In this document: positions 1 to 64,000 of the stretch, in pieces
Numbering within the stretch: the first letter of the stretch is position 1
How the letters are laid out: each line of letters begins with the position of its first letter
Source of the DNA: Thiothrix subterranea
GTDB lineage: Bacteria; Pseudomonadota; Gammaproteobacteria; Thiotrichales; Thiotrichaceae
NCBI RefSeq assembly: GCF_016772315.1
Contig: NZ_CP053482.1
Span: forward strand, 1,550,001-1,614,000
Direction of reading: 5' to 3'
Length of the DNA: 64,000 bases
Position numbers and translations under genes: made by a program
Notes under the pieces: generated by a model
Database searches by the model: none
Told to the model about the DNA's origin: nothing
What the model saw: only the letters and a program-made list of their open reading frames with translations

Positions 1-571
1 TATTCATCAAAATTGCCAAGCCTTTGCTGGGGTAAAACCAGTAGTCGATTCCCGCCTGCAACGAGGCGGCGCGTTCCGCCGGTTCGCCAAAGCGTGCCAC
101 CACGATTTCAGGCTCGTAATTGATGACCGGCATATAAATTAAGCGCTGCACCCGCAAATCATTGGCAATTTTCACATCCGCTTCCGCCATCGTGTATTTC
201 CATTGCCCGCTTGCCATGCCTTCACGCTTGGTATTGTTGGTTTGGAAACTGTCAAACTGCGCAGGTGTGGCTTGCAATTCAGCAATGATTTTGGCTTCAA
301 ACAAGCCGAGGCGTTGTGTGCCGAAATAGGCTTCGAGGGTACGCTTACCGCTTTCGTGCGCAAATACCGCCATTTCCGGGAAGCTGTGCAAGCGTTCGAT
401 CACATCCTTCAGCGTGGCTTTGCCAATGTCTAAGTGGAACACCTGCGGATTGCCTTCGGCACTAAGAGTGACTTGCCAAGGCAAATCTTCAGGGTGTTGG
501 GGGGAAGAGTCGCAGCCGGTCATGCCAAGAGTCAGGGCAAGTAGGCTACTCAATATCAGTGTGTGTTTCAT
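1..571 (-). CDS. Putative lipoprotein, cut by the window edge
   Basis: The minus strand is open from an ATG at 571 to the window edge, giving at least 190 residues with no stop, so the 3' end lies outside the window. The start MKHTLILSSLLALTLGMTGC is a lipoprotein signal peptide with a lipobox ending in Cys20 and a charged, proline-containing stretch after it. The mature part is soluble-looking, with no membrane segments. I do not recognise the family. It is probably an outer- or inner-membrane-anchored periplasmic protein. It shares its orientation with the cysB-like gene upstream (45 bp gap), so the two could be co-transcribed. Confidence 0.7.
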   Translation of the reverse strand, partial: MKHTLILSSLLALTLGMTGCDSSPQHPEDLPWQVTLSAEGNPQVFHLDIGKATLKDVIERLHSFPEMAVFAHESGKRTLEAYFGTQRLGLFEAKIIAELQATPAQFDSFQTNNTKREGMASGQWKYTMAEADVKIANDLRVQRLIYMPVINYEPEIVVARFGEPAERAASLQAGIDYWFYPSKGLAILMN

Positions 572-616
572 GTACCATCTTCTCAATCACGAACGCTCAT
601 TATAACGCCCCCACGC

Positions 617-1522
617 TTACACATACCACTCTTCACTCTCCCCCTGCTCCACCAGCAAATCCACCATCTCCATCACGTATTGCTTGAGGTACTTATTTTT
701 CAGCCACGCCACGCGGGTAGTGGAAAGCGGGAACAGGTGCGACAAATCCCGCAACACCAAATCGTCGTCGTGAATATGCGAATACGCCATTTTCGCAATA
801 ATCCCCGCGCCAAACCCCAGCCGCACGTAGCTGATAATCACATCGGTATCGGTCGCCGCAAACGTCACATCCAACGCCAAGCCTGCATGACGAAACGTTT
901 CATGGATTTTGGAACGCCCCGTAAACCCGAAAATGTAGGTCAACACCGGATGCGCCGCAATACGCGCCAACGTCAGCTTACCCTCCGCCAGCGGATGCCC
1001 ATCCGGTAGCACCAGCCCGTGATTCCAGTCGTAGCATTTACGGCTGTCTAACGCGGAATCTTTGTCCAACTCTTCAGTACACACCGCAATATCCGCCTTG
1101 CCAGCGTGCAGCATTCGCACCAATTCCACCGGCGTGCCCTGCAAAAAATGAATCGCCACATCGGGGTAACGCTGGCGAAATTCCAACATCACTTCCGGCA
1201 AAAAATACTTGGCTTGGGTATGCGTGGTGGCGATGCGAATTTCACCACGGGTTTGCAGACGGTAATCGTCCGCCACCGCACGAATATTTTCCAGTGACTG
1301 CTCGATACGGTCGAGTTCCTGCACAATCGCTTTGCACACTGGCGTTGCTTCCACCAGCCGTTTGCCTTTGCGCTCAAACAACGGCATCCCCAGCTCTTCT
1401 TCCAGCAAACCCAATTGGCGACTGACAGCAGATTGCACAATGTAATGCTGATCCGCCGCCCGCGACACATTCATGCCATTATTCAGCAACGTTTTGAGTA
1501 AGCGTAATTGGAACAATTTCAT
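617..1522 (-). CDS. CysB-like LysR-family regulator
   Basis: This 301-residue LysR-type transcription factor has an N-terminal winged helix-turn-helix (about 1-60, with AADQHYIVQSAVSRQLGLLEEELG) and a C-terminal periplasmic-binding-like sensor domain. The CysB signature TTHTQAKYFLP (about 98-108) and the later FGFTGRS and AATDTDVIISYVRLGFGAGIIA blocks match CysB/Cbl rather than generic LysR proteins. In enterobacteria CysB controls sulfate assimilation in response to N-acetylserine and thiosulfate. It is slightly shorter than E. coli CysB (324 residues). It is divergent from an ATP-sulfurylase-like gene, which fits a role in sulfur metabolism. Whether it is the main CysB or a paralogue cannot be settled here. 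Confidence 0.88.
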   Translation of the reverse strand: MKLFQLRLLKTLLNNGMNVSRAADQHYIVQSAVSRQLGLLEEELGMPLFERKGKRLVEATPVCKAIVQELDRIEQSLENIRAVADDYRLQTRGEIRIATTHTQAKYFLPEVMLEFRQRYPDVAIHFLQGTPVELVRMLHAGKADIAVCTEELDKDSALDSRKCYDWNHGLVLPDGHPLAEGKLTLARIAAHPVLTYIFGFTGRSKIHETFRHAGLALDVTFAATDTDVIISYVRLGFGAGIIAKMAYSHIHDDDLVLRDLSHLFPLSTTRVAWLKNKYLKQYVMEMVDLLVEQGESEEWYV

Positions 1523-1545
1523 GCTTTATCGCTTTTTAAGATAAC

Positions 1546-1562
1546 TATAGCGAATTATAGCG
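1546..1562. promoter_or_regulatory. Candidate LysR operator, two TATAGCG repeats
   Basis: The divergent gap between the cysB-like gene and the sulfurylase-like gene contains TATAGCG at 1546-1552 and again at 1556-1562, one helical turn apart in AT-rich DNA. LysR-type regulators often bind in such divergent gaps. The assignment rests on position and repetition only. Confidence 0.3.
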
Positions 1563-1627
1563 TTTTTAATTATTTACGCCTTATCCCATACTTGCCTGCA
1601 ACCGAAGATTACCGAGAGGCACAGCCC

Positions 1628-2512
1628 ATGAGCATCCTGCACAAAATCGTCAACCACAACGAAATCAGTACATTAGAACTGCTGTTGAATGGCGCATTCG
1701 CACCGTTGCACGGCTACCTCAATCAAGATGACCATTGCAGCGTCTTGCAACGCAATCGCCTAGCAAACGGCACATTATGGCCGCTGCCACTGGCACTGTC
1801 CCTGACCCCGGCGGAAAAACGCGAAGCACAACTCAGCGGGCGCATCGTGCTGGTCGACGGGCTGGAACGCCGCGCCATTGCCGAAGTCAGCGTGGAAAGC
1901 TTCTACCGCCTGCCTGCGGATGTCGCCGAACTGGCACAAGCATTTGACCCAGCACGTACCCCTGACACGTGGTACGCCAGCGGCACAGTCAAACCGTTGC
2001 AGAAAATCCTGCATCCGGCGTTTAACAGCCTGCGTTTCAACGTCCCCGCCCTGCGTCAAAACGTGCAAGACTGGAACAGCATTATTGCAGTGCAAGCCGC
2101 GCCCACGCTGGATAGCAACGACTTGCAACGCGCCTGCGAATGGCTGACCGATACCGAAACCGGCGGCGGCTTGCTGGTACAAATTGGCATCAATGAAACG
2201 TCCCCCGATTTCAACCAGCAAGTGCGTGAACTGCGCAATCAAGTCAAATGCACCTCGGCACGTCAGGTCAAACTGTCGCTGTTACCGTGCGTGGAAGGAC
2301 TGGGTGAAAACCGTTGCCTGCTGCTGCAAGCACTGGTGAGCCGTAACTATGGCGCAACGGGCTTTGTGGTCGGCAAACACATCTCGCCCGAAGCCCGCCG
2401 CTGGCTCTTGAAACACCATGACGAACTGGGTTTGGACATTATTCCGGTACGGGCGCAACGCCCCCAAGCCGCGAAACCGACGGTACGTCATCTACTTTGT
2501 GAAGCTGCCTGA
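1628..2512 (+). CDS. Degenerate ATP-sulfurylase-like protein
   Basis: I place the start at the ATG at 1628 (MSILHKIVNH), preceded by GAGAGG, which gives 294 residues; the frame is open further upstream but lacks a good site. Residues about 12-60 (ELLLNGAFAPLHGYLNQDD...LANGTLWPLPLAL) match the N-terminal PUA-like domain of sulfate adenylyltransferase (Sat). The following region aligns with the catalytic domain, but the key motifs are altered: the usual QxRNPxHRAH reads as QAAPTL, and the GRDHAG loop reads as VGKHIS in NYGATGFVVGKHIS. It is also about 100 residues shorter than normal Sat. It is therefore probably not an active sulfurylase and may be regulatory or structural. It is divergent from a cysB-like gene. 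Confidence 0.75.
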   Translation: MSILHKIVNHNEISTLELLLNGAFAPLHGYLNQDDHCSVLQRNRLANGTLWPLPLALSLTPAEKREAQLSGRIVLVDGLERRAIAEVSVESFYRLPADVAELAQAFDPARTPDTWYASGTVKPLQKILHPAFNSLRFNVPALRQNVQDWNSIIAVQAAPTLDSNDLQRACEWLTDTETGGGLLVQIGINETSPDFNQQVRELRNQVKCTSARQVKLSLLPCVEGLGENRCLLLQALVSRNYGATGFVVGKHISPEARRWLLKHHDELGLDIIPVRAQRPQAAKPTVRHLLCEAA

Positions 2513-2547
2513 GACTTACTTACCTCTCCTCAGGTGGCGCGATCCGG

Positions 2548-2572
2548 TACGGGCTTCGGCCCGTATTTCTTT
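2548..2572 (+). terminator. Rho-independent terminator with UUCG loop
   Basis: A perfect 7-bp stem TACGGGC/GCCCGTA closes a TTCG tetraloop and is followed by TTTCTTT. It lies 35 bp after the sulfurylase-like gene, between it and the convergent tonB gene. Confidence 0.88.
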
Positions 2573-2581
2573 GCCCGCATT

Positions 2582-3358
2582 TTACCAATCCAGCTTAAAA
2601 TTCACTTTCAAGGCAAAATCCCACTGCGCTTTGTGAATACCCGCCGGAAACGGTAATGCACCAGAACTGGCGTTCACCGCTTGCAGCGCTGCTTTATCCA
2701 GCCAGTCATTGCCGGAACTCTGACTCACCCGTGCGCCCGTGATCGTGCCATTCGGCAATACCGTGAAAGACACGGTGACGGTGCCTTCCACTTCAGCTTT
2801 TTCAGCCATGCGTGGGTATTGCTTGCGGGCGGCAATCAGGCTTTGCAATTTTTGGCGGTAAGCGGCTTCGGCGGCGGCGTTATTCACGACAGGCGCAGCA
2901 GATGCCGCGACACGTTGCACCGGACGGGGGGCGGGTGCAAGAACGGGTGCAGGACGAGGTGCAACCACGGGCGCTGGCGGGACAATTTCCTTCACTGGCG
3001 CTGGCTGAGAAACAACTTCCGGCTTCGGTTCAGGTCGCTTACGGGGCTTTTCCGGTTTAGGGGCAGGTTTGGGCTTTTCCGGCGGTTTAGGCTTCTCGAC
3101 AGGCTTGGGTTTTACTACCGGTTTAGATTCGGGCTTAGACGGCGGCACTGGTTGTGCAACAGGTGGTGGCGCTATCGGCTCAGGTGGTGCAAGTTGGGGC
3201 GGCGGCGGTGCTGGCTGGAATTGCGCAAGCGATAATGTGAGCGGTTGTTCTTCCGGCACACTCAGTTTTTCTTGCCACAGCAGCAAAGGCAATGCTACCA
3301 GCAATAACGTGCCATGCAACAACGCAGAAACACCGAATCCGGCTAGATGCCCTTTCAC
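2582..3358 (-). CDS. tonB: TonB family energy transducer
   Basis: This 258-residue protein has one N-terminal membrane helix (FGVSALLHGTLLLVALPLLLW, about 8-28), then a long Pro/Lys/Glu-rich spacer (about 47-150) with PKP and EKPKPPEKPKP repeats, and a C-terminal TonB domain (about 165-258, YPRMAEKAEVEGTVTVSFTVLPNGTI). It couples the inner-membrane proton-motive force to TonB-dependent outer-membrane receptors. The start is GTG at 3358, overlapping the upstream stop as GTGA, so it is translationally coupled to whatever precedes it. That overlap is typical of exbD-tonB, but here the upstream gene is a DUF1016 chimera. No exbB or exbD is present in the window, so it must rely on ExbBD encoded elsewhere. 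Confidence 0.93.
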   Translation of the reverse strand: MKGHLAGFGVSALLHGTLLLVALPLLLWQEKLSVPEEQPLTLSLAQFQPAPPPPQLAPPEPIAPPPVAQPVPPSKPESKPVVKPKPVEKPKPPEKPKPAPKPEKPRKRPEPKPEVVSQPAPVKEIVPPAPVVAPRPAPVLAPAPRPVQRVAASAAPVVNNAAAEAAYRQKLQSLIAARKQYPRMAEKAEVEGTVTVSFTVLPNGTITGARVSQSSGNDWLDKAALQAVNASSGALPFPAGIHKAQWDFALKVNFKLDW

Positions 3359-4122
3359 TGCGCGTGCTCGCTCTGGATAGAGACGGCGGCAAACTGCTTG
3401 GCTTTCAACACATCCAACACGCTGATGCTGATGTGGTCAATACGAAACTGCCTGCCCACGAACGAGAACCCCTTACCTAACTCCAGTAGAAACGGTTGCA
3501 GCTTGGTGATAATCGCCGCTTCCAACGTGCTTTCGCGGTAAAGCCCTGTTTCTGGTAAATCCAAAAATTCCAGCACGTAAGGGTCTTTGATAAATTCGCC
3601 CGTTGGTAATTTATCAGGTAGGGATTCTGGCTGGTCTTGGGTGTTAGGCACAACCAATAGCCGTTCGTAATAGTGGCTCGCAAGATTGCGTTCTAGTTGA
3701 CGAGAACTCCACTGATGAGTAGCCGCTTCATGCAAGTAATAGTCTCTTGCCTGTGGATTTTCGACCCGCATGATCAGCCGATAGTGCGTCCACGGCAATT
3801 GGCTACGCACTGCGTAGCCTTTTTCAAACTCAGGAAAAGTCAGGAAAAACTGGCGACAATTCTTCAAATTAGCCAGCGAAAATCCTTTGCCGAACTCGTC
3901 ACCCAATTGCTTGGCAAGATTGCGGATGAGGTAATGCCCATAATCTGCCCGATCTTTGCCAGCCAACTCTTCCTCAACAATACGTTGACCAATTTTCCAA
4001 TACGCTAGAACCATCACTGTATTGACGGATGCGTAAGCCTGTTTTCGGGCATCTGCCAAAATACCGCGAATATCAGCAAAGAAACGCTCAGTCGCTGGCA
4101 TTACATTCTTCAATCTTGCCAC
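3355..4122 (-). CDS. DUF1016 (YhcG-like) protein with a replaced C-terminus
   Basis: Residues 1 to about 225 match the DUF1016/YhcG family: an N-terminal helical domain (YWKIGQRIVEEELAGKDRADYGHYLIRNLAKQL) followed by the beginning of the PD-(D/E)XK nuclease domain (FLDLPETGLYRESTLEAAIITKLQPFLLELGKGFSFVGRQFRI). Full-length members continue with the nuclease core (DFYxDLxFYNxxLxCFVxIDLK). That core is missing. After FRI the protein ends with DHISISVLDVLKAKQFAAVS and IQSEHAQ, which resembles the tail of ExbD/TolR proteins and overlaps tonB by 4 bp. The gene is therefore probably a non-functional nuclease produced by recombination into an exbD-tonB operon. The family match is firm; the ExbD origin of the tail is inferred. 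Confidence 0.75.
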   Translation of the reverse strand: MARLKNVMPATERFFADIRGILADARKQAYASVNTVMVLAYWKIGQRIVEEELAGKDRADYGHYLIRNLAKQLGDEFGKGFSLANLKNCRQFFLTFPEFEKGYAVRSQLPWTHYRLIMRVENPQARDYYLHEAATHQWSSRQLERNLASHYYERLLVVPNTQDQPESLPDKLPTGEFIKDPYVLEFLDLPETGLYRESTLEAAIITKLQPFLLELGKGFSFVGRQFRIDHISISVLDVLKAKQFAAVSIQSEHAQ

Positions 4123-4174
4123 CTTACCTTGTGCTGTAAAACGTCATCAGAATAACGAGTTGAGGCATTGTAAT

Positions 4175-4549
4175 CTAATCCCGACTGAAAATACCGTTAG
4201 ACGTAATTGCCACTTCATTCACCCAGCGCTCGGAGGTTTTGCCCACGCAAGCCTCTACCGTTTTGCCATCTGCAAGCTGGGCTTCCACGCTGTAGCCTCT
4301 GCCCGGTTCGTGATTCAGGGTAATAATACGGGTTTCGCCAGCGCGTAATTGTGTTAACAAAATTTTTTCCTGACTCAAATCGTTACCGTGCTCGATTTTT
4401 AACAAGGGAATGGTTTCGCCGCGCATGTTTTCGATGGTCACAAACAGCGGACGACCGGGGTATTGCTGAGCGTACCAAAGCTGCATTGCGACGATTCCCA
4501 CCAGTAAACCGAGGCTACCCGCTATCCCAATGTGTTTGAAAGTGATCAT
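4175..4549 (-). CDS. Small membrane-anchored hypothetical protein
   Basis: This 124-residue protein has one N-terminal hydrophobic helix (IGIAGSLGLLVGIVAMQLWYA, about 7-27) and a polar C-terminal domain of about 95 residues, rich in beta-type sequence, with a single cysteine (VEACVGK). The topology suggests an inner-membrane anchor with a periplasmic domain. I do not recognise the family. It stands alone, 53 bp before the DUF1016 gene on the same strand. Confidence 0.6.
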   Translation of the reverse strand: MITFKHIGIAGSLGLLVGIVAMQLWYAQQYPGRPLFVTIENMRGETIPLLKIEHGNDLSQEKILLTQLRAGETRIITLNHEPGRGYSVEAQLADGKTVEACVGKTSERWVNEVAITSNGIFSRD

Positions 4550-4707
4550 GTTGACTCGTGCCTGTACTAGACTAACGGTGCATCATTACCGACAAGTCTT
4601 CGCGTGACATTGAGATTGGTCAATTGTGTTTATTAACAAATACTAATATACTCAATACGCTTAACATACGTTAATTTAACCACCTATATTTAAAGAAGGA
4701 ACCCACC

Positions 4708-4902
4708 ATGACACTTAGTAACGCTATCCAAGTTTTCGCAGGCATTATGATTTTAGTCGCGCTGATTTTAGGGGCAACCGTCTCTGAAGCAGTAGGCTTT
4801 TGGTTGATGGTATTTATCGCTGTCAACCTGATTCAGTCCGCTTTCACTGGCTTCTGCCCAGCGGCAATGGTTCTGAAAAAAATGCCATTCATCAAAGCGT
4901 AA
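4708..4902 (+). CDS. DUF2892 (YgaP-type) small membrane protein
   Basis: The 64-residue product consists of two hydrophobic helices (IQVFAGIMILVALILGATV and VGFWLMVFIAVNLIQSAF) followed by FTGFCPAAMVLKKM. This Phe-x-x-Phe-Cys-Pro ending is typical of the DUF2892 membrane module found alone or fused to rhodanese domains (YgaP) in sulfur metabolism. AAGAAGG precedes the ATG. The upstream 150 bp is AT-rich and probably holds the promoter. A link to sulfide or sulfane-sulfur handling is inferred from the family only. Confidence 0.8.
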   Translation: MTLSNAIQVFAGIMILVALILGATVSEAVGFWLMVFIAVNLIQSAFTGFCPAAMVLKKMPFIKA

Positions 4903-4908
4903 ACCACC

Positions 4909-6501
4909 CTACGCTACCGGCAGGGTGAACGAAAACGTTGCGCCCTGCTCCGGTTCGGATTCCACCCACAAGCGCCCACCGTGTGCCTCGATAATCGAAC
5001 GGCACAATGACAAACCGATTCCCATCCCCTGCGCCCCTTTCGTGGTAACAAACGCATCAAACACGCGCTGCTTGAGTTCGGTGTCCATCCCAGAACCGGT
5101 GTCAGAAATATCGACTTGCACACACCCCGTCTGATTCAGAAAACTCCGTACCAAAATTTGACGACGGTGGCTAGGTGTATCGTGCATTGCATCACGTCCA
5201 TTTTGCACAATATTTAGAATAACCTGTTGAATTTGAATAATATCCAGCGGAATATCCGGCACCGTATCATCCAGTTCCAGCAATAGCGGCACATCCAAGC
5301 GGGTTGTTCCGGTTTTGCTCAGGTGCAAGGCTTCGTGAATCACTTGTTCCACACACGCCATCACTTTGTGCGGGGGTTGTTTGCGTACCAAGGCCCGCAT
5401 CCGCCGGATAATTTCTGATGCACGCAACGCTTGTTGCTGAATCGCTTGCAGCGGTTCTTGCAAACGGGCACTGGCGCCGTCGGCTTGCAAAATGCGCTGG
5501 CACGCGCTGGCGTAATTGGCGACCGCTGCAAGGGGTTGATTGAGTTCATGCGCAATCCCCGATGCCATTTCCCCCAAGGTATTCAAGCGCACCATTTGGT
5601 CAAGGTCGGTCTGGTGTTGCAAAATTTCGTGCTGAGCTTGTTCGCGCAAGGTTTCTTCCTGATCCAACTGGTATGCCAGCCGAATCACGATCAGCACAAT
5701 CACCATCACCATTCCTGACGCCAGCAAGGATTCCACTTGCGTATGTGTCAACGTGCGGTGCTCAACCAATACCGGCAACCAGCCCAACAGCGGCGGGAAC
5801 AGCGCCATGAGAAACATCACCCGCCGCACCACCAAACCACCGGAGGCATTGCTCGCCATAATGCGGAAAAAACCTTTTTCCACTTTTGCCAGAATAATCC
5901 CCCAACCGACCAACGCAAACGCGGTCGCGGTGGGCAGCGCCATGCCCGCCTCGCCGGTAAATACCTTGAACATGTCTTCTTGATGGGCATAGCCAAAAAA
6001 TACCGCCACCAACAGCATGACACTGAAAAAAGCCGCCCATTGCGCCACATTAATCAATGATTGACGTTCCAGACTGAGGAAAAACAATCCCGTACAGGTG
6101 AGAATAAACGCCATGCCCGCTTGGGGCGAATCTTTCGCATCCGACAAATTCAACCACGTTAACGGCGTTAAACCCTGCCCCAATAATGCATCGGGGATAC
6201 TGTGCCAAGAACTCAACAACATCAGTAAGCCCAACACAACGCCACCGAGAGCCAGCAAGCGTCCCGCCATACGCCGTAGTAAGGATGTTTTTTCAGGCTG
6301 CAATAAAAACAGTGCCGCCCCTGTGAACACGAATGAAAATGCCGCACCCGGCGTCATCAACGGCAAATCTTTTTCGACACGATACAACGCAGGGATGTGA
6401 TTAAACCACCCCACCAATACCACTACGCCCACCAACATTACGCCAAACGCGGCCAGATGAGCCAAGCGATGCAAAAATAACAAATGGTGTTCTGTATACA
6501 T
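4909..6501 (-). CDS. Membrane sensor histidine kinase
   Basis: The 530-residue protein begins with about eight membrane helices over residues 10-270, with no recognisable PAS or HAMP domain. A short coiled coil then leads to a HisKA H-box (TLGEMASGIAHELNQPLAAVANYASAC, phospho-acceptor His about 317) and a HATPase domain with N-box (NIVQNGRDAM), G1 (DTGSGMD) and G2 (GMGIGLSLCRSIIEAHGGRLW). The catalytic module resembles the FixL/DctB/TodS type. No response regulator gene adjoins it, so it is an orphan kinase. The multi-helix N-terminus probably senses a membrane or respiratory signal. It is divergent from glcB, but no evidence links them beyond position. Confidence 0.87.
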   Translation of the reverse strand: MYTEHHLLFLHRLAHLAAFGVMLVGVVVLVGWFNHIPALYRVEKDLPLMTPGAAFSFVFTGAALFLLQPEKTSLLRRMAGRLLALGGVVLGLLMLLSSWHSIPDALLGQGLTPLTWLNLSDAKDSPQAGMAFILTCTGLFFLSLERQSLINVAQWAAFFSVMLLVAVFFGYAHQEDMFKVFTGEAGMALPTATAFALVGWGIILAKVEKGFFRIMASNASGGLVVRRVMFLMALFPPLLGWLPVLVEHRTLTHTQVESLLASGMVMVIVLIVIRLAYQLDQEETLREQAQHEILQHQTDLDQMVRLNTLGEMASGIAHELNQPLAAVANYASACQRILQADGASARLQEPLQAIQQQALRASEIIRRMRALVRKQPPHKVMACVEQVIHEALHLSKTGTTRLDVPLLLELDDTVPDIPLDIIQIQQVILNIVQNGRDAMHDTPSHRRQILVRSFLNQTGCVQVDISDTGSGMDTELKQRVFDAFVTTKGAQGMGIGLSLCRSIIEAHGGRLWVESEPEQGATFSFTLPVA

Positions 6502-6682
6502 GGCTCAAAGTATATAAGAACCGCCGTCTGGCTGGAACTAGCCCACACTGCTATTCATCTGTTGACCAATGGTGCCGTTTTTAATCATTACCATTGATAA
6601 TTCTAATTTTTGCGCTTGCGGGTCTTGGGTTATAACCGGAGAATGTCGACAATTTAGTTTATTTTTTAGAGGAACGTCACGA

Positions 6683-8860
6683 ATGGGTAACAGAATTCTG
6701 GTTAGCGGCTTACAAGTGTCAACACTCTTGCATGACTTCGTAACCCAACAAGCACTGCCGGGGACAGGCATTAGTGCCACCGATTTTTGGGCAGGGCTGG
6801 CAGACATCGTTACCCGCTTTGCACCCCGCAACCGTGAACTGCTGGCAAAACGCGATGCTATCCAAGCCAAAATCGACGCTTGGCATATTGCGAACCCTGG
6901 TCAGTTTGATTTCGGCGCTTACAAAGCCTTTTTGCAAGACATCGGCTACTTACTGCCTGAAGGTGAAGCCTTTAACGTCAGCACTGCGAACGTGGATGTG
7001 GAAATCACCCACACGGCTGGGGCGCAATTGGTCGTTCCCGTCATGAATGCGCGTTTTGCGTTGAACGCGGCTAACGCACGTTGGGGCAGCTTGTACGATG
7101 CGCTGTATGGCACGGATGCAATTCCGTCCACCGATGGCGCGGCAGCAGGTAGCACTTACAACCCGGTACGTGGTAAAAAAGTTATTGAATTTGCGCGTAA
7201 TTTCTTGGATGAAGCGACGCCACTCGCCCACTTATCGCACCACCATACCAGCCGCTACCGGGTGGATGAAAGCGGTATTTTAATGGTCGAAATGATCGGC
7301 GGCTCAATCGTAGCATTGCGCGATAATAACCAATTTGTCGGCTACCGTGGCACGTTGGATGCGCCGTCAGCAATCTTGTTACGTAATAACGGTTTGCACT
7401 TTGAAATCCAAATCGACCGTAACGGCATGATTGGCAAAGAAGATGCCGCAGGTGTGAACGACATTCTGATGGAAGCCGCACTCACCACGATTATGGACTG
7501 CGAAGATTCCGTTGCCGCCGTCGATGATGTCGATAAAGTGCTGATTTACACCAACTGGCTCGGCCTGATGAAAGGCGATTTGAGCGAAACCGTCAGCAAA
7601 GGCGGTAAAACCTTTACCCGCACCTTGAACCCTGATCGTGAATACAGCGGCGCTCACGGTGGCACAGTCACCTTACCGGGACGTAGCCTGTTATTCGTGC
7701 GCAACGTTGGACATTTGATGACCAACCCGGCGATTTTAGATGCAGATGGCAATGAAATTCCTGAAGGCATTCTGGATGGTTACATGAGCGCCATGATCGC
7801 GATTCACAACCTCAACGGCAGTGCAAAATTCAGCAATTCGCGTACCGGTTCGGTGTACATTGTGAAGCCCAAAATGCACGGCCCGGAAGAAGTTGCCTTC
7901 ACCAATGACGTGTTTGACAGCATCGAAGACGCGCTGAAATTGCCCCGCCACACCCTGAAAGTCGGCATTATGGATGAAGAGCGCCGCACCACGGTGAATT
8001 TGAAAGAATGCATCCGTGCGGCGAAAGAACGTGTGGTCTTCATCAACACCGGCTTCTTGGATCGTACTGGCGATGAAATGCACACTTCGATGGAAGCAGG
8101 CCCGATGATTCGCAAGAACGACATGAAGTCGTCCGCCTGGATTCAAGCTTACGAAAACTGGAACGTCGACATCGGTTTGGAATGCGGCTTGCCGGGTCAT
8201 GCACAAATCGGCAAGGGCATGTGGGCAATTCCCGATCAAATGGCAACCATGCTGACCACCAAAATCGGGCATCCCATGGCGGGCGCAAACACGGCGTGGG
8301 TTCCATCGCCTACCGCTGCGGCGTTACACGCGCTGCATTACCACAAGGTCAATGTGTTTGCGCGTCAGGAAGAGCTTAAAAGCCGCCAGCGTGCCAATAT
8401 TGATGACATTCTCACCATTCCGGTGGCGGCGAATCCGAATTGGAGTGCGGAAGAAATCCAGCAGGAATTGGACAATAATGCGCAGGGTATCCTCGGTTAC
8501 GTGGTGCGCTGGATTAACCAAGGCGTTGGCTGTTCCAAAGTGCCGGATGTGAATGACGTGGGTTTGATGGAAGACCGTGCCACCTTGCGCATTTCCAGCC
8601 AACACATGGCAAACTGGTTACACCACGGCATTTGCACCGAGACACAAGTGCTGGAAGCGTTTAAGCGCATGGCGGCGAAAGTGGATGCGCAGAACGCAGG
8701 CGACCCGACTTACACCCAGATGAGCGGTAACTTCGACAAGAGCGTGGCGTTTAAAGCGGCATGTGATTTGGTGTTTAAAGGGCGCGAACAGCCGAATGGT
8801 TATACCGAACCGTTGCTGCATAAATACCGTGCAGAAGCGAAAGTGGCTCTGTTTTTCTAA
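6683..8860 (+). CDS. glcB: Malate synthase G
   Basis: Malate synthase G condenses glyoxylate with acetyl-CoA to malate, closing the glyoxylate cycle or glycolate pathway in the cytoplasm. The product from the ATG at 6683 ([13 protein letters not shown]) is 725 residues, close to E. coli GlcB (723). I reject the longer open frame from 6569 because the extra residues lack family similarity and AGAGG sits 10 bp before 6683. Family blocks include [49 protein letters not shown] and [23 protein letters not shown]. It is a single gene followed by a hairpin. Confidence 0.97.
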
Positions 8861-8887
8861 GGCTACGCCTTAACCCCCCATCCCCAG

Positions 8888-8912
8888 CCCTTCCCCCGCA
8901 AGGGGTGAAGGG
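8888..8912. terminator. Strong hairpin between glcB and a convergent gene
   Basis: The stem CCCTTCCCCC / GGGGTGAAGGG around a GCAA loop lies 28 bp after glcB and 23 bp from the end of the convergent lipoprotein gene. The C-rich lead-in (CCCCCCATCCCCAGCCC, 8874-8890) looks like a dispersed intergenic repeat rather than a plain terminator; there is no T-run on either strand. It could serve as a bidirectional transcript end. Confidence 0.5.
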
Positions 8913-8934
8913 AGCAATGGAGCAGGGAGTAAAA

Positions 8935-9624
8935 TCAGTTGTTGCGGACTAAGCGTAGGTAGTTGTAACTTTCGCCATGGCCTTGCGCACGATCGCCGGT
9001 TGCCAAGGAAAAACTTACCGCCGCATGACCAACGCTCGCCGTATCGGAAGCCCAATAACCACGCACCGCTTGACCTTGCACTTCAGGGTCGGAAGACGTG
9101 CTACCCAATGCCGGATAAATAAACGCACGCGCCGGACGGGTAGTGTCAATCAAACCCAGCAATTCAGTGGTGGTCGGCAAACGCCAATTGGTGTAACCAC
9201 ACAACGCCGCCGCATTCACCGCTTTGATGTAAGCATCGGTCGTGCATTTGGTCATAACAGTGCCGGATGCCTGACAAGGAGGCTTGCTCGTATCAAGGAG
9301 ATTCGCGGTTGCCGCCGTGCCAGCCGTTTTGCCGTCAGTTCCCCAGTTGTAGCCGTAATCCTTGTCACGGAAATCGGGGGTTGCACCGGACGCTTCGTCG
9401 GTTTTGACTTCCCACATGAGATTGGTGCTATTGTCGGTCACACACGTCGTCACCTCTGCTACTTTCACTTCAGTAAACGTCTTAGCTGCCGCAGTAGGCG
9501 GAACAACCGGGGCAGTCGTGCCACCGATAACGGTGTTTTGTGTCGATCCACCGCCGCCGCAACTACTCAGCAACGCGATTAAGGAGGAAGCTGTCAGAGC
9601 GACAGCTTGTTTATAAACGCTCAT
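8935..9624 (-). CDS. DUF1566 (Lcl-type) lipoprotein
   Basis: The 229-residue product has a lipoprotein signal (MSVYKQAVALTASSLIALLSSC, lipidated Cys about 22) followed by a Gly/Ser/Thr linker. The C-terminal two thirds match the DUF1566/Lcl domain: TNLMWEVKTDE, GYTNWRLPTTTELLGLIDTTR, YWASD and YNYLRLVRNN. Lcl domains occur in secreted, surface or adhesin-like proteins, with a lectin-like fold proposed for some. The WRLPT and LRLVR signatures are intact. It is a monocistronic gene; a role at the cell surface is inferred from the anchor. Confidence 0.83.
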   Translation of the reverse strand: MSVYKQAVALTASSLIALLSSCGGGGSTQNTVIGGTTAPVVPPTAAAKTFTEVKVAEVTTCVTDNSTNLMWEVKTDEASGATPDFRDKDYGYNWGTDGKTAGTAATANLLDTSKPPCQASGTVMTKCTTDAYIKAVNAAALCGYTNWRLPTTTELLGLIDTTRPARAFIYPALGSTSSDPEVQGQAVRGYWASDTASVGHAAVSFSLATGDRAQGHGESYNYLRLVRNN

Positions 9625-9701
9625 ATCTTAACCCTCTATCTTTTGTTATAAGATATTTATTTATATCAGAAAAGTTAAGTGTTGTAAGGTTTTGTGCAAT
9701 A

Positions 9702-10363
9702 TTAGCGCTTGAGGAGGTAGCTATCATTGCCGTTGAGGAAGTTAGCGAATACCGTCTCGAAATCGTCCACCACCGAGGTTTTCACCGCGTCTAACGCCAA
9801 CAATGCATCGCTCCACGCTTGCATCCGCGCACTCAGCGACAATTCCAGCGCGTAATGCTGCTTCAACAAAGCGAGGCGCATAAACAGCGGCGCATAGACA
9901 CAATCCACCAAATGAAACGTTTCCCCGGCAAAATACGGCGCGTCTGCGGCTAACACCGTATCCAAACGCTGCAAACCTTGCTGTAACGCTTCACGTCCCT
10001 CATCAAAAGCAGCGGATTCTTTCGCCGTTAACATGCGGAATTGCCGACCTAGCAACTCAGAACAAAACTCGATCCATGCCCGATGCCGCGCTTTTTCCAA
10101 AGGCTCAGCCGGGTGCAACGCGGGGGATACACTTCATCCACGTATTCAAGAATCACCGCAGATTCAAACAACGGCGTGCCATCCACCAGCAACACCGGCA
10201 CTTTGCCCAAGGGGGAAATGGCTTTGAACCAATCGGGGGGTTCGTGTGGGTTAATATGCGTCAACGTATACGCAATCCCCTTCGCATTCAGCGCAATCAC
10301 CGAACGTTGTACAAAAGGGCAAACTTTGAAACTGACTAATTCCAGCTTGGCAGATTGAGACAT
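9702..10363 (-). pseudogene. Glutathione S-transferase family protein, frameshifted
   Basis: Two overlapping minus-strand frames together make one GST of about 220 residues. The first, from ATG 10363 (MSQSAKLELVSFKVCPFVQR), carries the thioredoxin-like domain with FKVCPFV, GKVPVLLVDGTPLFESAVILEYVDEVYPP. The second continues LHPAEPLEKARHRAWIEFCSELL and runs through the all-helical C-terminal domain to the stop at 9702. The frame changes at a GGGGG run (10122-10126, CCCCC on the coding strand); one more C there would give Tyr-Pro-Pro-Ala-Leu-His-Pro and restore the whole protein. It is either a real one-base deletion or a homopolymer sequencing error. The family is the SspA/omega-type GST fold. 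Confidence 0.8.
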
Positions 10364-10436
10364 GGGGGGCATCCTTAAGCGACAATAACAGCATGATTGT
10401 ACACGAGTTAGCGTTAGGATTAAGCAGAAGTCTTGC

Positions 10437-10462
10437 AAAAGGAAGCCCGCTAACAGCAGGCT
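10437..10462 (-). terminator. Terminator after tRNA-Phe
   Basis: Read on the minus strand, the stem AGCCTGC/GCGGGCT (one G-T pair, five-base loop) is followed by TCCTTTT. It begins 24 bp after the tRNA 3' end. Confidence 0.75.
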
Positions 10463-10485
10463 AAAGGGGGTAATCGAAAATGAAA

Positions 10486-10561
10486 TGGTGGCCGGAGACG
10501 GAATCGAACCGCCGACACGGGGATTTTCAATCCCCTGCTCTACCAACTGAGCTATCCGGCC
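10486..10561 (-). tRNA. tRNA-Phe (GAA)
   Basis: The minus strand gives a full 76-nt cloverleaf: acceptor GGCCGGA/TCCGGCC, D-arm with GCTCAGTTGGTAGAGC, anticodon arm GGGGATTGAAAATCCCC with GAA at the anticodon, T-arm with GGTTCGATTCC, and an encoded CCA end. It is nearly the same in its arms as E. coli tRNA-Phe. A terminator follows directly, so it is a single transcription unit. Confidence 0.97.
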
Positions 10562-10674
10562 ACAGAGGGCGCTATTAAAGCGTTTTAAGGGGTTGCTGTC
10601 AAGCACTAATATTGGAGATTTTTCTGCTACACTTCAACACACCCATTACCACCAACTCAAGCGTCTTCACACTC

Positions 10675-11811
10675 ATGGATTCACACGGTTTACTGTTATT
10701 CATTCTCTGGCTGGCGATCGCCGCTGGCATTGTATTTTTTGTACGCTGGTTAAGCGGCTTTCTGAGCAAATTCAAGCTGCCCAACGATACGCGCCTGCTG
10801 ATCTTGATTGCGTTCACCGGCGTGCTGGTCATTGCCGCCCTCAATTTTCTCTGGAAACAAGGCAATCGCGAACCCGATCCCCCTGTTGACGCTGAAAACA
10901 CGGCAAACCCGCAAAAACCCAGAACCGAACTCGATCTGGAAACTTACGAAAACACCACCTACCCCGCTCTGTACGGCCTGCGCCAAGACATGCTCAAGCA
11001 AATGGACGCATTGCACACTTTTTTTGGCAAGGTCAGGGAATGGGCAGAACAAATGCCCGAACAACGCCGTTTTCTGCAAACCATCATTGACCTTCGCTGG
11101 TCACAACAACAGCAATTGCGCAAAGCCTATCAAGAAATTGACCGCAGCCGCCGCGAATTCTGGCTGCACTACCATACCGGCGAAGACCGCCATGTACGCA
11201 CCATGTTTGACGATGAAGCCCAACGCCTGCAACAGCGCATTCAAGAGGCACTCGGCGACAGCCGCGAATTCCAATTAGCCGAAACCGAAGCGATTCGCGA
11301 CCACCTGCGCGACGCCGAAACCCTACTCAAAGCCGCCAAGCTTCCCAAACCCAAAAAAGGGCAGAACTTAAACACGGTTTTTCAACCGTACAGCGACCAA
11401 CGCCGTCAAACCTTGCTAACGACGCTGACCCAACGCCAAGAAACCAGCATTACCAGCAATCTTGGGCAGCTTCAGCACGAAGAAACCCAAATCCGCACCA
11501 AATTGGCTTACATGGTGGAATACCAAAAAGTCAACACTGACTTGCTGGAAACCACTAACGACCTGATTTTAGAATGGAACAAAGCACTGATTTACAACCA
11601 ATACGCGCAATACCGCCTGCTGTTTGCCGCCGAAGCCCTGGAAATCAGCGTGCTGCTAGGCATTACTACTGAGAGCAGGGATTACGCCTGGTTACTCAAA
11701 CAATTGCGCGAATTAGCCCCTAGCATACTGGCACAAGCCGAAGAAGAGCGCCGCGTTGCCGCCTACAGCTACAACCCGGAAGTCGACCACAGCAACCGCA
11801 AATCACGTTAG
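10675..11811 (+). CDS. Membrane protein with long helical/coiled-coil domain
   Basis: I choose the ATG at 10675 (MDSHGLLLFIL); the longer frame begins with a TTG at 10612 and adds residues without support. The 378-residue product has two membrane helices (about 5-25 and 40-60), a short polar linker with many Pro and Asn, then about 290 residues rich in Glu, Gln, Arg and Leu predicted to be helical and partly coiled coil. I do not recognise the family. The topology suggests an inner-membrane anchor with a large cytoplasmic domain. It converges on the flotillin gene with 9 bp between the ends, so the two may share a transcription end; no functional link can be shown. Confidence 0.65.
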   Translation: MDSHGLLLFILWLAIAAGIVFFVRWLSGFLSKFKLPNDTRLLILIAFTGVLVIAALNFLWKQGNREPDPPVDAENTANPQKPRTELDLETYENTTYPALYGLRQDMLKQMDALHTFFGKVREWAEQMPEQRRFLQTIIDLRWSQQQQLRKAYQEIDRSRREFWLHYHTGEDRHVRTMFDDEAQRLQQRIQEALGDSREFQLAETEAIRDHLRDAETLLKAAKLPKPKKGQNLNTVFQPYSDQRRQTLLTTLTQRQETSITSNLGQLQHEETQIRTKLAYMVEYQKVNTDLLETTNDLILEWNKALIYNQYAQYRLLFAAEALEISVLLGITTESRDYAWLLKQLRELAPSILAQAEEERRVAAYSYNPEVDHSNRKSR

Positions 11812-11820
11812 ACGGTTCGC

Positions 11821-13446
11821 CTAATAGCGCTCGTCACGCTCATAATCCTCGTCATAACCGTCATTATCGGCGGTCACGGGCTGTTCGCGCTCACGGGCAG
11901 GCGTTGGTGCAGGCTTTTTTGCCGCTTCTGGTTTAGCCTCATGCGCAAACAGCCCCGCGTGCAAACTGTGCGTCATGTCATTGAGCGAGCCACCTTTCAA
12001 ACCCACTTCGCCTAGCAAGCTTTCAATCAACGGCACTTGCGCACGGTAACGCAAAGCGCTGTCCACCACTTGCTCAGCCAAGTTGCTGCCACCGCCGCCA
12101 CTGTTGGCAGTGCCATTGCCTGCATCGCCACCGTTATTGCCGCCACCCGCACCACCGCGCCCGATGGCATTGTTTAAGCCGTCAATGTGCATGATTTTGA
12201 TGCCTTCGATATTTTCCATTGGGCGCACACTTTCGCGAATAATATTCGGCAATTGGCGCACGATTTCCATTTTGACCTGCATCGCAATCTGGTCGTTGGA
12301 AAGCAAGTTAGAAGCTTCGTTCAAGGCTTTCTTGCCCGCCGCTTCCACTTGGTAACGCAATTGCGCAGCCATCGCTGCCATTTTTTCCACATCAGCGTTC
12401 GCTTCGGCAATGATGACTTGGCGACGCGCTTCTTTTTCCGCACTGATAATTTCCACGACACGGGAACGCTCGGCTTCGGCACGTTCGCGAGCAGTACGAA
12501 TTTCTTCGGAAATCTTCTCGAATTCGGCTTTGACCTTATTCGTTTCAATCCATGCGTGTGAGACTTCACGCTCTAACGCGGCTTGTTGCATGTTCATGGA
12601 TTGCTGGGCGCGTTCAATCGAAATCTCTTTGTCGATATTGATTTCTTCGATTTTGCGCTGGGTTTCGGCTTCATTTTCGGCTTTCTGGCGCTTGCGTTCG
12701 TTTTGCGCCACGACTTCCTTGTACTCCATCTCTTCTTTCTTGATGGTGGCTTCAAGGTTGCGCTGCTTAATCGCAACTGCCGTTTCTTGCTCAATATTAT
12801 TGCGGCGCTTGGCGTTATCGGAGGTCACTTGCTCCAAAATACTCAAACCTTTCGCGTCAAAGGCATTGTTGGGGTCGAAATACTTCTTGTCGGTTTGATC
12901 CAGCCCGGTGAGGGATACCGACACCAGTTCCAAACCGTTTTTGTGGAATTCGGCATTCACCGCCTCTTCCACGTTGTGTTCAAACGCGGCGCGTTTTTGG
13001 TGTAATTCCTCTAGCTCCATGCCTGAAGCCACCGAACGTAAGGCGGCAACACACGGCGCTTCAAATACTTCCCTAATCGCCTCTTTATCCAACGTGCGCA
13101 TCCCCAAAGCACGCGCGGCAGTGCTGATGGCTTCCGGGCGAGCTTCTACCCGCAAGAAAAATTCGGCGGTTACATCCACGCGCAGCGGGTCTTTAGTGAC
13201 CAATGCTTGTTCCATTTCGCGGGTAATTTCAATTTTCAGGGTTTGCATATTGATCGGCATCACCTCGTGGATGACGGGCAACACAAACGCACCACTGCCG
13301 AGGATGACTTTTTCCCCGCCCAAGCCAGTGCGCACAAACGCGGTATCTTTTCTGGCGCGTTTATAAAAAGCTGAGAACGCAGCGGCACTTAACAGCGCCA
13401 CTGCTAAAAAACCCAGTGCTGCGTAAAGGTAGGTCGTCCATTCCAT
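11821..13446 (-). CDS. Flotillin-like SPFH-domain protein (YqiK type)
   Basis: The 541-residue protein has one N-terminal membrane helix (about 6-28), an SPFH/band-7 domain (about 32-200: GGEKVILGSGAFVLPVIHEVMPINMQTLKIE), and a long charged flotillin coiled coil (about 220-390) rich in Glu, Lys and Ala. A Gly/Asn-rich linker follows, and the tail is acidic. This order fits bacterial flotillins such as YqiK, which scaffold ordered membrane microdomains. NfeD-type partners often adjoin flotillin genes, but none is present here, as is common for YqiK. It converges on the membrane coiled-coil gene at 10675-11811. Confidence 0.9.
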   Translation of the reverse strand: MEWTTYLYAALGFLAVALLSAAAFSAFYKRARKDTAFVRTGLGGEKVILGSGAFVLPVIHEVMPINMQTLKIEITREMEQALVTKDPLRVDVTAEFFLRVEARPEAISTAARALGMRTLDKEAIREVFEAPCVAALRSVASGMELEELHQKRAAFEHNVEEAVNAEFHKNGLELVSVSLTGLDQTDKKYFDPNNAFDAKGLSILEQVTSDNAKRRNNIEQETAVAIKQRNLEATIKKEEMEYKEVVAQNERKRQKAENEAETQRKIEEINIDKEISIERAQQSMNMQQAALEREVSHAWIETNKVKAEFEKISEEIRTARERAEAERSRVVEIISAEKEARRQVIIAEANADVEKMAAMAAQLRYQVEAAGKKALNEASNLLSNDQIAMQVKMEIVRQLPNIIRESVRPMENIEGIKIMHIDGLNNAIGRGGAGGGNNGGDAGNGTANSGGGGSNLAEQVVDSALRYRAQVPLIESLLGEVGLKGGSLNDMTHSLHAGLFAHEAKPEAAKKPAPTPAREREQPVTADNDGYDEDYERDERY

Positions 13447-13597
13447 GCGCTTTCACCTAAATCTGATCGGTTGTGATGGTATGAGTATACGCAATATCTT
13501 GAAATTAGGTTGAAAACCCTTTCAACATCAATTAAGCCACGGTTAGCCTTGGTAAAACTATCATCCACGCCATAAAGATAATTGGCTGATAAAATCA

Positions 13598-15565
13598 ATG
13601 ATTTCGACACAGCGCAAGGCACTGATAATAGGGCTGCAAATCAGCATGGCAACGTTGTATGCCAGCGATACATTCGCCGCAACAGGCATCACCGCGCTCA
13701 CGTTGGAACAATTGGAGCAGGAACAGGCAACCCTTATCCAGCGTACACCCGCCTATGTCGACAACCTGATTGATAGCACCACGGCGGAAGACGCAGCTCC
13801 CTCTCCCACTGCTGACACAACACTTGCCGAAGAATCCGCATCCGGCTACCGCACCCTGAACATGGGGATAGACACGCGCCATACCCGCACTGACGCGGGC
13901 GACACGCAAACCCGCCAAGCGTTGAACCTGGATGCTTCACGGCAAACCCGCGACTACGGCACTTTCACACTCGATACCCAAGTTACCCAGCAAAACACCA
14001 GTGCCAGCACGGAAACGCCCCCAGAAACCCAAGAAATCACCGCGACGCTCTACCAAAATGATTGGCTGCTAAACGACGAATGGCAAATGGATAACACTGT
14101 CGGCGTGGTACGTTCCGCCCAAAACAGTTTAATCAGCCAATCCAATAACCTGAGCTTACCGTCACGCACCTACCTTGGCAGCAACAGCCGCATCAGCAAT
14201 GACAAAACTGAAGTACGCCTCATGCACGGCAAAAAAGGTGAAGTGCTCGACAATGGCGATATAACCACCACCGAACAAGCGGTAACGGGTCTGAGCGTCA
14301 CCCATCGCCTCAACGAACAATGGGCGGTGGGCGCACAAGGCTGGCAAGCGCAAGATGAAGACGCGCAACAACACCAGGAAGCCACCCTTGCGGTGCAACA
14401 CACCAACGAATCCGGCAGCCTGCAAACCAAAGCGCAAATGCTCACAAACGAAGCAGGCAGTGGCGCGTGGGTCGACACCGAATACCAGCAAGACCGCTTT
14501 CGCCACCAAGCAGGCGCTTACGCACTCGGCGACGGTCTGACGTGGATGGGTGATGACGTAGCCGATAACACCCAAGGCGCTTACTGGCGCATGGGCTACA
14601 CCCACCCGCGCTACGACACGCATTCGAGCATTGAATGGCAGCAACGCCAAGCCGATGCCGAAACCCATGACACCCAAGAATTACGCCTTAACCAAAGCCT
14701 CAACTACCAATACGACCGCACCACGCGCACCGGCGGGCAACTGAGCCACACCCAAACGCAAGCGGCTGATGACCGCCAACAAACCCAAGGCAGCGTCTTC
14801 GTGTCACGTTCGTGGAGCAGCGGGCAAGACAGCCGCTTACAACTGCGCGTCAGCCACGAACAAGAACCCGACACCACCACCCAAACCCGTGAAATAGACT
14901 ATTCACATCACTGGTTACTGCCCGCAGCCAACGAGCTTTCTTGGCAAATAAATGCCCGCAATGAACAAGACGAAGCCGAAGATCGTAATACTTACCAAAC
15001 AGGGCTAGACTGGCAACATCACCTGAGCAATGGTGATAATGTGGGCGCAAACCTCACCCTAAGCAAAGCCAGCCCGTCCGATAATGACCTTGGTACGCAC
15101 CAAAACTACCGCGTATTTGCCCGCAAGCAACTGAATAGCAAACTGAACCTCGAAGCCAGCATTGAGCAAACACACGACACCGAAGGCAAGCGCGATCAAG
15201 GCGTATCCGTGGCGCTGAATTATCAAGACGGCTGGGGCAAACCGTTAGGGCGGCGTGATGTGCGCAGTGGCGGTATTCGCGGCGTGGTATTTTTCGACGA
15301 AAATAACGACGGGCGGCAGCAGCCCCTAGAAAAGAAAGCTGCTAATATTGAGTTGGTGTTGGATGGGCGTACTCCGGTAACAACTGACCAAAACGGTGAG
15401 TTCGCGTTTCCCCAAGTGGCAACCGGCGCACATGAGCTAGAGGTAGCGTTTAGTAGTATCCCGTTACCGTGGGAACTTTCCGCCGATTTCAACACCAAAG
15501 TAGAGGTAGGATTGCGGGATACCAGCACCCTCGCCATACCACTGGCAAAGGTGACGGATCAATGA
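13598..15565 (+). CDS. Outer-membrane beta-barrel with C-terminal Ig-like domain, possible secretion pore of a pilus-like operon
   Basis: The 655-residue product starts with a signal peptide (MISTQRKALIIGLQISMATLYASDTFA). Residues about 85-555 show alternating hydrophobic/polar strands rich in Gln, Thr and aromatic residues, as in a large outer-membrane barrel. A block at about 185-215 (LSLPSRTYLGSNSRISNDKTEVRLMHGKKGE) looks like a plug or entry segment. The C-terminus (about 560-650, GGIRGVVFFDENNDGRQQPLEKKAANIELVLDG) is an SdrD/carboxypeptidase-regulatory-type Ig-like domain with the DENNDG calcium-binding-like loop. It is the first gene of an operon with subunit-like proteins and a PapD-like chaperone, so it may replace the classical usher, whose PapC-type signatures I do not see. 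Confidence 0.65.
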   Translation: MISTQRKALIIGLQISMATLYASDTFAATGITALTLEQLEQEQATLIQRTPAYVDNLIDSTTAEDAAPSPTADTTLAEESASGYRTLNMGIDTRHTRTDAGDTQTRQALNLDASRQTRDYGTFTLDTQVTQQNTSASTETPPETQEITATLYQNDWLLNDEWQMDNTVGVVRSAQNSLISQSNNLSLPSRTYLGSNSRISNDKTEVRLMHGKKGEVLDNGDITTTEQAVTGLSVTHRLNEQWAVGAQGWQAQDEDAQQHQEATLAVQHTNESGSLQTKAQMLTNEAGSGAWVDTEYQQDRFRHQAGAYALGDGLTWMGDDVADNTQGAYWRMGYTHPRYDTHSSIEWQQRQADAETHDTQELRLNQSLNYQYDRTTRTGGQLSHTQTQAADDRQQTQGSVFVSRSWSSGQDSRLQLRVSHEQEPDTTTQTREIDYSHHWLLPAANELSWQINARNEQDEAEDRNTYQTGLDWQHHLSNGDNVGANLTLSKASPSDNDLGTHQNYRVFARKQLNSKLNLEASIEQTHDTEGKRDQGVSVALNYQDGWGKPLGRRDVRSGGIRGVVFFDENNDGRQQPLEKKAANIELVLDGRTPVTTDQNGEFAFPQVATGAHELEVAFSSIPLPWELSADFNTKVEVGLRDTSTLAIPLAKVTDQ

Positions 15566-15615
15566 CCCAATCCCCAACATTTTCAATCAATAATAACAGT
15601 AAGAGTTTACTAAAC

Positions 15616-16269
15616 ATGAAATTACTAAAACCTAGCCTGCTGGCTTCCAGCGCGTTATTGCTCGCCTTAACCGGCACTGCCTTCGGCGAAGCGGGCATTT
15701 CCTCCAAAGTAGGCGCAGCGCCTGATTCCGTCACTGCCAACGTCAACTTCAAAATCAAAGTACCCGAAATTATTATCTTGCGCGTGGGCGATTGGGGAAA
15801 CACCAAAAATACCCTTATCTGGGATTATGCCTTTGGTTCAGGGATAGCCGAGACCAGTAACACTGATGCAACCTCTGCTCAATGGGGCAAAATTACTGCC
15901 GACGCAGTAGATCCACAAAATGCGAACAGTGATAATGAAAGTGCTTCCGATAAAGCTGGGGATGGTATCCTCAAAGTTGCCGCTTTTAGCAATACGGGCG
16001 ATGTCCGCCTCACCTCTGCCATCGTCACGGATTTTACCGCCGTTACCGCTGGCTTCAATAAGCCGTCTTTAAGCGAAATTAGCGCAACCGATGGCGGTAG
16101 TATTGCACACACCGCACTCAATGGGTTTACAGGTGGCACGGTTGATCTAACCAATACGGCGGGTTTGGTAAAACTAACGGATGCTTGGCAATATACCTAC
16201 ACACCAACCAACAACCCAGCGGCGGGTGAATACAACGCTGAAGTCAAATACACGTTGGCTAATATTTAA
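15616..16269 (+). CDS. Secreted pilin-like subunit, probably major
   Basis: The start at 15616 (MKLLKPSLLASSALLLALTGTAFGEAG) gives a clean signal peptide; an alternative ATG at 15562 overlaps the upstream stop as ATGA but would bury the signal. The mature protein of about 190 residues is beta-rich with few charged residues and no cysteine. Its blocks VNFKIKVPEIIILRVGDWGNT near the N-terminus and DAWQYTYTPTNNPAAGEYNAEV near the end recur in the gene at 17712 (VKLTVPAFLFLQVGNANQT; AVWQYTYTNSALPAAGTYQG), so the two are paralogues. It precedes a strong hairpin and a chaperone gene. A subunit of a surface fibre is the best guess. Confidence 0.6.
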   Translation: MKLLKPSLLASSALLLALTGTAFGEAGISSKVGAAPDSVTANVNFKIKVPEIIILRVGDWGNTKNTLIWDYAFGSGIAETSNTDATSAQWGKITADAVDPQNANSDNESASDKAGDGILKVAAFSNTGDVRLTSAIVTDFTAVTAGFNKPSLSEISATDGGSIAHTALNGFTGGTVDLTNTAGLVKLTDAWQYTYTPTNNPAAGEYNAEVKYTLANI

Positions 16270-16281
16270 ATAAGATGGCGC

Positions 16282-16308
16282 AAGGTTCGGCAATAGCAGC
16301 CGAACCTT
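16282..16308 (+). promoter_or_regulatory. Intercistronic hairpin in the pilus-like operon
   Basis: A perfect 10-bp stem AAGGTTCGGC/GCCGAACCTT with a 7-base loop lies 12 bp after the subunit gene and 28 bp before the chaperone gene. It has no T-run, so it is more likely an mRNA stabiliser or partial terminator than a true operon end. In fimbrial operons such hairpins raise expression of the subunit over the assembly proteins. Confidence 0.65.
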
Positions 16309-16336
16309 TGCCAGATTGTCACAACAGGGGCTAAAC

Positions 16337-17122
16337 ATGAGAAACATCACCAGCAAACTTTTTTTCAGTTTGCTAACGTTAGGTATGGCAACCAACGCAT
16401 CTGCCAGCGGCTTTTCAGCGGCTGCCAGCCCGCCACGCTATGAACTTTCCGCCACTGCTGGGCAAAAAGTATCGCAAGTGCTGGAAATTTATAACGTCGG
16501 CAATGCCAACGAACAATACACCGTCAAAACCAACGACTGGCAACTCACTGGCGAAAAACTCACGTTTCACGACGAACTCCTCCCCAACAGTTGCCGCGAA
16601 TGGGTCAAGCTCGAACGCCACAAAGTTACCGTCAACCGTGGCGACAAACGCCCGATGCGTTTTGAAGTCGATGTTCCCGCTGGCACGCCTGCGCAAGAAT
16701 GCCGCTTTGCCCTCATGGTCGAAGGCACGACCCCCGCCCCCAACCAAATTGCCGACAATATCAACCTGCCGGTCAACGGGCGTTTAGCCGTCATCGTGTA
16801 TTTGGCTATCGGCGGCGCAGAACCCGCCCTCACGGTTGCCAACCTGCAAATGTCCGGCAAAATCCCTGCTCTCAAAGTCAGCAATAGCGGCACGGCACAC
16901 GGTCGTCTGCAAGGCGTACTCGCAGGCACGGACAGCAGCGGCAAAGCCATCGACTTTTCGGTGTCCAGCACCCCGATTATGGCGGGCGAATCGCGCTTAC
17001 TCCCGCTCACCCCGCACCTTGGCGAAAAACACCTTGACCCGAAAACGATCAAATACCCCGTCAAGCTCAAAGGTCAGCTTTACTGGGAAAAAGGCGCGTT
17101 TGCGATTGAACAACAACTGTGA
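16337..17122 (+). CDS. PapD-like periplasmic chaperone
   Basis: The start at 16337 (MRNITSKLFFSLLTLGMATNASASG) follows CAGGGG and gives a signal peptide; 261 residues in all. The mature part has two Ig-like halves: residues about 30-145 (SPPRYELSATAGQKVSQVLEIYNVGNANEQYTVKTNDW...PMRFEVDVPAGTPAQECRFALMVEG) resemble the N-terminal domain of pilus chaperones, with a proline-flanked start, the F-x-V/P-AGTP loop and the strand before the domain break. The second half ends in a strand LKGQLYWEKGAFAIEQQL. A disulfide may link Cys in LPNSCREW and QECRF. It probably binds the operon's secreted subunits in the periplasm. Confidence 0.7.
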   Translation: MRNITSKLFFSLLTLGMATNASASGFSAAASPPRYELSATAGQKVSQVLEIYNVGNANEQYTVKTNDWQLTGEKLTFHDELLPNSCREWVKLERHKVTVNRGDKRPMRFEVDVPAGTPAQECRFALMVEGTTPAPNQIADNINLPVNGRLAVIVYLAIGGAEPALTVANLQMSGKIPALKVSNSGTAHGRLQGVLAGTDSSGKAIDFSVSSTPIMAGESRLLPLTPHLGEKHLDPKTIKYPVKLKGQLYWEKGAFAIEQQL

Positions 17123-17133
17123 GGATCTCGGCA

Positions 17134-17715
17134 ATGCCCTATTTACCCAGCCATCACTACCGAGCCGCTTTGGTGCTCCTCGCCCTGCTCCCCATGCCCA
17201 GCGCGTGGGCGCAATGTTGGCCGGAAAATACCGATAACGGCAAAGCCGATTACTACCTCGTGAATGGTGCTATTAACCAACCCATTCCCGAAATTGTGTT
17301 TGACCTCCCCGGCAATAGCCTTGGCACAGGTGGGCGGATTGTCTCCACCACCGTCAACAACCGTGGCAATAACAACACCTTGGCAAACCATGTACGCTTC
17401 CGCCTCAGTGTCAGCAACAAAACGACTAAACGTGTCGTGATGTCTGCGAACTCCGCCACGCCCCTCACTTGCACCACGTGTAGCAGCAGCGTGACGATTC
17501 CGTTTAGCAAAATTGGCTGGCAGGAAAACCCCACCAATGAAACCAAAGGCAGCGTGCCAGCCGATGGGCAATTCAATAACGGCTCACAAACATGGATCAC
17601 TGCCAACCCCAAAGACGATTCGATTTTCAACCTGCAATTTGATTTTTTAAATGACACCGTTTACCCAGCAGGCACATACACCGGCGAATTCCGCACACGG
17701 GGAACCCCACAATGA
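17134..17715 (+). CDS. Secreted subunit-like protein with CxxC
   Basis: I place the start at ATG 17134 (MPYLPSHHYRAALVLLALLPMPSAWAQ), with GAGGA (17121-17125) as ribosome-binding site; a GTG at 17119 would overlap the chaperone stop. After the signal peptide (cleavage after AWA) come about 165 beta-rich residues with CTTC around mature mid-length, many Asn and Thr, and an ending (PAGTYTGEFRTRGTPQ) that resembles the final beta strand of pilin-like proteins. It overlaps the next gene by 4 bp. No known family is recognised; an adhesin or minor subunit is plausible. Confidence 0.6.
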   Translation: MPYLPSHHYRAALVLLALLPMPSAWAQCWPENTDNGKADYYLVNGAINQPIPEIVFDLPGNSLGTGGRIVSTTVNNRGNNNTLANHVRFRLSVSNKTTKRVVMSANSATPLTCTTCSSSVTIPFSKIGWQENPTNETKGSVPADGQFNNGSQTWITANPKDDSIFNLQFDFLNDTVYPAGTYTGEFRTRGTPQ

Positions 17716-18311
17716 CACGCTACACTGCTTACTTGATACTCTTGACTATGCTGATTCCGATGAGTGCGGATGCGGTTCGGGTTGATTGTGAAGATAACTC
17801 CACCGCTGAATTGCCCGTAAAAGTAAAACTTACCGTCCCCGCGTTCCTGTTTTTACAGGTCGGCAATGCGAATCAAACCGCAGAGCTTACTTACAACGTT
17901 GGTACTAATCTGTCGTCAGGGGCATACACAGGGGCAATCCCACCGGCAGGCGAAAGTGGGCTTGCCCCCAGCAGCATTACCGGCAGCGATGTGAGTAACG
18001 GGGTGAATGTGGCGGTACGCGCCAATTGTGGGCAGGTAAAAATTGCTTACAGCGTGACCGACAACAACGGGCTTGCCAATGGTCAAGGGCAATTCATTCC
18101 TTATGAAACGTTGCAAACCAGCACCTCGGATAGCGGCTTGCCTGCCCCTACTTTGCGCAATGCAACAAACGCGGAAAGTCTGGTCAGCACCAGCAGTTAT
18201 GGCTCGGTAACAGATCGCAAGGCGGTTTGGCAATACACCTACACCAACAGCGCTTTGCCCGCAGCGGGTACGTATCAAGGCACCGTGACGTATCAGGCAA
18301 GCTGTCTGTAA
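17712..18311 (+). CDS. Secreted pilin-like subunit paralogue
   Basis: The 199-residue product begins with a signal peptide (MTRYTAYLILLTMLIPMSADAV) and overlaps the preceding gene by ATGA, so it is translationally coupled. It shares both ends with the subunit at 15616: VKLTVPAFLFLQVG early and AVWQYTYTNSALPAAGTYQGTVTY late. Unlike that paralogue it has cysteines (RVDCEDN, RANCGQV, QASCL) that could form disulfides, one at the very end. It is probably a minor or tip subunit. Confidence 0.6.
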   Translation: MTRYTAYLILLTMLIPMSADAVRVDCEDNSTAELPVKVKLTVPAFLFLQVGNANQTAELTYNVGTNLSSGAYTGAIPPAGESGLAPSSITGSDVSNGVNVAVRANCGQVKIAYSVTDNNGLANGQGQFIPYETLQTSTSDSGLPAPTLRNATNAESLVSTSSYGSVTDRKAVWQYTYTNSALPAAGTYQGTVTYQASCL

Positions 18312-18423
18312 GACTGCCATTGATCGGTTCAATTATTGCTAAATATCAATATTAACGTTATGAATGGGCGTAGACTATCCTTAATGCTTTCTGAACACAG
18401 AAGCGCACTTGAGGAGTATTGTC

Positions 18424-18738
18424 ATGAATCACCTCGCCCACCTCGGCTTAACGTCTGCCGCACTGTTACTCGCCCTGAGTGCTACTTTCACAAGCGAATA
18501 CGCCAGCGCGGAAGCCACACTTAATCAGCCCGTCCATGTCCACTTCACCATCAAGGTGCAAGAAGTGCTAACCGTCAACCTGCGCGGCAATCACTTGGAC
18601 GTTAGCAGTAACAATGGCAATATCTTGCTGGTCAACGACAATCTCAACACCGCCAATATGTTGCCACTGTCAGGCAACACCCACGCCAACGTCGTGGTGC
18701 GCAGTCAAGACGGCGGTTTCGTGGTGGCAACTCCCTAA
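18424..18738 (+). CDS. Short secreted subunit-like protein
   Basis: The start at 18424 (MNHLAHLGLTSAALLLALSATFTSEYASA) follows GAGGAG and carries a signal peptide. The 104-residue product keeps the operon's early motif (VHVHFTIKVQEVLTVNLRGNHLDV) but ends after about 75 mature residues (GGFVVATP), so it is about half the size of its paralogues. It may be a truncated paralogue or a capping subunit. It is 112 bp after the preceding gene, with no obvious terminator in between, so membership in the operon is likely but not certain. Confidence 0.5.
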   Translation: MNHLAHLGLTSAALLLALSATFTSEYASAEATLNQPVHVHFTIKVQEVLTVNLRGNHLDVSSNNGNILLVNDNLNTANMLPLSGNTHANVVVRSQDGGFVVATP

Positions 18739-18746
18739 TCCGTTGC

Positions 18747-19010
18747 TTAACGCGGTTGCGCCAACGCTCTGACCTCCGCAAGCGCTTGCGCCGAGCCTTC
18801 GAGTTCAAATTGCGGCGGGAACGATTCACGCACTGCCAACACCTTGAGTTTGCCTGCTTTTTCCAGAACACGAATCTGCATTTCGACGGGATCGGGCTGT
18901 GCGGTTGTGCCAGCTACCGTCGCACGGATCATGGCTTGTTCACTCCCCGCAGGCGGCGTGCAAGCACACAACGTTCCGAGGCAAAATGCCAATATTGCAA
19001 GCATTTTCAT
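18747..19010 (-). CDS. Small lipoprotein
   Basis: From ATG 19010 (MKMLAILAFCLGTLCAC, preceded by AAGGAA) the product is 87 residues with lipobox LCAC. The mature part is a small alpha/beta domain (EMQIRVLEKAGKLKVLAVRESFPPQFELEGSAQALAEVRAL). I do not recognise the family. It ends 8 bp from the convergent short secreted gene. Confidence 0.6.
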   Translation of the reverse strand: MKMLAILAFCLGTLCACTPPAGSEQAMIRATVAGTTAQPDPVEMQIRVLEKAGKLKVLAVRESFPPQFELEGSAQALAEVRALAQPR

Positions 19011-19037
19011 AACGATTCCTTGTTGAATTAGGGGTGG

Positions 19038-19065
19038 GTAGAGACGCAAAATCTTGCGTCTCTAC
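19038..19065. repeat. 28-bp palindromic repeat, copy 1
   Basis: Arms GTAGAGACGCAA and TTGCGTCTCTAC are perfect 12-bp inverted repeats around AATC. An identical 28-bp copy is at 21504-21531. This copy lies just beyond the 3' end of maeB. Confidence 0.9.
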
Positions 19066-19082
19066 GGTGGCGTTGTCAAACC

Positions 19083-21356
19083 TTATGCTTTGCGGTTCAT
19101 GGCCTCCACGCCCGCGAACGCTGCCATGTTCACAATCCCACGCACCGTGGTGCTTTCGGTAAGGATATGCACGGGGTAATTAGCACCCACCAGCATCGGC
19201 CCCACGGGTAGCCCATCCGCAAGCATCTTGGTCATGTTGTAAGCAATATTCGCCGAATTCAAATCCGGGCAAACCAGCAAATTGGCTTCACCATCAAACG
19301 CTGCACCTTTGAATAAACGGTCACGCACGTCTTGCGATAACGCGGCATCGGCGTGCATTTCACCTTCCACCAACAAATCGGGGTGCTTCTCACGCAAAAT
19401 TGCCAAAGTCTTGCGCAGCTTGTCGGAATGCACATTCATGCGACTACCGAAGTTGGAATGCGACAGCAACGCCGCTTTCGGTTCAAACCCAAAGCCTGCC
19501 ACCAGTTCCGCTGCCAACGCTGTGTTATCCGCAAGCTGTTCCGCCGTTGGATCTTCGCTGACGTGCGTATCGGTGAGGAAATACGTCCCCTGCTTCAGAA
19601 TCAGCATGGTGACAGCCGCCACATCCGTCAAACCGGGACGCGCCCCAATCATGTCACGCACGTAATGCAGATGCGAAATGAAGTTACCCTCTACCCCGCA
19701 AATCATCGCATCGGCATCGCCGCAACGTACCATCACCGCCGCAATCTGCGTGGTACGCGCCGTCATCACCCGGCGGCTATACATTGGCGTTACACCCTTG
19801 CGGCACATCACTGCGTAATGCTCTTCCACATGGCGTTCGTAGTCGGGATTATTGCGCGGGTCAACCACGGTGATGTTTTCACCGATTTTCAGGCGCAAAT
19901 CGTAGGCTTCAATATTGCGCTGAATCAGCTCAGGGTTGCCGAGCAAGATCGGTTGGCAAATGCCATCATCCACCAATTGCTGCGCCGCATTGATCACGCG
20001 CTGGGATTCGCCTTCCGCAAACACAATGCGCTGCGGGTTGCGTTTGGCTTTCTCGAACACCGGCTTCATGGTCATGCCGGAACGGAATACGAAACTTTCC
20101 AGTTGACGTTCATACGCCTCGAAATCGGTAATCGGGCGCGTCGCCACGCCGGTTTCCATCGCCGCTCTGGCAACTCGTGGCGGAATGATGGTCATCAAAC
20201 GCGGGTCGAAGGGCTTAGGGATAAGGTAGTCGCGCCCGAAGTGGAATTCCGCCCCGCCATACGCAGACACCACCGCGTCGGAGGCTTCGCGCATCGCCAG
20301 ATCGCCAATCGCTTCGACTACCGCAATTTTCATCGCCTCGTTGATTTCGGTTGCGCCCACATCCAACGCGCCCCGGAACAGGAACGGGAAGCACAGCACA
20401 TTGTTCACTTGGTTGGGGTAATCGCTGCGTCCGGTGGCCACAATCGCATCGGAACGCACTTCGTAAATCAGTTCGGGGCGGATTTCTGGCTCAGGGTTGG
20501 CGAGCGCGAGGATCAGGGGATTTGCCGCCATTACCTTGACGTGATGTTGTTTCAACACGCGCGGCGCGGATAAACCGAGGAACACGTCCACGCCATCCAT
20601 CACATCATCCAGCGTGCGTGCGTCGGTGTCGATGGCGTAAGCCGCGTTATACGGGTTCATTTCTTCAACCCGGCCTTTGTAGATAATGCCGAAGCGGTCG
20701 TTAACGACGATATTCTCTTTCTTTAAACCCATTTCCACCAGCAAGTTCATGCAGGCAATCGCCGCCGCACCTGCACCGGAACACACCAGTTTCACGTCTT
20801 CAATCTGCTTGCCAGCGACGCGCAAACCGTTACGGATGGCGGCTGCCACGCAAATCGCTGTGCCGTGCTGGTCGTCGTGGAACACCGGAATTTTCATCAT
20901 GGCTTTAAGGCGTTTTTCCACCTCAAAACATTCCGGGGCTTTAATATCTTCGAGGTTAATGCCACCGAATGTCGGTTCGAGCAGGCTGATGGCATCCACC
21001 AAACGGTCTACGTCGAGCGTGTCCATTTCAATGTCGAAGGCATTTACGCCTGCGAATTTCTTGAACAATACCGCCTTGCCTTCCATGACGGGTTTGGAGG
21101 CGAGTGCACCGATCGAACCCAAGCCCAGCACCGCTGTGCCGTTGGAAATGACCGCTACCAGATTGCCGCGTGAGGTGTAATCCGCCGCACACGCGGGGTC
21201 TGCCGCAATCGCAAGGCTTGCTGCCGCCACGCCGGGGGAATACGCCAGTGCCAAATCGCGCTGGTTCGCCATGTTTTTGGTGGGGGTAACTTCGAGTTTG
21301 CCCGGTTGCGGGAAGCGGTGGTAGTCGAGCGCGGCTTGGTCTAATTCGTCTTTCAT
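19083..21356 (-). CDS. maeB: NADP-dependent malic enzyme with phosphotransacetylase domain
   Basis: Starting at ATG 21356 (MKDELDQAALDYHRFPQPGKLEV) the product is 757 residues, against 759 for E. coli MaeB. The first about 430 residues are the malic enzyme, with AYSPGVAAAS, FDIEMDTLDVDRLV, FHDDQHGTAI and the Rossmann motif CSGAGAAAIACMNLL. The last about 325 residues are a phosphotransacetylase-like domain (FAEGESQRVINAAQQL, SNFGSRM), regulatory in MaeB. It decarboxylates malate to pyruvate with NADPH production. The reading frame remains open to 21515, but that extension has no family support. It lies alone between two identical palindromes and is divergent from an aldehyde dehydrogenase. 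Confidence 0.96.
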   Translation of the reverse strand: MKDELDQAALDYHRFPQPGKLEVTPTKNMANQRDLALAYSPGVAAASLAIAADPACAADYTSRGNLVAVISNGTAVLGLGSIGALASKPVMEGKAVLFKKFAGVNAFDIEMDTLDVDRLVDAISLLEPTFGGINLEDIKAPECFEVEKRLKAMMKIPVFHDDQHGTAICVAAAIRNGLRVAGKQIEDVKLVCSGAGAAAIACMNLLVEMGLKKENIVVNDRFGIIYKGRVEEMNPYNAAYAIDTDARTLDDVMDGVDVFLGLSAPRVLKQHHVKVMAANPLILALANPEPEIRPELIYEVRSDAIVATGRSDYPNQVNNVLCFPFLFRGALDVGATEINEAMKIAVVEAIGDLAMREASDAVVSAYGGAEFHFGRDYLIPKPFDPRLMTIIPPRVARAAMETGVATRPITDFEAYERQLESFVFRSGMTMKPVFEKAKRNPQRIVFAEGESQRVINAAQQLVDDGICQPILLGNPELIQRNIEAYDLRLKIGENITVVDPRNNPDYERHVEEHYAVMCRKGVTPMYSRRVMTARTTQIAAVMVRCGDADAMICGVEGNFISHLHYVRDMIGARPGLTDVAAVTMLILKQGTYFLTDTHVSEDPTAEQLADNTALAAELVAGFGFEPKAALLSHSNFGSRMNVHSDKLRKTLAILREKHPDLLVEGEMHADAALSQDVRDRLFKGAAFDGEANLLVCPDLNSANIAYNMTKMLADGLPVGPMLVGANYPVHILTESTTVRGIVNMAAFAGVEAMNRKA

Positions 21357-21503
21357 AGCGGTCTGTCGTCCTAAAGCTGTTATCGAAACGTAGCGGAGTT
21401 CTGCCGATTGAGCGATTGCCTTGGCGTGATGCCGCCGTGAGTTTGATATTACCTGAGTTTTGTGCGATGCGGAAAATGTTTGTGCAGGAGGCGGGAGGGG
21501 GAT

Positions 21504-21531
21504 GTAGAGACGCAAAATCTTGCGTCTCTAC
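21504..21531. repeat. 28-bp palindromic repeat, copy 2
   Basis: This is the same 28 bases as 19038-19065, placed in the divergent gap between maeB and the aldehyde dehydrogenase gene. Confidence 0.9.
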
Positions 21532-21616
21532 GATTTTTGCTAAACCAACCTTTCTCCAACCTTCATACCGTATGTTATGCCTTTACCATCACAAATAATG
21601 AGAGAGAGGCCATAAC

Positions 21617-23137
21617 ATGCAATACGCAAATCCCAATACCGAAGGCGCGGTCATCCACTTCAAAGAACGCTATGAAAACTTCATTGGCGGTGCTTGGGTT
21701 GCCCCCGTCAACGGCGAATACTTCGACAATATTTCCCCGGTCAACGGCAAGCCGTTCTGCCAAATCCCGCGTTCCAGTGCGGAAGACATTGAACTGGCAC
21801 TGGATGCCGCGCACGCTGCCAAAGATGCGTGGGGCAGAACGTCTGTTACTGCTCGTTCCAATATCCTGCTGAAAATCGCCGATCGCATCGACGCGAATCT
21901 GGAAGTGCTGGCAGTCGCAGAAACCTGGGACAACGGCAAAGCCGTGCGCGAAACCCTCAACGCTGACGTGCCGCTTTCCTCCGACCATTTCCGCTATTTC
22001 GCAGGCTGCTTGCGTGCGCAAGAAGGCACGATGGGCGAAATCGACGAAAATACTGTCGCCTACCATTTTCATGAACCCTTAGGCGTGGTTGGTCAAATCA
22101 TCCCCTGGAATTTCCCGCTGCTGATGGCGTGCTGGAAACTCGCTCCGGCATTGGCGGCAGGCAACTGCGTGGTCTTGAAACCCGCCGAACAAACCCCCGC
22201 CTCCATCCTGATCATGATGGAACTGATTGCGGATTTATTGCCGCCGGGCGTACTGAACGTGGTTAACGGTTTCGGCGTGGAAGCAGGTAAGGCACTCGCC
22301 ACCAGCACCCGCATTGCCAAAATCGCGTTCACTGGCTCCACCCCGGTCGGCTCGCTGATTATGAAATACGCGGCGGAAAACATTATTCCTTCCACCGTTG
22401 AACTCGGCGGCAAATCCCCGAATATCTTCTTCGCCGATGTGCTGGATCACGAAGATGCGTTCGTCAGCAAAGCGGTTGAAGGTGCGGTACTGGCGTTCTT
22501 CAACCAAGGCGAAGTCTGCACTTGCCCGTCACGCCTGCTGATTCAGGAATCCATCTACGAAAAATTCATCGGCATGGTGATTGAGCGTTCCGCACAAATC
22601 AAACGCGGCAATCCGCTGGATACCGAAGTCATGGTGGGTGCGCAAGCCTCGCAAGAACAATACGACAAAATCCTCAGCTACATCCAAATCGGCAAAGACG
22701 AAGGCGCGGAAGTGATTACCGGCGGCGCGGTCGAAACGATGGAAGCGGCTTACTGCGAGGGCTATTACATCCAGCCGACCTTGCTGAAAGGCACGAACAA
22801 TATGCGCGTGTTCCAGGAAGAAATCTTCGGGCCGGTGGTGTCGGTTGCGACGTTCAAGGATGAAGCCGAAGCCTTGGCGATTGCCAATGACACCGAATTC
22901 GGTCTGGGTGCAGGCGTGTGGACTCGCGATATGAACCGTTCTTACCGCATGGGGCGCGGCATCCAAGCCGGGCGGGTGTGGACAAACTGCTATCATCTGT
23001 ACCCAGCGCACGCGGCATTTGGCGGCTACAAGAAATCCGGCGTAGGCCGCGAAACCCACAAGATGATGCTTGATCATTACCAACAGACCAAAAACCTGCT
23101 GGTAAGCTACGACATCAATCCGCTGGGCTTCTTCTAA
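21617..23137 (+). CDS. NAD(P)-dependent aldehyde dehydrogenase
   Basis: The 506-residue product has all hallmarks of the aldehyde dehydrogenase superfamily: [41 protein letters not shown] (cofactor-binding region), [14 protein letters not shown] with the catalytic Glu (about 263), and [17 protein letters not shown] with the nucleophilic Cys (about 302; a second Cys two residues on). The type resembles AldB/ExaC acetaldehyde dehydrogenases, which convert short aldehydes to acids. AGAGAGG precedes the ATG at 21617. Followed by a hairpin, it is a single gene. Substrate preference cannot be told from sequence alone. Confidence 0.93.
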
Positions 23138-23165
23138 GTTTCCTCCTCCTCGCGTGGTGTAGTGT

Positions 23166-23189
23166 GCGGGTCGGCTTAGTCTGACCCGC
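23166..23189. terminator. Hairpin between aldehyde dehydrogenase and dsbB
   Basis: GCGGGTC and GACCCGC form a 7-bp stem with a 10-base loop, followed on the plus strand by GTTTAAAC. It overlaps the last codons of the convergent dsbB gene and may end both transcripts. Confidence 0.5.
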
Positions 23190-23664
23190 GTTTAAACAAC
23201 GCCCACACGGCAACGACCAACGCTGACGCGAAAGAAACCAACGCCCAATTGGCGAGAGAAAGCCCCATAATCACCAATTCCTCGTCTTCACACAAACCGC
23301 TGACCTCAAACAAGCTGGGCACGTTATCGCTCAGGAAATAAACAAATTGCTCAATCAAGCCGGGTTGACTGCCCGCACAAGAAGCACTACCGGGCGGCTG
23401 TAATTGCAACCAGGTTTGATAACTCGCCGTAGCCGTTCCCACGCCTGCCAGCAATAGCACCAGACTACCCCACACTTTTTCACCAAACCCGATTGCTGCC
23501 AGCAGCCCGAATACCGCAATCAGCATGAATAACAGTCGCTGGAAAATGCACAAATAGCAGGGGTGGAGATTCAACCCAGCAGTCAGTACGAAACTGCTCA
23601 ACGCCAGACTCATCGCGATCAGGCCAATCGCAAGCCAGAGGGATTTACGGGTTAGGGGTAGCAT
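23176..23664 (-). CDS. dsbB: Disulfide bond formation protein B
   Basis: DsbB reoxidises periplasmic DsbA and passes electrons to quinones in the inner membrane. The 162-residue product has four membrane helices (about 9-28, 41-60, 65-84, 139-158). The first periplasmic pair CYLC (LHPCYLCIFQR, about 34-37) and the second loop pair (SASCAG and GLCEDEE) supply the four redox cysteines, and the quinone-site Arg after the first pair (FQR) is present. Length is normal. No dsbA is adjacent. Confidence 0.94.
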   Translation of the reverse strand: MLPLTRKSLWLAIGLIAMSLALSSFVLTAGLNLHPCYLCIFQRLLFMLIAVFGLLAAIGFGEKVWGSLVLLLAGVGTATASYQTWLQLQPPGSASCAGSQPGLIEQFVYFLSDNVPSLFEVSGLCEDEELVIMGLSLANWALVSFASALVVAVWALFKRGSD

Positions 23665-23944
23665 TTTTATGGGTATCCTGTGTTTTATTTATCCCGCGAG
23701 TATAGTCTGGCTATCGCCTGATAGGGATGACAAAAGGCAAATAATGGTTGCTTTTTATCATGCTAATCTACATGCCCATCGTAAAATGGTCTGGATTTTT
23801 TTACGATGCGTCGTAGAATAGTTGAGATGAAACGCTTCTATACTGACATCCATGCAGAATGGCAAGCGTTCAGGCTTATAGAGCGAATAACGGCTTTCCT
23901 GTAAATACGTGATGAAGTAAATGGATTCTATTTGGCTCTATTTG
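23665..23944. other. Intergenic stretch, no supported gene
   Basis: About 280 AT-rich bases separate dsbB from the DUF6035-type gene. Only two 25-codon open frames occur on the plus strand (ATGs at 23743 and 23827), without ribosome-binding sites. The base composition changes here from GC-rich to AT-rich, so it probably marks the left edge of the accessory region. Confidence 0.5.
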
Positions 23945-25399
23945 TCATGATTCCAGCGGAAGTAATGGGTTTTTCATGAACCAAGCCAAGAAATCATCTA
24001 AATCGTGTTTTTGTTCTATATCCACAGGAGCATTAATGCGTTTTTGCATTGTTTTATCACTAACGATTTGATTGTTATATTTACTGTGCTCTATCGCTTT
24101 TTGGCAAAGCTCGCGATATGGTTTGTATGAGGTATAATCATAAAAATTATGACAAGCCCATATGTGTTTTGATTTCTCTGGGCTTAGATGTTCGCTTATT
24201 TTATATCCAAGGATCAATAATATTTTTTCTATCACAACAAGATTGGAGTTGATATTTATTCCGATTTTTGGATTGGATATTTTTTGAGTTATTCTAGTCC
24301 ACCCTTCATGACTACTTTTCTCACGCCAATCTGTGCTTTTGAAAAAATCAAGAATGGCTGCCTTTAAAGCTATTTTTTTATTATTTCCATAATCATTAAA
24401 TGTGCATCTTAACCATTCGGCATCATGATTTTCGTCAAAGGTAGGCCATGCGCTTCTGGTAAGTTCAATAAAATCAACAAAGGTTCGAGGCTCTTCTTTC
24501 TCTAAAATAAGAAGGCATTTTTCTTGGCCTCTCTGCCTAAGCTGCTGAATAGCATCCCGATGCATCATGTGGAAATCTTTATAAAATACTTCTCCTTTTT
24601 CGAAGGTTAAGTCATTATATGTTATTTTGTATTGTCTCCATTGATAGATGATTTTATTTGCACTTATTTCTGGAGTCCACACCATGGCTAAAAGTACTAG
24701 CTGCCCAGCATCAATTGAGTCTTGGCACATATTTTTATTAAAGATGAACCAATTCCCTCTATTAGTGAAAGCAATATCTTTCTGAACCTGCTTCACATCA
24801 ATGCAATTCTTTGAGAAATCCTCAGAAACTATCTCACTATTTTCCATGCTCAACCAGATAAGTTTCCTGCCACTATCTCGGTAAAGTTCTTGCCTAGTAC
24901 TGATTATTTTTGGACTTTCTGCCCTTAGCTGGATCTCAAAAACAACCTCTGTTCCTTTGTATGTTGCATAAACATCCGGTTTTCCTCGCTTGCGCTGATC
25001 TGGACTAAAAAGAAAACGCTTGTCCACACTAATTACTAACCATCCGTTTAAGTGATTCAGTGTTTGAGCCAGCATTGTTTTTAGATCGCGATGTTTATTT
25101 CCCTCTTTAATCCCTTGATAAAGGTACGCTCGACCAACTTTATCACTTCTCCATTCACACTCGGTGCCAGGCGTGTGCTGGAAATGGTAGAGATGTCCGT
25201 GTCGAGATTGTACATCTGCTCTGGAATACAATAAGACTGTCTGCTTGCAATAAGCGCATACAAAGCGATTCTTAAATCTTATATCCTGAATTTCATGCTG
25301 CTCGTAAATTTCATTAATCAAGGACGCTGGAATTTCCTCTTCGCTTAAAGAGTCAATTACTAATGGGATTTGCAGTCTTTTTTGCTCATTTTCCGACAT
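23945..25399 (-). CDS. DUF6035/CoiA-like putative nuclease
   Basis: The 484-residue product from ATG 25399 (MSENEQKRLQIPLV) has an N-terminal zinc-finger-like stretch (RFVCAYCKQTVLLYS...GHLYHFQHTPGTECEWR) followed by a PD-(D/E)XK-like core (RKRGKPDVYATYKGTEVVFEIQL, with Asp of PDV and Glu of FEIQ; the usual Lys is Gln). This layout fits CoiA-like/DUF6035 proteins, found in competence and in defence neighbourhoods. The gene is clearly more AT-rich than the housekeeping genes, which indicates transfer. Its ribosome-binding site AAGGAG lies inside the terminal repeat of the IS inserted just upstream, so expression now depends on the IS. Confidence 0.65.
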   Translation of the reverse strand: MSENEQKRLQIPLVIDSLSEEEIPASLINEIYEQHEIQDIRFKNRFVCAYCKQTVLLYSRADVQSRHGHLYHFQHTPGTECEWRSDKVGRAYLYQGIKEGNKHRDLKTMLAQTLNHLNGWLVISVDKRFLFSPDQRKRGKPDVYATYKGTEVVFEIQLRAESPKIISTRQELYRDSGRKLIWLSMENSEIVSEDFSKNCIDVKQVQKDIAFTNRGNWFIFNKNMCQDSIDAGQLVLLAMVWTPEISANKIIYQWRQYKITYNDLTFEKGEVFYKDFHMMHRDAIQQLRQRGQEKCLLILEKEEPRTFVDFIELTRSAWPTFDENHDAEWLRCTFNDYGNNKKIALKAAILDFFKSTDWREKSSHEGWTRITQKISNPKIGININSNLVVIEKILLILGYKISEHLSPEKSKHIWACHNFYDYTSYKPYRELCQKAIEHSKYNNQIVSDKTMQKRINAPVDIEQKHDLDDFLAWFMKNPLLPLES

Positions 25400-25404
25400 A
25401 TAAA

Positions 25405-26812
25405 GCATCTCCTTATACACAAATCAATCCATTCCCAACTCACTAGCCATCTGAATGCCATAAATGCAGTCCAGCACTCGTGAATAGCCTAACCAGATAC
25501 TTTTAGCCCCCGGTTCGCCATCGGATTTTCTGCCCAAAAAGCCACCCAGTTCTGCCAGATTGCGTATCACTTGATTGAGGGTAGGTATGCCATCGGGTAG
25601 TGCTTTTTTGCCGAGCCGGAAGGATACTTTCCATTCCAGCGGGTCAAACACCAGATCAGCCGGAAGTTCTGGGCAGGTACGCCCCAACCGCATCAGAAAC
25701 ATAATCCGCCAGGCCACCATGATGTAGAGCGCGAGGGCTTTTTCGATGCGCTCTTTGGTCTCCAGTTGCAGTTTTTCGACGCGACAGCCAACTTTCAGGA
25801 CATCAAAAAACATTTCGATTTCCCAACGCGCTCGATACCAGTCGATGAGTTCACAGGCAGCATCGGCGGTCTCTACACAACGGTTGGTGACTAAACGCCA
25901 AATGAGGGGCGATTTTCCGGCGGGTGGGTTAATTTCTTTGGCTTGAACCAAGGTCAATAGCATCGGATGCTTACTCTTGGGACGCAAGGTATAACGTAAC
26001 ACCTTGATTTCTTGTACCACTTTGCGGGGCTTTTCACCCTGCTTGCGCGGTTTGGTAAAGGTGATACGGGTCAACGCCTGTTGTTGCTCAATGGCATCCC
26101 ACAGTTTGAGGTCATCTCCTAAGGCACGGTTATGTTGCGCCCGTATCAGTAGGTCAGCCGGGTAATTCAAGGCTTGCGCCCGTTGGAGCAAGTCGTAAAA
26201 GTCGCTTTCACGGTCGCCCGCATAGATGAAGCGGTGTTCAGGGCAGCGTGCCGCCAGTTCGGCTACCCGTTCATACCCTTCAATCCAACGACGGCTTTCT
26301 TTGATGCTGGGGTTGGCTTGGTCTGCCGCTTTGCTCAATCCCCGTGACCACATCCACGTATCGGTGATGCCCAACGGCAAACGTTCTGGGGTAATACACA
26401 AGGTCGGATGCAGGTACATCCCGCGTTGCTTATCGTAGGATAACCGCCCTAAACCCTCGGTTTCCTGTCCATTGAAGTCCAGTTCGGTCGTATCTTGAAT
26501 ACACAGGATAATCCGCGAGTCTTGTTGACGAATTCGGCACTCTGTCGCTTCAAAGTGGGATGCCATCAAAGCATCATGGCTCACCGCTTCATTCCAGAAG
26601 AAACGGTACGTCGCCAAGGTGCTTGACCAACTCTGGCAAGCCTTGGGGATACTGGATTGGGGCACTTTTAGCATGGCGTTGAGAATATGGGCTGCGCGTG
26701 TTTCGAGGCGCTTGTCTCCCAAATCAAGATCGGTGAGTTCGGTAGATGACCAGTTCATGAGTGAAAATTGCTTATCTTACATCAGCTTGGGAACTTGTGT
26801 ATAAGGAGATGC
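25405..26812 (-). mobile_element. IS4-family insertion sequence, complete
   Basis: The element is 1408 bp with perfect 18-bp terminal inverted repeats (GCATCTCCTTATACACAA at 25405-25422; its complement at 26795-26812). It is flanked by a 7-bp direct repeat ATATAAA at 25398-25404 and 26813-26819, the target duplication. It carries one intact transposase gene. The target is the start region of the DUF6035-type gene; the left repeat of ATATAAA overlaps its start codon. The intact ends and open reading frame suggest a recent insertion. Confidence 0.9.
25424..26758 (-). CDS. IS4-family (Tn5-like) transposase
   Basis: The 444-residue transposase opens with the DNA-binding segment WSSTELTDLDLGDKRLETRA typical of Tn5/ISPepr1-like members. 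DDE-region blocks include IQDTTELDFNGQ (first Asp), FIYAGDRESDFYDLLQ (second Asp) and the C-terminal YREK-type signature WYRARWEIEMFFDVLKVGC with the catalytic Glu. No frameshift or missing motif is seen, so it should be active. Confidence 0.93.
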   Translation of the reverse strand: MNWSSTELTDLDLGDKRLETRAAHILNAMLKVPQSSIPKACQSWSSTLATYRFFWNEAVSHDALMASHFEATECRIRQQDSRIILCIQDTTELDFNGQETEGLGRLSYDKQRGMYLHPTLCITPERLPLGITDTWMWSRGLSKAADQANPSIKESRRWIEGYERVAELAARCPEHRFIYAGDRESDFYDLLQRAQALNYPADLLIRAQHNRALGDDLKLWDAIEQQQALTRITFTKPRKQGEKPRKVVQEIKVLRYTLRPKSKHPMLLTLVQAKEINPPAGKSPLIWRLVTNRCVETADAACELIDWYRARWEIEMFFDVLKVGCRVEKLQLETKERIEKALALYIMVAWRIMFLMRLGRTCPELPADLVFDPLEWKVSFRLGKKALPDGIPTLNQVIRNLAELGGFLGRKSDGEPGAKSIWLGYSRVLDCIYGIQMASELGMD

Positions 26813-26931
26813 ATATAAAGCCACTCAAATATTTTCTTGACAAATAAATCTACCAAAGGACATTGGACATAAATACCAGATACCTGCCATACTTGACCAT
26901 GAAAATATAACACATATATTCGGAGGTATAC

Positions 26932-27156
26932 ATGCCACAACTCCATTGTTACGTTGCAGAAGATGTAGCAGCCCAACTCCAGCACAAAGCTGAGCGGGCG
27001 CATCTGCCCATCTCTAAATACCTCGCCATGCTGATCCAGAAAGACATCGGCACACAGTGGCCAGCAGGCTATTTCGATCTCTTTGGCTCATGGGAAGGCG
27101 AGGCTCTGCAACGCCCGGAGCAGGGTGACTATGAAATGCGAGAGGTATTGTTCTGA
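26932..27156 (+). CDS. VapB-like antitoxin
   Basis: The 74-residue protein has an N-terminal beta-strand/helix stretch (MPQLHCYVAEDVAAQLQHKAERAHLPISKYLAMLIQKDI) of ribbon-helix-helix type and an acidic, tryptophan-bearing C-terminal tail of the kind that neutralises a PIN toxin. GGAGG precedes the ATG. Its stop overlaps the toxin start by one base (TGATG). It should bind its own promoter and block the toxin. Confidence 0.8.
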   Translation: MPQLHCYVAEDVAAQLQHKAERAHLPISKYLAMLIQKDIGTQWPAGYFDLFGSWEGEALQRPEQGDYEMREVLF

Positions 27157-27554
27157 TGTACCTACTGGACACCAATACCTGCATCCATTTCATGAACGGT
27201 ACATCGCAGGCCGTCAAGCACCACTTCCAGCAGTGTTCCCCCGGTGAGATTACCGTATGCAGCATAGTCAAAGCCGAATTGCTATTTGGGGCACGACACA
27301 GCCAACGGGTAGAAGCCAATTTGCAAAAACTGAAACTGTTTTTCGCCCCACTGCAAAGCCTGCCGTTTGATGATCGGTGCGCGGAGGAATACGCCCAAAT
27401 CCGTGCAGACCTTGCCCGTCAGGGCAAACTGATCGGTCCCAACGACATGCTAATTGCCGCCATTGCACGGGCGCATGACGCGGTACTGGTGACAAATAAT
27501 ACCCATGAATTTGAACGGGTCGCCAACCTGCGGCTAACTGATTGGCAGGTTTGA
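27156..27554 (+). CDS. vapC: VapC-type PIN-domain toxin
   Basis: This 132-residue PIN ribonuclease has the acidic residues in place: YLLDTNTCIHF (Asp5), VKAELLFGA (Glu about 43), and IGPNDMLIAAIARAHDAVLVTNNTHEF (Asp about 99, Asp about 117 region replaced by NNTHEF with N/E). It resembles VapC toxins that cut tRNA or rRNA. It is coupled to the antitoxin by a one-base overlap and is followed 4 bp later by a DNA methyltransferase gene, so toxin-antitoxin and restriction genes form one unit. Confidence 0.88.
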   Translation: MYLLDTNTCIHFMNGTSQAVKHHFQQCSPGEITVCSIVKAELLFGARHSQRVEANLQKLKLFFAPLQSLPFDDRCAEEYAQIRADLARQGKLIGPNDMLIAAIARAHDAVLVTNNTHEFERVANLRLTDWQV

Positions 27555-27558
27555 TGCC

Positions 27559-29007
27559 ATGTTAGCCATCCCCGATCACCTGCACCGCGAAGCCTGCCAG
27601 CAACTGCCGGACACCCAACGCAGTCAGTTAGGCCAATACATGACCTCCGCTGCCATTGCCCGCTTCATGGCCTCGCTGTTCCATTACCCGGAACAAGCCC
27701 GCCTGCTGGATGCTGGTGCAGGCACAGGTTCGCTGACCGCTGCTTTTTTGGACGCTGCCCTGCAACACGGCACAAGCACCGCAGTGGATGCTTGGGAAAT
27801 TGATCCCACACTGCGCCGTTACCTGCAAACCACGCTGGAACAATATGTGCAACGCGGGCAAGGGCGCGTCACTACCCAATTACATTCTGTTGATTTCATC
27901 GAAGACACCAGCTTTGCAGCACAAACCAGTATCGGCAAACGCTACACACACGCCATCCTCAACCCGCCATACAAGAAGATCAACACCCAGTCCCGCCACC
28001 GTCAACTCTTGCGCAAAGCCGGGATTGAAACCGTCAATCTATACACCGGCTTTGTTGCACTCGCCATCCTGCTGCTGGAAACCGGCGGCGAACTGGTTGC
28101 GATTATCCCGCGCTCGTTCTGCAACGGCAGCTATTACCGCCCGTTCCGTGAACTGCTGTTAAAACAGTGCGCTATTCGCCACATCCACCTATTTGAAAGC
28201 CGCAGCAAAGCTTTCGGTGCAGACGACGTATTACAAGAAAACATCATCATTCATCTGGTCAAAAGCGAGGAGCAAGGGCAAGTCACCGTTTCGACTTCGC
28301 ACGATGCCCGTTTCGCTGACTATCAGGAAGCCTGCTTTGCCTTTGCCAATATCGTCAAACCGGGTGATGTCGAACAATTCATCCACATCCCGACCAGCCA
28401 TGCCGCAACAGATATTCCCGCAGTCAGTACCCATTCGTTGGTAGAACTGGGCTTGGAAGTTTGTACCGGCCCCGTGGTCGATTTCCGCCTGAAAGAATGC
28501 TGGAGCGCACAACCCGGCAACAACACCGTGCCCTTGCTCTACCCACACCATTTCAGTACCGGACAACTGGTTTGGCCTAAACTACACAAGAAACCTAACG
28601 CTTTGCACCTGCTACCAGCCTCCCGGAGATGGCTGATGCCAAATGGACATTACGTGCTGGTTAAACGCTTTTCCACCAAGGAAGAACGCCGTCGTGTTGT
28701 CGCTTATCACCTGACACCGGCAATGCTGGGCAGTGAACTGATCGGCTTTGAAAACCACTGGAATATCTTCCACATCGGCAAGGCAGGGTTGGATGCAACA
28801 CTGGCTAGTGGTTTGGCAACCTTCCTCAATTCGACTGTGCTGGATGATTGGTTCCGCGTATTTTCCGGGCATACACAAGTCAACGCTACCGACTTGCGTA
28901 CCTTGCGTTACCCCAGTCGCGCCCAATTGCGGGTACTCGGCGAACGTGCCGCCAGCTATGCCAGCATTGACCAAACCACCATCGACCAACTGGTTGCAGC
29001 CCTATGA
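27559..29007 (+). CDS. Adenine-specific DNA methyltransferase, BsuBI/PstI type
   Basis: The 482-residue protein starts with the N-terminal block RSQLGQYMTSAAIARFMASLF seen in M.BsuBI/M.PstI. The S-adenosylmethionine motif I is LLDAGAGTGSLTAAFLDAAL (about 49-68) and the catalytic motif IV is AILNPPYKKI (about 132-141, NPPY), so it methylates adenine N6. The C-terminal half supplies target recognition. Size matches the family (about 500 residues). It overlaps the restriction gene by ATGA. Given the partner, it is expected to protect CTGCAG sites; specificity is inferred from family. Confidence 0.92.
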   Translation: MLAIPDHLHREACQQLPDTQRSQLGQYMTSAAIARFMASLFHYPEQARLLDAGAGTGSLTAAFLDAALQHGTSTAVDAWEIDPTLRRYLQTTLEQYVQRGQGRVTTQLHSVDFIEDTSFAAQTSIGKRYTHAILNPPYKKINTQSRHRQLLRKAGIETVNLYTGFVALAILLLETGGELVAIIPRSFCNGSYYRPFRELLLKQCAIRHIHLFESRSKAFGADDVLQENIIIHLVKSEEQGQVTVSTSHDARFADYQEACFAFANIVKPGDVEQFIHIPTSHAATDIPAVSTHSLVELGLEVCTGPVVDFRLKECWSAQPGNNTVPLLYPHHFSTGQLVWPKLHKKPNALHLLPASRRWLMPNGHYVLVKRFSTKEERRRVVAYHLTPAMLGSELIGFENHWNIFHIGKAGLDATLASGLATFLNSTVLDDWFRVFSGHTQVNATDLRTLRYPSRAQLRVLGERAASYASIDQTTIDQLVAAL

Positions 29008-29957
29008 CCACACAGCAAGAACGCATCAACGAGGCATTGCACATCCTCCAAGCCTTGGGGATGCCCAAAGAACAACTCAACGAACGCACCGCCATTACGT
29101 TGCTGGCATTGCTGAATTTACCTGCTGATACGCAATGGCAACATGCCAGCAATTCACTGCTGGGTATCCGTGCCATACTGGATTTTGCCCGCCAACAAAT
29201 GGCACGCAATTACGCCGAAAACACCCGCGAAAGTGTGCGCAAATACAGTGTCAAACAATTGGTAGCGGCAGGTGTCTTGCTGCACAACCCGGACAAACCC
29301 GACCGCGCAGTGAATAGCGCGGATAATTGCTATCAAGTCGAGGAACAAGCTCTTGTGCTGTTCCAACAGTTTGGCACAAAAGCTTGGGATGCCGCTTTAG
29401 GCAACTATTTGGCACAACGGCAAACACTGGCTGACCAGTTTGCCCGCCACCGTGATATGCAGCGCATTCCTGTCACCATTCAGCAAGATCAAACGATTAC
29501 TTTGAGTCCGGGCGCACATTCCGACCTGATCCGGCAGATTATTGAGGTATTTGCCCCGCACTTTGTTCCCGGTGGCGAGCTGGTATACGTGGGTGATACC
29601 GGCAGCAAATGGGGCTATTTCAACGAATCGTTGTTGCAATCATTGGGCGTTGAAGTCGGCAGCCACGGCAAAATGCCTGACATAGTGCTCTATCACCGCG
29701 AGAAAAACTGGCTGATCTTGGTCGAAGCCGTAACTAGCAGTGGCCCGGTAGATGGAATTCGCCACGCCGAACTTGCCAACTTGTTCAAATCAAGTTCGGC
29801 TGGATTGGTTTACGTGACAGCCTTCCCTGACCGAGGCGAAATCCTGCGCAAGTTCTTGTCAGTAGTCGCATGGGAAACTGAAGTTTGGTGTGCCAGCGAC
29901 CCTTCGCATTTGATTCATTTCAATGGTGTGCGGTTTTTAGGGCCGTATACAAGCTAA
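29004..29957 (+). CDS. BsuBI/PstI-family restriction endonuclease
   Basis: The 317-residue protein is almost the length of BsuBI (316). The N-terminal half is helical ([34 protein letters not shown]). The C-terminal catalytic half includes [65 protein letters not shown], with MPDIV and LVEA forming the PD-ExK-like site and HGKMPD typical of the family. It is translationally coupled to its methyltransferase. Cleavage at CTGCAG is expected. No control protein gene is seen; the preceding VapBC-like pair may help keep the system. Confidence 0.92.
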
Positions 29958-30006
29958 GGGGATACCCGCCATAATCACAGCCTTGACCCCGATACGGCGA
30001 ACACGC

Positions 30007-30270
30007 ATGTCCAACGACCTCAAGCAACGCAACAATCCTCTGCATGGCCTCACGCTGGAGGCGATACTCACCGCGCTGGTGGCGCATTTTGGTTGGGCGG
30101 AATTGGCTGAGCGCATTCCTCTGCGTTGTTTTAGCATCGACCCCAGCATTAAATCCAGCCTGAAGTTTTTGCGTAAAACGCCTTGGGCGCGCGAAAAAGT
30201 GGAGGGGCTTTACGGCTTTATGCAGCGTGAGATTCATCGCGCGAGCAAGAGCGACCCCGCCGCTGACTAA
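30007..30270 (+). CDS. VF530/DUF2132 family protein
   Basis: From ATG 30007 ([21 protein letters not shown]) this small protein of 87 residues matches the DUF2132/VF530 family of DNA-binding-like proteins: [59 protein letters not shown]. The fold is a small helical domain; a nucleic-acid-binding role is suggested for the family. It ends directly before the SelO-like gene, probably in the same transcript. Confidence 0.88.
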
Positions 30271-31299
30271 ATGTTGAAACACCTCCACGACCTCATTTTC
30301 CGCAACCGTTTCCATGCTTTGGGGGCGCACTTTTACAGCGAATTCCAACCGCAGAGGCTGGAAAACCCGAAGCTGGTGTGCAGCAGCGCCGACGTGGTGC
30401 AGCAGTTGGGTTTGCACGTGGATGAGGTGAATACGGACTTATTCCTGCAAGTATTCAGTGGCAATGCCTTGTTGCCGGGGATGCAGCCATTGGCGCAGGA
30501 TTATGCGGGGCATCAGTTTGGACATTTCAACCCGTTCTTGGGGGATGGTCGTGCGGTATTGTTGGGTGAGGTGGAAACACCGGACGGCATCGTTGACCTG
30601 TACCTGAAAGGCGTGGGCAAAACGCCGTATGCGCGGACTGCCGATGGGCGGGCGGGGTTGCGTGAATGCCTGCACGAATTCGATACCACGGAACAGTTGG
30701 CGGCTTTGGGTGTGCCGACCGCGCGGTGTTTGTGCGTTACTTCCGGTAGCCAGCAGTTGTACCGGCAAGGCTTTGAACCGATGGCGATGGTGACGCGCAT
30801 TGCCCCCAGCCATGTGCGTTTCGGCACGTTTGAAAATTATTTCTTCCAGAAAAACCCGGCGGCGTTGCGGCTGTTGGCGGATCATGTGATTGCCTGTCAT
30901 TTCCCGGCGTGCGCGGCGGAAGGGGAGGCGCGTTATGCGACGTTTTTCCGTGAGGTGGTGTTGCGCACCGCCCGCTTGATCGCGCATTGGCAGGCGGTGG
31001 GGTTTGTGCATGGGGTGATGAATACCGACAACCAGTCGATCCTCGGCATTACTTTGGATGTAGGCGCAAGCACGTTTACCCCGGCGCGTGATCCCCTGTG
31101 TGTCAGCCACCCGGACGATGAGCATGGGCGTTATGCCTTCGGGCAGCAACCCGTGGTGGGTTTGTGGAACTGCAATGTGCTGGCGCGGGCACTTTCCCCG
31201 CTGATTGCGGCGGATGCATTACGCAGTGCTTTGCTGGCGTATGAGCCGGAATACCTGCGCCATTACGCCGCGCTCATCTCAGAATCTGACGGGGTGTAA
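30271..31299 (+). CDS. selO: SelO-family pseudokinase, C-terminally short
   Basis: SelO proteins transfer AMP to protein hydroxyls. The 342-residue product has the family blocks FSGNALLPGMQPLAQDYAGHQFGHFNPFLGDGRAVLLGE, YLKGVGKTPYARTADGRAGLRECLHEF, and HGVMNTDNQSILGITLDVG (the usual DYG is DVG here, metal Asp kept). It stops after NVLARALSPLIAADALRSALLAYEPEYLRHYAA, so about 140 residues of the usual 480 are missing, including the C-terminal region with the redox Cys/Sec. The frame ends in a convergent regulator gene (21-bp overlap). Either a shortened active form or a decaying gene; no continuation in another frame is seen. Confidence 0.85.
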   Translation: MLKHLHDLIFRNRFHALGAHFYSEFQPQRLENPKLVCSSADVVQQLGLHVDEVNTDLFLQVFSGNALLPGMQPLAQDYAGHQFGHFNPFLGDGRAVLLGEVETPDGIVDLYLKGVGKTPYARTADGRAGLRECLHEFDTTEQLAALGVPTARCLCVTSGSQQLYRQGFEPMAMVTRIAPSHVRFGTFENYFFQKNPAALRLLADHVIACHFPACAAEGEARYATFFREVVLRTARLIAHWQAVGFVHGVMNTDNQSILGITLDVGASTFTPARDPLCVSHPDDEHGRYAFGQQPVVGLWNCNVLARALSPLIAADALRSALLAYEPEYLRHYAALISESDGV

Positions 31300-32460
31300 C
31301 ACCAACTCCGCCAGCCGTTCGCGCACCAGCTCACTACCGCCGGTGCTATGGCACAATTGCCCCATCAGTACGCTAGGGTCTTGGCAGGAATCAATGGCTT
31401 TACCCATTACCGCATCAATGCAATAACGCCATTCTTCCAGCTCTGGTGAGGCGGATTGCGGCAAAAATGAACCACGGTATAACGAAAAGGCTTCTTGGCT
31501 TTGTTGCTGGCGCAAGGCTTGCCAGACTTGAATGAAATCCGCCCACACCGGCATTTGCAAACGGTACGGGCGCGAACCGATTTGCCCATCCAGCAAACGC
31601 CGCAAATGCGACAGTTCCGCTTTCAACGTCGTGGTGGAAATAGGTTGGTCGCCGTACAACGCCGCGTGGAAACCTTCGAGGCTCAAACCTTGCGGATTCA
31701 AGGCCAACAGACAAAGGATTTCCACTTGGCGCATGGGCAAGCTCAACGGTTTACCACGAAACAGAATGCGGGGCTGCCCCAGTGCATGGATTTCCAATTC
31801 AGCGCGGGGTAACTGCTGCGGCAAGCATCGCCCAATCGCACGCGCCAACTCGGTAACAGCCGCTTGCCCCAAAGGTGTATGGCGATTCCATGTGGTAGAC
31901 ATATCCAGCACACCCAGCACTTCGCCGGATTGCGGATGCGTAATCGGTGCGGCGTAACACACCCAATCATGTACAAACGGCAGGTAATGTTCCGACGAAA
32001 ACACAGTGACAGAACGCCGCAATTTTAACGCCAAACCCACCGCATTCGTGCCGACCGAGGCTTCATCCCATAAACCGCCAGCGGTGAAGTTGACCGATTC
32101 CGCGCGGCTGCGCATGTGGCGGCTGGAAAATGTCCATAATAAACGCCCTTGCGGGTCGGCAATGGCTGCGACTAACTCGCCTTCATGGGCAAGTTGCATC
32201 ATTTGTTCTTGCTCGCGTTGCGCGGCTAGGCACAGTTGGGATTCTTTCCAGCGTTGCAGCGTGGAATATTCATCGTCAGCAGGCGCGTGAACTTGGAGCG
32301 GATGGATGTGTTGCGCACTGCGCTGCCATGACGACATAATGTCATCACGGATACCGTCACGTTTTACGAAGGGGCTGCCAGCAACAAAGCGACTCCACTG
32401 CGTTTCAATGGTGCGCCGTCGCTGCGATAAACTGGTTGCCGAATCCTTAACTTGCTCCAT
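31279..32460 (-). CDS. GAF-domain regulator with winged-helix C-terminus
   Basis: The 393-residue protein starts like AcoR-type activators (RDDIMSSWQRSAQHI, about 38-52) followed by a GAF-like sensor (about 80-215: AIADPQGRLLWTFSSRHMRSRAESVNFTAGGLWDEASVGTNAVGLAL and HYLPFVHDWVCYAAPITHPQSGEVLGVLDMS). Instead of an AAA+ sigma-54 domain it ends in an OmpR/SARP-like winged-helix region (about 243-320: LSLPMRQVEILCLLALNPQGLSLEGFHAALYGDQPISTTTLKAELSHLRRLL). So it should act with the main sigma factor. Such proteins often control aldehyde or alcohol metabolism genes. It stands alone. Confidence 0.8.
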   Translation of the reverse strand: MEQVKDSATSLSQRRRTIETQWSRFVAGSPFVKRDGIRDDIMSSWQRSAQHIHPLQVHAPADDEYSTLQRWKESQLCLAAQREQEQMMQLAHEGELVAAIADPQGRLLWTFSSRHMRSRAESVNFTAGGLWDEASVGTNAVGLALKLRRSVTVFSSEHYLPFVHDWVCYAAPITHPQSGEVLGVLDMSTTWNRHTPLGQAAVTELARAIGRCLPQQLPRAELEIHALGQPRILFRGKPLSLPMRQVEILCLLALNPQGLSLEGFHAALYGDQPISTTTLKAELSHLRRLLDGQIGSRPYRLQMPVWADFIQVWQALRQQQSQEAFSLYRGSFLPQSASPELEEWRYCIDAVMGKAIDSCQDPSVLMGQLCHSTGGSELVRERLAELVLHPVRF

Positions 32461-32548
32461 ACGCCTCCTCCAGCGTTCAGATTGCTATTGTTATAGCATT
32501 GATGAGCCTTGGCGCATAGCATCTGTTTTGGCGTGTGGGCTTGCGGTA

Positions 32549-32624
32549 ATTGTTCCTGCTATTCAAGGAACAATATTGCATTCCATCGCTAATACGCTAT
32601 TATTCCTTGAGTAACAGGAACAAT
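32549..32624. promoter_or_regulatory. Paired HipB-type operators, hipBA copy 1
   Basis: Two imperfect palindromes lie exactly 50 bp apart: 32549-32574 (half sites ATTGTTCC and GGAACAAT) and 32599-32624 (ATTATTCC and GGAACAAT). The second is 11 bp before hipB. The same pair with the same spacing occurs before hipBA copy 2. Confidence 0.8.
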
Positions 32625-32635
32625 GGTAATCCAGT

Positions 32636-32911
32636 ATGGCAAGACCCCTGACCCCACTTCCCACTCCGCAACAATTCGGCGCACTCACCCCCGAACTGTT
32701 GGGGCAATTCATCCGCGCCAAACGCACCCAATCCGGCTTGCGGATTGATGATGCTGCCGCGTTACTCGGCGTTGCCAAAGACACCTTGAGTAAGTTGGAA
32801 CGCGGGCATTCCGGCGTACAACTCAGTACACTGCTTCAAGTCCTCAACGGTCTTGGTATTGGGCTAAAAGTAGAGCCGTGGATAGAAGGTGGTGACGATG
32901 ACTGGGTATGA
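32636..32911 (+). CDS. hipB: HipB-like antitoxin, copy 1
   Basis: The 91-residue helix-turn-helix protein (about 25-80: LGQFIRAKRTQSGLRIDDAAALLGVAKDTLSKLERGHSGVQLSTLLQVLNGLG) is an XRE/HipB-type repressor. It should bind the paired operators just upstream and hold HipA inactive. It overlaps hipA by 14 bp. It is about 85-90% identical to the copy at 51529, differing mainly in a few residues after LERGH and in the tail. Confidence 0.9.
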   Translation: MARPLTPLPTPQQFGALTPELLGQFIRAKRTQSGLRIDDAAALLGVAKDTLSKLERGHSGVQLSTLLQVLNGLGIGLKVEPWIEGGDDDWV

Positions 32912-34199
32912 ACACCGCCTGCGGGTTTGCTTGGGGGAACAGCCCATTGGTTTCCTGCTGGCAGATGCGCAAGGGCAATTGACGCTGGAATACACACCGG
33001 CATGGCAGGCCAGTGGTTTTGCCATTTCGCCGCACTTGCCGCTGACCTCAGCCACGAACCATCAGGTGGTGCAACGCTTTCTGCGTAACTTGCTGCCCGA
33101 AGGTCAGGGTTTCGACATCCTGCTGGAAAACTACCGGCTTAGCAGTGCCAATACCTTTGGCATTATCCGTGCGTTGGGAACAGATACGCCGGGTGCATTG
33201 CAGTTCCTGCCTGAAACGCTTGAACCCATCCAGCCCGCCCACTTGCGCCCGATCCTGCCTGCTGAATTGCTGGAACGGCTCGACAATCAACCCGCCCGCA
33301 ACTTGATTGTGTGGGATGGTCGCCCGCGCCTGTCGGTGGCAGGTGTTCAACATAAAATCAATGTGTTGGCGGATACGCAGGGCGGGCTGGCATTTGGCGA
33401 AGGCAGTTTGTGTTCTACCCATATCCTTAAGTTCGAGCCAGCCAACCAGAACCATGTGGTGCTGAATGAATACCTGCTGATGCAGCTTGCCAACGCTATC
33501 GGTTTGCCCGTCGCAGCGGTGGAATTGCGGCGTTTCGGGCAGCACCGTGCGTTGCTGGTGACGCGCTTCGACCGCAAACGCCAAGGCGATACGGTATTGC
33601 GCCGCCATTTGCTGGACGGTTGCCAAGCACTCGATTTGCCACCCGAATACAAATACGAACGCAATTTTGGTAACAGCCTCGATGTGGCGGCTATCCGTGA
33701 CGGCGCAAGTTTGCCACGTTTATTCGCCTTCTGCGCTCATTGCCGTTCGCCTGCGCTTGCCCGCAAATACGTGCTGGACTGGGTGATGTTCAATCTCATC
33801 ATCAGCAATTGGGATGCGCACGGCAAAAACATCAGCTTTTTCGTCGGCAAAAACGGCATCGAACCTGCGCCTTGCTACGATCTGGTCAATATCGCGGTGT
33901 ATCCCGAATACCAGCAAGAACTGGCGATGGCGTTGGGGGATGATTTTGATACCCGTGTCTCCGCCTTTCAATTGGCAGATTTTGCCGCGAGTTGTGGTCT
34001 GTCGCGCTCACTGGTGCAGGCAACACTGATCGCCATGTGCAAGCAGGTCATGGAACAATTGCCCCGCGTGTGGGCAGCGTGTGTATTGAAAACCCCGGCA
34101 GAACAGCAGTTTGCAGCAAACTTGCGGGATAGCATCCAGCAGCAGACAAGCCGCTTGCTGGAACATGCGGGCATGATGCAGGATGTGGAGATTCAGTGA
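32898..34199 (+). CDS. hipA: HipA-family Ser/Thr kinase toxin, copy 1
   Basis: From ATG 32898 (MTGYEHRLRVCLGEQPIGF) the product is 433 residues. It has a HipA N-terminal domain (about 1-105) and the kinase-like core with LSVAGVQHKINVLAD (Gly-rich/activation region), HILKFEPANQNHVVLNEYLLMQLA, the catalytic loop NLIISNWDAHGKNISFF and the metal-binding CYDLVNI. HipA toxins phosphorylate aminoacyl-tRNA synthetases and cause dormancy. Both catalytic Asp residues are kept. It is a close paralogue of 51791-53086. Confidence 0.93.
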   Translation: MTGYEHRLRVCLGEQPIGFLLADAQGQLTLEYTPAWQASGFAISPHLPLTSATNHQVVQRFLRNLLPEGQGFDILLENYRLSSANTFGIIRALGTDTPGALQFLPETLEPIQPAHLRPILPAELLERLDNQPARNLIVWDGRPRLSVAGVQHKINVLADTQGGLAFGEGSLCSTHILKFEPANQNHVVLNEYLLMQLANAIGLPVAAVELRRFGQHRALLVTRFDRKRQGDTVLRRHLLDGCQALDLPPEYKYERNFGNSLDVAAIRDGASLPRLFAFCAHCRSPALARKYVLDWVMFNLIISNWDAHGKNISFFVGKNGIEPAPCYDLVNIAVYPEYQQELAMALGDDFDTRVSAFQLADFAASCGLSRSLVQATLIAMCKQVMEQLPRVWAACVLKTPAEQQFAANLRDSIQQQTSRLLEHAGMMQDVEIQ

Positions 34200-34205
34200 A
34201 TGCCT

Positions 34206-34264
34206 ACCGCTGCCACTCACTGACAATTTCCTCGTATTTCGCATCGACCACACCCTGCTCATCA
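34206..34264. repeat. 59-bp direct repeat, left copy
   Basis: These bases are nearly the same (two mismatches by eye) as 36071-36129, which is the 3' end of the 140-residue gene at 36066. Here the fragment encodes the same ending VDAKYEEIVSEWQR without the rest of the gene. The two copies bracket the ATPase pseudogene. Confidence 0.88.
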
Positions 34265-35972
34265 ACAGTGCAAACGTTGCATTAACACTCCTAAATCATC
34301 GGGCAACAATAGCCTCTCAAATAACATCTTTTTACTTTTGATTTCAGGCATTTGCCCGAATACGTTGTTCATGTACGGATGCACAACGTGTTTCCAGAAA
34401 GTTTTACCGTGTACCCAACGCGCCAGTTGCTCAGCTTGGGAAAGCTGTTGGACTTCGCTTAAACATTGCTGAAAGTCATCAATGATACGTTGTGGTTCTA
34501 GTAATTGATCCCAATCCTCCAAAACACGGCGAATTTCCCCATCATCTTGTGCAGTCGCAACACTGCTTTCGGCGGCGAGTGCTTCCTTGAAACCACGTGC
34601 GCGTAGACCAGACCATAGCGGCGTAATCACTTGCCACAATACGCCATGTCGCACGTATTCTGGCAATTTTCCAAGAATATTCTGCGTGAAATCGGCTTCA
34701 CCTCCGGCAATAACAGATTGCTGACGGGGCGGTAAGGCTTGCCAAAGCTCTGTGGGATTGATCAGATAGTTTTCCATGCACCAACGGTTCAATACCAGTA
34801 AATTGGGTAGGGCTTGAGCCTGCTGGTCAATGGTTGGTTGATCCCACGTATCGCGATCGACCAAGCCAAGCCAAGCCATGTGGGTTCAGCATCCAGTATT
34901 TCCAATACTTGTCGTTTATTGCCCGCAATAGCGATGACCCAGCGTTGTTCCCATGCCCAGCAAGACCCGCTGACCGATGGCTTCATAACGACTCCACACA
35001 TCAGGAACGTGGGAGGTAATGATGAGTTGCCCATCGCGTTCAGCCACCATGTTTTCCAGTTGGGCGAGAAAGCCGGAAATGAGGGAGGGGTGCAAGTAGA
35101 GGTCGGGTTCGTCAATCATCACAATGCCACCACGTTCCATCCAGCGATCTACCATGTAAAGCTGGATCAAGACTTGGTGTTCACCGGATGACAGTTCGTC
35201 AATACCGTGGGTACTGCCATTCAAGTTGGACGCGCAAACGGTTTTCGCCGAGGATCACTTCTTTGAGAATTTCTTTGCCTGACAGGAAACTGTTCATGTG
35301 ATCGACTAGCTTGCTGAAACGTTCTTCCGAGGCGATTTTCATCCCTAATAAGGCGGACTCGACTTGTCCATCCCAGTTTTCGGTAGCGCGGTAACTACTT
35401 AGCCAGCGTTGTTCCATATTTTCCGATTTGATCTCACCCAATCCATGTTTTGGTGTCACCCAACGGCGTTCTTCGGCATCCAGAAACATAATGTTCGGGG
35501 ATTCACTCGGCTGGGGCGAAACCAGCATTTTTTGCCGCGCCCGTGTCCACTCGTTTAACCAAACAATATTTTGAGACCAATGAAAAGATGTTGTATTGAT
35601 TTGCCCAATAACCGTAGCATCTTTATGTTGGTCAATTAGCTCCCCTACCCAAGTACCGGACTGCCCCCAAAACAATAACAGTGTTGAGGTATCCGAAAAA
35701 GGTAATGCCTCCAATACCAATGCTATTCCTCCCCAACGTTGCAGCCATTGATTTTCCATACTGTTTGCTGGAAGAAATTTGCGGTTGTGTAGCCAGTAGC
35801 CGAAAGCACTCCACAACATGGCAATGCCGCGTAATAGCGTAGATTTGCCGCAGCCATTTGCGCCACTCAATAAGATACGGATTGCCGTTTCATCACTCCA
35901 ACTGTCACGAAAATCGAAGCTTTGCGTCCCCAATGCCCCAAACTCGTAGGTGTGGATAGCGCGGATTCTCAT
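34262..35972 (-). pseudogene. OLD/RecF-like AAA ATPase, broken by three frame changes
   Basis: Starting at ATG 35972 (MRIRAIHTYEFGALGTQSFDF, preceded by GGAGG) the frame encodes an ABC-type ATPase with Walker A ILLSGANGCGKSTLLRGIAM and runs to 35199. The next part is in another frame (NGSTHGIDELSSGEHQVLIQLYMVDRW, the signature, and GGIVMIDEPDLYLHPSL, Walker B, then QLIITSHVPDVW, the H-loop). It shifts again around 34940-34975 (QRWVIAIAGNKRQVLEIL), and once more at three CCAAG repeats (34861-34875), then continues from LGLVDRDTWDQP to the stop at 34262. Two CCAAG units instead of three would restore the last join. Such ATPases belong to OLD/Septu-like defence and repair proteins. It is non-functional as written. 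Confidence 0.8.
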
Positions 35973-36065
35973 ACGAACCTCCGTGAAATCATGACAAGTG
36001 ATTGATTCAGAAACGACATTGCTGGATATTCCTAGTTCTGATGGTTTCGTCACAGTATAGCATTA

Positions 36066-36488
36066 TCACAACCGCTGCCACTCACTGACAATTTCCTCGT
36101 ATTTCGCATCGACCAAACCCTGCTCATCAGCACACGCAGACAATGCCACTTGCAGCGCAGAATATTGCTGGGGGTAAGCACGCAATTGCTCCATGATGTG
36201 AATAACTTCCGCATCGCTCAAAAACTGTCGTTGAATCAATGCCAAACTCGCGGGTTCAACGATGTCTTGCATGGGGTGAGAAAACGCCGCTTTCCAGTAG
36301 GCATACATCGCTAAGTGCTGCTCAAGGTTCAGGGTGACGGATGTAGGCAAGCGGCAAATTTCATGCAGCACCAGAAACGGCGCATCGCCACCGATTTCTA
36401 GGGATTGCGTAATGAGTTGCTGCCATGCGGCGGTGTCGTGGTAGGGGAAACGGCAGTCGATGTGGTCGTAGAATTCTTGGTAGGTCAT
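36066..36488 (-). CDS. Hypothetical helical protein of 140 residues
   Basis: The protein (MTYQEFYDHIDCRFPYHDTAAWQQLITQSLEIGGDAPFLVLHEICRLP) is soluble and mainly helical, with no signal or membrane segment. I do not recognise the family. It could be an immunity or accessory protein of the island, but nothing shows this. The last 59 bp are repeated at 34206, on the far side of the ATPase pseudogene. Confidence 0.6.
   Translation of the reverse strand: MTYQEFYDHIDCRFPYHDTAAWQQLITQSLEIGGDAPFLVLHEICRLPTSVTLNLEQHLAMYAYWKAAFSHPMQDIVEPASLALIQRQFLSDAEVIHIMEQLRAYPQQYSALQVALSACADEQGLVDAKYEEIVSEWQRL
36071..36129. repeat. 59-bp direct repeat, right copy
   Basis: This is the parental copy inside the 3' end of the gene at 36066-36488; the other copy is at 34206-34264 in the same orientation. 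Confidence 0.88.
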
Positions 36489-36541
36489 GCGGAAATCTCA
36501 CGTTATGATGGAGTATGGAAACGCAAATACAGGTGTTCAAC

Positions 36542-36790
36542 ATGCAAATTATACTGGAGATACCCGAAGATTTCGGGCGTGACATGCTTCCCGAACTGGA
36601 AAAGCAAATCAAGCTGGAAGCGGGCATTGCACTGTTTCATGCAGGGAAAATATCCGCTGGATTTGCTTGCGAGTTTGCAGGCGTAGACCGCTATCGCTTT
36701 TACGAAGAATGCGCCAAACGCGATATTCCAGTGGTTAACTACGACCCCGGCGAACTCGAAGCAGAGTTGGAATATTTGCGCAATTCATGA
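36542..36790 (+). CDS. UPF0175 antitoxin, orphan
   Basis: From ATG 36542 (MQIILEIPEDFGRDMLPELEKQ) the 82-residue product is a UPF0175 protein: IALFHAGKISAGFACEFAGVDRYRFYEECAKRDIPVVNYDPGELEAELEYL, a helix-turn-helix-like DNA-binding antitoxin. It matches the second UPF0175 protein at 61637 in layout. There the next gene is a PIN-like toxin (DUF3368). Here the partner is missing: the space after it holds a convergent Ntn-hydrolase gene that ends one base away. It may be a remnant or act as a free regulator. Confidence 0.85.
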   Translation: MQIILEIPEDFGRDMLPELEKQIKLEAGIALFHAGKISAGFACEFAGVDRYRFYEECAKRDIPVVNYDPGELEAELEYLRNS

Positions 36791-37627
36791 TTAATTTGGT
36801 TCTTCAATATGCATCAATTTTGGCTGTCGTTGTGCTTTTCCTAGAATTTTCATTGTATGACCGCAGCACCGCTCAAATAGAATATTTCTCCATTCAACAT
36901 TATTAATGCTTGTTATACTATCAAGTCGCATTCCATTTAAATAACGATTATTTTCGTAGATAATGCCAAAACTTTTTGCTGTACCAACTCTATATAATCC
37001 AATCAACTGAGGAGACCCTCCACTCATTTTATCTTCACCAGCCTTAAGTGAATCACAAAAAGCACTAAAAACATTTCTGCTACTTCTTCCACTCTCATGT
37101 GGATCTTCTTTTACTTTGCCAACCCACTTCTCATGCCAAGACTCAAAGTATTTCTGTCCACTACCTAATGCAACCACCACATGCGACTTGTCTTTGAAAT
37201 TAAATTTTTTATATGTAATATGCCCTTTGGAATTGCCTGATATTTGAGTGACATAAAATATTGAATTCATTCTGTCATTAATTCTAGTGGCATAAATAAT
37301 ATGAAAAACCCCACGCTGTATTACAGGGCGCTCACGATAACTGCTTTCGATTTTCTTTACTACTTTATTCAACTTTACCTCATATGAATCATTTTTCTCA
37401 AATAAACAACCCGTATCAATCAACTCAACTAACTGCCCTAAAATTTGTATAGGGAAAGAAACATCTCCACAATAACCAAATATTTCAGGGCTTGTTTTAG
37501 ATGCAAATACCTTTCTGCCTACATCCCACTGCTGAGAACACCCCCAAGATATACGGCTATCACTAGCAATATAAACTGAAGCAGCTCCATGTGTATCAAT
37601 GCCCACCCAAGACAACAATATAGTCAT
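36791..37627 (-). CDS. Proteasome-like Ntn-hydrolase
   Basis: The 278-residue protein begins MTILLSWVGIDTHGAASVYI and continues ASDSRISWG...WDVGRKVFA...IFGYCGD. This resembles the start of proteasome beta/HslV/Anbu subunits: Thr2 would be the nucleophile after Met removal, Asp23 and Lys39 correspond to Asp17 and Lys33 (the 16-residue distance is the same), and GYCGD fits the GxAGx turn. The gene is AT-rich and in an accessory region, so it is probably acquired. No ATPase partner like HslU is adjacent. It may be a stand-alone protease in defence; the fold assignment comes from motif spacing and needs a structure prediction. Confidence 0.6.
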   Translation of the reverse strand: MTILLSWVGIDTHGAASVYIASDSRISWGCSQQWDVGRKVFASKTSPEIFGYCGDVSFPIQILGQLVELIDTGCLFEKNDSYEVKLNKVVKKIESSYRERPVIQRGVFHIIYATRINDRMNSIFYVTQISGNSKGHITYKKFNFKDKSHVVVALGSGQKYFESWHEKWVGKVKEDPHESGRSSRNVFSAFCDSLKAGEDKMSGGSPQLIGLYRVGTAKSFGIIYENNRYLNGMRLDSITSINNVEWRNILFERCCGHTMKILGKAQRQPKLMHIEEPN

Positions 37628-37801
37628 CTACTTGACTCCTTTTTATACAAACTGATATTGTATGATTACTTTGATGCTAAAACATCAGAAAAAGAGCAAT
37701 CCCGGACTCCTCCACCATTTTTTATATTCTGAGGGGGAGACAGTTAGAGCACATGCCCCATTATTGGGGCATTCCGGTTTTATAGGACGGCAAACTTAGC
37801 A

Positions 37802-38282
37802 TCACCCCTTCACACACACCACCTGCTTCAGCGTATGCAGCACTTCCACCAAATCGCTCTGCGCCGCCATCACCTTATCAATCGGCTTGTAAGCCGACGG
37901 GGTTTCATCAATCACCGTCTCATCCACGCGGCATTCCACCCCCGCGACAGCGCGTTTATGCTCATCCAGCGACACGCGGCGTTTTGCCTCAGTGCGTGAC
38001 ATCACGCGCCCCGCGCCGTGGCTGCAACTGCAAAAACTTTCGGCATTACCCAGCCCGCGCACGATGAACGATTTCGCCCCCATGCTGCCCGGAATAATCC
38101 CAAGCTGACCTTTTTGCGCACTCACCGCGCCTTTGCGCGTCACCCACACATCCTTGCCGTAATGGTGTTCGCGGCTGATGTAGTTGTGGTGGCAATTCAC
38201 CGCCTCCACGTCCGCTGTGAACGGGATCGGCAACATCTCGCGGATCGCCTGCAAAGTACGCGCCATCATCAGCTCGCGGTTG
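37802..38282 (-). pseudogene. rtcB: Displaced 3' fragment of rtcB
   Basis: These 481 bp encode the last 160 residues of RtcB (RELMMARTLQAIREMLPIPFTADVEAVNCHHNY...TLKQVVCVKG) and match 50034-50514 at about 95% by eye, with differences mostly synonymous and clustered near the 3' end. The similarity starts at codon 251 or so and ends at the stop codon. The open frame continues upstream into 15 unrelated residues. It lacks the N-terminal two thirds and cannot ligate RNA. It marks the far boundary of the inserted island. Confidence 0.93.
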
Positions 38283-38362
38283 AATGGTTTTTCTACCCAA
38301 CTGCTTGCAGTACCTTTTTCTTCCAAGATGGGAGTTCAGCTTTAGTGTTTTTAGGAAGGATA

Positions 38363-38402
38363 GTCAACTTAAGGTTGCGCCTGTCAACTTAAGGTTTCGC
38401 CT
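38363..38402. repeat. 20-bp tandem repeat at the island edge
   Basis: GTCAACTTAAGGTTGCGCCT is repeated with one change at 38383-38402, and a third partial unit (GCCAACTTG) follows. The repeats encode the end of the DUF2357 protein (GRRNLKLTGATLS) and lie 80 bp from the rtcB fragment. Confidence 0.85.
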
Positions 38403-39992
38403 GCCAACTTGTTGAAAGCTAGTGCTTTCCTCTATAACTTGCCGATAACCTTGATTGTTTAAGTACCATTTCGTACCGCATTCATTACACGAAGCTGCAA
38501 AGCCATCTGCTTGCTCAGTGATTTGTCCGGCTGTTTGGCATACGGGACAATGAACAAACGTATTCACATCCTTTACTTTCATCCCTGCATAATCGTTGAG
38601 TTGCTGTTGAATTAGCCATTCATCTAACACACAGCCCATACGTTCCACGACATAGAGATCTAGCGGTGAGATAGGAACAGTTCCTGATAAGGGGGTGTAA
38701 CGTTGAAGTTGTTTGCGCTCATCCAGTCCCGCCCAACAAATTACACGGTGATTAGGTAAAGAAGTAAGTTCCGGCAATGAAAAATAATGCACCCAAGGAA
38801 CTAGCTGTAAAGTCGAGCCATTTGTACAGGTAAGATGCCATTCGTCACCTTGTTGCATAAGCGTAACCTTTTGACTCCCGCATTGAAATCTCAAGGTTTC
38901 ATTGTCTATGCCATAGCGTTGTAAGGCGTGTTTCATGACCAAACCGACATAATCGCTATAAGCATCGTGTAGTTCGCGCTCCTTAGCAAATACATCTTTT
39001 GGTTTAGTCGCCGCTGCTTGAATTTCTCGTTGGCTTTCTTCCCACAGTGGTGGCAAATGACGATAATGTGGGTCATGCCCTAAAATATTGGTGCGGTGTA
39101 TCTGCCCACTGACTTGTACAGCACGAGAAATCAGTGGATATAAACCCTGTTGTTTTAAACCTTGTATATCCCGCAATTCTTTTTCTAATATTTTCCGTAT
39201 TTCCTTACTTGCCTTCAATTGAATATCTGTTTGTTCAGGATCGAACGTTTGCCCCCATAGCTCACAAATGGCAAAACTTAGACGGTGATGCACGGATTCT
39301 GACTGTTGAAAATTTAGTGCTTGCTCCAATTCATCCTGCAAAGCAATAAGACGCGACAATCGTATCCGCAGATGCCGCTCTAGGCGGTCGAGTAAACGAG
39401 CATACAAACGGTTTTCATAGATGCCGTAGTCATCTTCACTGAAGCGTGCCAATACCTTACGTGGTATAACCCCTGTCAAAGTACGGCGTTGCCAACATTC
39501 TGAATGTGAAGCGAGATGTTTGAGCGTATCATTTGCTAAACGTCTTGCTCGACTAACTGGCGTAATCGCTTCTTCATATCGCAAATCCAGCCTTGGGTGC
39601 TGGGCGATATGATGCAAATGCCCCGCCTCTAACGTTTGTTGTAACAATACTTCCAATTGATTGGGATTTGAACTGTCACTGATTAAGGTAGAAGGTAGTA
39701 ACGGGGAAACCATAGCATTAGGTGTTTCCCGTATTAAACGTTGAATAGTGATTACTGCATCTGCAAATAATCCCTGTTGCGCCTGATCTTCTATGCAATT
39801 GATTTGTTCGATAGGAAGCGTAATATTATCTATATCACAGGTTTTGCTGCCATCGGAGAATACAACGTCACCTGCTGCAAGCGGTGTATGATGATTACAT
39901 ATTGCAGGCTTAGTTAGGCGATAACGACCTGACTCCATCACAGAGAGTGGCACTGTTAATTCCTTGTTCGTGAGCCGATCACGCCACTTCAT
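38364..39992 (-). CDS. DUF2357 (McrC-like partner) protein with zinc ribbon
   Basis: The 542-residue protein has a DUF2357 core with RRLANDTLKHLASHSECWQRRTLTGVIPRKVLARFSEDDYGIYENRLYARLLDRLERHL (about 140-210), the region that in McrC-type partners follows the AAA+ contact domain. A PD-(D/E)XK nuclease usually ends such proteins, but I see no D...ExK set; instead there is a zinc ribbon with Cys482, Cys485, Cys502 and Cys505 (HCPVCQTAGQ...SCNECGTKWYL). It overlaps the McrB-like gene by ATGA. It probably works with that NTPase as an effector or target-binding subunit. The final residues come from a tandem repeat. Confidence 0.75.
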   Translation of the reverse strand: MKWRDRLTNKELTVPLSVMESGRYRLTKPAICNHHTPLAAGDVVFSDGSKTCDIDNITLPIEQINCIEDQAQQGLFADAVITIQRLIRETPNAMVSPLLPSTLISDSSNPNQLEVLLQQTLEAGHLHHIAQHPRLDLRYEEAITPVSRARRLANDTLKHLASHSECWQRRTLTGVIPRKVLARFSEDDYGIYENRLYARLLDRLERHLRIRLSRLIALQDELEQALNFQQSESVHHRLSFAICELWGQTFDPEQTDIQLKASKEIRKILEKELRDIQGLKQQGLYPLISRAVQVSGQIHRTNILGHDPHYRHLPPLWEESQREIQAAATKPKDVFAKERELHDAYSDYVGLVMKHALQRYGIDNETLRFQCGSQKVTLMQQGDEWHLTCTNGSTLQLVPWVHYFSLPELTSLPNHRVICWAGLDERKQLQRYTPLSGTVPISPLDLYVVERMGCVLDEWLIQQQLNDYAGMKVKDVNTFVHCPVCQTAGQITEQADGFAASCNECGTKWYLNNQGYRQVIEESTSFQQVGRRNLKLTGATLS

Positions 39993-42343
39993 GCCCCACG
40001 TTCCTTGCGATTACGGTCTTGCTCTAATACCTCAAGGCATTTTGTTGGTGGCGTTTTCCAGCTTTTCCATGTGTCATTCAATGCTTTTTCAACATGACTA
40101 AGATCATCAATATTCGCATCATAACGCCCAGTTACTTTGCCATTGCGAAACACACGGGTAGCCAGTAGGTGATCCAATGCCATTTCTTTGCTGCCACCAG
40201 CCGCCATGACGACAGGAATAAATTGTTTAGCTTGGCGTTCAAAACGATTACCCCAGCCGAAGTTGAACTTTTCTTCCAAAGCGGTAGTCAGCGATCCGGT
40301 AGTGAGTTCCTCTAATAGATCCGTAACTTCTTTTTCATGCACTTTGATTGCTTCCTTAAAACGCTTATGCAAAGAAGCATAAGAAAAGCGTTGAGCATCT
40401 ATTTTTTCCAGCTTTGTGTTGGACTCATGTCTTGGCAAGGTCATGATATGCGAACGATCATAAGTTTTATCAGCGAGTTCGCTGGTTGTTTCATCATGGT
40501 TAGCAGTACCGATGAACCAAACGTTTTGCGGGACACGAATTTTTCGACCTTCGACTAACCGTTTGGGTGCATTTTCCATGCTGGATTCCATAAGCGTAAT
40601 TAGACGCTCTTTAGGATCATTTTTTTCCAAGGCAGATAGGAATTCAGCAAAGTATTGTTCGGGACGCGAAAGGTTCATTTCATCAAGTAGAATAATGTTG
40701 CAGCAATCGTCATACGCTGGTGTTTGTGCGCGATAAAGTCCTTGCAAACAATCTTTTTCATAAAAACGCTTCTCGAACGCATTGTAATGGCCCAATAAAT
40801 CATCACGATCACGCCAACCTGCTTGTACTGCTATGTCTGTACAATGCCCGCCCATTGCCTTTGCGAAGGCTTTTGCTAAACTTGTTTTACCCGTGCCGCT
40901 GATACCCTGAAAGACATGCAATTGACTCATTGCCAGCCCACCCAGCAAAATTTGAATATCTTCCAGTTTGTAGTTTAGATATACGCCTCTTTCTGCGTAG
41001 GCAATACGGCGTTGTAACTCTGGCGCAAAAATTTTCAGGTCGGAGACTTCATCCAAATGTAGTTTAACTTGGAATCTTTCTGTTTTGTCCATATTGTCCA
41101 AAGCAGGAAATGGTGTTTGGGATTTCTGGGCATCAGTAAGCTGGTCAATCTTATTCGATAGCTCATTCACATGTGCTGTTAACACTTGCTTATGTTTTTC
41201 CAATACTTTTTTTTCTTCAACTAAACCTTGCTTTTCGGCTACACCAATACGTTGACGGCTTAACTCACTCCTCGCGTGTTCCAAGTCAGGTTCGACCTCG
41301 CGCAAACGTGATTCAAGATTCTGAATCCTGCTTTTTAAACCATCATTTTCAGACTCCAAAGAACCAACATCACTATTATTGAGCTGTGTTTGCAAATGAC
41401 GTTTTTCTTGACGTAACTCTTCTAACTCATTCAGCAATGATTGAGGATCACGACCATTCAATTCATTTATCAAGTCTCTATATTCATATAGTCGCTTTTC
41501 CGCCTCATTAGACTGAGCAAATGCTGCTTCAGCACGACGATTAGCTTGTGCAATTTTTTCTTCCCATCGCCGAGAATCAATTTCAAATTGCTTGTTCAAT
41601 TCTTCTTTATAATGTTCCAGTTCTCTATCAGCTTCGCTTAACTTCCGTTGCAAGCGACTTTCTGTCCTAGAAAGTTCTAACTGCTTAGCTGAAATCTCCA
41701 ACTCACGCTGATGTAGTTCTTCGTCCTTTTTTTGTTGTGAATCTGTTAGTTGTCTATCTGCCCTCTCAATATCACGCTTGATGCTATCCCGTTGTTGCTC
41801 TAGTGATTTCATGTTCTCTCTGAGACTTTTTAAACTAATTTCGTTTTGATTGGCAAATCCATTACGTGCTTCTGACTCACGTTCTTCAAGTTCACGCTCA
41901 CGGTTTATTAGTTTTGCATTAGCTACTTTATATTCTTCAAGTTTTGGATTTAACTCGGCAAATTCTTTAGTAAAAATCTCGCCGTCTTTTTTTAAAGCAT
42001 CGTGTTTTTCTAGTAAGTCAAGTTGCTCGTCCTCAAGTTGCCTCTGTTTATTCTCTACTTCAGTGATTTTATCTTTTATTGCCTTTCCTAAAGTTGCAAA
42101 CTGCTCAAGCCATGCTCGTAGAGCATCATGTTCTTGTGCAGGTAGTGCTTTTGAAAACTGATCAACCAAAGCCTCATCAAATTTCAGGTCTTGATTCACT
42201 AGAATTCCCAAACTTTTAGCGCTCTCTATTGTGGCTGCTACTTTTGGCACGACAGGCTTCAAGGATGGAGAATTAGATGCTGTGGCGGTGGGCGGTGTAT
42301 TGTTAGAAAATTTATTCTTTTGTTGTGGTTTGTGCTTAGCCAT
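39989..42343 (-). CDS. McrB-like AAA+ NTPase with long coiled coil
   Basis: I choose ATG 42343, which overlaps the previous stop (TAATG) and follows AAGGAA; 784 residues. Residues about 90-405 are an extended coiled coil full of Glu, Lys, Leu and Gln. The AAA+ domain follows: Walker A FQGISGTGKTSLAKAFAKAMGG (about 480-499), Walker B NIILLDEMNLSRPEQYFAEFLSALE (about 549-573) and the McrB-type sensor VWFIGTANHDETTSELADKTYDRSHIM (about 608-634, where McrB has MNTADRS). Coiled coil plus McrB-like AAA+ is the CnuB arrangement of CoCoNuT systems. It should drive the DUF2357 partner by GTP or ATP hydrolysis. Confidence 0.85.
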   Translation of the reverse strand: MAKHKPQQKNKFSNNTPPTATASNSPSLKPVVPKVAATIESAKSLGILVNQDLKFDEALVDQFSKALPAQEHDALRAWLEQFATLGKAIKDKITEVENKQRQLEDEQLDLLEKHDALKKDGEIFTKEFAELNPKLEEYKVANAKLINRERELEERESEARNGFANQNEISLKSLRENMKSLEQQRDSIKRDIERADRQLTDSQQKKDEELHQRELEISAKQLELSRTESRLQRKLSEADRELEHYKEELNKQFEIDSRRWEEKIAQANRRAEAAFAQSNEAEKRLYEYRDLINELNGRDPQSLLNELEELRQEKRHLQTQLNNSDVGSLESENDGLKSRIQNLESRLREVEPDLEHARSELSRQRIGVAEKQGLVEEKKVLEKHKQVLTAHVNELSNKIDQLTDAQKSQTPFPALDNMDKTERFQVKLHLDEVSDLKIFAPELQRRIAYAERGVYLNYKLEDIQILLGGLAMSQLHVFQGISGTGKTSLAKAFAKAMGGHCTDIAVQAGWRDRDDLLGHYNAFEKRFYEKDCLQGLYRAQTPAYDDCCNIILLDEMNLSRPEQYFAEFLSALEKNDPKERLITLMESSMENAPKRLVEGRKIRVPQNVWFIGTANHDETTSELADKTYDRSHIMTLPRHESNTKLEKIDAQRFSYASLHKRFKEAIKVHEKEVTDLLEELTTGSLTTALEEKFNFGWGNRFERQAKQFIPVVMAAGGSKEMALDHLLATRVFRNGKVTGRYDANIDDLSHVEKALNDTWKSWKTPPTKCLEVLEQDRNRKERGA

Positions 42344-43869
42344 TAGAACCATTCCTTAAAGTTAGTTGTCCACTGAATTGCGAAATCACAAGCATTAAGC
42401 ACTTCCTGCTTATCGAATTTATATCCTGATGCATGACCTGCTTTATTTCTCATATCAGCAAGCTCAAGTAAGAGAGAAAAACTTAATGTGTTTTCATCCA
42501 GTTGTTTAAATGGATGATCAGAATTCTCAGAAGTCGTTAAGCTAACCCCACACAATAACGCCTTCATAGATGAAGTTGAATTTTCACGCTTACGTAAAAC
42601 ATCATGAATTGCACCATAATTTTGCCGAGATAAGCTCTCAATTACATTATCTGAAAGTGCATCAAGCTCTATTGCGTGATAAATCCGCATCAACTGCTGC
42701 TTGCTGGGCGGTTTGTTATAGTCAGGCAGTCGTCGTATATCAATAATCCACCGTTTTAACATCCACTTTAAAACGCTTTCAATAAGTTTTTGGGCATCAC
42801 TCAGTAAACTGTCAATTTCTTCATCATTTGCTATGCCATCCTGTACTTTCGCTTGGCGGCGTTTTAAGGCAGTCATGTAACGGGCAATATCAGGATGTTT
42901 TTCCAGATAAGGATATTCCAGCAACATTTCCATGCGAATGCGTTCATCCAACAGGGTTAGCCATTGTTCTGCCGTCTGTTTTTCGGGTTGCGGTTCACCA
43001 ATGAGTTTGCTCAATTTCGTGATTAACCCTTTTTCACGATTGATTACTTCTAGAAGTGATTTACGTAACCATGAGGCATTGATGCGAATCTCGAAGGGAT
43101 CACGTATTGACCATAGCTCGTCTGCATTTGGGTTACGAAAAATGGAAACCCATAGATACATTGGGTCAGGCTGATCACTGACAAATTCAATGCTGCCCAT
43201 GTGAACTTCTTGTTCTCGTGAAAAATCATCATTCAGCTTTAATTGTTTAGCATGATGTATATCTAACTGATAAATACGATGCGCATCGAATAGTTGCTGT
43301 TTGACTTTATCATTGATATTTTTCAAATTCAGAATATCGCCGTGAAGTTGGTAAGGACTTATTGTCTTACCGCTCTCACGATTCATGACAAAAGAAGGAA
43401 AGCCATTTTTTTCTTCGGGTGGCTCAATCTCCGGCAAAACAGACATAAAACGTGGCAACCACTTTTGGCTAATAGTATCCCAAAAAGCATAACCCATTTT
43501 TAATTCTTGCTGAGAGGACTCTGATCTTGATACCGAAAGTTCACCTTTTCGACCACGATCTTCATCCAACATATTCTCCCCCTGCCTAGTGATTTTCCCT
43601 TTGTCATTTAACCAGCCTTGCGCCCTTAGTTCGATAATAATATAGGCAACCAACTCATGGTCAATGTCCAATAAACGGCTAATTTCTTGGCGATCAGTGC
43701 ATTGAGCGCGACACAAGCCAAGGATTGCCTCTTGAAATAAATTGAGAGGTTTAGCTTTGGGAACAGGGTACATAACACGATAAACATATATCGGCCATAA
43801 CACATGAACTTCATCATTACGCAGATTTTTCTTACCAAAGCGCAAGTACCGTTTAGAGAATGCAGCCAT
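42343..43869 (-). CDS. Winged-helix protein with HEPN RNase motif
   Basis: The 508-residue protein has a winged-helix segment (about 43-103: LNLFQEAILGLCRAQCTDRQEISRLLDIDHELVAYIIIELRAQGWLNDKGKITRQGENML), a central region of unknown type, and a helical C-terminus with LLELADMRNKAGHASGYKF. RNKAGH (Arg474-His479) matches the Rx4-6H active-site motif of HEPN RNases, with the polar Asn after Arg. HEPN RNases cut RNA and leave 2',3'-cyclic phosphates. The start follows GGAGG inside the end of the helicase gene (17-bp overlap). It is probably the toxic RNase of the system. The family as a whole is not one I recognise by name. Confidence 0.7.
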   Translation of the reverse strand: MAAFSKRYLRFGKKNLRNDEVHVLWPIYVYRVMYPVPKAKPLNLFQEAILGLCRAQCTDRQEISRLLDIDHELVAYIIIELRAQGWLNDKGKITRQGENMLDEDRGRKGELSVSRSESSQQELKMGYAFWDTISQKWLPRFMSVLPEIEPPEEKNGFPSFVMNRESGKTISPYQLHGDILNLKNINDKVKQQLFDAHRIYQLDIHHAKQLKLNDDFSREQEVHMGSIEFVSDQPDPMYLWVSIFRNPNADELWSIRDPFEIRINASWLRKSLLEVINREKGLITKLSKLIGEPQPEKQTAEQWLTLLDERIRMEMLLEYPYLEKHPDIARYMTALKRRQAKVQDGIANDEEIDSLLSDAQKLIESVLKWMLKRWIIDIRRLPDYNKPPSKQQLMRIYHAIELDALSDNVIESLSRQNYGAIHDVLRKRENSTSSMKALLCGVSLTTSENSDHPFKQLDENTLSFSLLLELADMRNKAGHASGYKFDKQEVLNACDFAIQWTTNFKEWF

Positions 43870-46800
43870 GTTGACCTCCGCACAATGTCAAAAAGTTGTG
43901 AAGGGCGGGTACGGCTTCTTTAGCTTCTTGCGTATTCGCCATAGCGATGGCTCCGACAGTAATCAGCAAATTACGCTGACGACTCATTGCCACATTCATG
44001 CGATTACTTAGGCGCAAATGCCCGTATTTGCTGTTAAGTGCTGCTTCCCGTTTTTCCATTTCTGCATTCGTTGGTATGGCTTTTTTGCTGGCACGAACAA
44101 TCGACAGCAACACCACGTCAAATTCTTTGCCTTGGAAAGCATCCACAGTGCCGACCCGCAAGCGTTCCTCGCCATGACGGTTACGGCTGTATTCTGGCGT
44201 GATTTCTCCGTTTTCAACCACACCAAGCCGAGCCAATTTTTCCAGAATCAAATCGCGTTGGGCGCTGTAAAAGGTGATGACCCCGATAGATGCAGCATCA
44301 CCAGTAGCATCTAGCAAACGTTTGGTTTCCCTTGCAATAATCTCCGCTTCTGCTTCTCGGATACGGCTGGTTTTATGACGAGATTCCCCACCATCATCTA
44401 ATGGCACATCAATCCAAGCCGCCACTTTTCCGGCATAACCGGGTAATTGGTGAACGAAATCTTCAGCGGGACGACCCGACTTCAGCACATCCATACCCTC
44501 AGATTCGTAAAAATTCTGGCTGATGAAGTCTCCCAATAGTGGATGCATACGGAACTGTCTATCCAACATGACAACCCTGCGAATACCATCCTTCTTTTCC
44601 ATTTCCACAAATTGCTGCCGCAAACGCTCAAACAAGCTCTGTTTTAATGCATCACTCTGTCTTTTTGTCAGTTCATGTTGTTCTACTATTTCTTTTTCTA
44701 CTTCAGGTTCTAGTAAATGGGGTAGCTGACGATCATCTCCAACCAATACAATACGGCGGCGTGCCATTGCCATTGGCACGAATAGGTCAAGCGGATTAGC
44801 TCTAGCCGCTTCATCAATCACCACTGTTTCAAACTGAATACCCATTGTATCATCAAGACCAGAAAGGGACTTCAAACCTTTCATCTGTTCGCCAGCAGAC
44901 TGTTGACAAGTTGCACCAACAATAGCGGAGTAGGCTTTCACTGCTCGTTCCGTTTCTTTGGGAGAATACGCTAAAGCTTCATAATAACGGCTGACAACGG
45001 CGGCAATTCCCTTACGTGATGTTGCCGTCCTTTCGCGCAGTGAATCTTCCATCCGTCGCAGAATGGCAACGCCCTCTGCTTCCAAATGATTCCTGATTTC
45101 AGGAGGGCGATAATCGGCAATAAATCGATCTAACAGCGTATTTTTCAGGGTTCGTAGTTGGGCGTAAGATTCATCCGCCAGAATGGATTGGTCAGCAGCG
45201 GTATTTAGCAATGCTTGCTCTTCCGATTCTAACTTCATTTTTTTACGCTGTAGCAAACTGACCAAATCGTAGGCGCGTTCAGCACCATCATCCGCAAAAC
45301 TGATAGGCGTAACTCGTAACGCTCTTACTCGACGTAGTAATTCAACATCAGCATTTCTGCTTTCTACGTGCATATCAGCCTGCCTAGGCTTAGTGTAGGT
45401 CGCCCAATCGTGCCGAATATCACTAGGCAGGCGAATATTCATGATATCTAGTTGTTCCAAAATCCCTGAAATATGTCCCAATTGCTGATAACGCACACTC
45501 GGTGCCATGCTAGACAATTTCAATTCATGGAATAGCCCTTGTAATTCAGCAAGCAAAGCCACATGTGGCTCTTCACGATGAAGTTTATCCAGTGCTTTCG
45601 CCATCTGTTCACGGCGTTGATCACACCAAAAAGTAATGGGAGGTGTGTCATTATTACGGTTAGCACGTCCACCTACTTTTATGGCAGGCAAGCCGTACAC
45701 ATCACTACGGTTAAGCGCATTATCAACCGCATCATGCTGGTAACTACTAATCAATACTTCATGCTGAATTTTTTCACCATTATTTTCTTCTGCCAAACGC
45801 CGTTGGAGCGCAGCAATCACTTGTGTTTTTCCTGTACCCGGCGGGCCAATAATCAGAGCAATGTCAGGGGTATTGAGAGCAACATCCAAGGCTTGCGCTT
45901 GACGTTCGGTAGGTTTCCCTTTAAAGCTTTCTTTGGCGTAGGCCGTAAGGGCTTTGAGCTTTTTATAGGAAACAACGGGTACGGTTACACCATGTAGTAA
46001 ATGGGTTAATTGTGGTAATCCTCTCCCTTTGTCGATAGCTTCCTTTGCTTGCTCACGTCTACGACGTACCGCCTTTTCACCAGCTAATGAGTACGAAATA
46101 TATCCCTTGTCAGGAGGGCTTTTATTTTTCCTTTGCTCATCGGGATAAACGGTGATTGTGCCATCACGCTCAAAAAATAACTGCCCACGAAAAACATCTG
46201 GATCGTAAGTATGTGAAGATTCGGGTGAGTCTAATTCAGTCACGCCCCAGTCAGGTGAATCCTTAGAAATTTCAACCTGATTAGCGCCATTGAGTTCCAA
46301 TGTTTTCCATTTCTCTCGAAACTCTGCGAATTTCTCGGCACTTTCGGGAAAGAATTGCCATTCCAATTTCTCCCCATCTCGCGCTTTCCTGCTAATGAAC
46401 CGCAAAGCGCCCAATTCACTGGCTTGCTGATTCGCGCGTTCCCATTCTCGATCACTGTACAATTTCCACAACGCCAAATAGCTACCGTGGTCACGCAATG
46501 CATCACCCAGCAACGCCTGTTGAGCAGGGTCAAGCAAGCGTTGGGCAATGCCAGCATCATAGAACTCAAGTTTTCCTTCAATTAAAGATAGCGCCGGACG
46601 TTCCTTACTTACGCGGGTCAGGCTTTTGACTGAAACTTGTTGATCATCTCTGCTGATGTTGATTTGCCACCCATTGCCAATGGCTAGAAACTGCTTAGTG
46701 GTAGCCTTGGTGGTAGCATTATCAAAATAAGCAATAATAAGGCGATGCTTACCATCTGTGGGTAGCAAAAACGTTGCCGTTAGCCATTCACAGGCTTTTG

Positions 46801-47185
46801 TGATGTTGGCTTGATCAATTGCTTTTTTGTTATACAAATCATCAGCTATTTTTTCTGTTACGCCAATCTGAAGATCAAGCTCAATACGCTCAATGACACT
46901 CAAGTATTGCAAGTACAATGTATTGTGATCACGTTTAAGGTATACCCAAAGTGTTTCCCGTCGCCTTCCCAGTGTTTCCAACGACGATACGTCTTGTTTG
47001 AATTCGACACGCTTAGTGTTAGCGTCTTGTGTGACGTACCAATGGCTACCACTTTGATAGAGTCGTATTTCACCTTTTTTAAACCCCTTAGGATCATCTA
47101 TACAATCAACGGTCAGAATGTCCTCTGACAACCAAGGGAAATCTTCAAGTTGCATCGGTTTTATTGGAATCATTGGCTTTACCAT
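43853..47185 (-). CDS. SF1 (UPF1-like) helicase
   Basis: From ATG 47185 (MVKPMIPIKPMQLEDFPWL) the product is 1110 residues. About 420 N-terminal residues lack a recognised domain. The helicase core has Walker A ALIIGPPGTGKTQVIAAL (about 443-460), motif Ia EVLISSYQHDAVDNAL, motif II FETVVIDEAARANPLDLFVP, motif III RRRIVLVGDDRQLPHLLEPE, motif IV/V RRVVMLDRQFRMHPLLGDFIS and GTVDAFQGKEFDVVLLSIVRA, and motif VI LSNRMNVAMSRQRNLLITVG. These define the UPF1/DNA2-like SF1 group, which acts on RNA or DNA. It overlaps the kinase stop by 7 bp. It matches the CnuH-type helicase of coiled-coil McrBC-like systems. Confidence 0.93.
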   Translation of the reverse strand: MVKPMIPIKPMQLEDFPWLSEDILTVDCIDDPKGFKKGEIRLYQSGSHWYVTQDANTKRVEFKQDVSSLETLGRRRETLWVYLKRDHNTLYLQYLSVIERIELDLQIGVTEKIADDLYNKKAIDQANITKACEWLTATFLLPTDGKHRLIIAYFDNATTKATTKQFLAIGNGWQINISRDDQQVSVKSLTRVSKERPALSLIEGKLEFYDAGIAQRLLDPAQQALLGDALRDHGSYLALWKLYSDREWERANQQASELGALRFISRKARDGEKLEWQFFPESAEKFAEFREKWKTLELNGANQVEISKDSPDWGVTELDSPESSHTYDPDVFRGQLFFERDGTITVYPDEQRKNKSPPDKGYISYSLAGEKAVRRRREQAKEAIDKGRGLPQLTHLLHGVTVPVVSYKKLKALTAYAKESFKGKPTERQAQALDVALNTPDIALIIGPPGTGKTQVIAALQRRLAEENNGEKIQHEVLISSYQHDAVDNALNRSDVYGLPAIKVGGRANRNNDTPPITFWCDQRREQMAKALDKLHREEPHVALLAELQGLFHELKLSSMAPSVRYQQLGHISGILEQLDIMNIRLPSDIRHDWATYTKPRQADMHVESRNADVELLRRVRALRVTPISFADDGAERAYDLVSLLQRKKMKLESEEQALLNTAADQSILADESYAQLRTLKNTLLDRFIADYRPPEIRNHLEAEGVAILRRMEDSLRERTATSRKGIAAVVSRYYEALAYSPKETERAVKAYSAIVGATCQQSAGEQMKGLKSLSGLDDTMGIQFETVVIDEAARANPLDLFVPMAMARRRIVLVGDDRQLPHLLEPEVEKEIVEQHELTKRQSDALKQSLFERLRQQFVEMEKKDGIRRVVMLDRQFRMHPLLGDFISQNFYESEGMDVLKSGRPAEDFVHQLPGYAGKVAAWIDVPLDDGGESRHKTSRIREAEAEIIARETKRLLDATGDAASIGVITFYSAQRDLILEKLARLGVVENGEITPEYSRNRHGEERLRVGTVDAFQGKEFDVVLLSIVRASKKAIPTNAEMEKREAALNSKYGHLRLSNRMNVAMSRQRNLLITVGAIAMANTQEAKEAVPALHNFLTLCGGQHGCIL

Positions 47186-48561
47186 ACAAACCGCCAAACA
47201 GGGTGTGCTTGTGTCATATCACCTAAATGCAACATAAAGTTGGTGCTTGTACTGCTCTCTAGTTTTAAAGGCGTTTTACGACTGATCGGTACTAGCGTAC
47301 TGCCACGCTGTAGAACAATATGTGTTTTCATAAATGGTTCTATCCACAAACCATCCTCTGCAAGCTCGACATGGCAGAATGGCTCTGAATCTAGTTCAAT
47401 TGAACTATCCATAATGGGAGTAAAGGGCAATCGACTTCCTTGCTGAATCACGGAAATGCGCCCAGTTGGTATCCAACAATCAGTCATGCTATTCGCCCCT
47501 TCAGGCAAAACATCCGCTGGCAGCCAGAAATATTCCTTTAGGAACAAACTAGAGTGCTTTGCTTGTTCATGGTCGCAGAAGGGGCATTGCTTGGTTTTGT
47601 TGTAATAAAAAGTGCTATGGCAATTTTCACAGTCAAGTAGTCTCGTCAATGCCTCATCAAAAGCCTCACTCCATGCAGCAAGACTAGGACGTTCGTCAGG
47701 GTCATTCATTCCCAATCGGAAACACTGATCCATCAATTCCCTCAATCGTTTGGTGAAAACAAGCTCACTGGGAATTCCGCCGGAACATTGATTTTGTTCA
47801 TCATCTGGATGCTCTACCCACGGTAATTCACCCTGTAATGCTTGCTCTTCCAGTTCTGGTTCTCCGTCATTGACCAGATCACCTTTTAACGGGTGTTTCA
47901 TTGTCAATAACTGGTAAGCAATGACAGCAAAACTCCAGCTATCAGTGAATGTATTAATGCCAGAAATCCCTCTCAGAATTTCGGGTGCGCCGTAGTCAGG
48001 GGTATATAATTTTATGTCACTGGATCGGGAATGGTATGAGATATTGTCACAGTCAATCAGCCACACCTCCGCAAATTCCACGTCTTTAGACACGAAAATA
48101 TTGGCGGGCGATAAGTCACCATAAGCTAAGCCACGTCCATGTAGTTTGGCGAGTGTACGAGCAAGTTTTGCTAACAATCTCAGTCTGCGGTGTAACCCTC
48201 CGGTACGCAGAAATCCCTCTGCACCTTCTTCCTGCATGGCTTTTAGAGCTTCGGTTAATGGAGTCAGTCCATCCATTAACTCCATTACATAACCACTTCG
48301 GTTGGCGCTATTGATTAGGGCGACTGGACGGGCAATATAGAGCGCATCAAGATGTTGGCGCATCAGCCATGTCAAATGCTCATCTGTTCGGTGTTTCGCT
48401 TCTGGTGATAGTGGTTTCGATATTTTCACCAGTACATTGGGATAGTTCGTCGTACAAACCGTACCTTGTCCACCTTCCCCTAACTTTCCCGTTAACTCGT
48501 AATGAGAGCCGTGAGCATCTACTACGGTACGATTTGGCTTTTTAGCCGCCTTTTTTTCCAC
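47179..48561 (-). CDS. Ser/Thr protein kinase with C-terminal zinc ribbon
   Basis: The 460-residue kinase has the Gly loop KLGEGGQGTV (26-35), Lys46 in VLVKISK, the catalytic loop GLAYGDLSPANIF (Asp149) and a metal site LIDCDN (Asp170; DFG is DCD). TPDYGAPEIL is the substrate-binding segment. After the kinase domain there is a zinc ribbon with Cys311, Cys314, Cys326 and Cys329 (CENCHSTFYYNKTKQCPFC) and about 120 further residues of beta-rich sequence. Kinase with zinc ribbon next to PP2C and vWA genes is the hallmark of the TerY-P triad. It should phosphorylate an island partner, perhaps the vWA protein or helicase. Confidence 0.9.
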   Translation of the reverse strand: MEKKAAKKPNRTVVDAHGSHYELTGKLGEGGQGTVCTTNYPNVLVKISKPLSPEAKHRTDEHLTWLMRQHLDALYIARPVALINSANRSGYVMELMDGLTPLTEALKAMQEEGAEGFLRTGGLHRRLRLLAKLARTLAKLHGRGLAYGDLSPANIFVSKDVEFAEVWLIDCDNISYHSRSSDIKLYTPDYGAPEILRGISGINTFTDSWSFAVIAYQLLTMKHPLKGDLVNDGEPELEEQALQGELPWVEHPDDEQNQCSGGIPSELVFTKRLRELMDQCFRLGMNDPDERPSLAAWSEAFDEALTRLLDCENCHSTFYYNKTKQCPFCDHEQAKHSSLFLKEYFWLPADVLPEGANSMTDCWIPTGRISVIQQGSRLPFTPIMDSSIELDSEPFCHVELAEDGLWIEPFMKTHIVLQRGSTLVPISRKTPLKLESSTSTNFMLHLGDMTQAHPVWRFVW

Positions 48562-48566
48562 TGTGC

Positions 48567-49265
48567 TTATCCCCTGAAAATAGCCGCCAATGTTTTGTCA
48601 TCGCCATGTTTTGGCGTAGCCCAGTCGCCCAATTCTTTCTGTAGCCAACGTTTTGCCTGACGGCGGCTACAGCGTAAAGCCGTTTGATAAATCACTTCAA
48701 AAAATGCTGGCAAGGCATCAGCGATCAGGTCGTCGGATATACCATCCGTCATCAGAATCACCCCATCGCCGGGCTTTTGCAGCGTGAAGCGTGCGTTTAA
48801 CCACTGTTCTGGGGCGTGTTGCTTCCAGAGTGCTGCTGTTTGATTGCCGTACCCCATGCGATTGGGGGTAAATTGATGAAAAACACCGTTTTCCCGATAC
48901 AGAATTAGCCCATCGCCTAATTGCCCCACGATTGCTTCCCCACTGGGTAACACCTGCCCGTATAAACAGGTTGTGGCTACTTCATGCACGGCATAAGGCT
49001 TGATGTGTTGTAACCATTTGGCATGAATATCAGCATTAGTCGCCTCATGAGGCATCAGCATTCTGTTTTCTCGCAGAGTATGCTGAACAGCCTTACTTGC
49101 AGCTCTTGCCCCAATGTCACTATGCACACAAGAACCTACGCCATCGCAAACAGCGGTAATCCATCCCCACTTTCTGCCACGCACAGAAAGTGCATCCTGA
49201 TTGGAAGCATGGCTAAGAAGATGAGCAGGCCCTATGACACTTGCACCGAATGCTTTCAATACCAT
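48567..49265 (-). CDS. PP2C-type protein phosphatase
   Basis: The 232-residue enzyme has PP2C metal-binding motifs: SNQDALSVRGRKWGWITAVCDGVGSCVHSDIGARAAS (Asp residues in NQDA and CDGVG), GQLGDGLILYRENG (the GDxR-like strand) and GVILMTDGISDDLIADAL (the TDG motif), and the final HGDDKTLAAIFRG (DDxT). These are all the acidic residues expected for two metal ions. It should reverse the kinase next door. It overlaps the vWA gene by one base and is 5 bp from the kinase. Confidence 0.93.
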   Translation of the reverse strand: MVLKAFGASVIGPAHLLSHASNQDALSVRGRKWGWITAVCDGVGSCVHSDIGARAASKAVQHTLRENRMLMPHEATNADIHAKWLQHIKPYAVHEVATTCLYGQVLPSGEAIVGQLGDGLILYRENGVFHQFTPNRMGYGNQTAALWKQHAPEQWLNARFTLQKPGDGVILMTDGISDDLIADALPAFFEVIYQTALRCSRRQAKRWLQKELGDWATPKHGDDKTLAAIFRG

Positions 49266-49936
49266 CAGAAATCGAGATCCAAATCATCCGTAGGAATAGA
49301 CAGGGCAATCGGCAAAGCTTGATTGGGGTTCGGACTGGTGGAACGTGCCGAAACACTCATGGTCACTGCCCTGAAAAAGCGGTGAATGTCATGGGCATTA
49401 TGGGCGTAGAAGAGCGGTGCTTCCTTATCGTTAATGAATTGCTTGAGCATGACTTCATCCGCATCTGCACCGATAGCCATTGCTAAACGGGTTGCTTTTT
49501 GCGCTCGATCTGAAGCACATAACTGCTTAAACGGCTCTTCCCAAGCATCAGTGGGTTGACCATCGGAAAGGAGAATAATGACTGGGCGGTAAGCCCTCGA
49601 CGGAATCAAGTTTTTATCTTCCAGCCAACCATGAACTAATGTGAAAGCTTCTCCCATAGGTGTTGCACCATGTGCTTTTAACTCAGGCAATGCAGGTATG
49701 ATCTGTGCGCTGGTCAGTGGAAGATGTTGCGTGACTGTTCCCCCAAAAGACACAATACCAACATGAATGTCAGCACGTAGACGACTTTCTTTAGCAAGAG
49801 AATCAATCATCTCTTTAAGTGCCGCATTCAATGCACCAATTTTATCAGCCCCTTCCATACTGCCGCTGGTATCTGCCAACACAATAATGGGTAGAGGGCG
49901 TGCTTCCGCCATTGCAAATTGTTTAAGCCCGGACAT
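49265..49936 (-). CDS. TerY-like vWA-domain protein
   Basis: The 223-residue protein is a single vWA domain with the MIDAS motif DTSGSMEGADKIGALNAAL (DxSxS), GATPMGEAF (the Thr) and LLSDGQPTDAW (the Asp). It is like TerY of tellurite-resistance-type stress systems, in which vWA, PP2C and kinase form a signalling triad. It is the first gene of the seven-gene operon, preceded by AAGGAG and a promoter-like region. The C-terminal tail after the domain (about 200-223) is Ser/Thr/Asn-rich and could be a phosphorylation site. Confidence 0.92.
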   Translation of the reverse strand: MSGLKQFAMAEARPLPIIVLADTSGSMEGADKIGALNAALKEMIDSLAKESRLRADIHVGIVSFGGTVTQHLPLTSAQIIPALPELKAHGATPMGEAFTLVHGWLEDKNLIPSRAYRPVIILLSDGQPTDAWEEPFKQLCASDRAQKATRLAMAIGADADEVMLKQFINDKEAPLFYAHNAHDIHRFFRAVTMSVSARSTSPNPNQALPIALSIPTDDLDLDF

Positions 49937-49972
49937 TTACTGATTTCTCCTTGAATATTTTTGTCGTGCTAG

Positions 49973-50001
49973 ATGATAAGCCATATATATGACCACACAA
50001 A
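49973..50001 (-). promoter_or_regulatory. Candidate sigma-70 promoter of the defence operon
   Basis: On the minus strand TTTGTG (49996-50001) and TATCAT (49973-49978) are spaced by 17 bp, 36 bp before the vWA start. The match is moderate. No terminator separates rtcB from the operon, so readthrough is also possible. Confidence 0.4.
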
Positions 50002-50033
50002 GTGCTTATTGTTCATACAGTGAAAAATAAAAT

Positions 50034-50514
50034 TTACCCCTTCACACACACCACCTGCTTCAGCGTATGCAGCACTTCCACCAAATCGCTCTGCGCCGCC
50101 ATCACTTTGTCAATCGGCTTATAAGCGGACGGCGTTTCGTCGATCACGCTTTCATCCACGCGGCATTCCACCCCGGCAACAGCGCGTTTATGTTCATCCA
50201 GCGACACGCGGCGTTTCGCCTCAGTACGCGACATCACGCGCCCCGCGCCGTGGCTGCAACTGCAAAAACTTTCGGCATTACCCAGCCCGCGCACGATGAA
50301 CGATTTCGCCCCCATGCTGCCCGGAATAATCCCAAGCTGACCTTTTTGCGCACTCACCGCACCTTTGCGCGTCACCCACACATCCTTGCCGTAATGGTGT
50401 TCGCGGCTGATGTAGTTGTGGTGGCAATTCACCGCCTCCACATCCGCCGTGAACGGGATCGGCAACACCTCGCGGATCGCCTGCAAAGTACGCGCCATCA
50501 TCAACTCGCGGTTG
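50034..50514. repeat. rtcB 3'-end direct repeat, copy in the intact gene
   Basis: This 481-bp segment is the partner of 37802-38282, in the same orientation. The stop codon is TAA here and TGA in the fragment. Confidence 0.92.
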
Positions 50515-51266
50515 GCTTGCGCAAAATCCTGCGCCCACGCCACCGCCTCCACGTAGTCGCGGAAATGCGGGCTACCCTCGGGGATGTACGCCAAATCCTT
50601 ATCCGGCAAGTGAATGAAATAGCGTTCCATGTCCTTTTTCGCCTGCTCGATAAAGTGCGTACCGATGGCATTCCCCACCCCGCGTGACCCGCTGTGCAAC
50701 ATCACCCACACGGTTTGGGTTTCATCCAGACACACCTCGATGAAATGGTTGCCCGTACCCAGTGTTCCCAAGTGCTTCAAGTTATTGGTGTTTTTCAGGA
50801 ATGGATGCTTCTCGCACAAACGCTGGAAACCCGCACTCAACGCCAGCCATTTATCCAGCACATCATCCGGCGGATCACCCCAACTGCCGGTATCGCGTTT
50901 ACCGCGAGTCGCCACACGCCCATGCGGAACAACTTTTTCGATCTTGCTACGCATCGCCTCCAAGGAATCGGGTAAATCGCTGGCTTTCAACGTGGTTTTC
51001 GCCGCCATCATCCCGCAACCCAAATCCACGCCCACCGCCGCCGGAATAATCGCCCCCACGGTCGGAATCACGCTGCCAATGGTTGCACCTTTTCCCAAAT
51101 GCACGTCTGGCATCGCCGCTACCCATTGGTGAATAAACGGCATCTGCGCAATGTTCAGCAATTGCTTTTTGGAGTTATCGTCGAAAGGCACGCCTTTTGT
51201 CCACGCCTTAACGGGCGCGTGGCCTGCTTCGTGGAGGACTTCGTAGGGAGTGGCAGCAGTGCTCAT
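50034..51266 (-). CDS. rtcB: RtcB RNA ligase
   Basis: RtcB joins RNA 3'-phosphate or 2',3'-cyclic-phosphate ends to 5'-OH ends using GTP and Mn2+, repairing cut tRNA and rRNA. From ATG 51266 (MSTAATPYEVLHEAGHAPVKAWTKG, preceded by AAGGAAC) it is 410 residues, against 408 in E. coli. Metal-binding residues are visible: MPDVHLGKG (Asp, His), GVDLGCGM (Cys), GTGNHFIEV (His), HSGSRGVGN (His) and NCHHNY (His). The guanylylated His is in SCSHGAGRVMSR. The last 160 codons seem to have been supplied by the inserted island. A sigma-54 promoter lies 40 bp upstream, and RtcR is encoded at 62361. Confidence 0.97.
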   Translation of the reverse strand: MSTAATPYEVLHEAGHAPVKAWTKGVPFDDNSKKQLLNIAQMPFIHQWVAAMPDVHLGKGATIGSVIPTVGAIIPAAVGVDLGCGMMAAKTTLKASDLPDSLEAMRSKIEKVVPHGRVATRGKRDTGSWGDPPDDVLDKWLALSAGFQRLCEKHPFLKNTNNLKHLGTLGTGNHFIEVCLDETQTVWVMLHSGSRGVGNAIGTHFIEQAKKDMERYFIHLPDKDLAYIPEGSPHFRDYVEAVAWAQDFAQANRELMMARTLQAIREVLPIPFTADVEAVNCHHNYISREHHYGKDVWVTRKGAVSAQKGQLGIIPGSMGAKSFIVRGLGNAESFCSCSHGAGRVMSRTEAKRRVSLDEHKRAVAGVECRVDESVIDETPSAYKPIDKVMAAQSDLVEVLHTLKQVVCVKG

Positions 51267-51305
51267 GGTGTGTTCCTTGCTTGTCATTAGTTACGCTTAC
51301 GATAC

Positions 51306-51321
51306 TGCAAAGGGTGTGCCA
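51306..51321 (-). promoter_or_regulatory. Sigma-54 promoter of rtcB
   Basis: The minus strand reads TGGCACACCCTTTGCA, an excellent match to the -24/-12 consensus TGGCACN5TTGCA with GG and GC 10 bp apart. It lies 40 bp before the rtcB ATG. RtcR, a sigma-54 activator, is expected to act here. Confidence 0.9.
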
Positions 51322-51441
51322 GTCAAAAGAAAAATCAATCAAGTTATTGAAAGTAAAATACTAAAACTATTTACTTAGTCTTGCCACCCAAACAACCAAA
51401 CTCAACTTACTATCTAAAAAGATAAAATCCCTATCTTTTCA

Positions 51442-51517
51442 TTTATTCCTGCGTTAGCAGGAACAACCTTGCATATTGCCCGCCATACGCTATTATTCCT
51501 TGGGTAGCAGGAACAAT
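51442..51517. promoter_or_regulatory. Paired HipB-type operators, hipBA copy 2
   Basis: The palindromes at 51442-51467 (TTATTCCTG/CAGGAACAA) and 51492-51517 (ATTATTCC/GGAACAAT) are again 50 bp apart, the second 11 bp before hipB, exactly as at copy 1. Confidence 0.8.
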
Positions 51518-51528
51518 GGTAACGCACA

Positions 51529-51804
51529 ATGGCAAGACCGCTCACACCACTTCCCACACCCCAGCAATCCGGCGCACTCACTCCCGAACTGCTAGGGCAG
51601 TTCATCCGCGCCAAACGCACCCAATCAGGCTTACGCATTGACGATGCCGCCGCCTTACTCGGCGTTGCCAAAGACACCCTAAGCAAGCTGGAACGCGGAC
51701 ACCACGGCGCACAACTCGGCACATTACTGCAAGTATTAAACGGGCTAGGCATCATACTAACCGTGGAAGCGTGGGCGGAGGGCGAGAGCGATGACTGGGT
51801 ATGA
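51529..51804 (+). CDS. hipB: HipB-like antitoxin, copy 2
   Basis: The 91-residue XRE-type repressor is nearly the same as copy 1 over residues 1-57 (one change) including the whole recognition region, so the two repressors probably bind each other's operators. The tail differs (ILTVEAWAEGESDDWV). It overlaps hipA by 14 bp. It is divergent from rtcB with 262 bp between. Confidence 0.9.
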   Translation: MARPLTPLPTPQQSGALTPELLGQFIRAKRTQSGLRIDDAAALLGVAKDTLSKLERGHHGAQLGTLLQVLNGLGIILTVEAWAEGESDDWV

Positions 51805-53086
51805 ACACCGCCTACAGATTTGCCTTGGGGAACAGCTCATTGGTTTTCTGCAAACCGACGCACAGGGGCAATTAACGCTGGCATACACCGCCGCATGGCA
51901 GGCAAGCGGCTTTGCGATTTCGCCACACTTGCCGCTCACCTCAGTCGCAAGCCATCCAACAGTGCAACGCTTCTTACGCAACTTGCTGCCAGAAGGTCAA
52001 GGCTTCGACATCCTGCTGGAACATCAGCAACTGAGCCGCGCCAACACTTTCGGCATCATCCGCGCATTAGGTGCAGATACCCCCGGCGCATTGCAATTTC
52101 TGCCCGAAAACGCCCCATCGACACCGACCAGTTTACGCCGCATTGCCCCCACCGAATTGCAGGAACGCCTCAACAACCTGCCCACCCGCAACCTGATTGT
52201 CTGGGATGGCAAACCCCGCCTATCCGTCGCAGGCGTACAACACAAAATCAACGTGTTAGCCGATACGCAAGGCGAGTTAGCCTTTGGTGAAGGCAAGTTA
52301 TGCTCGACCCATATTCTGAAGTTTGAACCCGCCAACCAAAACCATGTAGTGCTGAATGAATATTTGTTGATGCAGCTTGCCAAAGCCGTTGGCTTAAACG
52401 TTGCTGAAGTGGAATTGCGGCGTTTTGGGCAACATCGTGCATTGCTGGTGACACGCTTCGACCGTAAACGCCAAGGCGATACGGTATTGCGCCGCCATTT
52501 GCTTGACGGTTGCCAAGTACTCGATTTGCCGCCCGAATACAAATACGAACGCAATTTCGGCAACAGCCGCGACGTAGCCAATATTCGCGAGGGCGCAAGC
52601 CTGCCGCGCTTATTCGTCTTCTGTGACCAATGCCGTTCACCTGCCCTAGCGCGTAAAACCTTGCTGGACTGGGTATTGTTCAACCTCATCATCAGCAACT
52701 GGGATGCTCACGGCAAAAATATCAGCTTTTTCGTCGGCAAACAGGGTATCGAGCCTGCACCCTACTACGACTTGGTGAATATCGCCGTCTACCCCGACTA
52801 CCAACAGGAATTAGCGATGGCGCTGGGGGATGATTTCGATACCCACATCTCGGCATTCCAATTGGCCGATTTTGCAGAAAGCTGTGGCTTGTCGCGTCCT
52901 TTGGTGCAAGCTACCCTTACCGCTCTGTGCAAACAGGTCGTGGAACAATTGCCATTCGTGTGCGCAAAAGAAACATGGCACACCACGGCAGAACAGCAAT
53001 TCGCAGCGGCTTTACAACACAGTATCCGGCAACAGGTAGCACGACTGTTGGAACAGGCGGGCATGATGCATGAGGTAACATTGTAA
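51791..53086 (+). CDS. hipA: HipA-family Ser/Thr kinase toxin, copy 2
   Basis: The 431-residue kinase has the same blocks as copy 1: LSVAGVQHKINVLADTQGELAFGEGKLCSTHILKFEPANQNHVVLNEYLL, NLIISNWDAHGKNISFF and YYDLVNIAVY. Overall identity is high (about 80% by eye), with most changes in the N-terminal and C-terminal thirds. Both catalytic Asp residues are present, so both copies could be active. Confidence 0.93.
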   Translation: MTGYEHRLQICLGEQLIGFLQTDAQGQLTLAYTAAWQASGFAISPHLPLTSVASHPTVQRFLRNLLPEGQGFDILLEHQQLSRANTFGIIRALGADTPGALQFLPENAPSTPTSLRRIAPTELQERLNNLPTRNLIVWDGKPRLSVAGVQHKINVLADTQGELAFGEGKLCSTHILKFEPANQNHVVLNEYLLMQLAKAVGLNVAEVELRRFGQHRALLVTRFDRKRQGDTVLRRHLLDGCQVLDLPPEYKYERNFGNSRDVANIREGASLPRLFVFCDQCRSPALARKTLLDWVLFNLIISNWDAHGKNISFFVGKQGIEPAPYYDLVNIAVYPDYQQELAMALGDDFDTHISAFQLADFAESCGLSRPLVQATLTALCKQVVEQLPFVCAKETWHTTAEQQFAAALQHSIRQQVARLLEQAGMMHEVTL

Positions 53087-53091
53087 ACACC

Positions 53092-54336
53092 TCAACCCAA
53101 TAACCACGCCACAGGTACAGCCATCACCTTCCCCCACTGCTGCACCTGCGGATCATTCGACACCACCAGCGCGTGCAACAATGGCTTATCCAACAATTCC
53201 GCCAAGTCATGCAAATGCCGCGCATCGGCAGCACTCACATGGGCAGACATTTTGACTTCGATGGCGATATAACCGTTTTCCAGCTCCAGCAACAGGTCAA
53301 CCTCACGCCCATCCACCGTGCGCAAATGGAAACAATCCACAGCCAGCGCGTGCGTTTTGATTTGCTTGTAAATCTCCGCCACCACAGCACTTTCAAACTC
53401 ATGCCCGGTGAATGTGCCTGTGCGGTTGAGTAAGACGCGCTGAATGCCGGGGTCAAGAAAATGTACCTTGGGGGATTTACTCAAACGCTTATGGAGGTTG
53501 CGAAACCACGGCGCAAGCTGAATCGCCTGATAACTGATTTCCAAATAGCTGATGAAACGTTTCGCCGTCACCGCCGAAATACCCGCCTGTTTTGCCAACT
53601 CGCTGACATTCAGCAACTGACCGCTCAATGCGGCGAGGGCTTTTTGTGCCCGTACAAACGGCTCAAGTTCACGCATATTCCCCAAATCACGCACATCGCG
53701 CTGCAAGTACGTCCGAATGTAATCCTGTAACCATTCGCGTTTTTCTGACTTTTCCACGCTGCTATCCACAATCGCAGGCATTGCACCGTATTCCAGGTAA
53801 TCCGCCCACGCATTTTCTGCCTTGGCGTAACGGGTATCGGTGAGCGGGATGCCCTGCAAAATACTGGCAGGTTCACCCATGAGCAAACGCACCAGCCGCG
53901 ACGGAATAATGGCTTCGTCGGCAGTCGCGGTTTGCCGCTCCGGTAACGTCAACGGGTAAAGCTCTATTAAAGCGGCGCGTCCTGCCAAACTTTCCTGCAC
54001 CTTTTCCAGCAACAATATCTGGCTAGACCCCAGCAGGATGTAGCGGGTATCTGGATATTGGTCATAGGTTGCTTTGACGGAATCCAGCAGTGCAGGCAAC
54101 TTTTGCACTTCATCCAAAATCACCAACGGGTAACGCTCTTGCCATTGCGCCGCCGACAGACGGGCGTAATCCGGGCGCGTGATCGGGTCATCCAGGGTTA
54201 GGTAGGTGTAATCAGGAAACAAGGCTCGCACCAGTGTGGTTTTGCCCGTTTGGCGTGCGCCAGTTAACACCGTAATGCGCCCAAAACGGGAGGCGGCTTT
54301 GTGTTGCAAGCGTTGGGTGATGGTTCGATTATGCAT
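53092..54336 (-). CDS. AAA ATPase of the DUF4143 family
   Basis: The 414-residue protein has an N-terminal ATPase core with Walker A ITVLTGARQTGKTTLVRALF (about 21-40), Walker B YPLVILDEVQKLPALLD (about 70-86) and sensor RYILLGSSQILLLEK. The DUF4143 C-terminal region ends with a PD-(D/E)XK-like strand pair: VDGREVDLLLELENGYIAIEVKMS (Asp, Glu, Lys). This family is common in bacteria and often carried in variable regions; function is unknown, with DNA processing or toxin-antitoxin-like roles suggested. It converges on hipA copy 2 with 5 bp between the ends. Confidence 0.9.
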   Translation of the reverse strand: MHNRTITQRLQHKAASRFGRITVLTGARQTGKTTLVRALFPDYTYLTLDDPITRPDYARLSAAQWQERYPLVILDEVQKLPALLDSVKATYDQYPDTRYILLGSSQILLLEKVQESLAGRAALIELYPLTLPERQTATADEAIIPSRLVRLLMGEPASILQGIPLTDTRYAKAENAWADYLEYGAMPAIVDSSVEKSEKREWLQDYIRTYLQRDVRDLGNMRELEPFVRAQKALAALSGQLLNVSELAKQAGISAVTAKRFISYLEISYQAIQLAPWFRNLHKRLSKSPKVHFLDPGIQRVLLNRTGTFTGHEFESAVVAEIYKQIKTHALAVDCFHLRTVDGREVDLLLELENGYIAIEVKMSAHVSAADARHLHDLAELLDKPLLHALVVSNDPQVQQWGKVMAVPVAWLLG

Positions 54337-55136
54337 AGTGTTACAATATCGGCGTAAAATTGATAAGTAGAGTATAGGATATTACGCCAATATTAGCCTA
54401 TCTCCACCAAAAGCTTCTCCGTCATCCGCGCCGCCTGTTCCCCATAACCACTGCCAAACAGGTTGAAGTGGTTAAGAATGTGGTACAAGTTATACAGCGT
54501 CTTGCGCACCGCATAACCCGCATCCAACGCCCACGCCGCGTTATACGCTGCATAAAAGTCCGCCCCAAACCCGCCAAACAGCTCAGTCATCGCCAGATCG
54601 GTTTCGCGGTCGCCGTAATACACCGCCGGGTCGTACACCACCGGGCTGCCATCGGGCAAATACGCCAGATTCCCACCCCACAAATCGCCGTGCAACAACG
54701 AAGCTACGGGCTGATAATCCATAAACAATGCGCTGATGCTTTCTTTCAAGCGCAACCCTTGCTCATAAGAACGCGGCGGATAACCATTCCGCCGCGCCCG
54801 TTCAAGCTGAAACCCTAGCCGTTCCTGTTGCCAGAATTGCACCCAGTCATGCGTTTGGGTATTACGTTGCGGGCTGGCACCGATGGTATTGCTACGAAAC
54901 CACCCGTGTTGCGCAGCAGTATGACGGTGCAGCGCAGCGAGTTGCGTACCCGCCTGTGGCTGATCACCGTGATTTTGCAGCGGCAAATATTCCAGCAATA
55001 GATACGCCTGTTGTCCTTGCACCCCATAGCCCAGCGACTCAGGCGCACTCAGGCTGGCGCTCGCACGGATTGCATTCAACCCATCCGCTTCCGCAGCGAA
55101 CATTTCAAGCAAACTCGCCTGATTTATTTTGAGGAA

Positions 55137-56247
55137 CTGATGTTACGCAGTAGCCCGAAAAGCGAGCAACTCCTCAAAAGCCGCCTTGATGGCTTTGCGG
55201 TAGAGTTTTGCTTTGAGGGCAAAGTGGTTAAGTTTTTTCCTCACAGTCAAACATTCCATCTTGAACACGGCAACAATCGAGGCAAATAGATGGTTGGCTT
55301 GTGTCCTGGGTGTGTGGGCAGGCGACTTGGCAAAGGCGGCATTGGACTTGAGCGATTTGTGAAAGACCTCCACTTTCCACCGTTTTTGGTAGAGTGAGGT
55401 GATTTCGTCCCACTCAGCGTCCAGCTTGCTACAGACCAGATACAAAATGCCGCTGCTGCCATCCTTGTTTGTAAAGACTTGCCGGACAAGCCTGACGGGG
55501 AAATTCAGCCCCTTCAGCCAGCCCGTGACGGCGTGTTGTTCTGACCATTCCAGTTGGTCGAGCCGGGTGTAACGTTTTTCCTTGCGAGCAGCTTCGCTCA
55601 AGGCCACCAGCCGATTGCTTTTCAGTGCCATGATGAAGTCCTTGTGCCGGGTTTGCTTGATGTGTTCCATGTTTTCGCTGGATGCGAACCAGATGTCTGT
55701 CAGAATCCATGAAAATTTCACCTGATTCTGGATAGTGGCATCAATCATAGCCCGCATCTGTTCATTCTTGGTGATGTCACTGCACCGCTTTTCTTGCCGG
55801 GTTTTGAGGTCACAATAACGCAGTGGTTTACGTACCAGTTCAAACGCAACCGGAATGGAGGTGTCGTTCGCGTGGTAGAGGCAGTTCACTAAATTGATGC
55901 CCTTGATGTTCCGTCCTAGGCAGTGGTCATAATGCCAGCAAATCAGGTCGTTTTCGTCCATATGGGGCTTTTCTTCCACCGTGTCATCAATGATGAGAAC
56001 CCCATCATCCGATTCAACCTCACGGACGAGACTTTTGACCTGTTTCCAAAGGTCTTTCGAGGTGTAGTCGCGTTCGGACAGGAAGCGGCTGATCGCATCA
56101 TGGCTGACTTGACCATCCAGCATTTGAGATAAGCCTGTCGCCGTGGCGTAACCAAACGTCACGCTCAGGTAGTCGGTGTAGAGGTCTAGGCGGTTCTGGT
56201 TCATCACTGGAATATAGACGACTCGGCTAGGGAGTGCGTAACATCAG
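55137..56247 (-). mobile_element. Insertion sequence within the fructosamine-kinase gene
   Basis: The 1111-bp element has 13-bp inverted ends (CTGATGTTACGCA at 55137-55149 and its complement at 56235-56247). It is flanked by the 7-bp target duplication TGAGGAA at 55130-55136 and 56248-56254. It holds one intact transposase gene. Complete ends and exact target repeats suggest a recent event. Confidence 0.93.
55143..56207 (-). CDS. DDE transposase (IS4/IS701-like)
   Basis: The 354-residue transposase has a DDE-type RNase H core: DDGVLIIDDTVEEKPHMDENDLICWHYDH (first Asp), FSWILTDIWFASSENMEHIKQ (second Asp) and LYQKRWKVEVFHKSLKSNAAF (Glu, YREK-like). The N-terminus (GLSQMLDGQVSHDAISRFLSERDY) is a helix-turn-helix. 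I place it in the IS4 superfamily, with IS701-like character; the exact family needs comparison. The frame is intact. Confidence 0.88.
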   Translation of the reverse strand: MMNQNRLDLYTDYLSVTFGYATATGLSQMLDGQVSHDAISRFLSERDYTSKDLWKQVKSLVREVESDDGVLIIDDTVEEKPHMDENDLICWHYDHCLGRNIKGINLVNCLYHANDTSIPVAFELVRKPLRYCDLKTRQEKRCSDITKNEQMRAMIDATIQNQVKFSWILTDIWFASSENMEHIKQTRHKDFIMALKSNRLVALSEAARKEKRYTRLDQLEWSEQHAVTGWLKGLNFPVRLVRQVFTNKDGSSGILYLVCSKLDAEWDEITSLYQKRWKVEVFHKSLKSNAAFAKSPAHTPRTQANHLFASIVAVFKMECLTVRKKLNHFALKAKLYRKAIKAAFEELLAFRATA

Positions 56248-56421
56248 TGAGGAAATAGCGACTGCCATCGGCAAGTGTTACCGTACTGGTTTGATTGATA
56301 CAGCCGCCGCTGGCAGCGTCTATACGCGCAATCGCAACGCCCGTCCCCAAATGTTGTTGAAGTATTGGCAAGGTCAGGGCGGTGCTGCTAGATTTCATTG
56401 AATGTGAACCGAGGATATGAC

Positions 56422-57147
56422 ATGAAGAACGCATTGTGTGCCGCACTCGCTCTCTTAGCAACCGCGCAAACGCCCGCTGTCAGCGCCGAACCACGCCAGT
56501 GGAATGTCGGCCTTGCCGCTACTGCGGATCAATCGCCATTTGTAGGTGGCGACACGCAAATCGGTGTCAAACCTGTGATCATCAAAGAAAACGGCTTTGA
56601 TATTGTAGGCCCTGCGTGGTCATTCAGCGCCACGCCCGCACGCGAGTTTTATATCGGTGCAGGGCTGGACGAATGGGATCACGAACGCGGCGATAGCGCG
56701 GTGTTGCAAGACATGGCAAAGCTGGATCGTGCCATCAACCTGCGGGTAGGCGGCGCATGGAAACTCGCCAACGGCACGGTTTCCGCCGACCTTGCCCAAG
56801 ATGTCGCCGCCCACGAAGGCGCACAAGCCAAACTGCGTTACACCCATCACCCCGACACGCCGCTCAACCTGCGCCCGTATGCGGAATTGCAATGGCTTTC
56901 CGCCGACCTCACCGACTACTACGTGGGCGTGGATGCGGCTGAAGCCAAAGCCGATCGCCCCGCTTATCAGGCAGATGATTCACTCGCCCTAAAAGTTGGC
57001 GTTAAAATGGAAAAACCACTCAGCCGCCGCTTGACCTTGGTGGGCAGTGTGAGCGCCAACAGCTATGGCAGCGCCATTGCGGACAGCCCGATCATCGACA
57101 GCAGCACGGTGTGGGGCGGGTACGCAGGCGCAGCGTATCGTTGGTAA
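56422..57147 (+). CDS. MipA/OmpV-family outer-membrane protein
   Basis: From ATG 56422 (MKNALCAALALLATAQTPAVSA, preceded by GAGGA) it is 241 residues with a signal peptide. The mature part is a predicted beta-barrel with MipA/OmpV features: NVGLAATADQSPFVGGDTQIGVKPVI near the start, alternating strands, and the terminal aromatic residue (GGYAGAAYRW). MipA-type proteins scaffold peptidoglycan synthases or form porin-like barrels. It begins 24 bp after the disrupted kinase gene on the opposite strand. It is 28 bp before the AIM24-like gene, perhaps in one transcript. Confidence 0.83.
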   Translation: MKNALCAALALLATAQTPAVSAEPRQWNVGLAATADQSPFVGGDTQIGVKPVIIKENGFDIVGPAWSFSATPAREFYIGAGLDEWDHERGDSAVLQDMAKLDRAINLRVGGAWKLANGTVSADLAQDVAAHEGAQAKLRYTHHPDTPLNLRPYAELQWLSADLTDYYVGVDAAEAKADRPAYQADDSLALKVGVKMEKPLSRRLTLVGSVSANSYGSAIADSPIIDSSTVWGGYAGAAYRW

Positions 57148-57175
57148 GCCATTCCTTCAAACAGAGAGCGACACC

Positions 57176-57886
57176 ATGACCGTATTTACCATCACTGGCG
57201 ACGTTGACCCCTTCCTCCACGTTGCCATGCAGAAAGGCGACAAAATTTATTGCGAATCCGGCGCAATGGTGATGATGGAAACTAACCTTGAGCTAAAAGG
57301 ACGCATGACCGGCGGGCTAGGCAGCGCTTTGATGCGGCGTTTCACTAACGGCGAAACCTTGTTCCAGCAACACATCGAAGCGACACGCGGCGACGGCGAT
57401 TGCCTGCTTTCCCCCGCGCTGCCCGGTGGCATGGAAATCATCGACGTGGGCGCACGCCAATACTTGCTGAATGATGGCGCGTTCGTCGCCGCTACCTCCG
57501 GCACAGAAATGAAAGTGCGTACCCAAAGTATCGGCAATGCCTTATTTGCACAATCCGGCGGCTTTTTCGTCATGGAAACGTCAGGGACGGGGCAAGTGGT
57601 GGTATCCGGTTTTGGCTCAATGTTCTCGCTGGACGTTGAACCGGGTAAAGACCTCACCATTGATAATGCCCACGTCGTGTGCTGGGACAGCACCTTGCAT
57701 TACGAAATTTCCGTCACCACCAGCAGTTCCGGCGGCGGTTTGGGTGGTATGTTCGGCAATCTGGTCAATAGCGTTACCAGCGGCGAAGGCATGGTGCTGC
57801 GCTTTAGCGGTCGCGGCAAGGTGCATATTTGTTCGCGCAACCCCAGCTCGTTTGCCGCATTGGTGCGCAAGTATGCGCCCGCCTGA
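57176..57886 (+). CDS. AIM24/TIGR00266-family protein
   Basis: From ATG 57176 (MTVFTITGDVDPFLHVAMQKGDKIYCESGAM) the product is 236 residues. It matches the TIGR00266/AIM24 family (TRAP-like beta fold): GAMVMMETNLELKGRMTGGLGSALMRRFTNGETLFQQHIEATRGDGDCLLSPALPGGMEIIDV and GGGLGGMFGNLVNSVTSGEGMVLRFSGRGKVHICSRNPSSF. Function is unknown in bacteria; the yeast relative acts at mitochondrial membranes. The Gly-rich stretch near 190-200 is typical. Confidence 0.9.
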   Translation: MTVFTITGDVDPFLHVAMQKGDKIYCESGAMVMMETNLELKGRMTGGLGSALMRRFTNGETLFQQHIEATRGDGDCLLSPALPGGMEIIDVGARQYLLNDGAFVAATSGTEMKVRTQSIGNALFAQSGGFFVMETSGTGQVVVSGFGSMFSLDVEPGKDLTIDNAHVVCWDSTLHYEISVTTSSSGGGLGGMFGNLVNSVTSGEGMVLRFSGRGKVHICSRNPSSFAALVRKYAPA

Positions 57887-57905
57887 ATCGGCAACGGGCG
57901 GGTGG

Positions 57906-58529
57906 CTAACGTAACCTCAACTGCTGCCCCGCGTTAATGTTATTGGAAGCGGTCAACTGATTAAGGGAAACCAGCCGCTCGATGCTGACACCTGTTTGGC
58001 GGGAAATGGCATACAGTGTATCGCCAACCCTCACCACGTAACGATCCACCGCTTCTGAAGAACCACCGGTAGTGGTTGACGTCACTTCCCTGGGCAACAA
58101 CCAAGGTTGGGTAGCACTTATTTCAGGCAGTTTCCGAGGCAGTGCGGTACTTGCCAACTCAGGTAACTTCAAGGCTTGACCGGCTTTTAGTTCATGGCTA
58201 GAGGGAAGTTGGTTAAGGACAATCAGGTTCTCGATGGGGATGCCGGATTTACGCATGATCGCATACAAAGTATCTCCCTTTTGCACGATGTAAAAATTGT
58301 CGGCAGCGCTTGGCGCATTGGCAGCAGCGGCAGTTGGTGGAGAAACCATCGACTGATCGGAACGAAACTGATCAAAATACAGAGAATTTATTGAATTCGC
58401 GTCGCCCTTCATGGGAATGCAGTTATAGGTGTCCTCAGCAGCCAGTGTTACCTCGCCAGCCATTGCACAGATCAATAAACACGACAGCCCTAATCGTGCC
58501 TTATCAATGAGAAAAGTATCGACGAACAT
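57906..58529 (-). CDS. Secreted protein with two LysM domains
   Basis: The 207-residue product has a signal-like N-terminus (KARLGLSCLLICAMAGEVTLA), then two LysM domains: about 81-125 (YIVQKGDTLYAIMRKSGIPIENLIVLNQL...LKAGQALKLP) and about 163-207 (YVVRVGDTLYAISRQTGVSIERLVSLNQL...INAGQQLRLR). LysM binds peptidoglycan. There is no catalytic domain, so it is a cell-wall anchor or adaptor. It is divergent from rlpA, another peptidoglycan gene. Confidence 0.88.
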   Translation of the reverse strand: MFVDTFLIDKARLGLSCLLICAMAGEVTLAAEDTYNCIPMKGDANSINSLYFDQFRSDQSMVSPPTAAAANAPSAADNFYIVQKGDTLYAIMRKSGIPIENLIVLNQLPSSHELKAGQALKLPELASTALPRKLPEISATQPWLLPREVTSTTTGGSSEAVDRYVVRVGDTLYAISRQTGVSIERLVSLNQLTASNNINAGQQLRLR

Positions 58530-58857
58530 TATCTAAACCTCATTGTTATTATATATTTATACACATACTGCCATGCTAAAGCCATTGACAGCAACCCTCT
58601 TCAGCCATTAAGCGTATTGTCTATAAGACAAATATATCATCATACGTCAAGAATGCCCATTTGAATTATAGGCAGCTTGGTAGCGCCGTTCGTCCGTCAT
58701 TTGCGGCTTTTTTTCTACCGCTTGTCTGCCAATAACAACCGTCAGTTACGGTTATCGCCCGCGTTTTTGCGCCTGTCTAGGGGGCGCGTTTCTATTAACC
58801 TGCTTTATGAAAATATGGAGTCATCAAATAACAAACACACAAGAAGAGAACAACATC
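58530..58857 (+). other. Long leader before rlpA, possible RNA structure
   Basis: This 328-bp gap holds no gene. At about 58678-58722 a nested stem can form (GGTAG and CTACC outside, GCCG and CGGC inside, then a T-run in the loop), and a GC-rich second stem near 58757-58795 (GCGCC / GGGGGCGCG). It may be a structured leader or simply terminator-like sequences; I know no riboswitch family that it fits. Confidence 0.3.
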
Positions 58858-59334
58858 ATGAAAAATAACAAATCAATCAATTACTTAGCACATTTAATTG
58901 GATGCATTTTTGTTTTCTTTCAATTGTTTGGCAGTGTCGCCAGTGCCGACTACCTTGTTTACCAAGTGAGTAACGTGCAGCACTACGACCTCTATGAAAA
59001 ACCGCAAGCCGTTTATCAGCCCGCCCCAGAACAAACCAACCGCTCATCGACTATTGGCAAAGCTTCATATTACGGCATTCAATACCATGGTCGCCCAACC
59101 TCCAGTGGGGAAACCTACGATATGTATGCCATGACTGCTGCACACCCTAACCTGCCTTTCGGTACACACATTCGTGTTACCAACCTGCAAAGCGGACAAT
59201 CCGTCATTGTGCGTGTCAATGATCGTGGCCCACTCAAACCGGGTCGTATCGTGGATGTTTCGCAAGCCGCCGCTGAACAGTTAGGATTGCTCCTCAATGG
59301 CACTGCTGACGTACAACTGGACATCGTTGGTTAA
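58858..59334 (+). CDS. rlpA: RlpA-like septal ring/peptidoglycan protein
   Basis: From ATG 58858 ([30 protein letters not shown]) the 158-residue product has a signal peptide and a double-psi beta-barrel domain (about 68-158): [69 protein letters not shown]. The catalytic-type His and Asp ([15 protein letters not shown]) are present, fitting lytic activity on denuded glycan. It lacks the SPOR domain of E. coli RlpA and lacks a lipobox, so it is probably a short soluble form. Its end overlaps leuA by 4 bp. Confidence 0.9.
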
Positions 59335-61010
59335 CCCACTTCCTTCACCAAACGATTCACCCCGCTGACCAAGGCTTTGATGGACGCGGTAATAATATTG
59401 CCGTCAATGCCCACGCCGTAACATTCGGCACTGCTGCCCGCGCCTGCCTGCCGCAATTCAATGAAAGCGCAGGCTTGCGCATCACCCGCATCCACGCTTG
59501 CACCAATAGAACGCTCCTCGTAACTCCGCACTTGCACCCGAATCCCCGCCCCCTGCAAGGCATGAACTGCCGCATCAATTGGCCCATTACCCGTACCTGT
59601 CAATTCGTGCTGAATGCCATCCCGCTCAATCACCAAGCGGATGCCTTGTGCGTTACCCTGTTCAAACAAATGGTGTTCGCAATAACGCACGGGCTTGGCG
59701 GTTTGCAAATACGTCGCCGCAAAAATGCCCCAGATGTCGCTGGCGTTCACTTCGCAGCCGTGTTGGTCGGTGTGGTCTTTTACCACGCTGGAAAATTCGA
59801 CCTGCAAGCGGCGCGGCATCACAATGCCATAAGCACTTTCCAGCAAATACGCAATGCCGCCTTTACCCGACTGGCTGTTGACGCGAATCACTGAATCGTA
59901 ACTGCGGCCCACGTCCGCCGGATCAATCGGCAAGTACGGCACGTTCCAGAACGACTCTGGCGTTTGCACCGCCAAGCCTTTCTTGATTGCATCCTGATGC
60001 GAGCCAGAAAACGCGGTAAACACCAAGTCGCCCACATACGGGTGACGCGGGTGAATCGGCAATTGCGTGCAATATTCCGCCGTGCGTGCCACTGCGTTGA
60101 TGTCGGAAAAGTCCAAACCGGACGCTATGCCTTGGGTGTAAAGGTTTAACGCCAAGGTCACAATGTCGACGTTGCCAGTGCGTTCGCCGCTGCCGAACAA
60201 GCAACCTTCCACCCGATCGGCCCCGGCTAACAGCGCCAATTCAGCAGCGGCAACGGCTGTGCCACGATCGTTGTGCGGATGCACGCTGAGAATCACGCTG
60301 TCGCGGCGGGCAAGGTGGCGGTGCATCCATTCAATCTGGTCGGCGTACACATTCGGCGTTGCCATTTCGACCGTCGCGGGCAAATTGATAATCACCGGAT
60401 TCGCAGGTGTCGCACCCCATGCAGCGGTCACGGCATCGCACACCTCGCGGGCAAAGTCCAACTCGGTGGCGCTAAAGGTTTCGGGGCTGTATTCCAACAC
60501 CCATTCGGTTTCCGGTTGGTCGGCTGCCAAGTGCTTGATCAATTCCACTGCCGACACTGCCATGCCCAACACATCCGCCTTGCTCATGCCAAACACGGTG
60601 TCGCGGAACGGCTGGGAAGTCGCATTGTAGACATGCACAATCGCCCGCCGTGCGCCGCGTAAGGATTCCATCGTGCGCCGAATCAGGTGTTCCCGCGCTT
60701 GCGTCAGCACTTCGATAGTGACATCGGCAGGGATGTGTTTGCCTTCGATCAATTCGCGCACAAAATCGAAATCGGTTTGCGACGCGGACGGGAACGCCAC
60801 TTCGATTTCCTTGAAACCGATGTCACACAAGGTGTGGAACATGCGCATTTTGCGTTCAACATTCATCGGCTCGAACAGCGCCTGATTGCCGTCGCGCAAA
60901 TCGGTACTCATCCAAATTGGTGGATGGGTAATAGTGCGGCTCGGCCATTGGCGGTCAGTCAAGACGACGGGCGGGAACGGCTTATATTTGGTGGAAGGCT
61001 GTTTCAACAT
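59331..61010 (-). CDS. leuA: 2-Isopropylmalate synthase
   Basis: This enzyme condenses acetyl-CoA with 2-oxoisovalerate in the first step of leucine synthesis. The 559-residue product (LeuA type 2) has [17 protein letters not shown] (metal-binding Asp), [65 protein letters not shown] (metal His) and a C-terminal LeuA allosteric domain (about 425-559) for leucine feedback. It is divergent from an Lrp-type regulator. No other leu genes are in the window. Confidence 0.96.
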
Positions 61011-61139
61011 GGCACGCTGCTCTAGTGGTTAATGCGCTTAGTTTAAAATAAAGCGCGTGGCAGGCGATTGCGTTTTGCGGGGTAAAAACCTATCGTATTG
61101 GCAGTAAATTGCTTAAATCAACTCAATAATGGAAGAATC

Positions 61140-61601
61140 ATGCAGCTTGACCGCTACGACTGGCACATCCTGCAAGTGCTGCAAGACAACGGCTGTATCA
61201 GCAATCAGGATCTGGCTGACCGCATTGGGCTTTCGCCTTCGCCCTGTTTGCGGCGGGTACGCTTGCTGCAAGAGGCGGGTTTCATCACTGGCTATCGGGC
61301 GTTGCTGGATGCGAAAAAGCTCGGTCTGTCGCTGATGGCGTTAATCCACATCTCGATGGATCAGCATACACCAGAACGTTTCGACACCTTTGAAGCGCGT
61401 ATCGCCGACATTCCCGAAATCCTCGAATGCCTGCTGATTACCGGACAATCCGCCGATTACCAGCTCAAGGTGGTGGTGAAGGATATGGATGCGTATCAGG
61501 AATTGCTGCTCAACCGCATTACGCGCATACCGGGGGTGAGTGGGGTGCATTCCAGCTTTGTATTGCGGCGGGTGGTGGATAAGACGGCGTTGCCGCTATA
61601 G
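61140..61601 (+). CDS. Lrp/AsnC-family regulator
   Basis: From ATG 61140 (MQLDRYDWHILQVLQDNGCISNQDLADRIGLSPSPCLRRVRLLQEAG) the product is 153 residues, with helix-turn-helix (about 20-50) and an effector-binding RAM domain (about 67-145: LMALIHISMDQHTPERFDTFEARIADIPEILECLLITGQSADYQLKVVVKDMDAYQELLLNRITRIPGV). It is divergent from leuA, so leucine synthesis is a likely target, in line with known Lrp behaviour. I prefer this start to the upstream in-frame one at 61098 because the family begins here. Confidence 0.92.
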   Translation: MQLDRYDWHILQVLQDNGCISNQDLADRIGLSPSPCLRRVRLLQEAGFITGYRALLDAKKLGLSLMALIHISMDQHTPERFDTFEARIADIPEILECLLITGQSADYQLKVVVKDMDAYQELLLNRITRIPGVSGVHSSFVLRRVVDKTALPL

Positions 61602-61636
61602 AATGGAAACAGTACATTTCCACTAGGAATAATGAC

Positions 61637-61891
61637 ATGCAAATCACAATGGACATCCCCGAATACTTCGGGGTAGATAAAACCAAGCCGGAAATTGCCA
61701 GTATTCTCAAGCTATACGCCGCTCTTGCGCTATTCCAAGCCGGAAAACTGTCCGCTGGTGCGGCAACCGAACTGGCAGGCGTTGACCGCCACACTTTTAT
61801 GGCAGAGTGCAAAAAACACGACATTCCGACCATCAACTACACGCCCGAAGACTTGGAAGCCGAGCTGGCTGATTTTCGGTTAGCCTGCTGA
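61637..61891 (+). CDS. UPF0175 antitoxin
   Basis: The 84-residue antitoxin (MQITMDIPEYFGVDKTKPEIASILKLYAALALFQAGKLSAGAATELAGVDRHTFMAECKKHDIPTINYTPEDLEAELADF) has the UPF0175 helix-turn-helix layout, as in the orphan at 36542. AGGA precedes the ATG. The stop overlaps the next start by one base. It heads a three-gene operon that includes rtcR. Confidence 0.9.
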   Translation: MQITMDIPEYFGVDKTKPEIASILKLYAALALFQAGKLSAGAATELAGVDRHTFMAECKKHDIPTINYTPEDLEAELADFRLAC

Positions 61892-62364
61892 TGCTAGTCA
61901 TTGCCGATACCTCACCACTGGTTGCCATAGCCGCGTGCGATGGTTTGAGCTGGCTGGACACTTTGTTTGCAGAAGTACGTGTACCTCCCGCCGTGTTTCA
62001 GGAAGCAACTGTTCAAGGCAAACCCCAAGCAGACAGGCTACAGCACTACTTGCAAGATAAAGTGTTGACGATTGATCTACACGATTTCGTGATTACCACC
62101 GAAGGGTTAGGTAATGGTGAACTGCAAGCAATGGCATTGTATAAAAAGCAACATGCCGACCGCTTGCTCATTGATGACTTACGGGCGCGAAAAGCGGCAT
62201 TGCGTAACGACATTCACATTATCGGCAGCGTCGGTATCTTGCTGTTAGCCAAAGAAAACCAACTCATTTCCACTATTAAACCGTATCTGCAAATTATTCA
62301 GCAAACCGATGCTCATCTCAGCCCCAAACTGATCGACAAAGCGTTAGTGATTGCTGGGGAATGA
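61891..62364 (+). CDS. DUF3368 PIN-like toxin
   Basis: The 157-residue protein is of the DUF3368 group of PIN-like ribonucleases: MLVIADTSPLVAIAACDGLSWL (Asp6), VPPAVFQEA (Glu), GLGNGELQAMALYKKQHADRLLIDDLRARKAAL (Glu and Asp). Such proteins pair with UPF0175 antitoxins. It overlaps rtcR by ATGA, so toxin and RNA-repair regulator are made together. RNA is the expected target; PIN enzymes usually leave 3'-OH ends. Confidence 0.88.
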   Translation: MLVIADTSPLVAIAACDGLSWLDTLFAEVRVPPAVFQEATVQGKPQADRLQHYLQDKVLTIDLHDFVITTEGLGNGELQAMALYKKQHADRLLIDDLRARKAALRNDIHIIGSVGILLLAKENQLISTIKPYLQIIQQTDAHLSPKLIDKALVIAGE

Positions 62365-63968
62365 TGCCAGCAAAAATGAATACCACCGTCATCGGCATCC
62401 TCGGCTCGCGCCTTGACCACCAAGGCTTAGGCAAACGCCGCCACTCGCGCTGGCGGCCTTCCGTCGGCATCCTCATGCACCCCGATTTTCCGGTGAATGA
62501 ATTCGTGCTAATCCACCACGCAGACGAGGCCGAACTGGCAGGCATCACCCTACGCGACATGCGCGAACTTGCCCCCGATACGCGCTTCACCAGCCACGTC
62601 GTCAACTACGCCAACCCGTGGGATTTCGGCGAAGTTTACAGCCAGCTCCACGATTTCACCCGCCACTACCGTTTCGACCCGGAACAAAACCACTACTACG
62701 TCCACATCACCACGGGTACGCACGTCGCACAAATCTGCCTGTTCTTGCTGACGGAAGCCAATTACATCCCCGGCAAACTCTTGCAAACCTCGCCCAGCAA
62801 GGAAAGCACGCAAGGCACACTGCAAATCATCGACCTCGATCTGTCGCGCTACGACCAGATTGCCAGCCGCTTCGAGCGCGAAGCACAGGAAGGCATGGCA
62901 TACCTGAAAGGCGGCATCGACACCCGCAACCCCGCTTTCAACGCCCTGATTGCGCAACTCGAACAAGTCTCCATCCGCTCCGCCGCGCCCATCCTACTCA
63001 CGGGTGCTACAGGTGTCGGAAAATCACGCCTCGCCAAACGCATTTACGAACTGAAAAAGCAGCGTGGGCAAGTCAGCGGCAAACTGGTGGAAGTCAACTG
63101 CGCTACCTTGCGCGGCGACAATGCCATGTCCGCGCTGTTTGGGCATGTGAAAGGCGCGTTCACCGGCGCACTCACCGCCCGCAGCGGCTTGTTGCGTGAA
63201 GCCGATAAGGGTTTGTTGTTTCTGGATGAAATCGGCGAACTAGGGCTGGACGAACAAGCGATGCTACTCCGCGCCATCGAAGACAAAGTATTTACCCCGT
63301 TCGGCAGCGACAAGGAAACCAGCAGCGATTTCCAACTGATTGCCGGAACCAACCGCGACCTGTTCCAGCGCGTGCGTGACGGCAAATTCCGCGAAGACTT
63401 GCTGGCACGCATCAATTTGTGGACATACGAACTCCCCGGTTTGCGCCACCGCCTCGAAGATTTGGAGGCGAATCTCGAATACGAATTGCAGCAATTCACC
63501 CGCAAAGTCGGGCACAAAGTCAGCTTCAACAAAGCGGCGCGGGAACAATACCTCGCGTTTGCGCAAACCCCAGCGGCAACCTGGCGGGCGAATTTCCGCG
63601 ACCTCAATTCCAGCATTACGCGCATGGCAACGCTGGCGAATGGCGGACGCATTACCGAAGAAAGCGTGACGGAGGAAATCCGCCGCTTGCGCTACGATTG
63701 GGGCAGTTTTCAGGAGGCGGCAGCCATCAACAATACCGATAGCGTATTGCGCGAATTCGTGGCGGCTGAGGTGCTGGAAACCATCGACCATTTCGACCGG
63801 GTGCAATTGGCTGAAGTCATCCGCGTGTGCCGCACCGCCAAAAGTCTTGCAGATGCGGGGCGCAGCTTGTTCAACGTCAGCCGCACCCAACGCGCCAGCG
63901 CGAACGATTCGCACCGCCTGCGGGTGTATTTGCAGAAATACGGGCTAACCTTCCAGCAACTCACCTAA
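62361..63968 (+). CDS. rtcR: RtcR, sigma-54 activator of RNA repair genes
   Basis: The 535-residue protein (532 in E. coli) has an N-terminal CARF-type sensor (about 1-180, TTVIGILGSRLDHQGLGKRRHSRWRPSVGIL and HYYVHITTGTHVAQICLFLL), an AAA+ sigma-54 domain (about 190-430) with Walker A LLTGATGVGKSRLAKRIYEL, the GAFTGA loop (GHVKGAFTGALTARSG), Walker B GLLFLDEIGELG and the Arg finger region (REDLLARINLWTYELPGLRHR), and a C-terminal helix-turn-helix. RtcR senses RNA fragments with 2',3'-cyclic phosphate and turns on rtcB. The start overlaps the toxin stop (ATGA); MNTTVIG at 62376 is a possible alternative. Confidence 0.96.
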   Translation: MMPAKMNTTVIGILGSRLDHQGLGKRRHSRWRPSVGILMHPDFPVNEFVLIHHADEAELAGITLRDMRELAPDTRFTSHVVNYANPWDFGEVYSQLHDFTRHYRFDPEQNHYYVHITTGTHVAQICLFLLTEANYIPGKLLQTSPSKESTQGTLQIIDLDLSRYDQIASRFEREAQEGMAYLKGGIDTRNPAFNALIAQLEQVSIRSAAPILLTGATGVGKSRLAKRIYELKKQRGQVSGKLVEVNCATLRGDNAMSALFGHVKGAFTGALTARSGLLREADKGLLFLDEIGELGLDEQAMLLRAIEDKVFTPFGSDKETSSDFQLIAGTNRDLFQRVRDGKFREDLLARINLWTYELPGLRHRLEDLEANLEYELQQFTRKVGHKVSFNKAAREQYLAFAQTPAATWRANFRDLNSSITRMATLANGGRITEESVTEEIRRLRYDWGSFQEAAAINNTDSVLREFVAAEVLETIDHFDRVQLAEVIRVCRTAKSLADAGRSLFNVSRTQRASANDSHRLRVYLQKYGLTFQQLT

Positions 63969-64000
63969 GCGGCGGAAATCCGCCAGCTCATTCCTAGGCA
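63969..64000. other. Window end, no gene
   Basis: Only 32 bases remain after rtcR; GGCGGAAATCCGCC (63972-63985) can form a short hairpin that may be part of a terminator. Confidence 0.35.

Follow-up and report, generated by a model that had tools for sequence, protein, structure and literature searches.

The window analysed here, 64,000 nucleotides of Thiothrix subterranea (contig NZ_CP053482.1, positions 1,550,001 to 1,614,000 of the forward strand), contains at 13598-18738 an operon that probably encodes a minimal, divergent chaperone-usher (CU) system, which would build a surface fibre by donor-strand exchange. The gene set, its co-conservation in other genomes, the homology of the chaperone, the paralogy of the subunits with their common C-terminal register and the homology of the barrel end to usher CTD1 are read from the sequences themselves; the number of barrel strands, the absence of a plug, donor-strand exchange, fibre formation and adhesion are what we infer beyond them. 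A little-known chaperone-usher variant had been proposed in the preliminary description of this locus, and this remains the best supported reading because of the chaperone homology, the glycine register of the pilins and an alignment of the barrel family with the C-terminal usher barrel and CTD1 that equals the one obtained for EcpC.

Gene organization and distribution

An ORF check gave six open reading frames at this locus with operon-like spacing, all on the + strand and all with a signal peptide as judged by eye. The first gene (13598..15565, +) encodes an usher-like outer-membrane barrel of 655 aa, composed of a signal peptide, a short conserved N-terminal tail, a barrel region of about 470 residues and one C-terminal domain. 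It is followed by the gene for the pilin-like subunit A (15616..16269, +, 217 aa), the gene for a two-domain periplasmic chaperone (16337..17122, +, 261 aa) and the gene for the cysteine-bearing subunit B (17134..17715, +, 193 aa), which has a short N-terminal extension and an alternative GTG start at 17119. The start of subunit C (17712..18311, +, 199 aa) overlaps the end of subunit B by 4 bases. The last gene (18424..18738, +, alternative TTG start at 18409) encodes a small secreted protein of 104 aa, a clade-specific accessory whose weak resemblance to the subunits is confined to their N-terminal strand segment. None of the six proteins reached a Pfam or NCBIfam cut-off, and single-sequence searches of Pfam, NCBIfam and the PDB delivered nothing useful; the strongest Pfam traces below threshold were SdrD_B at the C-terminus of the barrel and fn3_5/WxLIP_PGBD in the chaperone.

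The preliminary description had proposed a search for the gene set elsewhere, and about 20 further loci in the Gammaproteobacteria, among them loci of several families besides the Thiothrix family, were found to combine barrel, chaperone and subunits; because of this recurrence the gene set is more than a chance assembly. The nearest named relative found is T. caldifontis, with a chaperone that is 93% identical. Within the Thiothrix family barrel and chaperone are present in the same genomes, and two operon types occur: barrel-A-chaperone-B-C-small protein, as in the window, and barrel-A-B-'LDDSL' protein-chaperone-C. Of the 369 genomes of Gammaproteobacteria covered by a class-wide search, 16 had the chaperone, two of them with a weak match only. 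Outside the Thiothrix family the strong chaperone matches, counted wherever the contig extends far enough, all have a barrel gene within a few kb as well as two to four subunit genes. A phylum-wide search with the barrel delivered mostly SdrD_B repeats of giant proteins.

Chaperone and subunits

The two-domain chaperone of the preliminary description is borne out by profile comparison. In hhalign the chaperone family aligned with archaic CU chaperones over 192 columns covering both domains (95.6%, P 1.3e-8), and a profile-profile comparison with the chaperones of DUF4402-type CU systems gave 98.8%; reversed controls for these comparisons gave 0.1-2%. The archaic chaperones were picked by gene position, phmmer with FimC having not selected them, and profile comparisons against EcpB, FimC and the DUF4402-type chaperones bore out this choice. 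The chaperone profile also finds chaperones adjoining usher-like genes in loci L073 and L074; the L074 chaperone lies above the Pfam PapD_N cut-off, which the window chaperone family does not reach. In a Foldseek search with an AF2 model built from two sequences (pLDDT 57, about 80 in the second domain), the CupB2 chaperone ranked first (E 4.4e-5), followed by YadV, WxLIP, CfaA and CsuC, while VIA gave WxLIP as best match (Z 9.0), with YadV at 8.4, EcpB at 8.3 and CupB2 at 7.8; FimC was also among the matches of the model. The matches to CupB2, YadV, EcpB, CfaA, CsuC and WxLIP span both chaperone domains, and with Z values and model confidence both middling they are support, not proof. Judged by profile similarity, the two-domain protein of the window is a homologue of CU chaperones, and the operon has the PapD-fold two-domain periplasmic chaperone of the chaperone-usher pathway.

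Subunits A, B and C are paralogues: an iterated profile search placed them in a single family with 58 members, and most loci have two to four of these. The cysteine-bearing subunit had been listed as a protein apart in the preliminary description; it exists, but is a member of the A/C family. Of the at least three secreted proteins said to share an early K-x-x-V-x5-L-x-V-G motif, subunits A (KIKVPEIIILRVG) and C (KLTVPAFLFLQVG) carry it exactly and the small protein has it only in degenerate form, which makes the count of three a generous one. The WQYTYT...PAAGxY ending was correctly assigned to two proteins, which are A and C (in C, WQYTYT...PAAGTYQGTVTY).

Numbered from the stop codon, glycine occupies position -14 in 46 of 50 non-redundant subunits (background 10%), and 48 of the 50 have an aromatic residue at -6. 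FimA, FimF, FimG and FimH all have glycine at -14, as do subunits A (codon at 16225-16227), B and C, and the operon encodes several paralogous pilin subunits with this glycine and a terminal beta-strand. At position -2, where classical pilins have an aromatic residue, the subunits have mostly A, T, N, I or M; because the penultimate aromatic residue is a mark of classical pilins only, its absence counts against the classical branch. Searches of Pfam and the PDB gave no family match for the subunits, known pilin families included. SCPU (PF05229), the subunit domain of the archaic CU subfamily, was matched by none of the subunit family members searched, gave 1.8% in hhalign and was found nowhere in the genome. 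By eye, about 30 residues precede the conserved xVG in A and C and about 18 in B and its counterparts; these two types may correspond to major pilins that carry a donor segment and to a tip subunit that lacks it.

WxL domains, suggested by the YxxxVxYxL ending, were considered for the subunits and rejected, since neither Pfam (26 subunits searched) nor the PDB gave a match to WxL, a domain with two W-x-L motifs.

Relationship of the barrel to ushers

The preliminary description had reported a 655-residue barrel with a C-terminal DENNDG domain and without PapC-type usher signatures, and had taken it for an atypical barrel in place of a classical usher. The reading frame and the domain were found (weak SdrD_B similarity, E 6e-4, residues 563-617), and at the level of Pfam the signatures are indeed missing: Usher, PapC_N, PapC_C, TcfC and CooC matched none of 10 barrel family members, and Usher has zero matches in the whole genome. 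Most likely, however, the barrel is itself an usher, reduced and strongly diverged, and not an unrelated replacement of one, as profile comparison suggests.

With 27-28 archaic-type ushers the barrel family aligned at 96.7% in hhalign (P 3.8e-10, 211 columns), the aligned region comprising the last barrel strands and CTD1; in the same test the bona fide usher EcpC gave 93.4%, LptD 3.1% and the reversed control 1.6%. Eight ushers from the sampled genomes together with FimD gave a colinear alignment at 95% (reversed 4%, LptD 0.6%), and classical ushers only 22%. A profile of usher CTD1 alone retrieved the window family at 94.6% (P 7e-8). Without its C-terminal domain the barrel matched ushers weakly (10-32%, in some sets up to 50-56%; 25% beside the 96.7% of the whole family), and its N-terminal half had a significant match in none of the comparisons run. 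Much of the barrel-usher signal is, by these profiles, CTD1, and the homology to known ushers rests mainly on this domain. DUF4402/CarboxypepD_reg-type ushers of the loci L123, L129 and L131 from other Pseudomonadota and the usher of L074 aligned with canonical ushers at 98.3% over 680 columns and with the window family at 97.7%; as judged from these alignments they form a bridge between the two.

Directly N-terminal to the barrel lies the motif YVDNLI (13754..13771, +), and all 23 family members have its general form YxDxx[I/M] at this place. About 55 residues separate the signal peptide from the first strand, about 470 precede CTD1, and CTD1 forms the end of the protein. The barrel of FimD without its plug has about 440 residues, and the length of the ~470-residue region fits 24 strands without a plug. 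On the window family the usher N-terminal domain profile gave 0.4% and the CTD2 profile 0.3%, values to be read with positive controls that were also low; the plug profile gave 0.4%, against 78.5% for DUF4402-type ushers and only 1.2% for EcpC, so that this test misses remote plugs. The length argument appears stronger than these profile negatives, as 655 aa would leave little room for an N-terminal domain, a plug and CTD2. The relatives in L063 and L069 have N-terminal regions longer by roughly 180-220 residues. An AF2 model of the barrel from two sequences (pLDDT 27) was left aside.

An ordinary outer-membrane barrel with an SdrD_B domain could instead have been recruited to a chaperone-subunit operon without being an usher by descent. 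The C-terminal domain (residues 556-655, 15263..15562, +) has an SdrD_B-like first half with the sequence FDENNDG and a second half (...PLPW...IPL) resembling usher CTD1; its first 68 columns matched a control profile of generic SdrD_B repeats at 99%, and recruitment would also agree with the weak match of the barrel part alone and with the absence of Pfam Usher from all members searched. As the score of the whole domain is therefore partly generic SdrD_B, the last 50 residues and the comparison with archaic ushers were relied on, and recruitment is held to be unlikely. Against archaic ushers generic SdrD_B reached 12.8%, the C-terminal domain of the barrel family 93.4%; the last 50 residues are without an SdrD_B counterpart (0.3%) but lie in register with usher CTD1 (4-68% depending on the usher set), and the alignment runs colinear through the last barrel strands with a score close to that of EcpC.

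It is also unlikely that the operon is a Gram-negative counterpart of the WxL/WxLIP platforms, in which the two-domain protein, instead of acting as a transient chaperone, would permanently complete the subunits and anchor them on a surface and the barrel would only export or display them, with no fibre being formed. Such a platform would account for the sole significant PDB match of a ten-sequence chaperone profile being WxLIP (9i25_C and 9i1y_A, E 2.6e-4) and no PapD-family protein, for the contact of six of 10 chaperone family members with Pfam WxLIP_PGBD and for the first rank of WxLIP in VIA; moreover, WxLIP is predicted to complete WxL by an inserted strand (PMC10599100). The fold, however, is common to WxLIP and CU chaperones, and the match with the archaic CU profile is strong in both domains. 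In the window chaperone the predicted beta-strand at residue 260 is the last element and no hydrophobic helix follows, so that the membrane helix found at the C-terminus of WxLIP is missing, the subunits match WxL neither in Pfam nor in the PDB, and usher CTD1 together with the pilin glycine at -14 points to CU assembly.

Comparison with known systems and proposed assembly

Archaic (sigma) chaperone-usher pili include, for example, Csu and CupE (PMC9452303, PMC10104325). The window system resembles them in a chaperone homologous over both domains, in the alignment of CTD1 and the last barrel strands, and in subunits ending in a GxYxxxVT strand; it differs in an usher of 655 aa instead of about 800-850, in which an N-terminal domain, a plug and CTD2 were undetected, and in subunits that are not SCPU. 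The closest relatives found are the CU systems of L123, L129, L131 and L074 (barrel 97.7%, chaperone 98.8%), whose CTD1 shares the motif DxNRDGxRQADE with the window usher, whereas their ushers are full-size (905-937 aa), with a plug and a CarboxypepD_reg CTD2. Their subunits are DUF4402 in L129 and unassigned in the others; few of the sampled genomes have DUF4402. As for the E. coli common pilus, EcpC is similarly remote from archaic ushers and EcpB is among the best folds for the window chaperone, but the window barrel matches EcpC at 0.8% and the subunits are different. WxL/WxLIP clusters of Firmicutes, in which WxL is predicted to receive a strand from WxLIP (PMC10599100), provide the closest PDB relative of the window chaperone by sequence profile (9i25, 9i1y); they have neither an outer membrane nor an usher, and their WxLIP has a transmembrane helix.

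For the chaperone-usher system favoured here the following assembly is proposed. Subunits A, B and C would be secreted as incomplete Ig-like pilins, each capped by the periplasmic chaperone lending a strand, with the C-terminal strand of the subunit and its glycine at -14 seated in the chaperone cleft. The complexes would dock at the periplasmic side of the minimal usher, with the YxDxx[I/M] tail and the one CTD1-like domain as candidate sites, and donor-strand exchange would join the subunits through the pore into a surface fibre. In known ushers the N-terminal domain catches chaperone-subunit complexes and the plug gates the pore; the barrel of the window seems to do without either of these and also without a second C-terminal domain.

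More tentatively, and with rather less than even confidence, the system may be seen as a separate CU lineage with an usher devoid of N-terminal docking domain and plug and with a chaperone standing between those of CU systems and WxLIP, all within one strand-lending superfamily. The reduced, diverged CU lineage of the favoured reading is new to the family libraries searched and is conserved in several gammaproteobacterial families. In the open-licence literature nothing relevant was found on DUF4402 with ushers, on WxL with donor strands or on plug-less divergent ushers, which is weak evidence for novelty.

Surveys based on Pfam report no usher in such genomes, and with this operon several families of Gammaproteobacteria, including that of the filamentous sulfur bacterium Thiothrix, would gain a fibre system so far overlooked. 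The link between the chaperone and WxLIP makes a common origin of Gram-positive WxL platforms and Gram-negative pili testable. If assembly without N-terminal domain and plug holds, it would show which parts of the usher machine are essential.

Proteins adjoining the chaperone

A secreted protein of 160-170 aa with the N-terminal start ERLDDS(L/A)SP adjoins the chaperone in most loci (L036, L037, L038, L039, L040, L041, L060-L064, L066, L067, L069, L070 and L127 of the sampled genomes), and comparison of the operon neighbourhoods showed that it is not present in the window's own clade. At L037 (9847-10666, genome G013) the chaperone is made up of two overlapping ORFs, a split that is due to a frameshift or a sequencing error. 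Upstream of the window operon and divergent from it lies a flotillin-like (SPFH) gene (11821-13446, minus strand), identified by eye only.

Related domains and a further usher-like protein

A domain very like the C-terminal domain of the barrel, with the pattern FIDENMN..TDKxGRYHF..GTHVVQMD, occurs at L106-L120 in proteins from frames of about 900-2000 aa, the hosts being one family from another Pseudomonadota class. In the window's own genome, several SdrD_B-like domains are encoded within a single open frame of 5469 aa (G000:C1, about 1035700-1038700). At L073 (G274:C13) an 881-aa usher-like protein with a CarboxypepD_reg tail is accompanied by a chaperone and a 180-aa subunit; it matches the usher plug region, has no match to Pfam Usher, and represents a further unlabelled usher type.

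Short secreted proteins

Short secreted proteins of about 100-140 aa are found close to the operons in the window (18424-18738), at L040 (13198-13608), at L041 (5421-5759) and at L060 (6077-6388 and 7703-8125). Their likeness to the subunits, strong in L040 and L041 and weak in the window protein, is confined to the signal peptide and the first strand segment. These proteins could be caps or terminators of a fibre.
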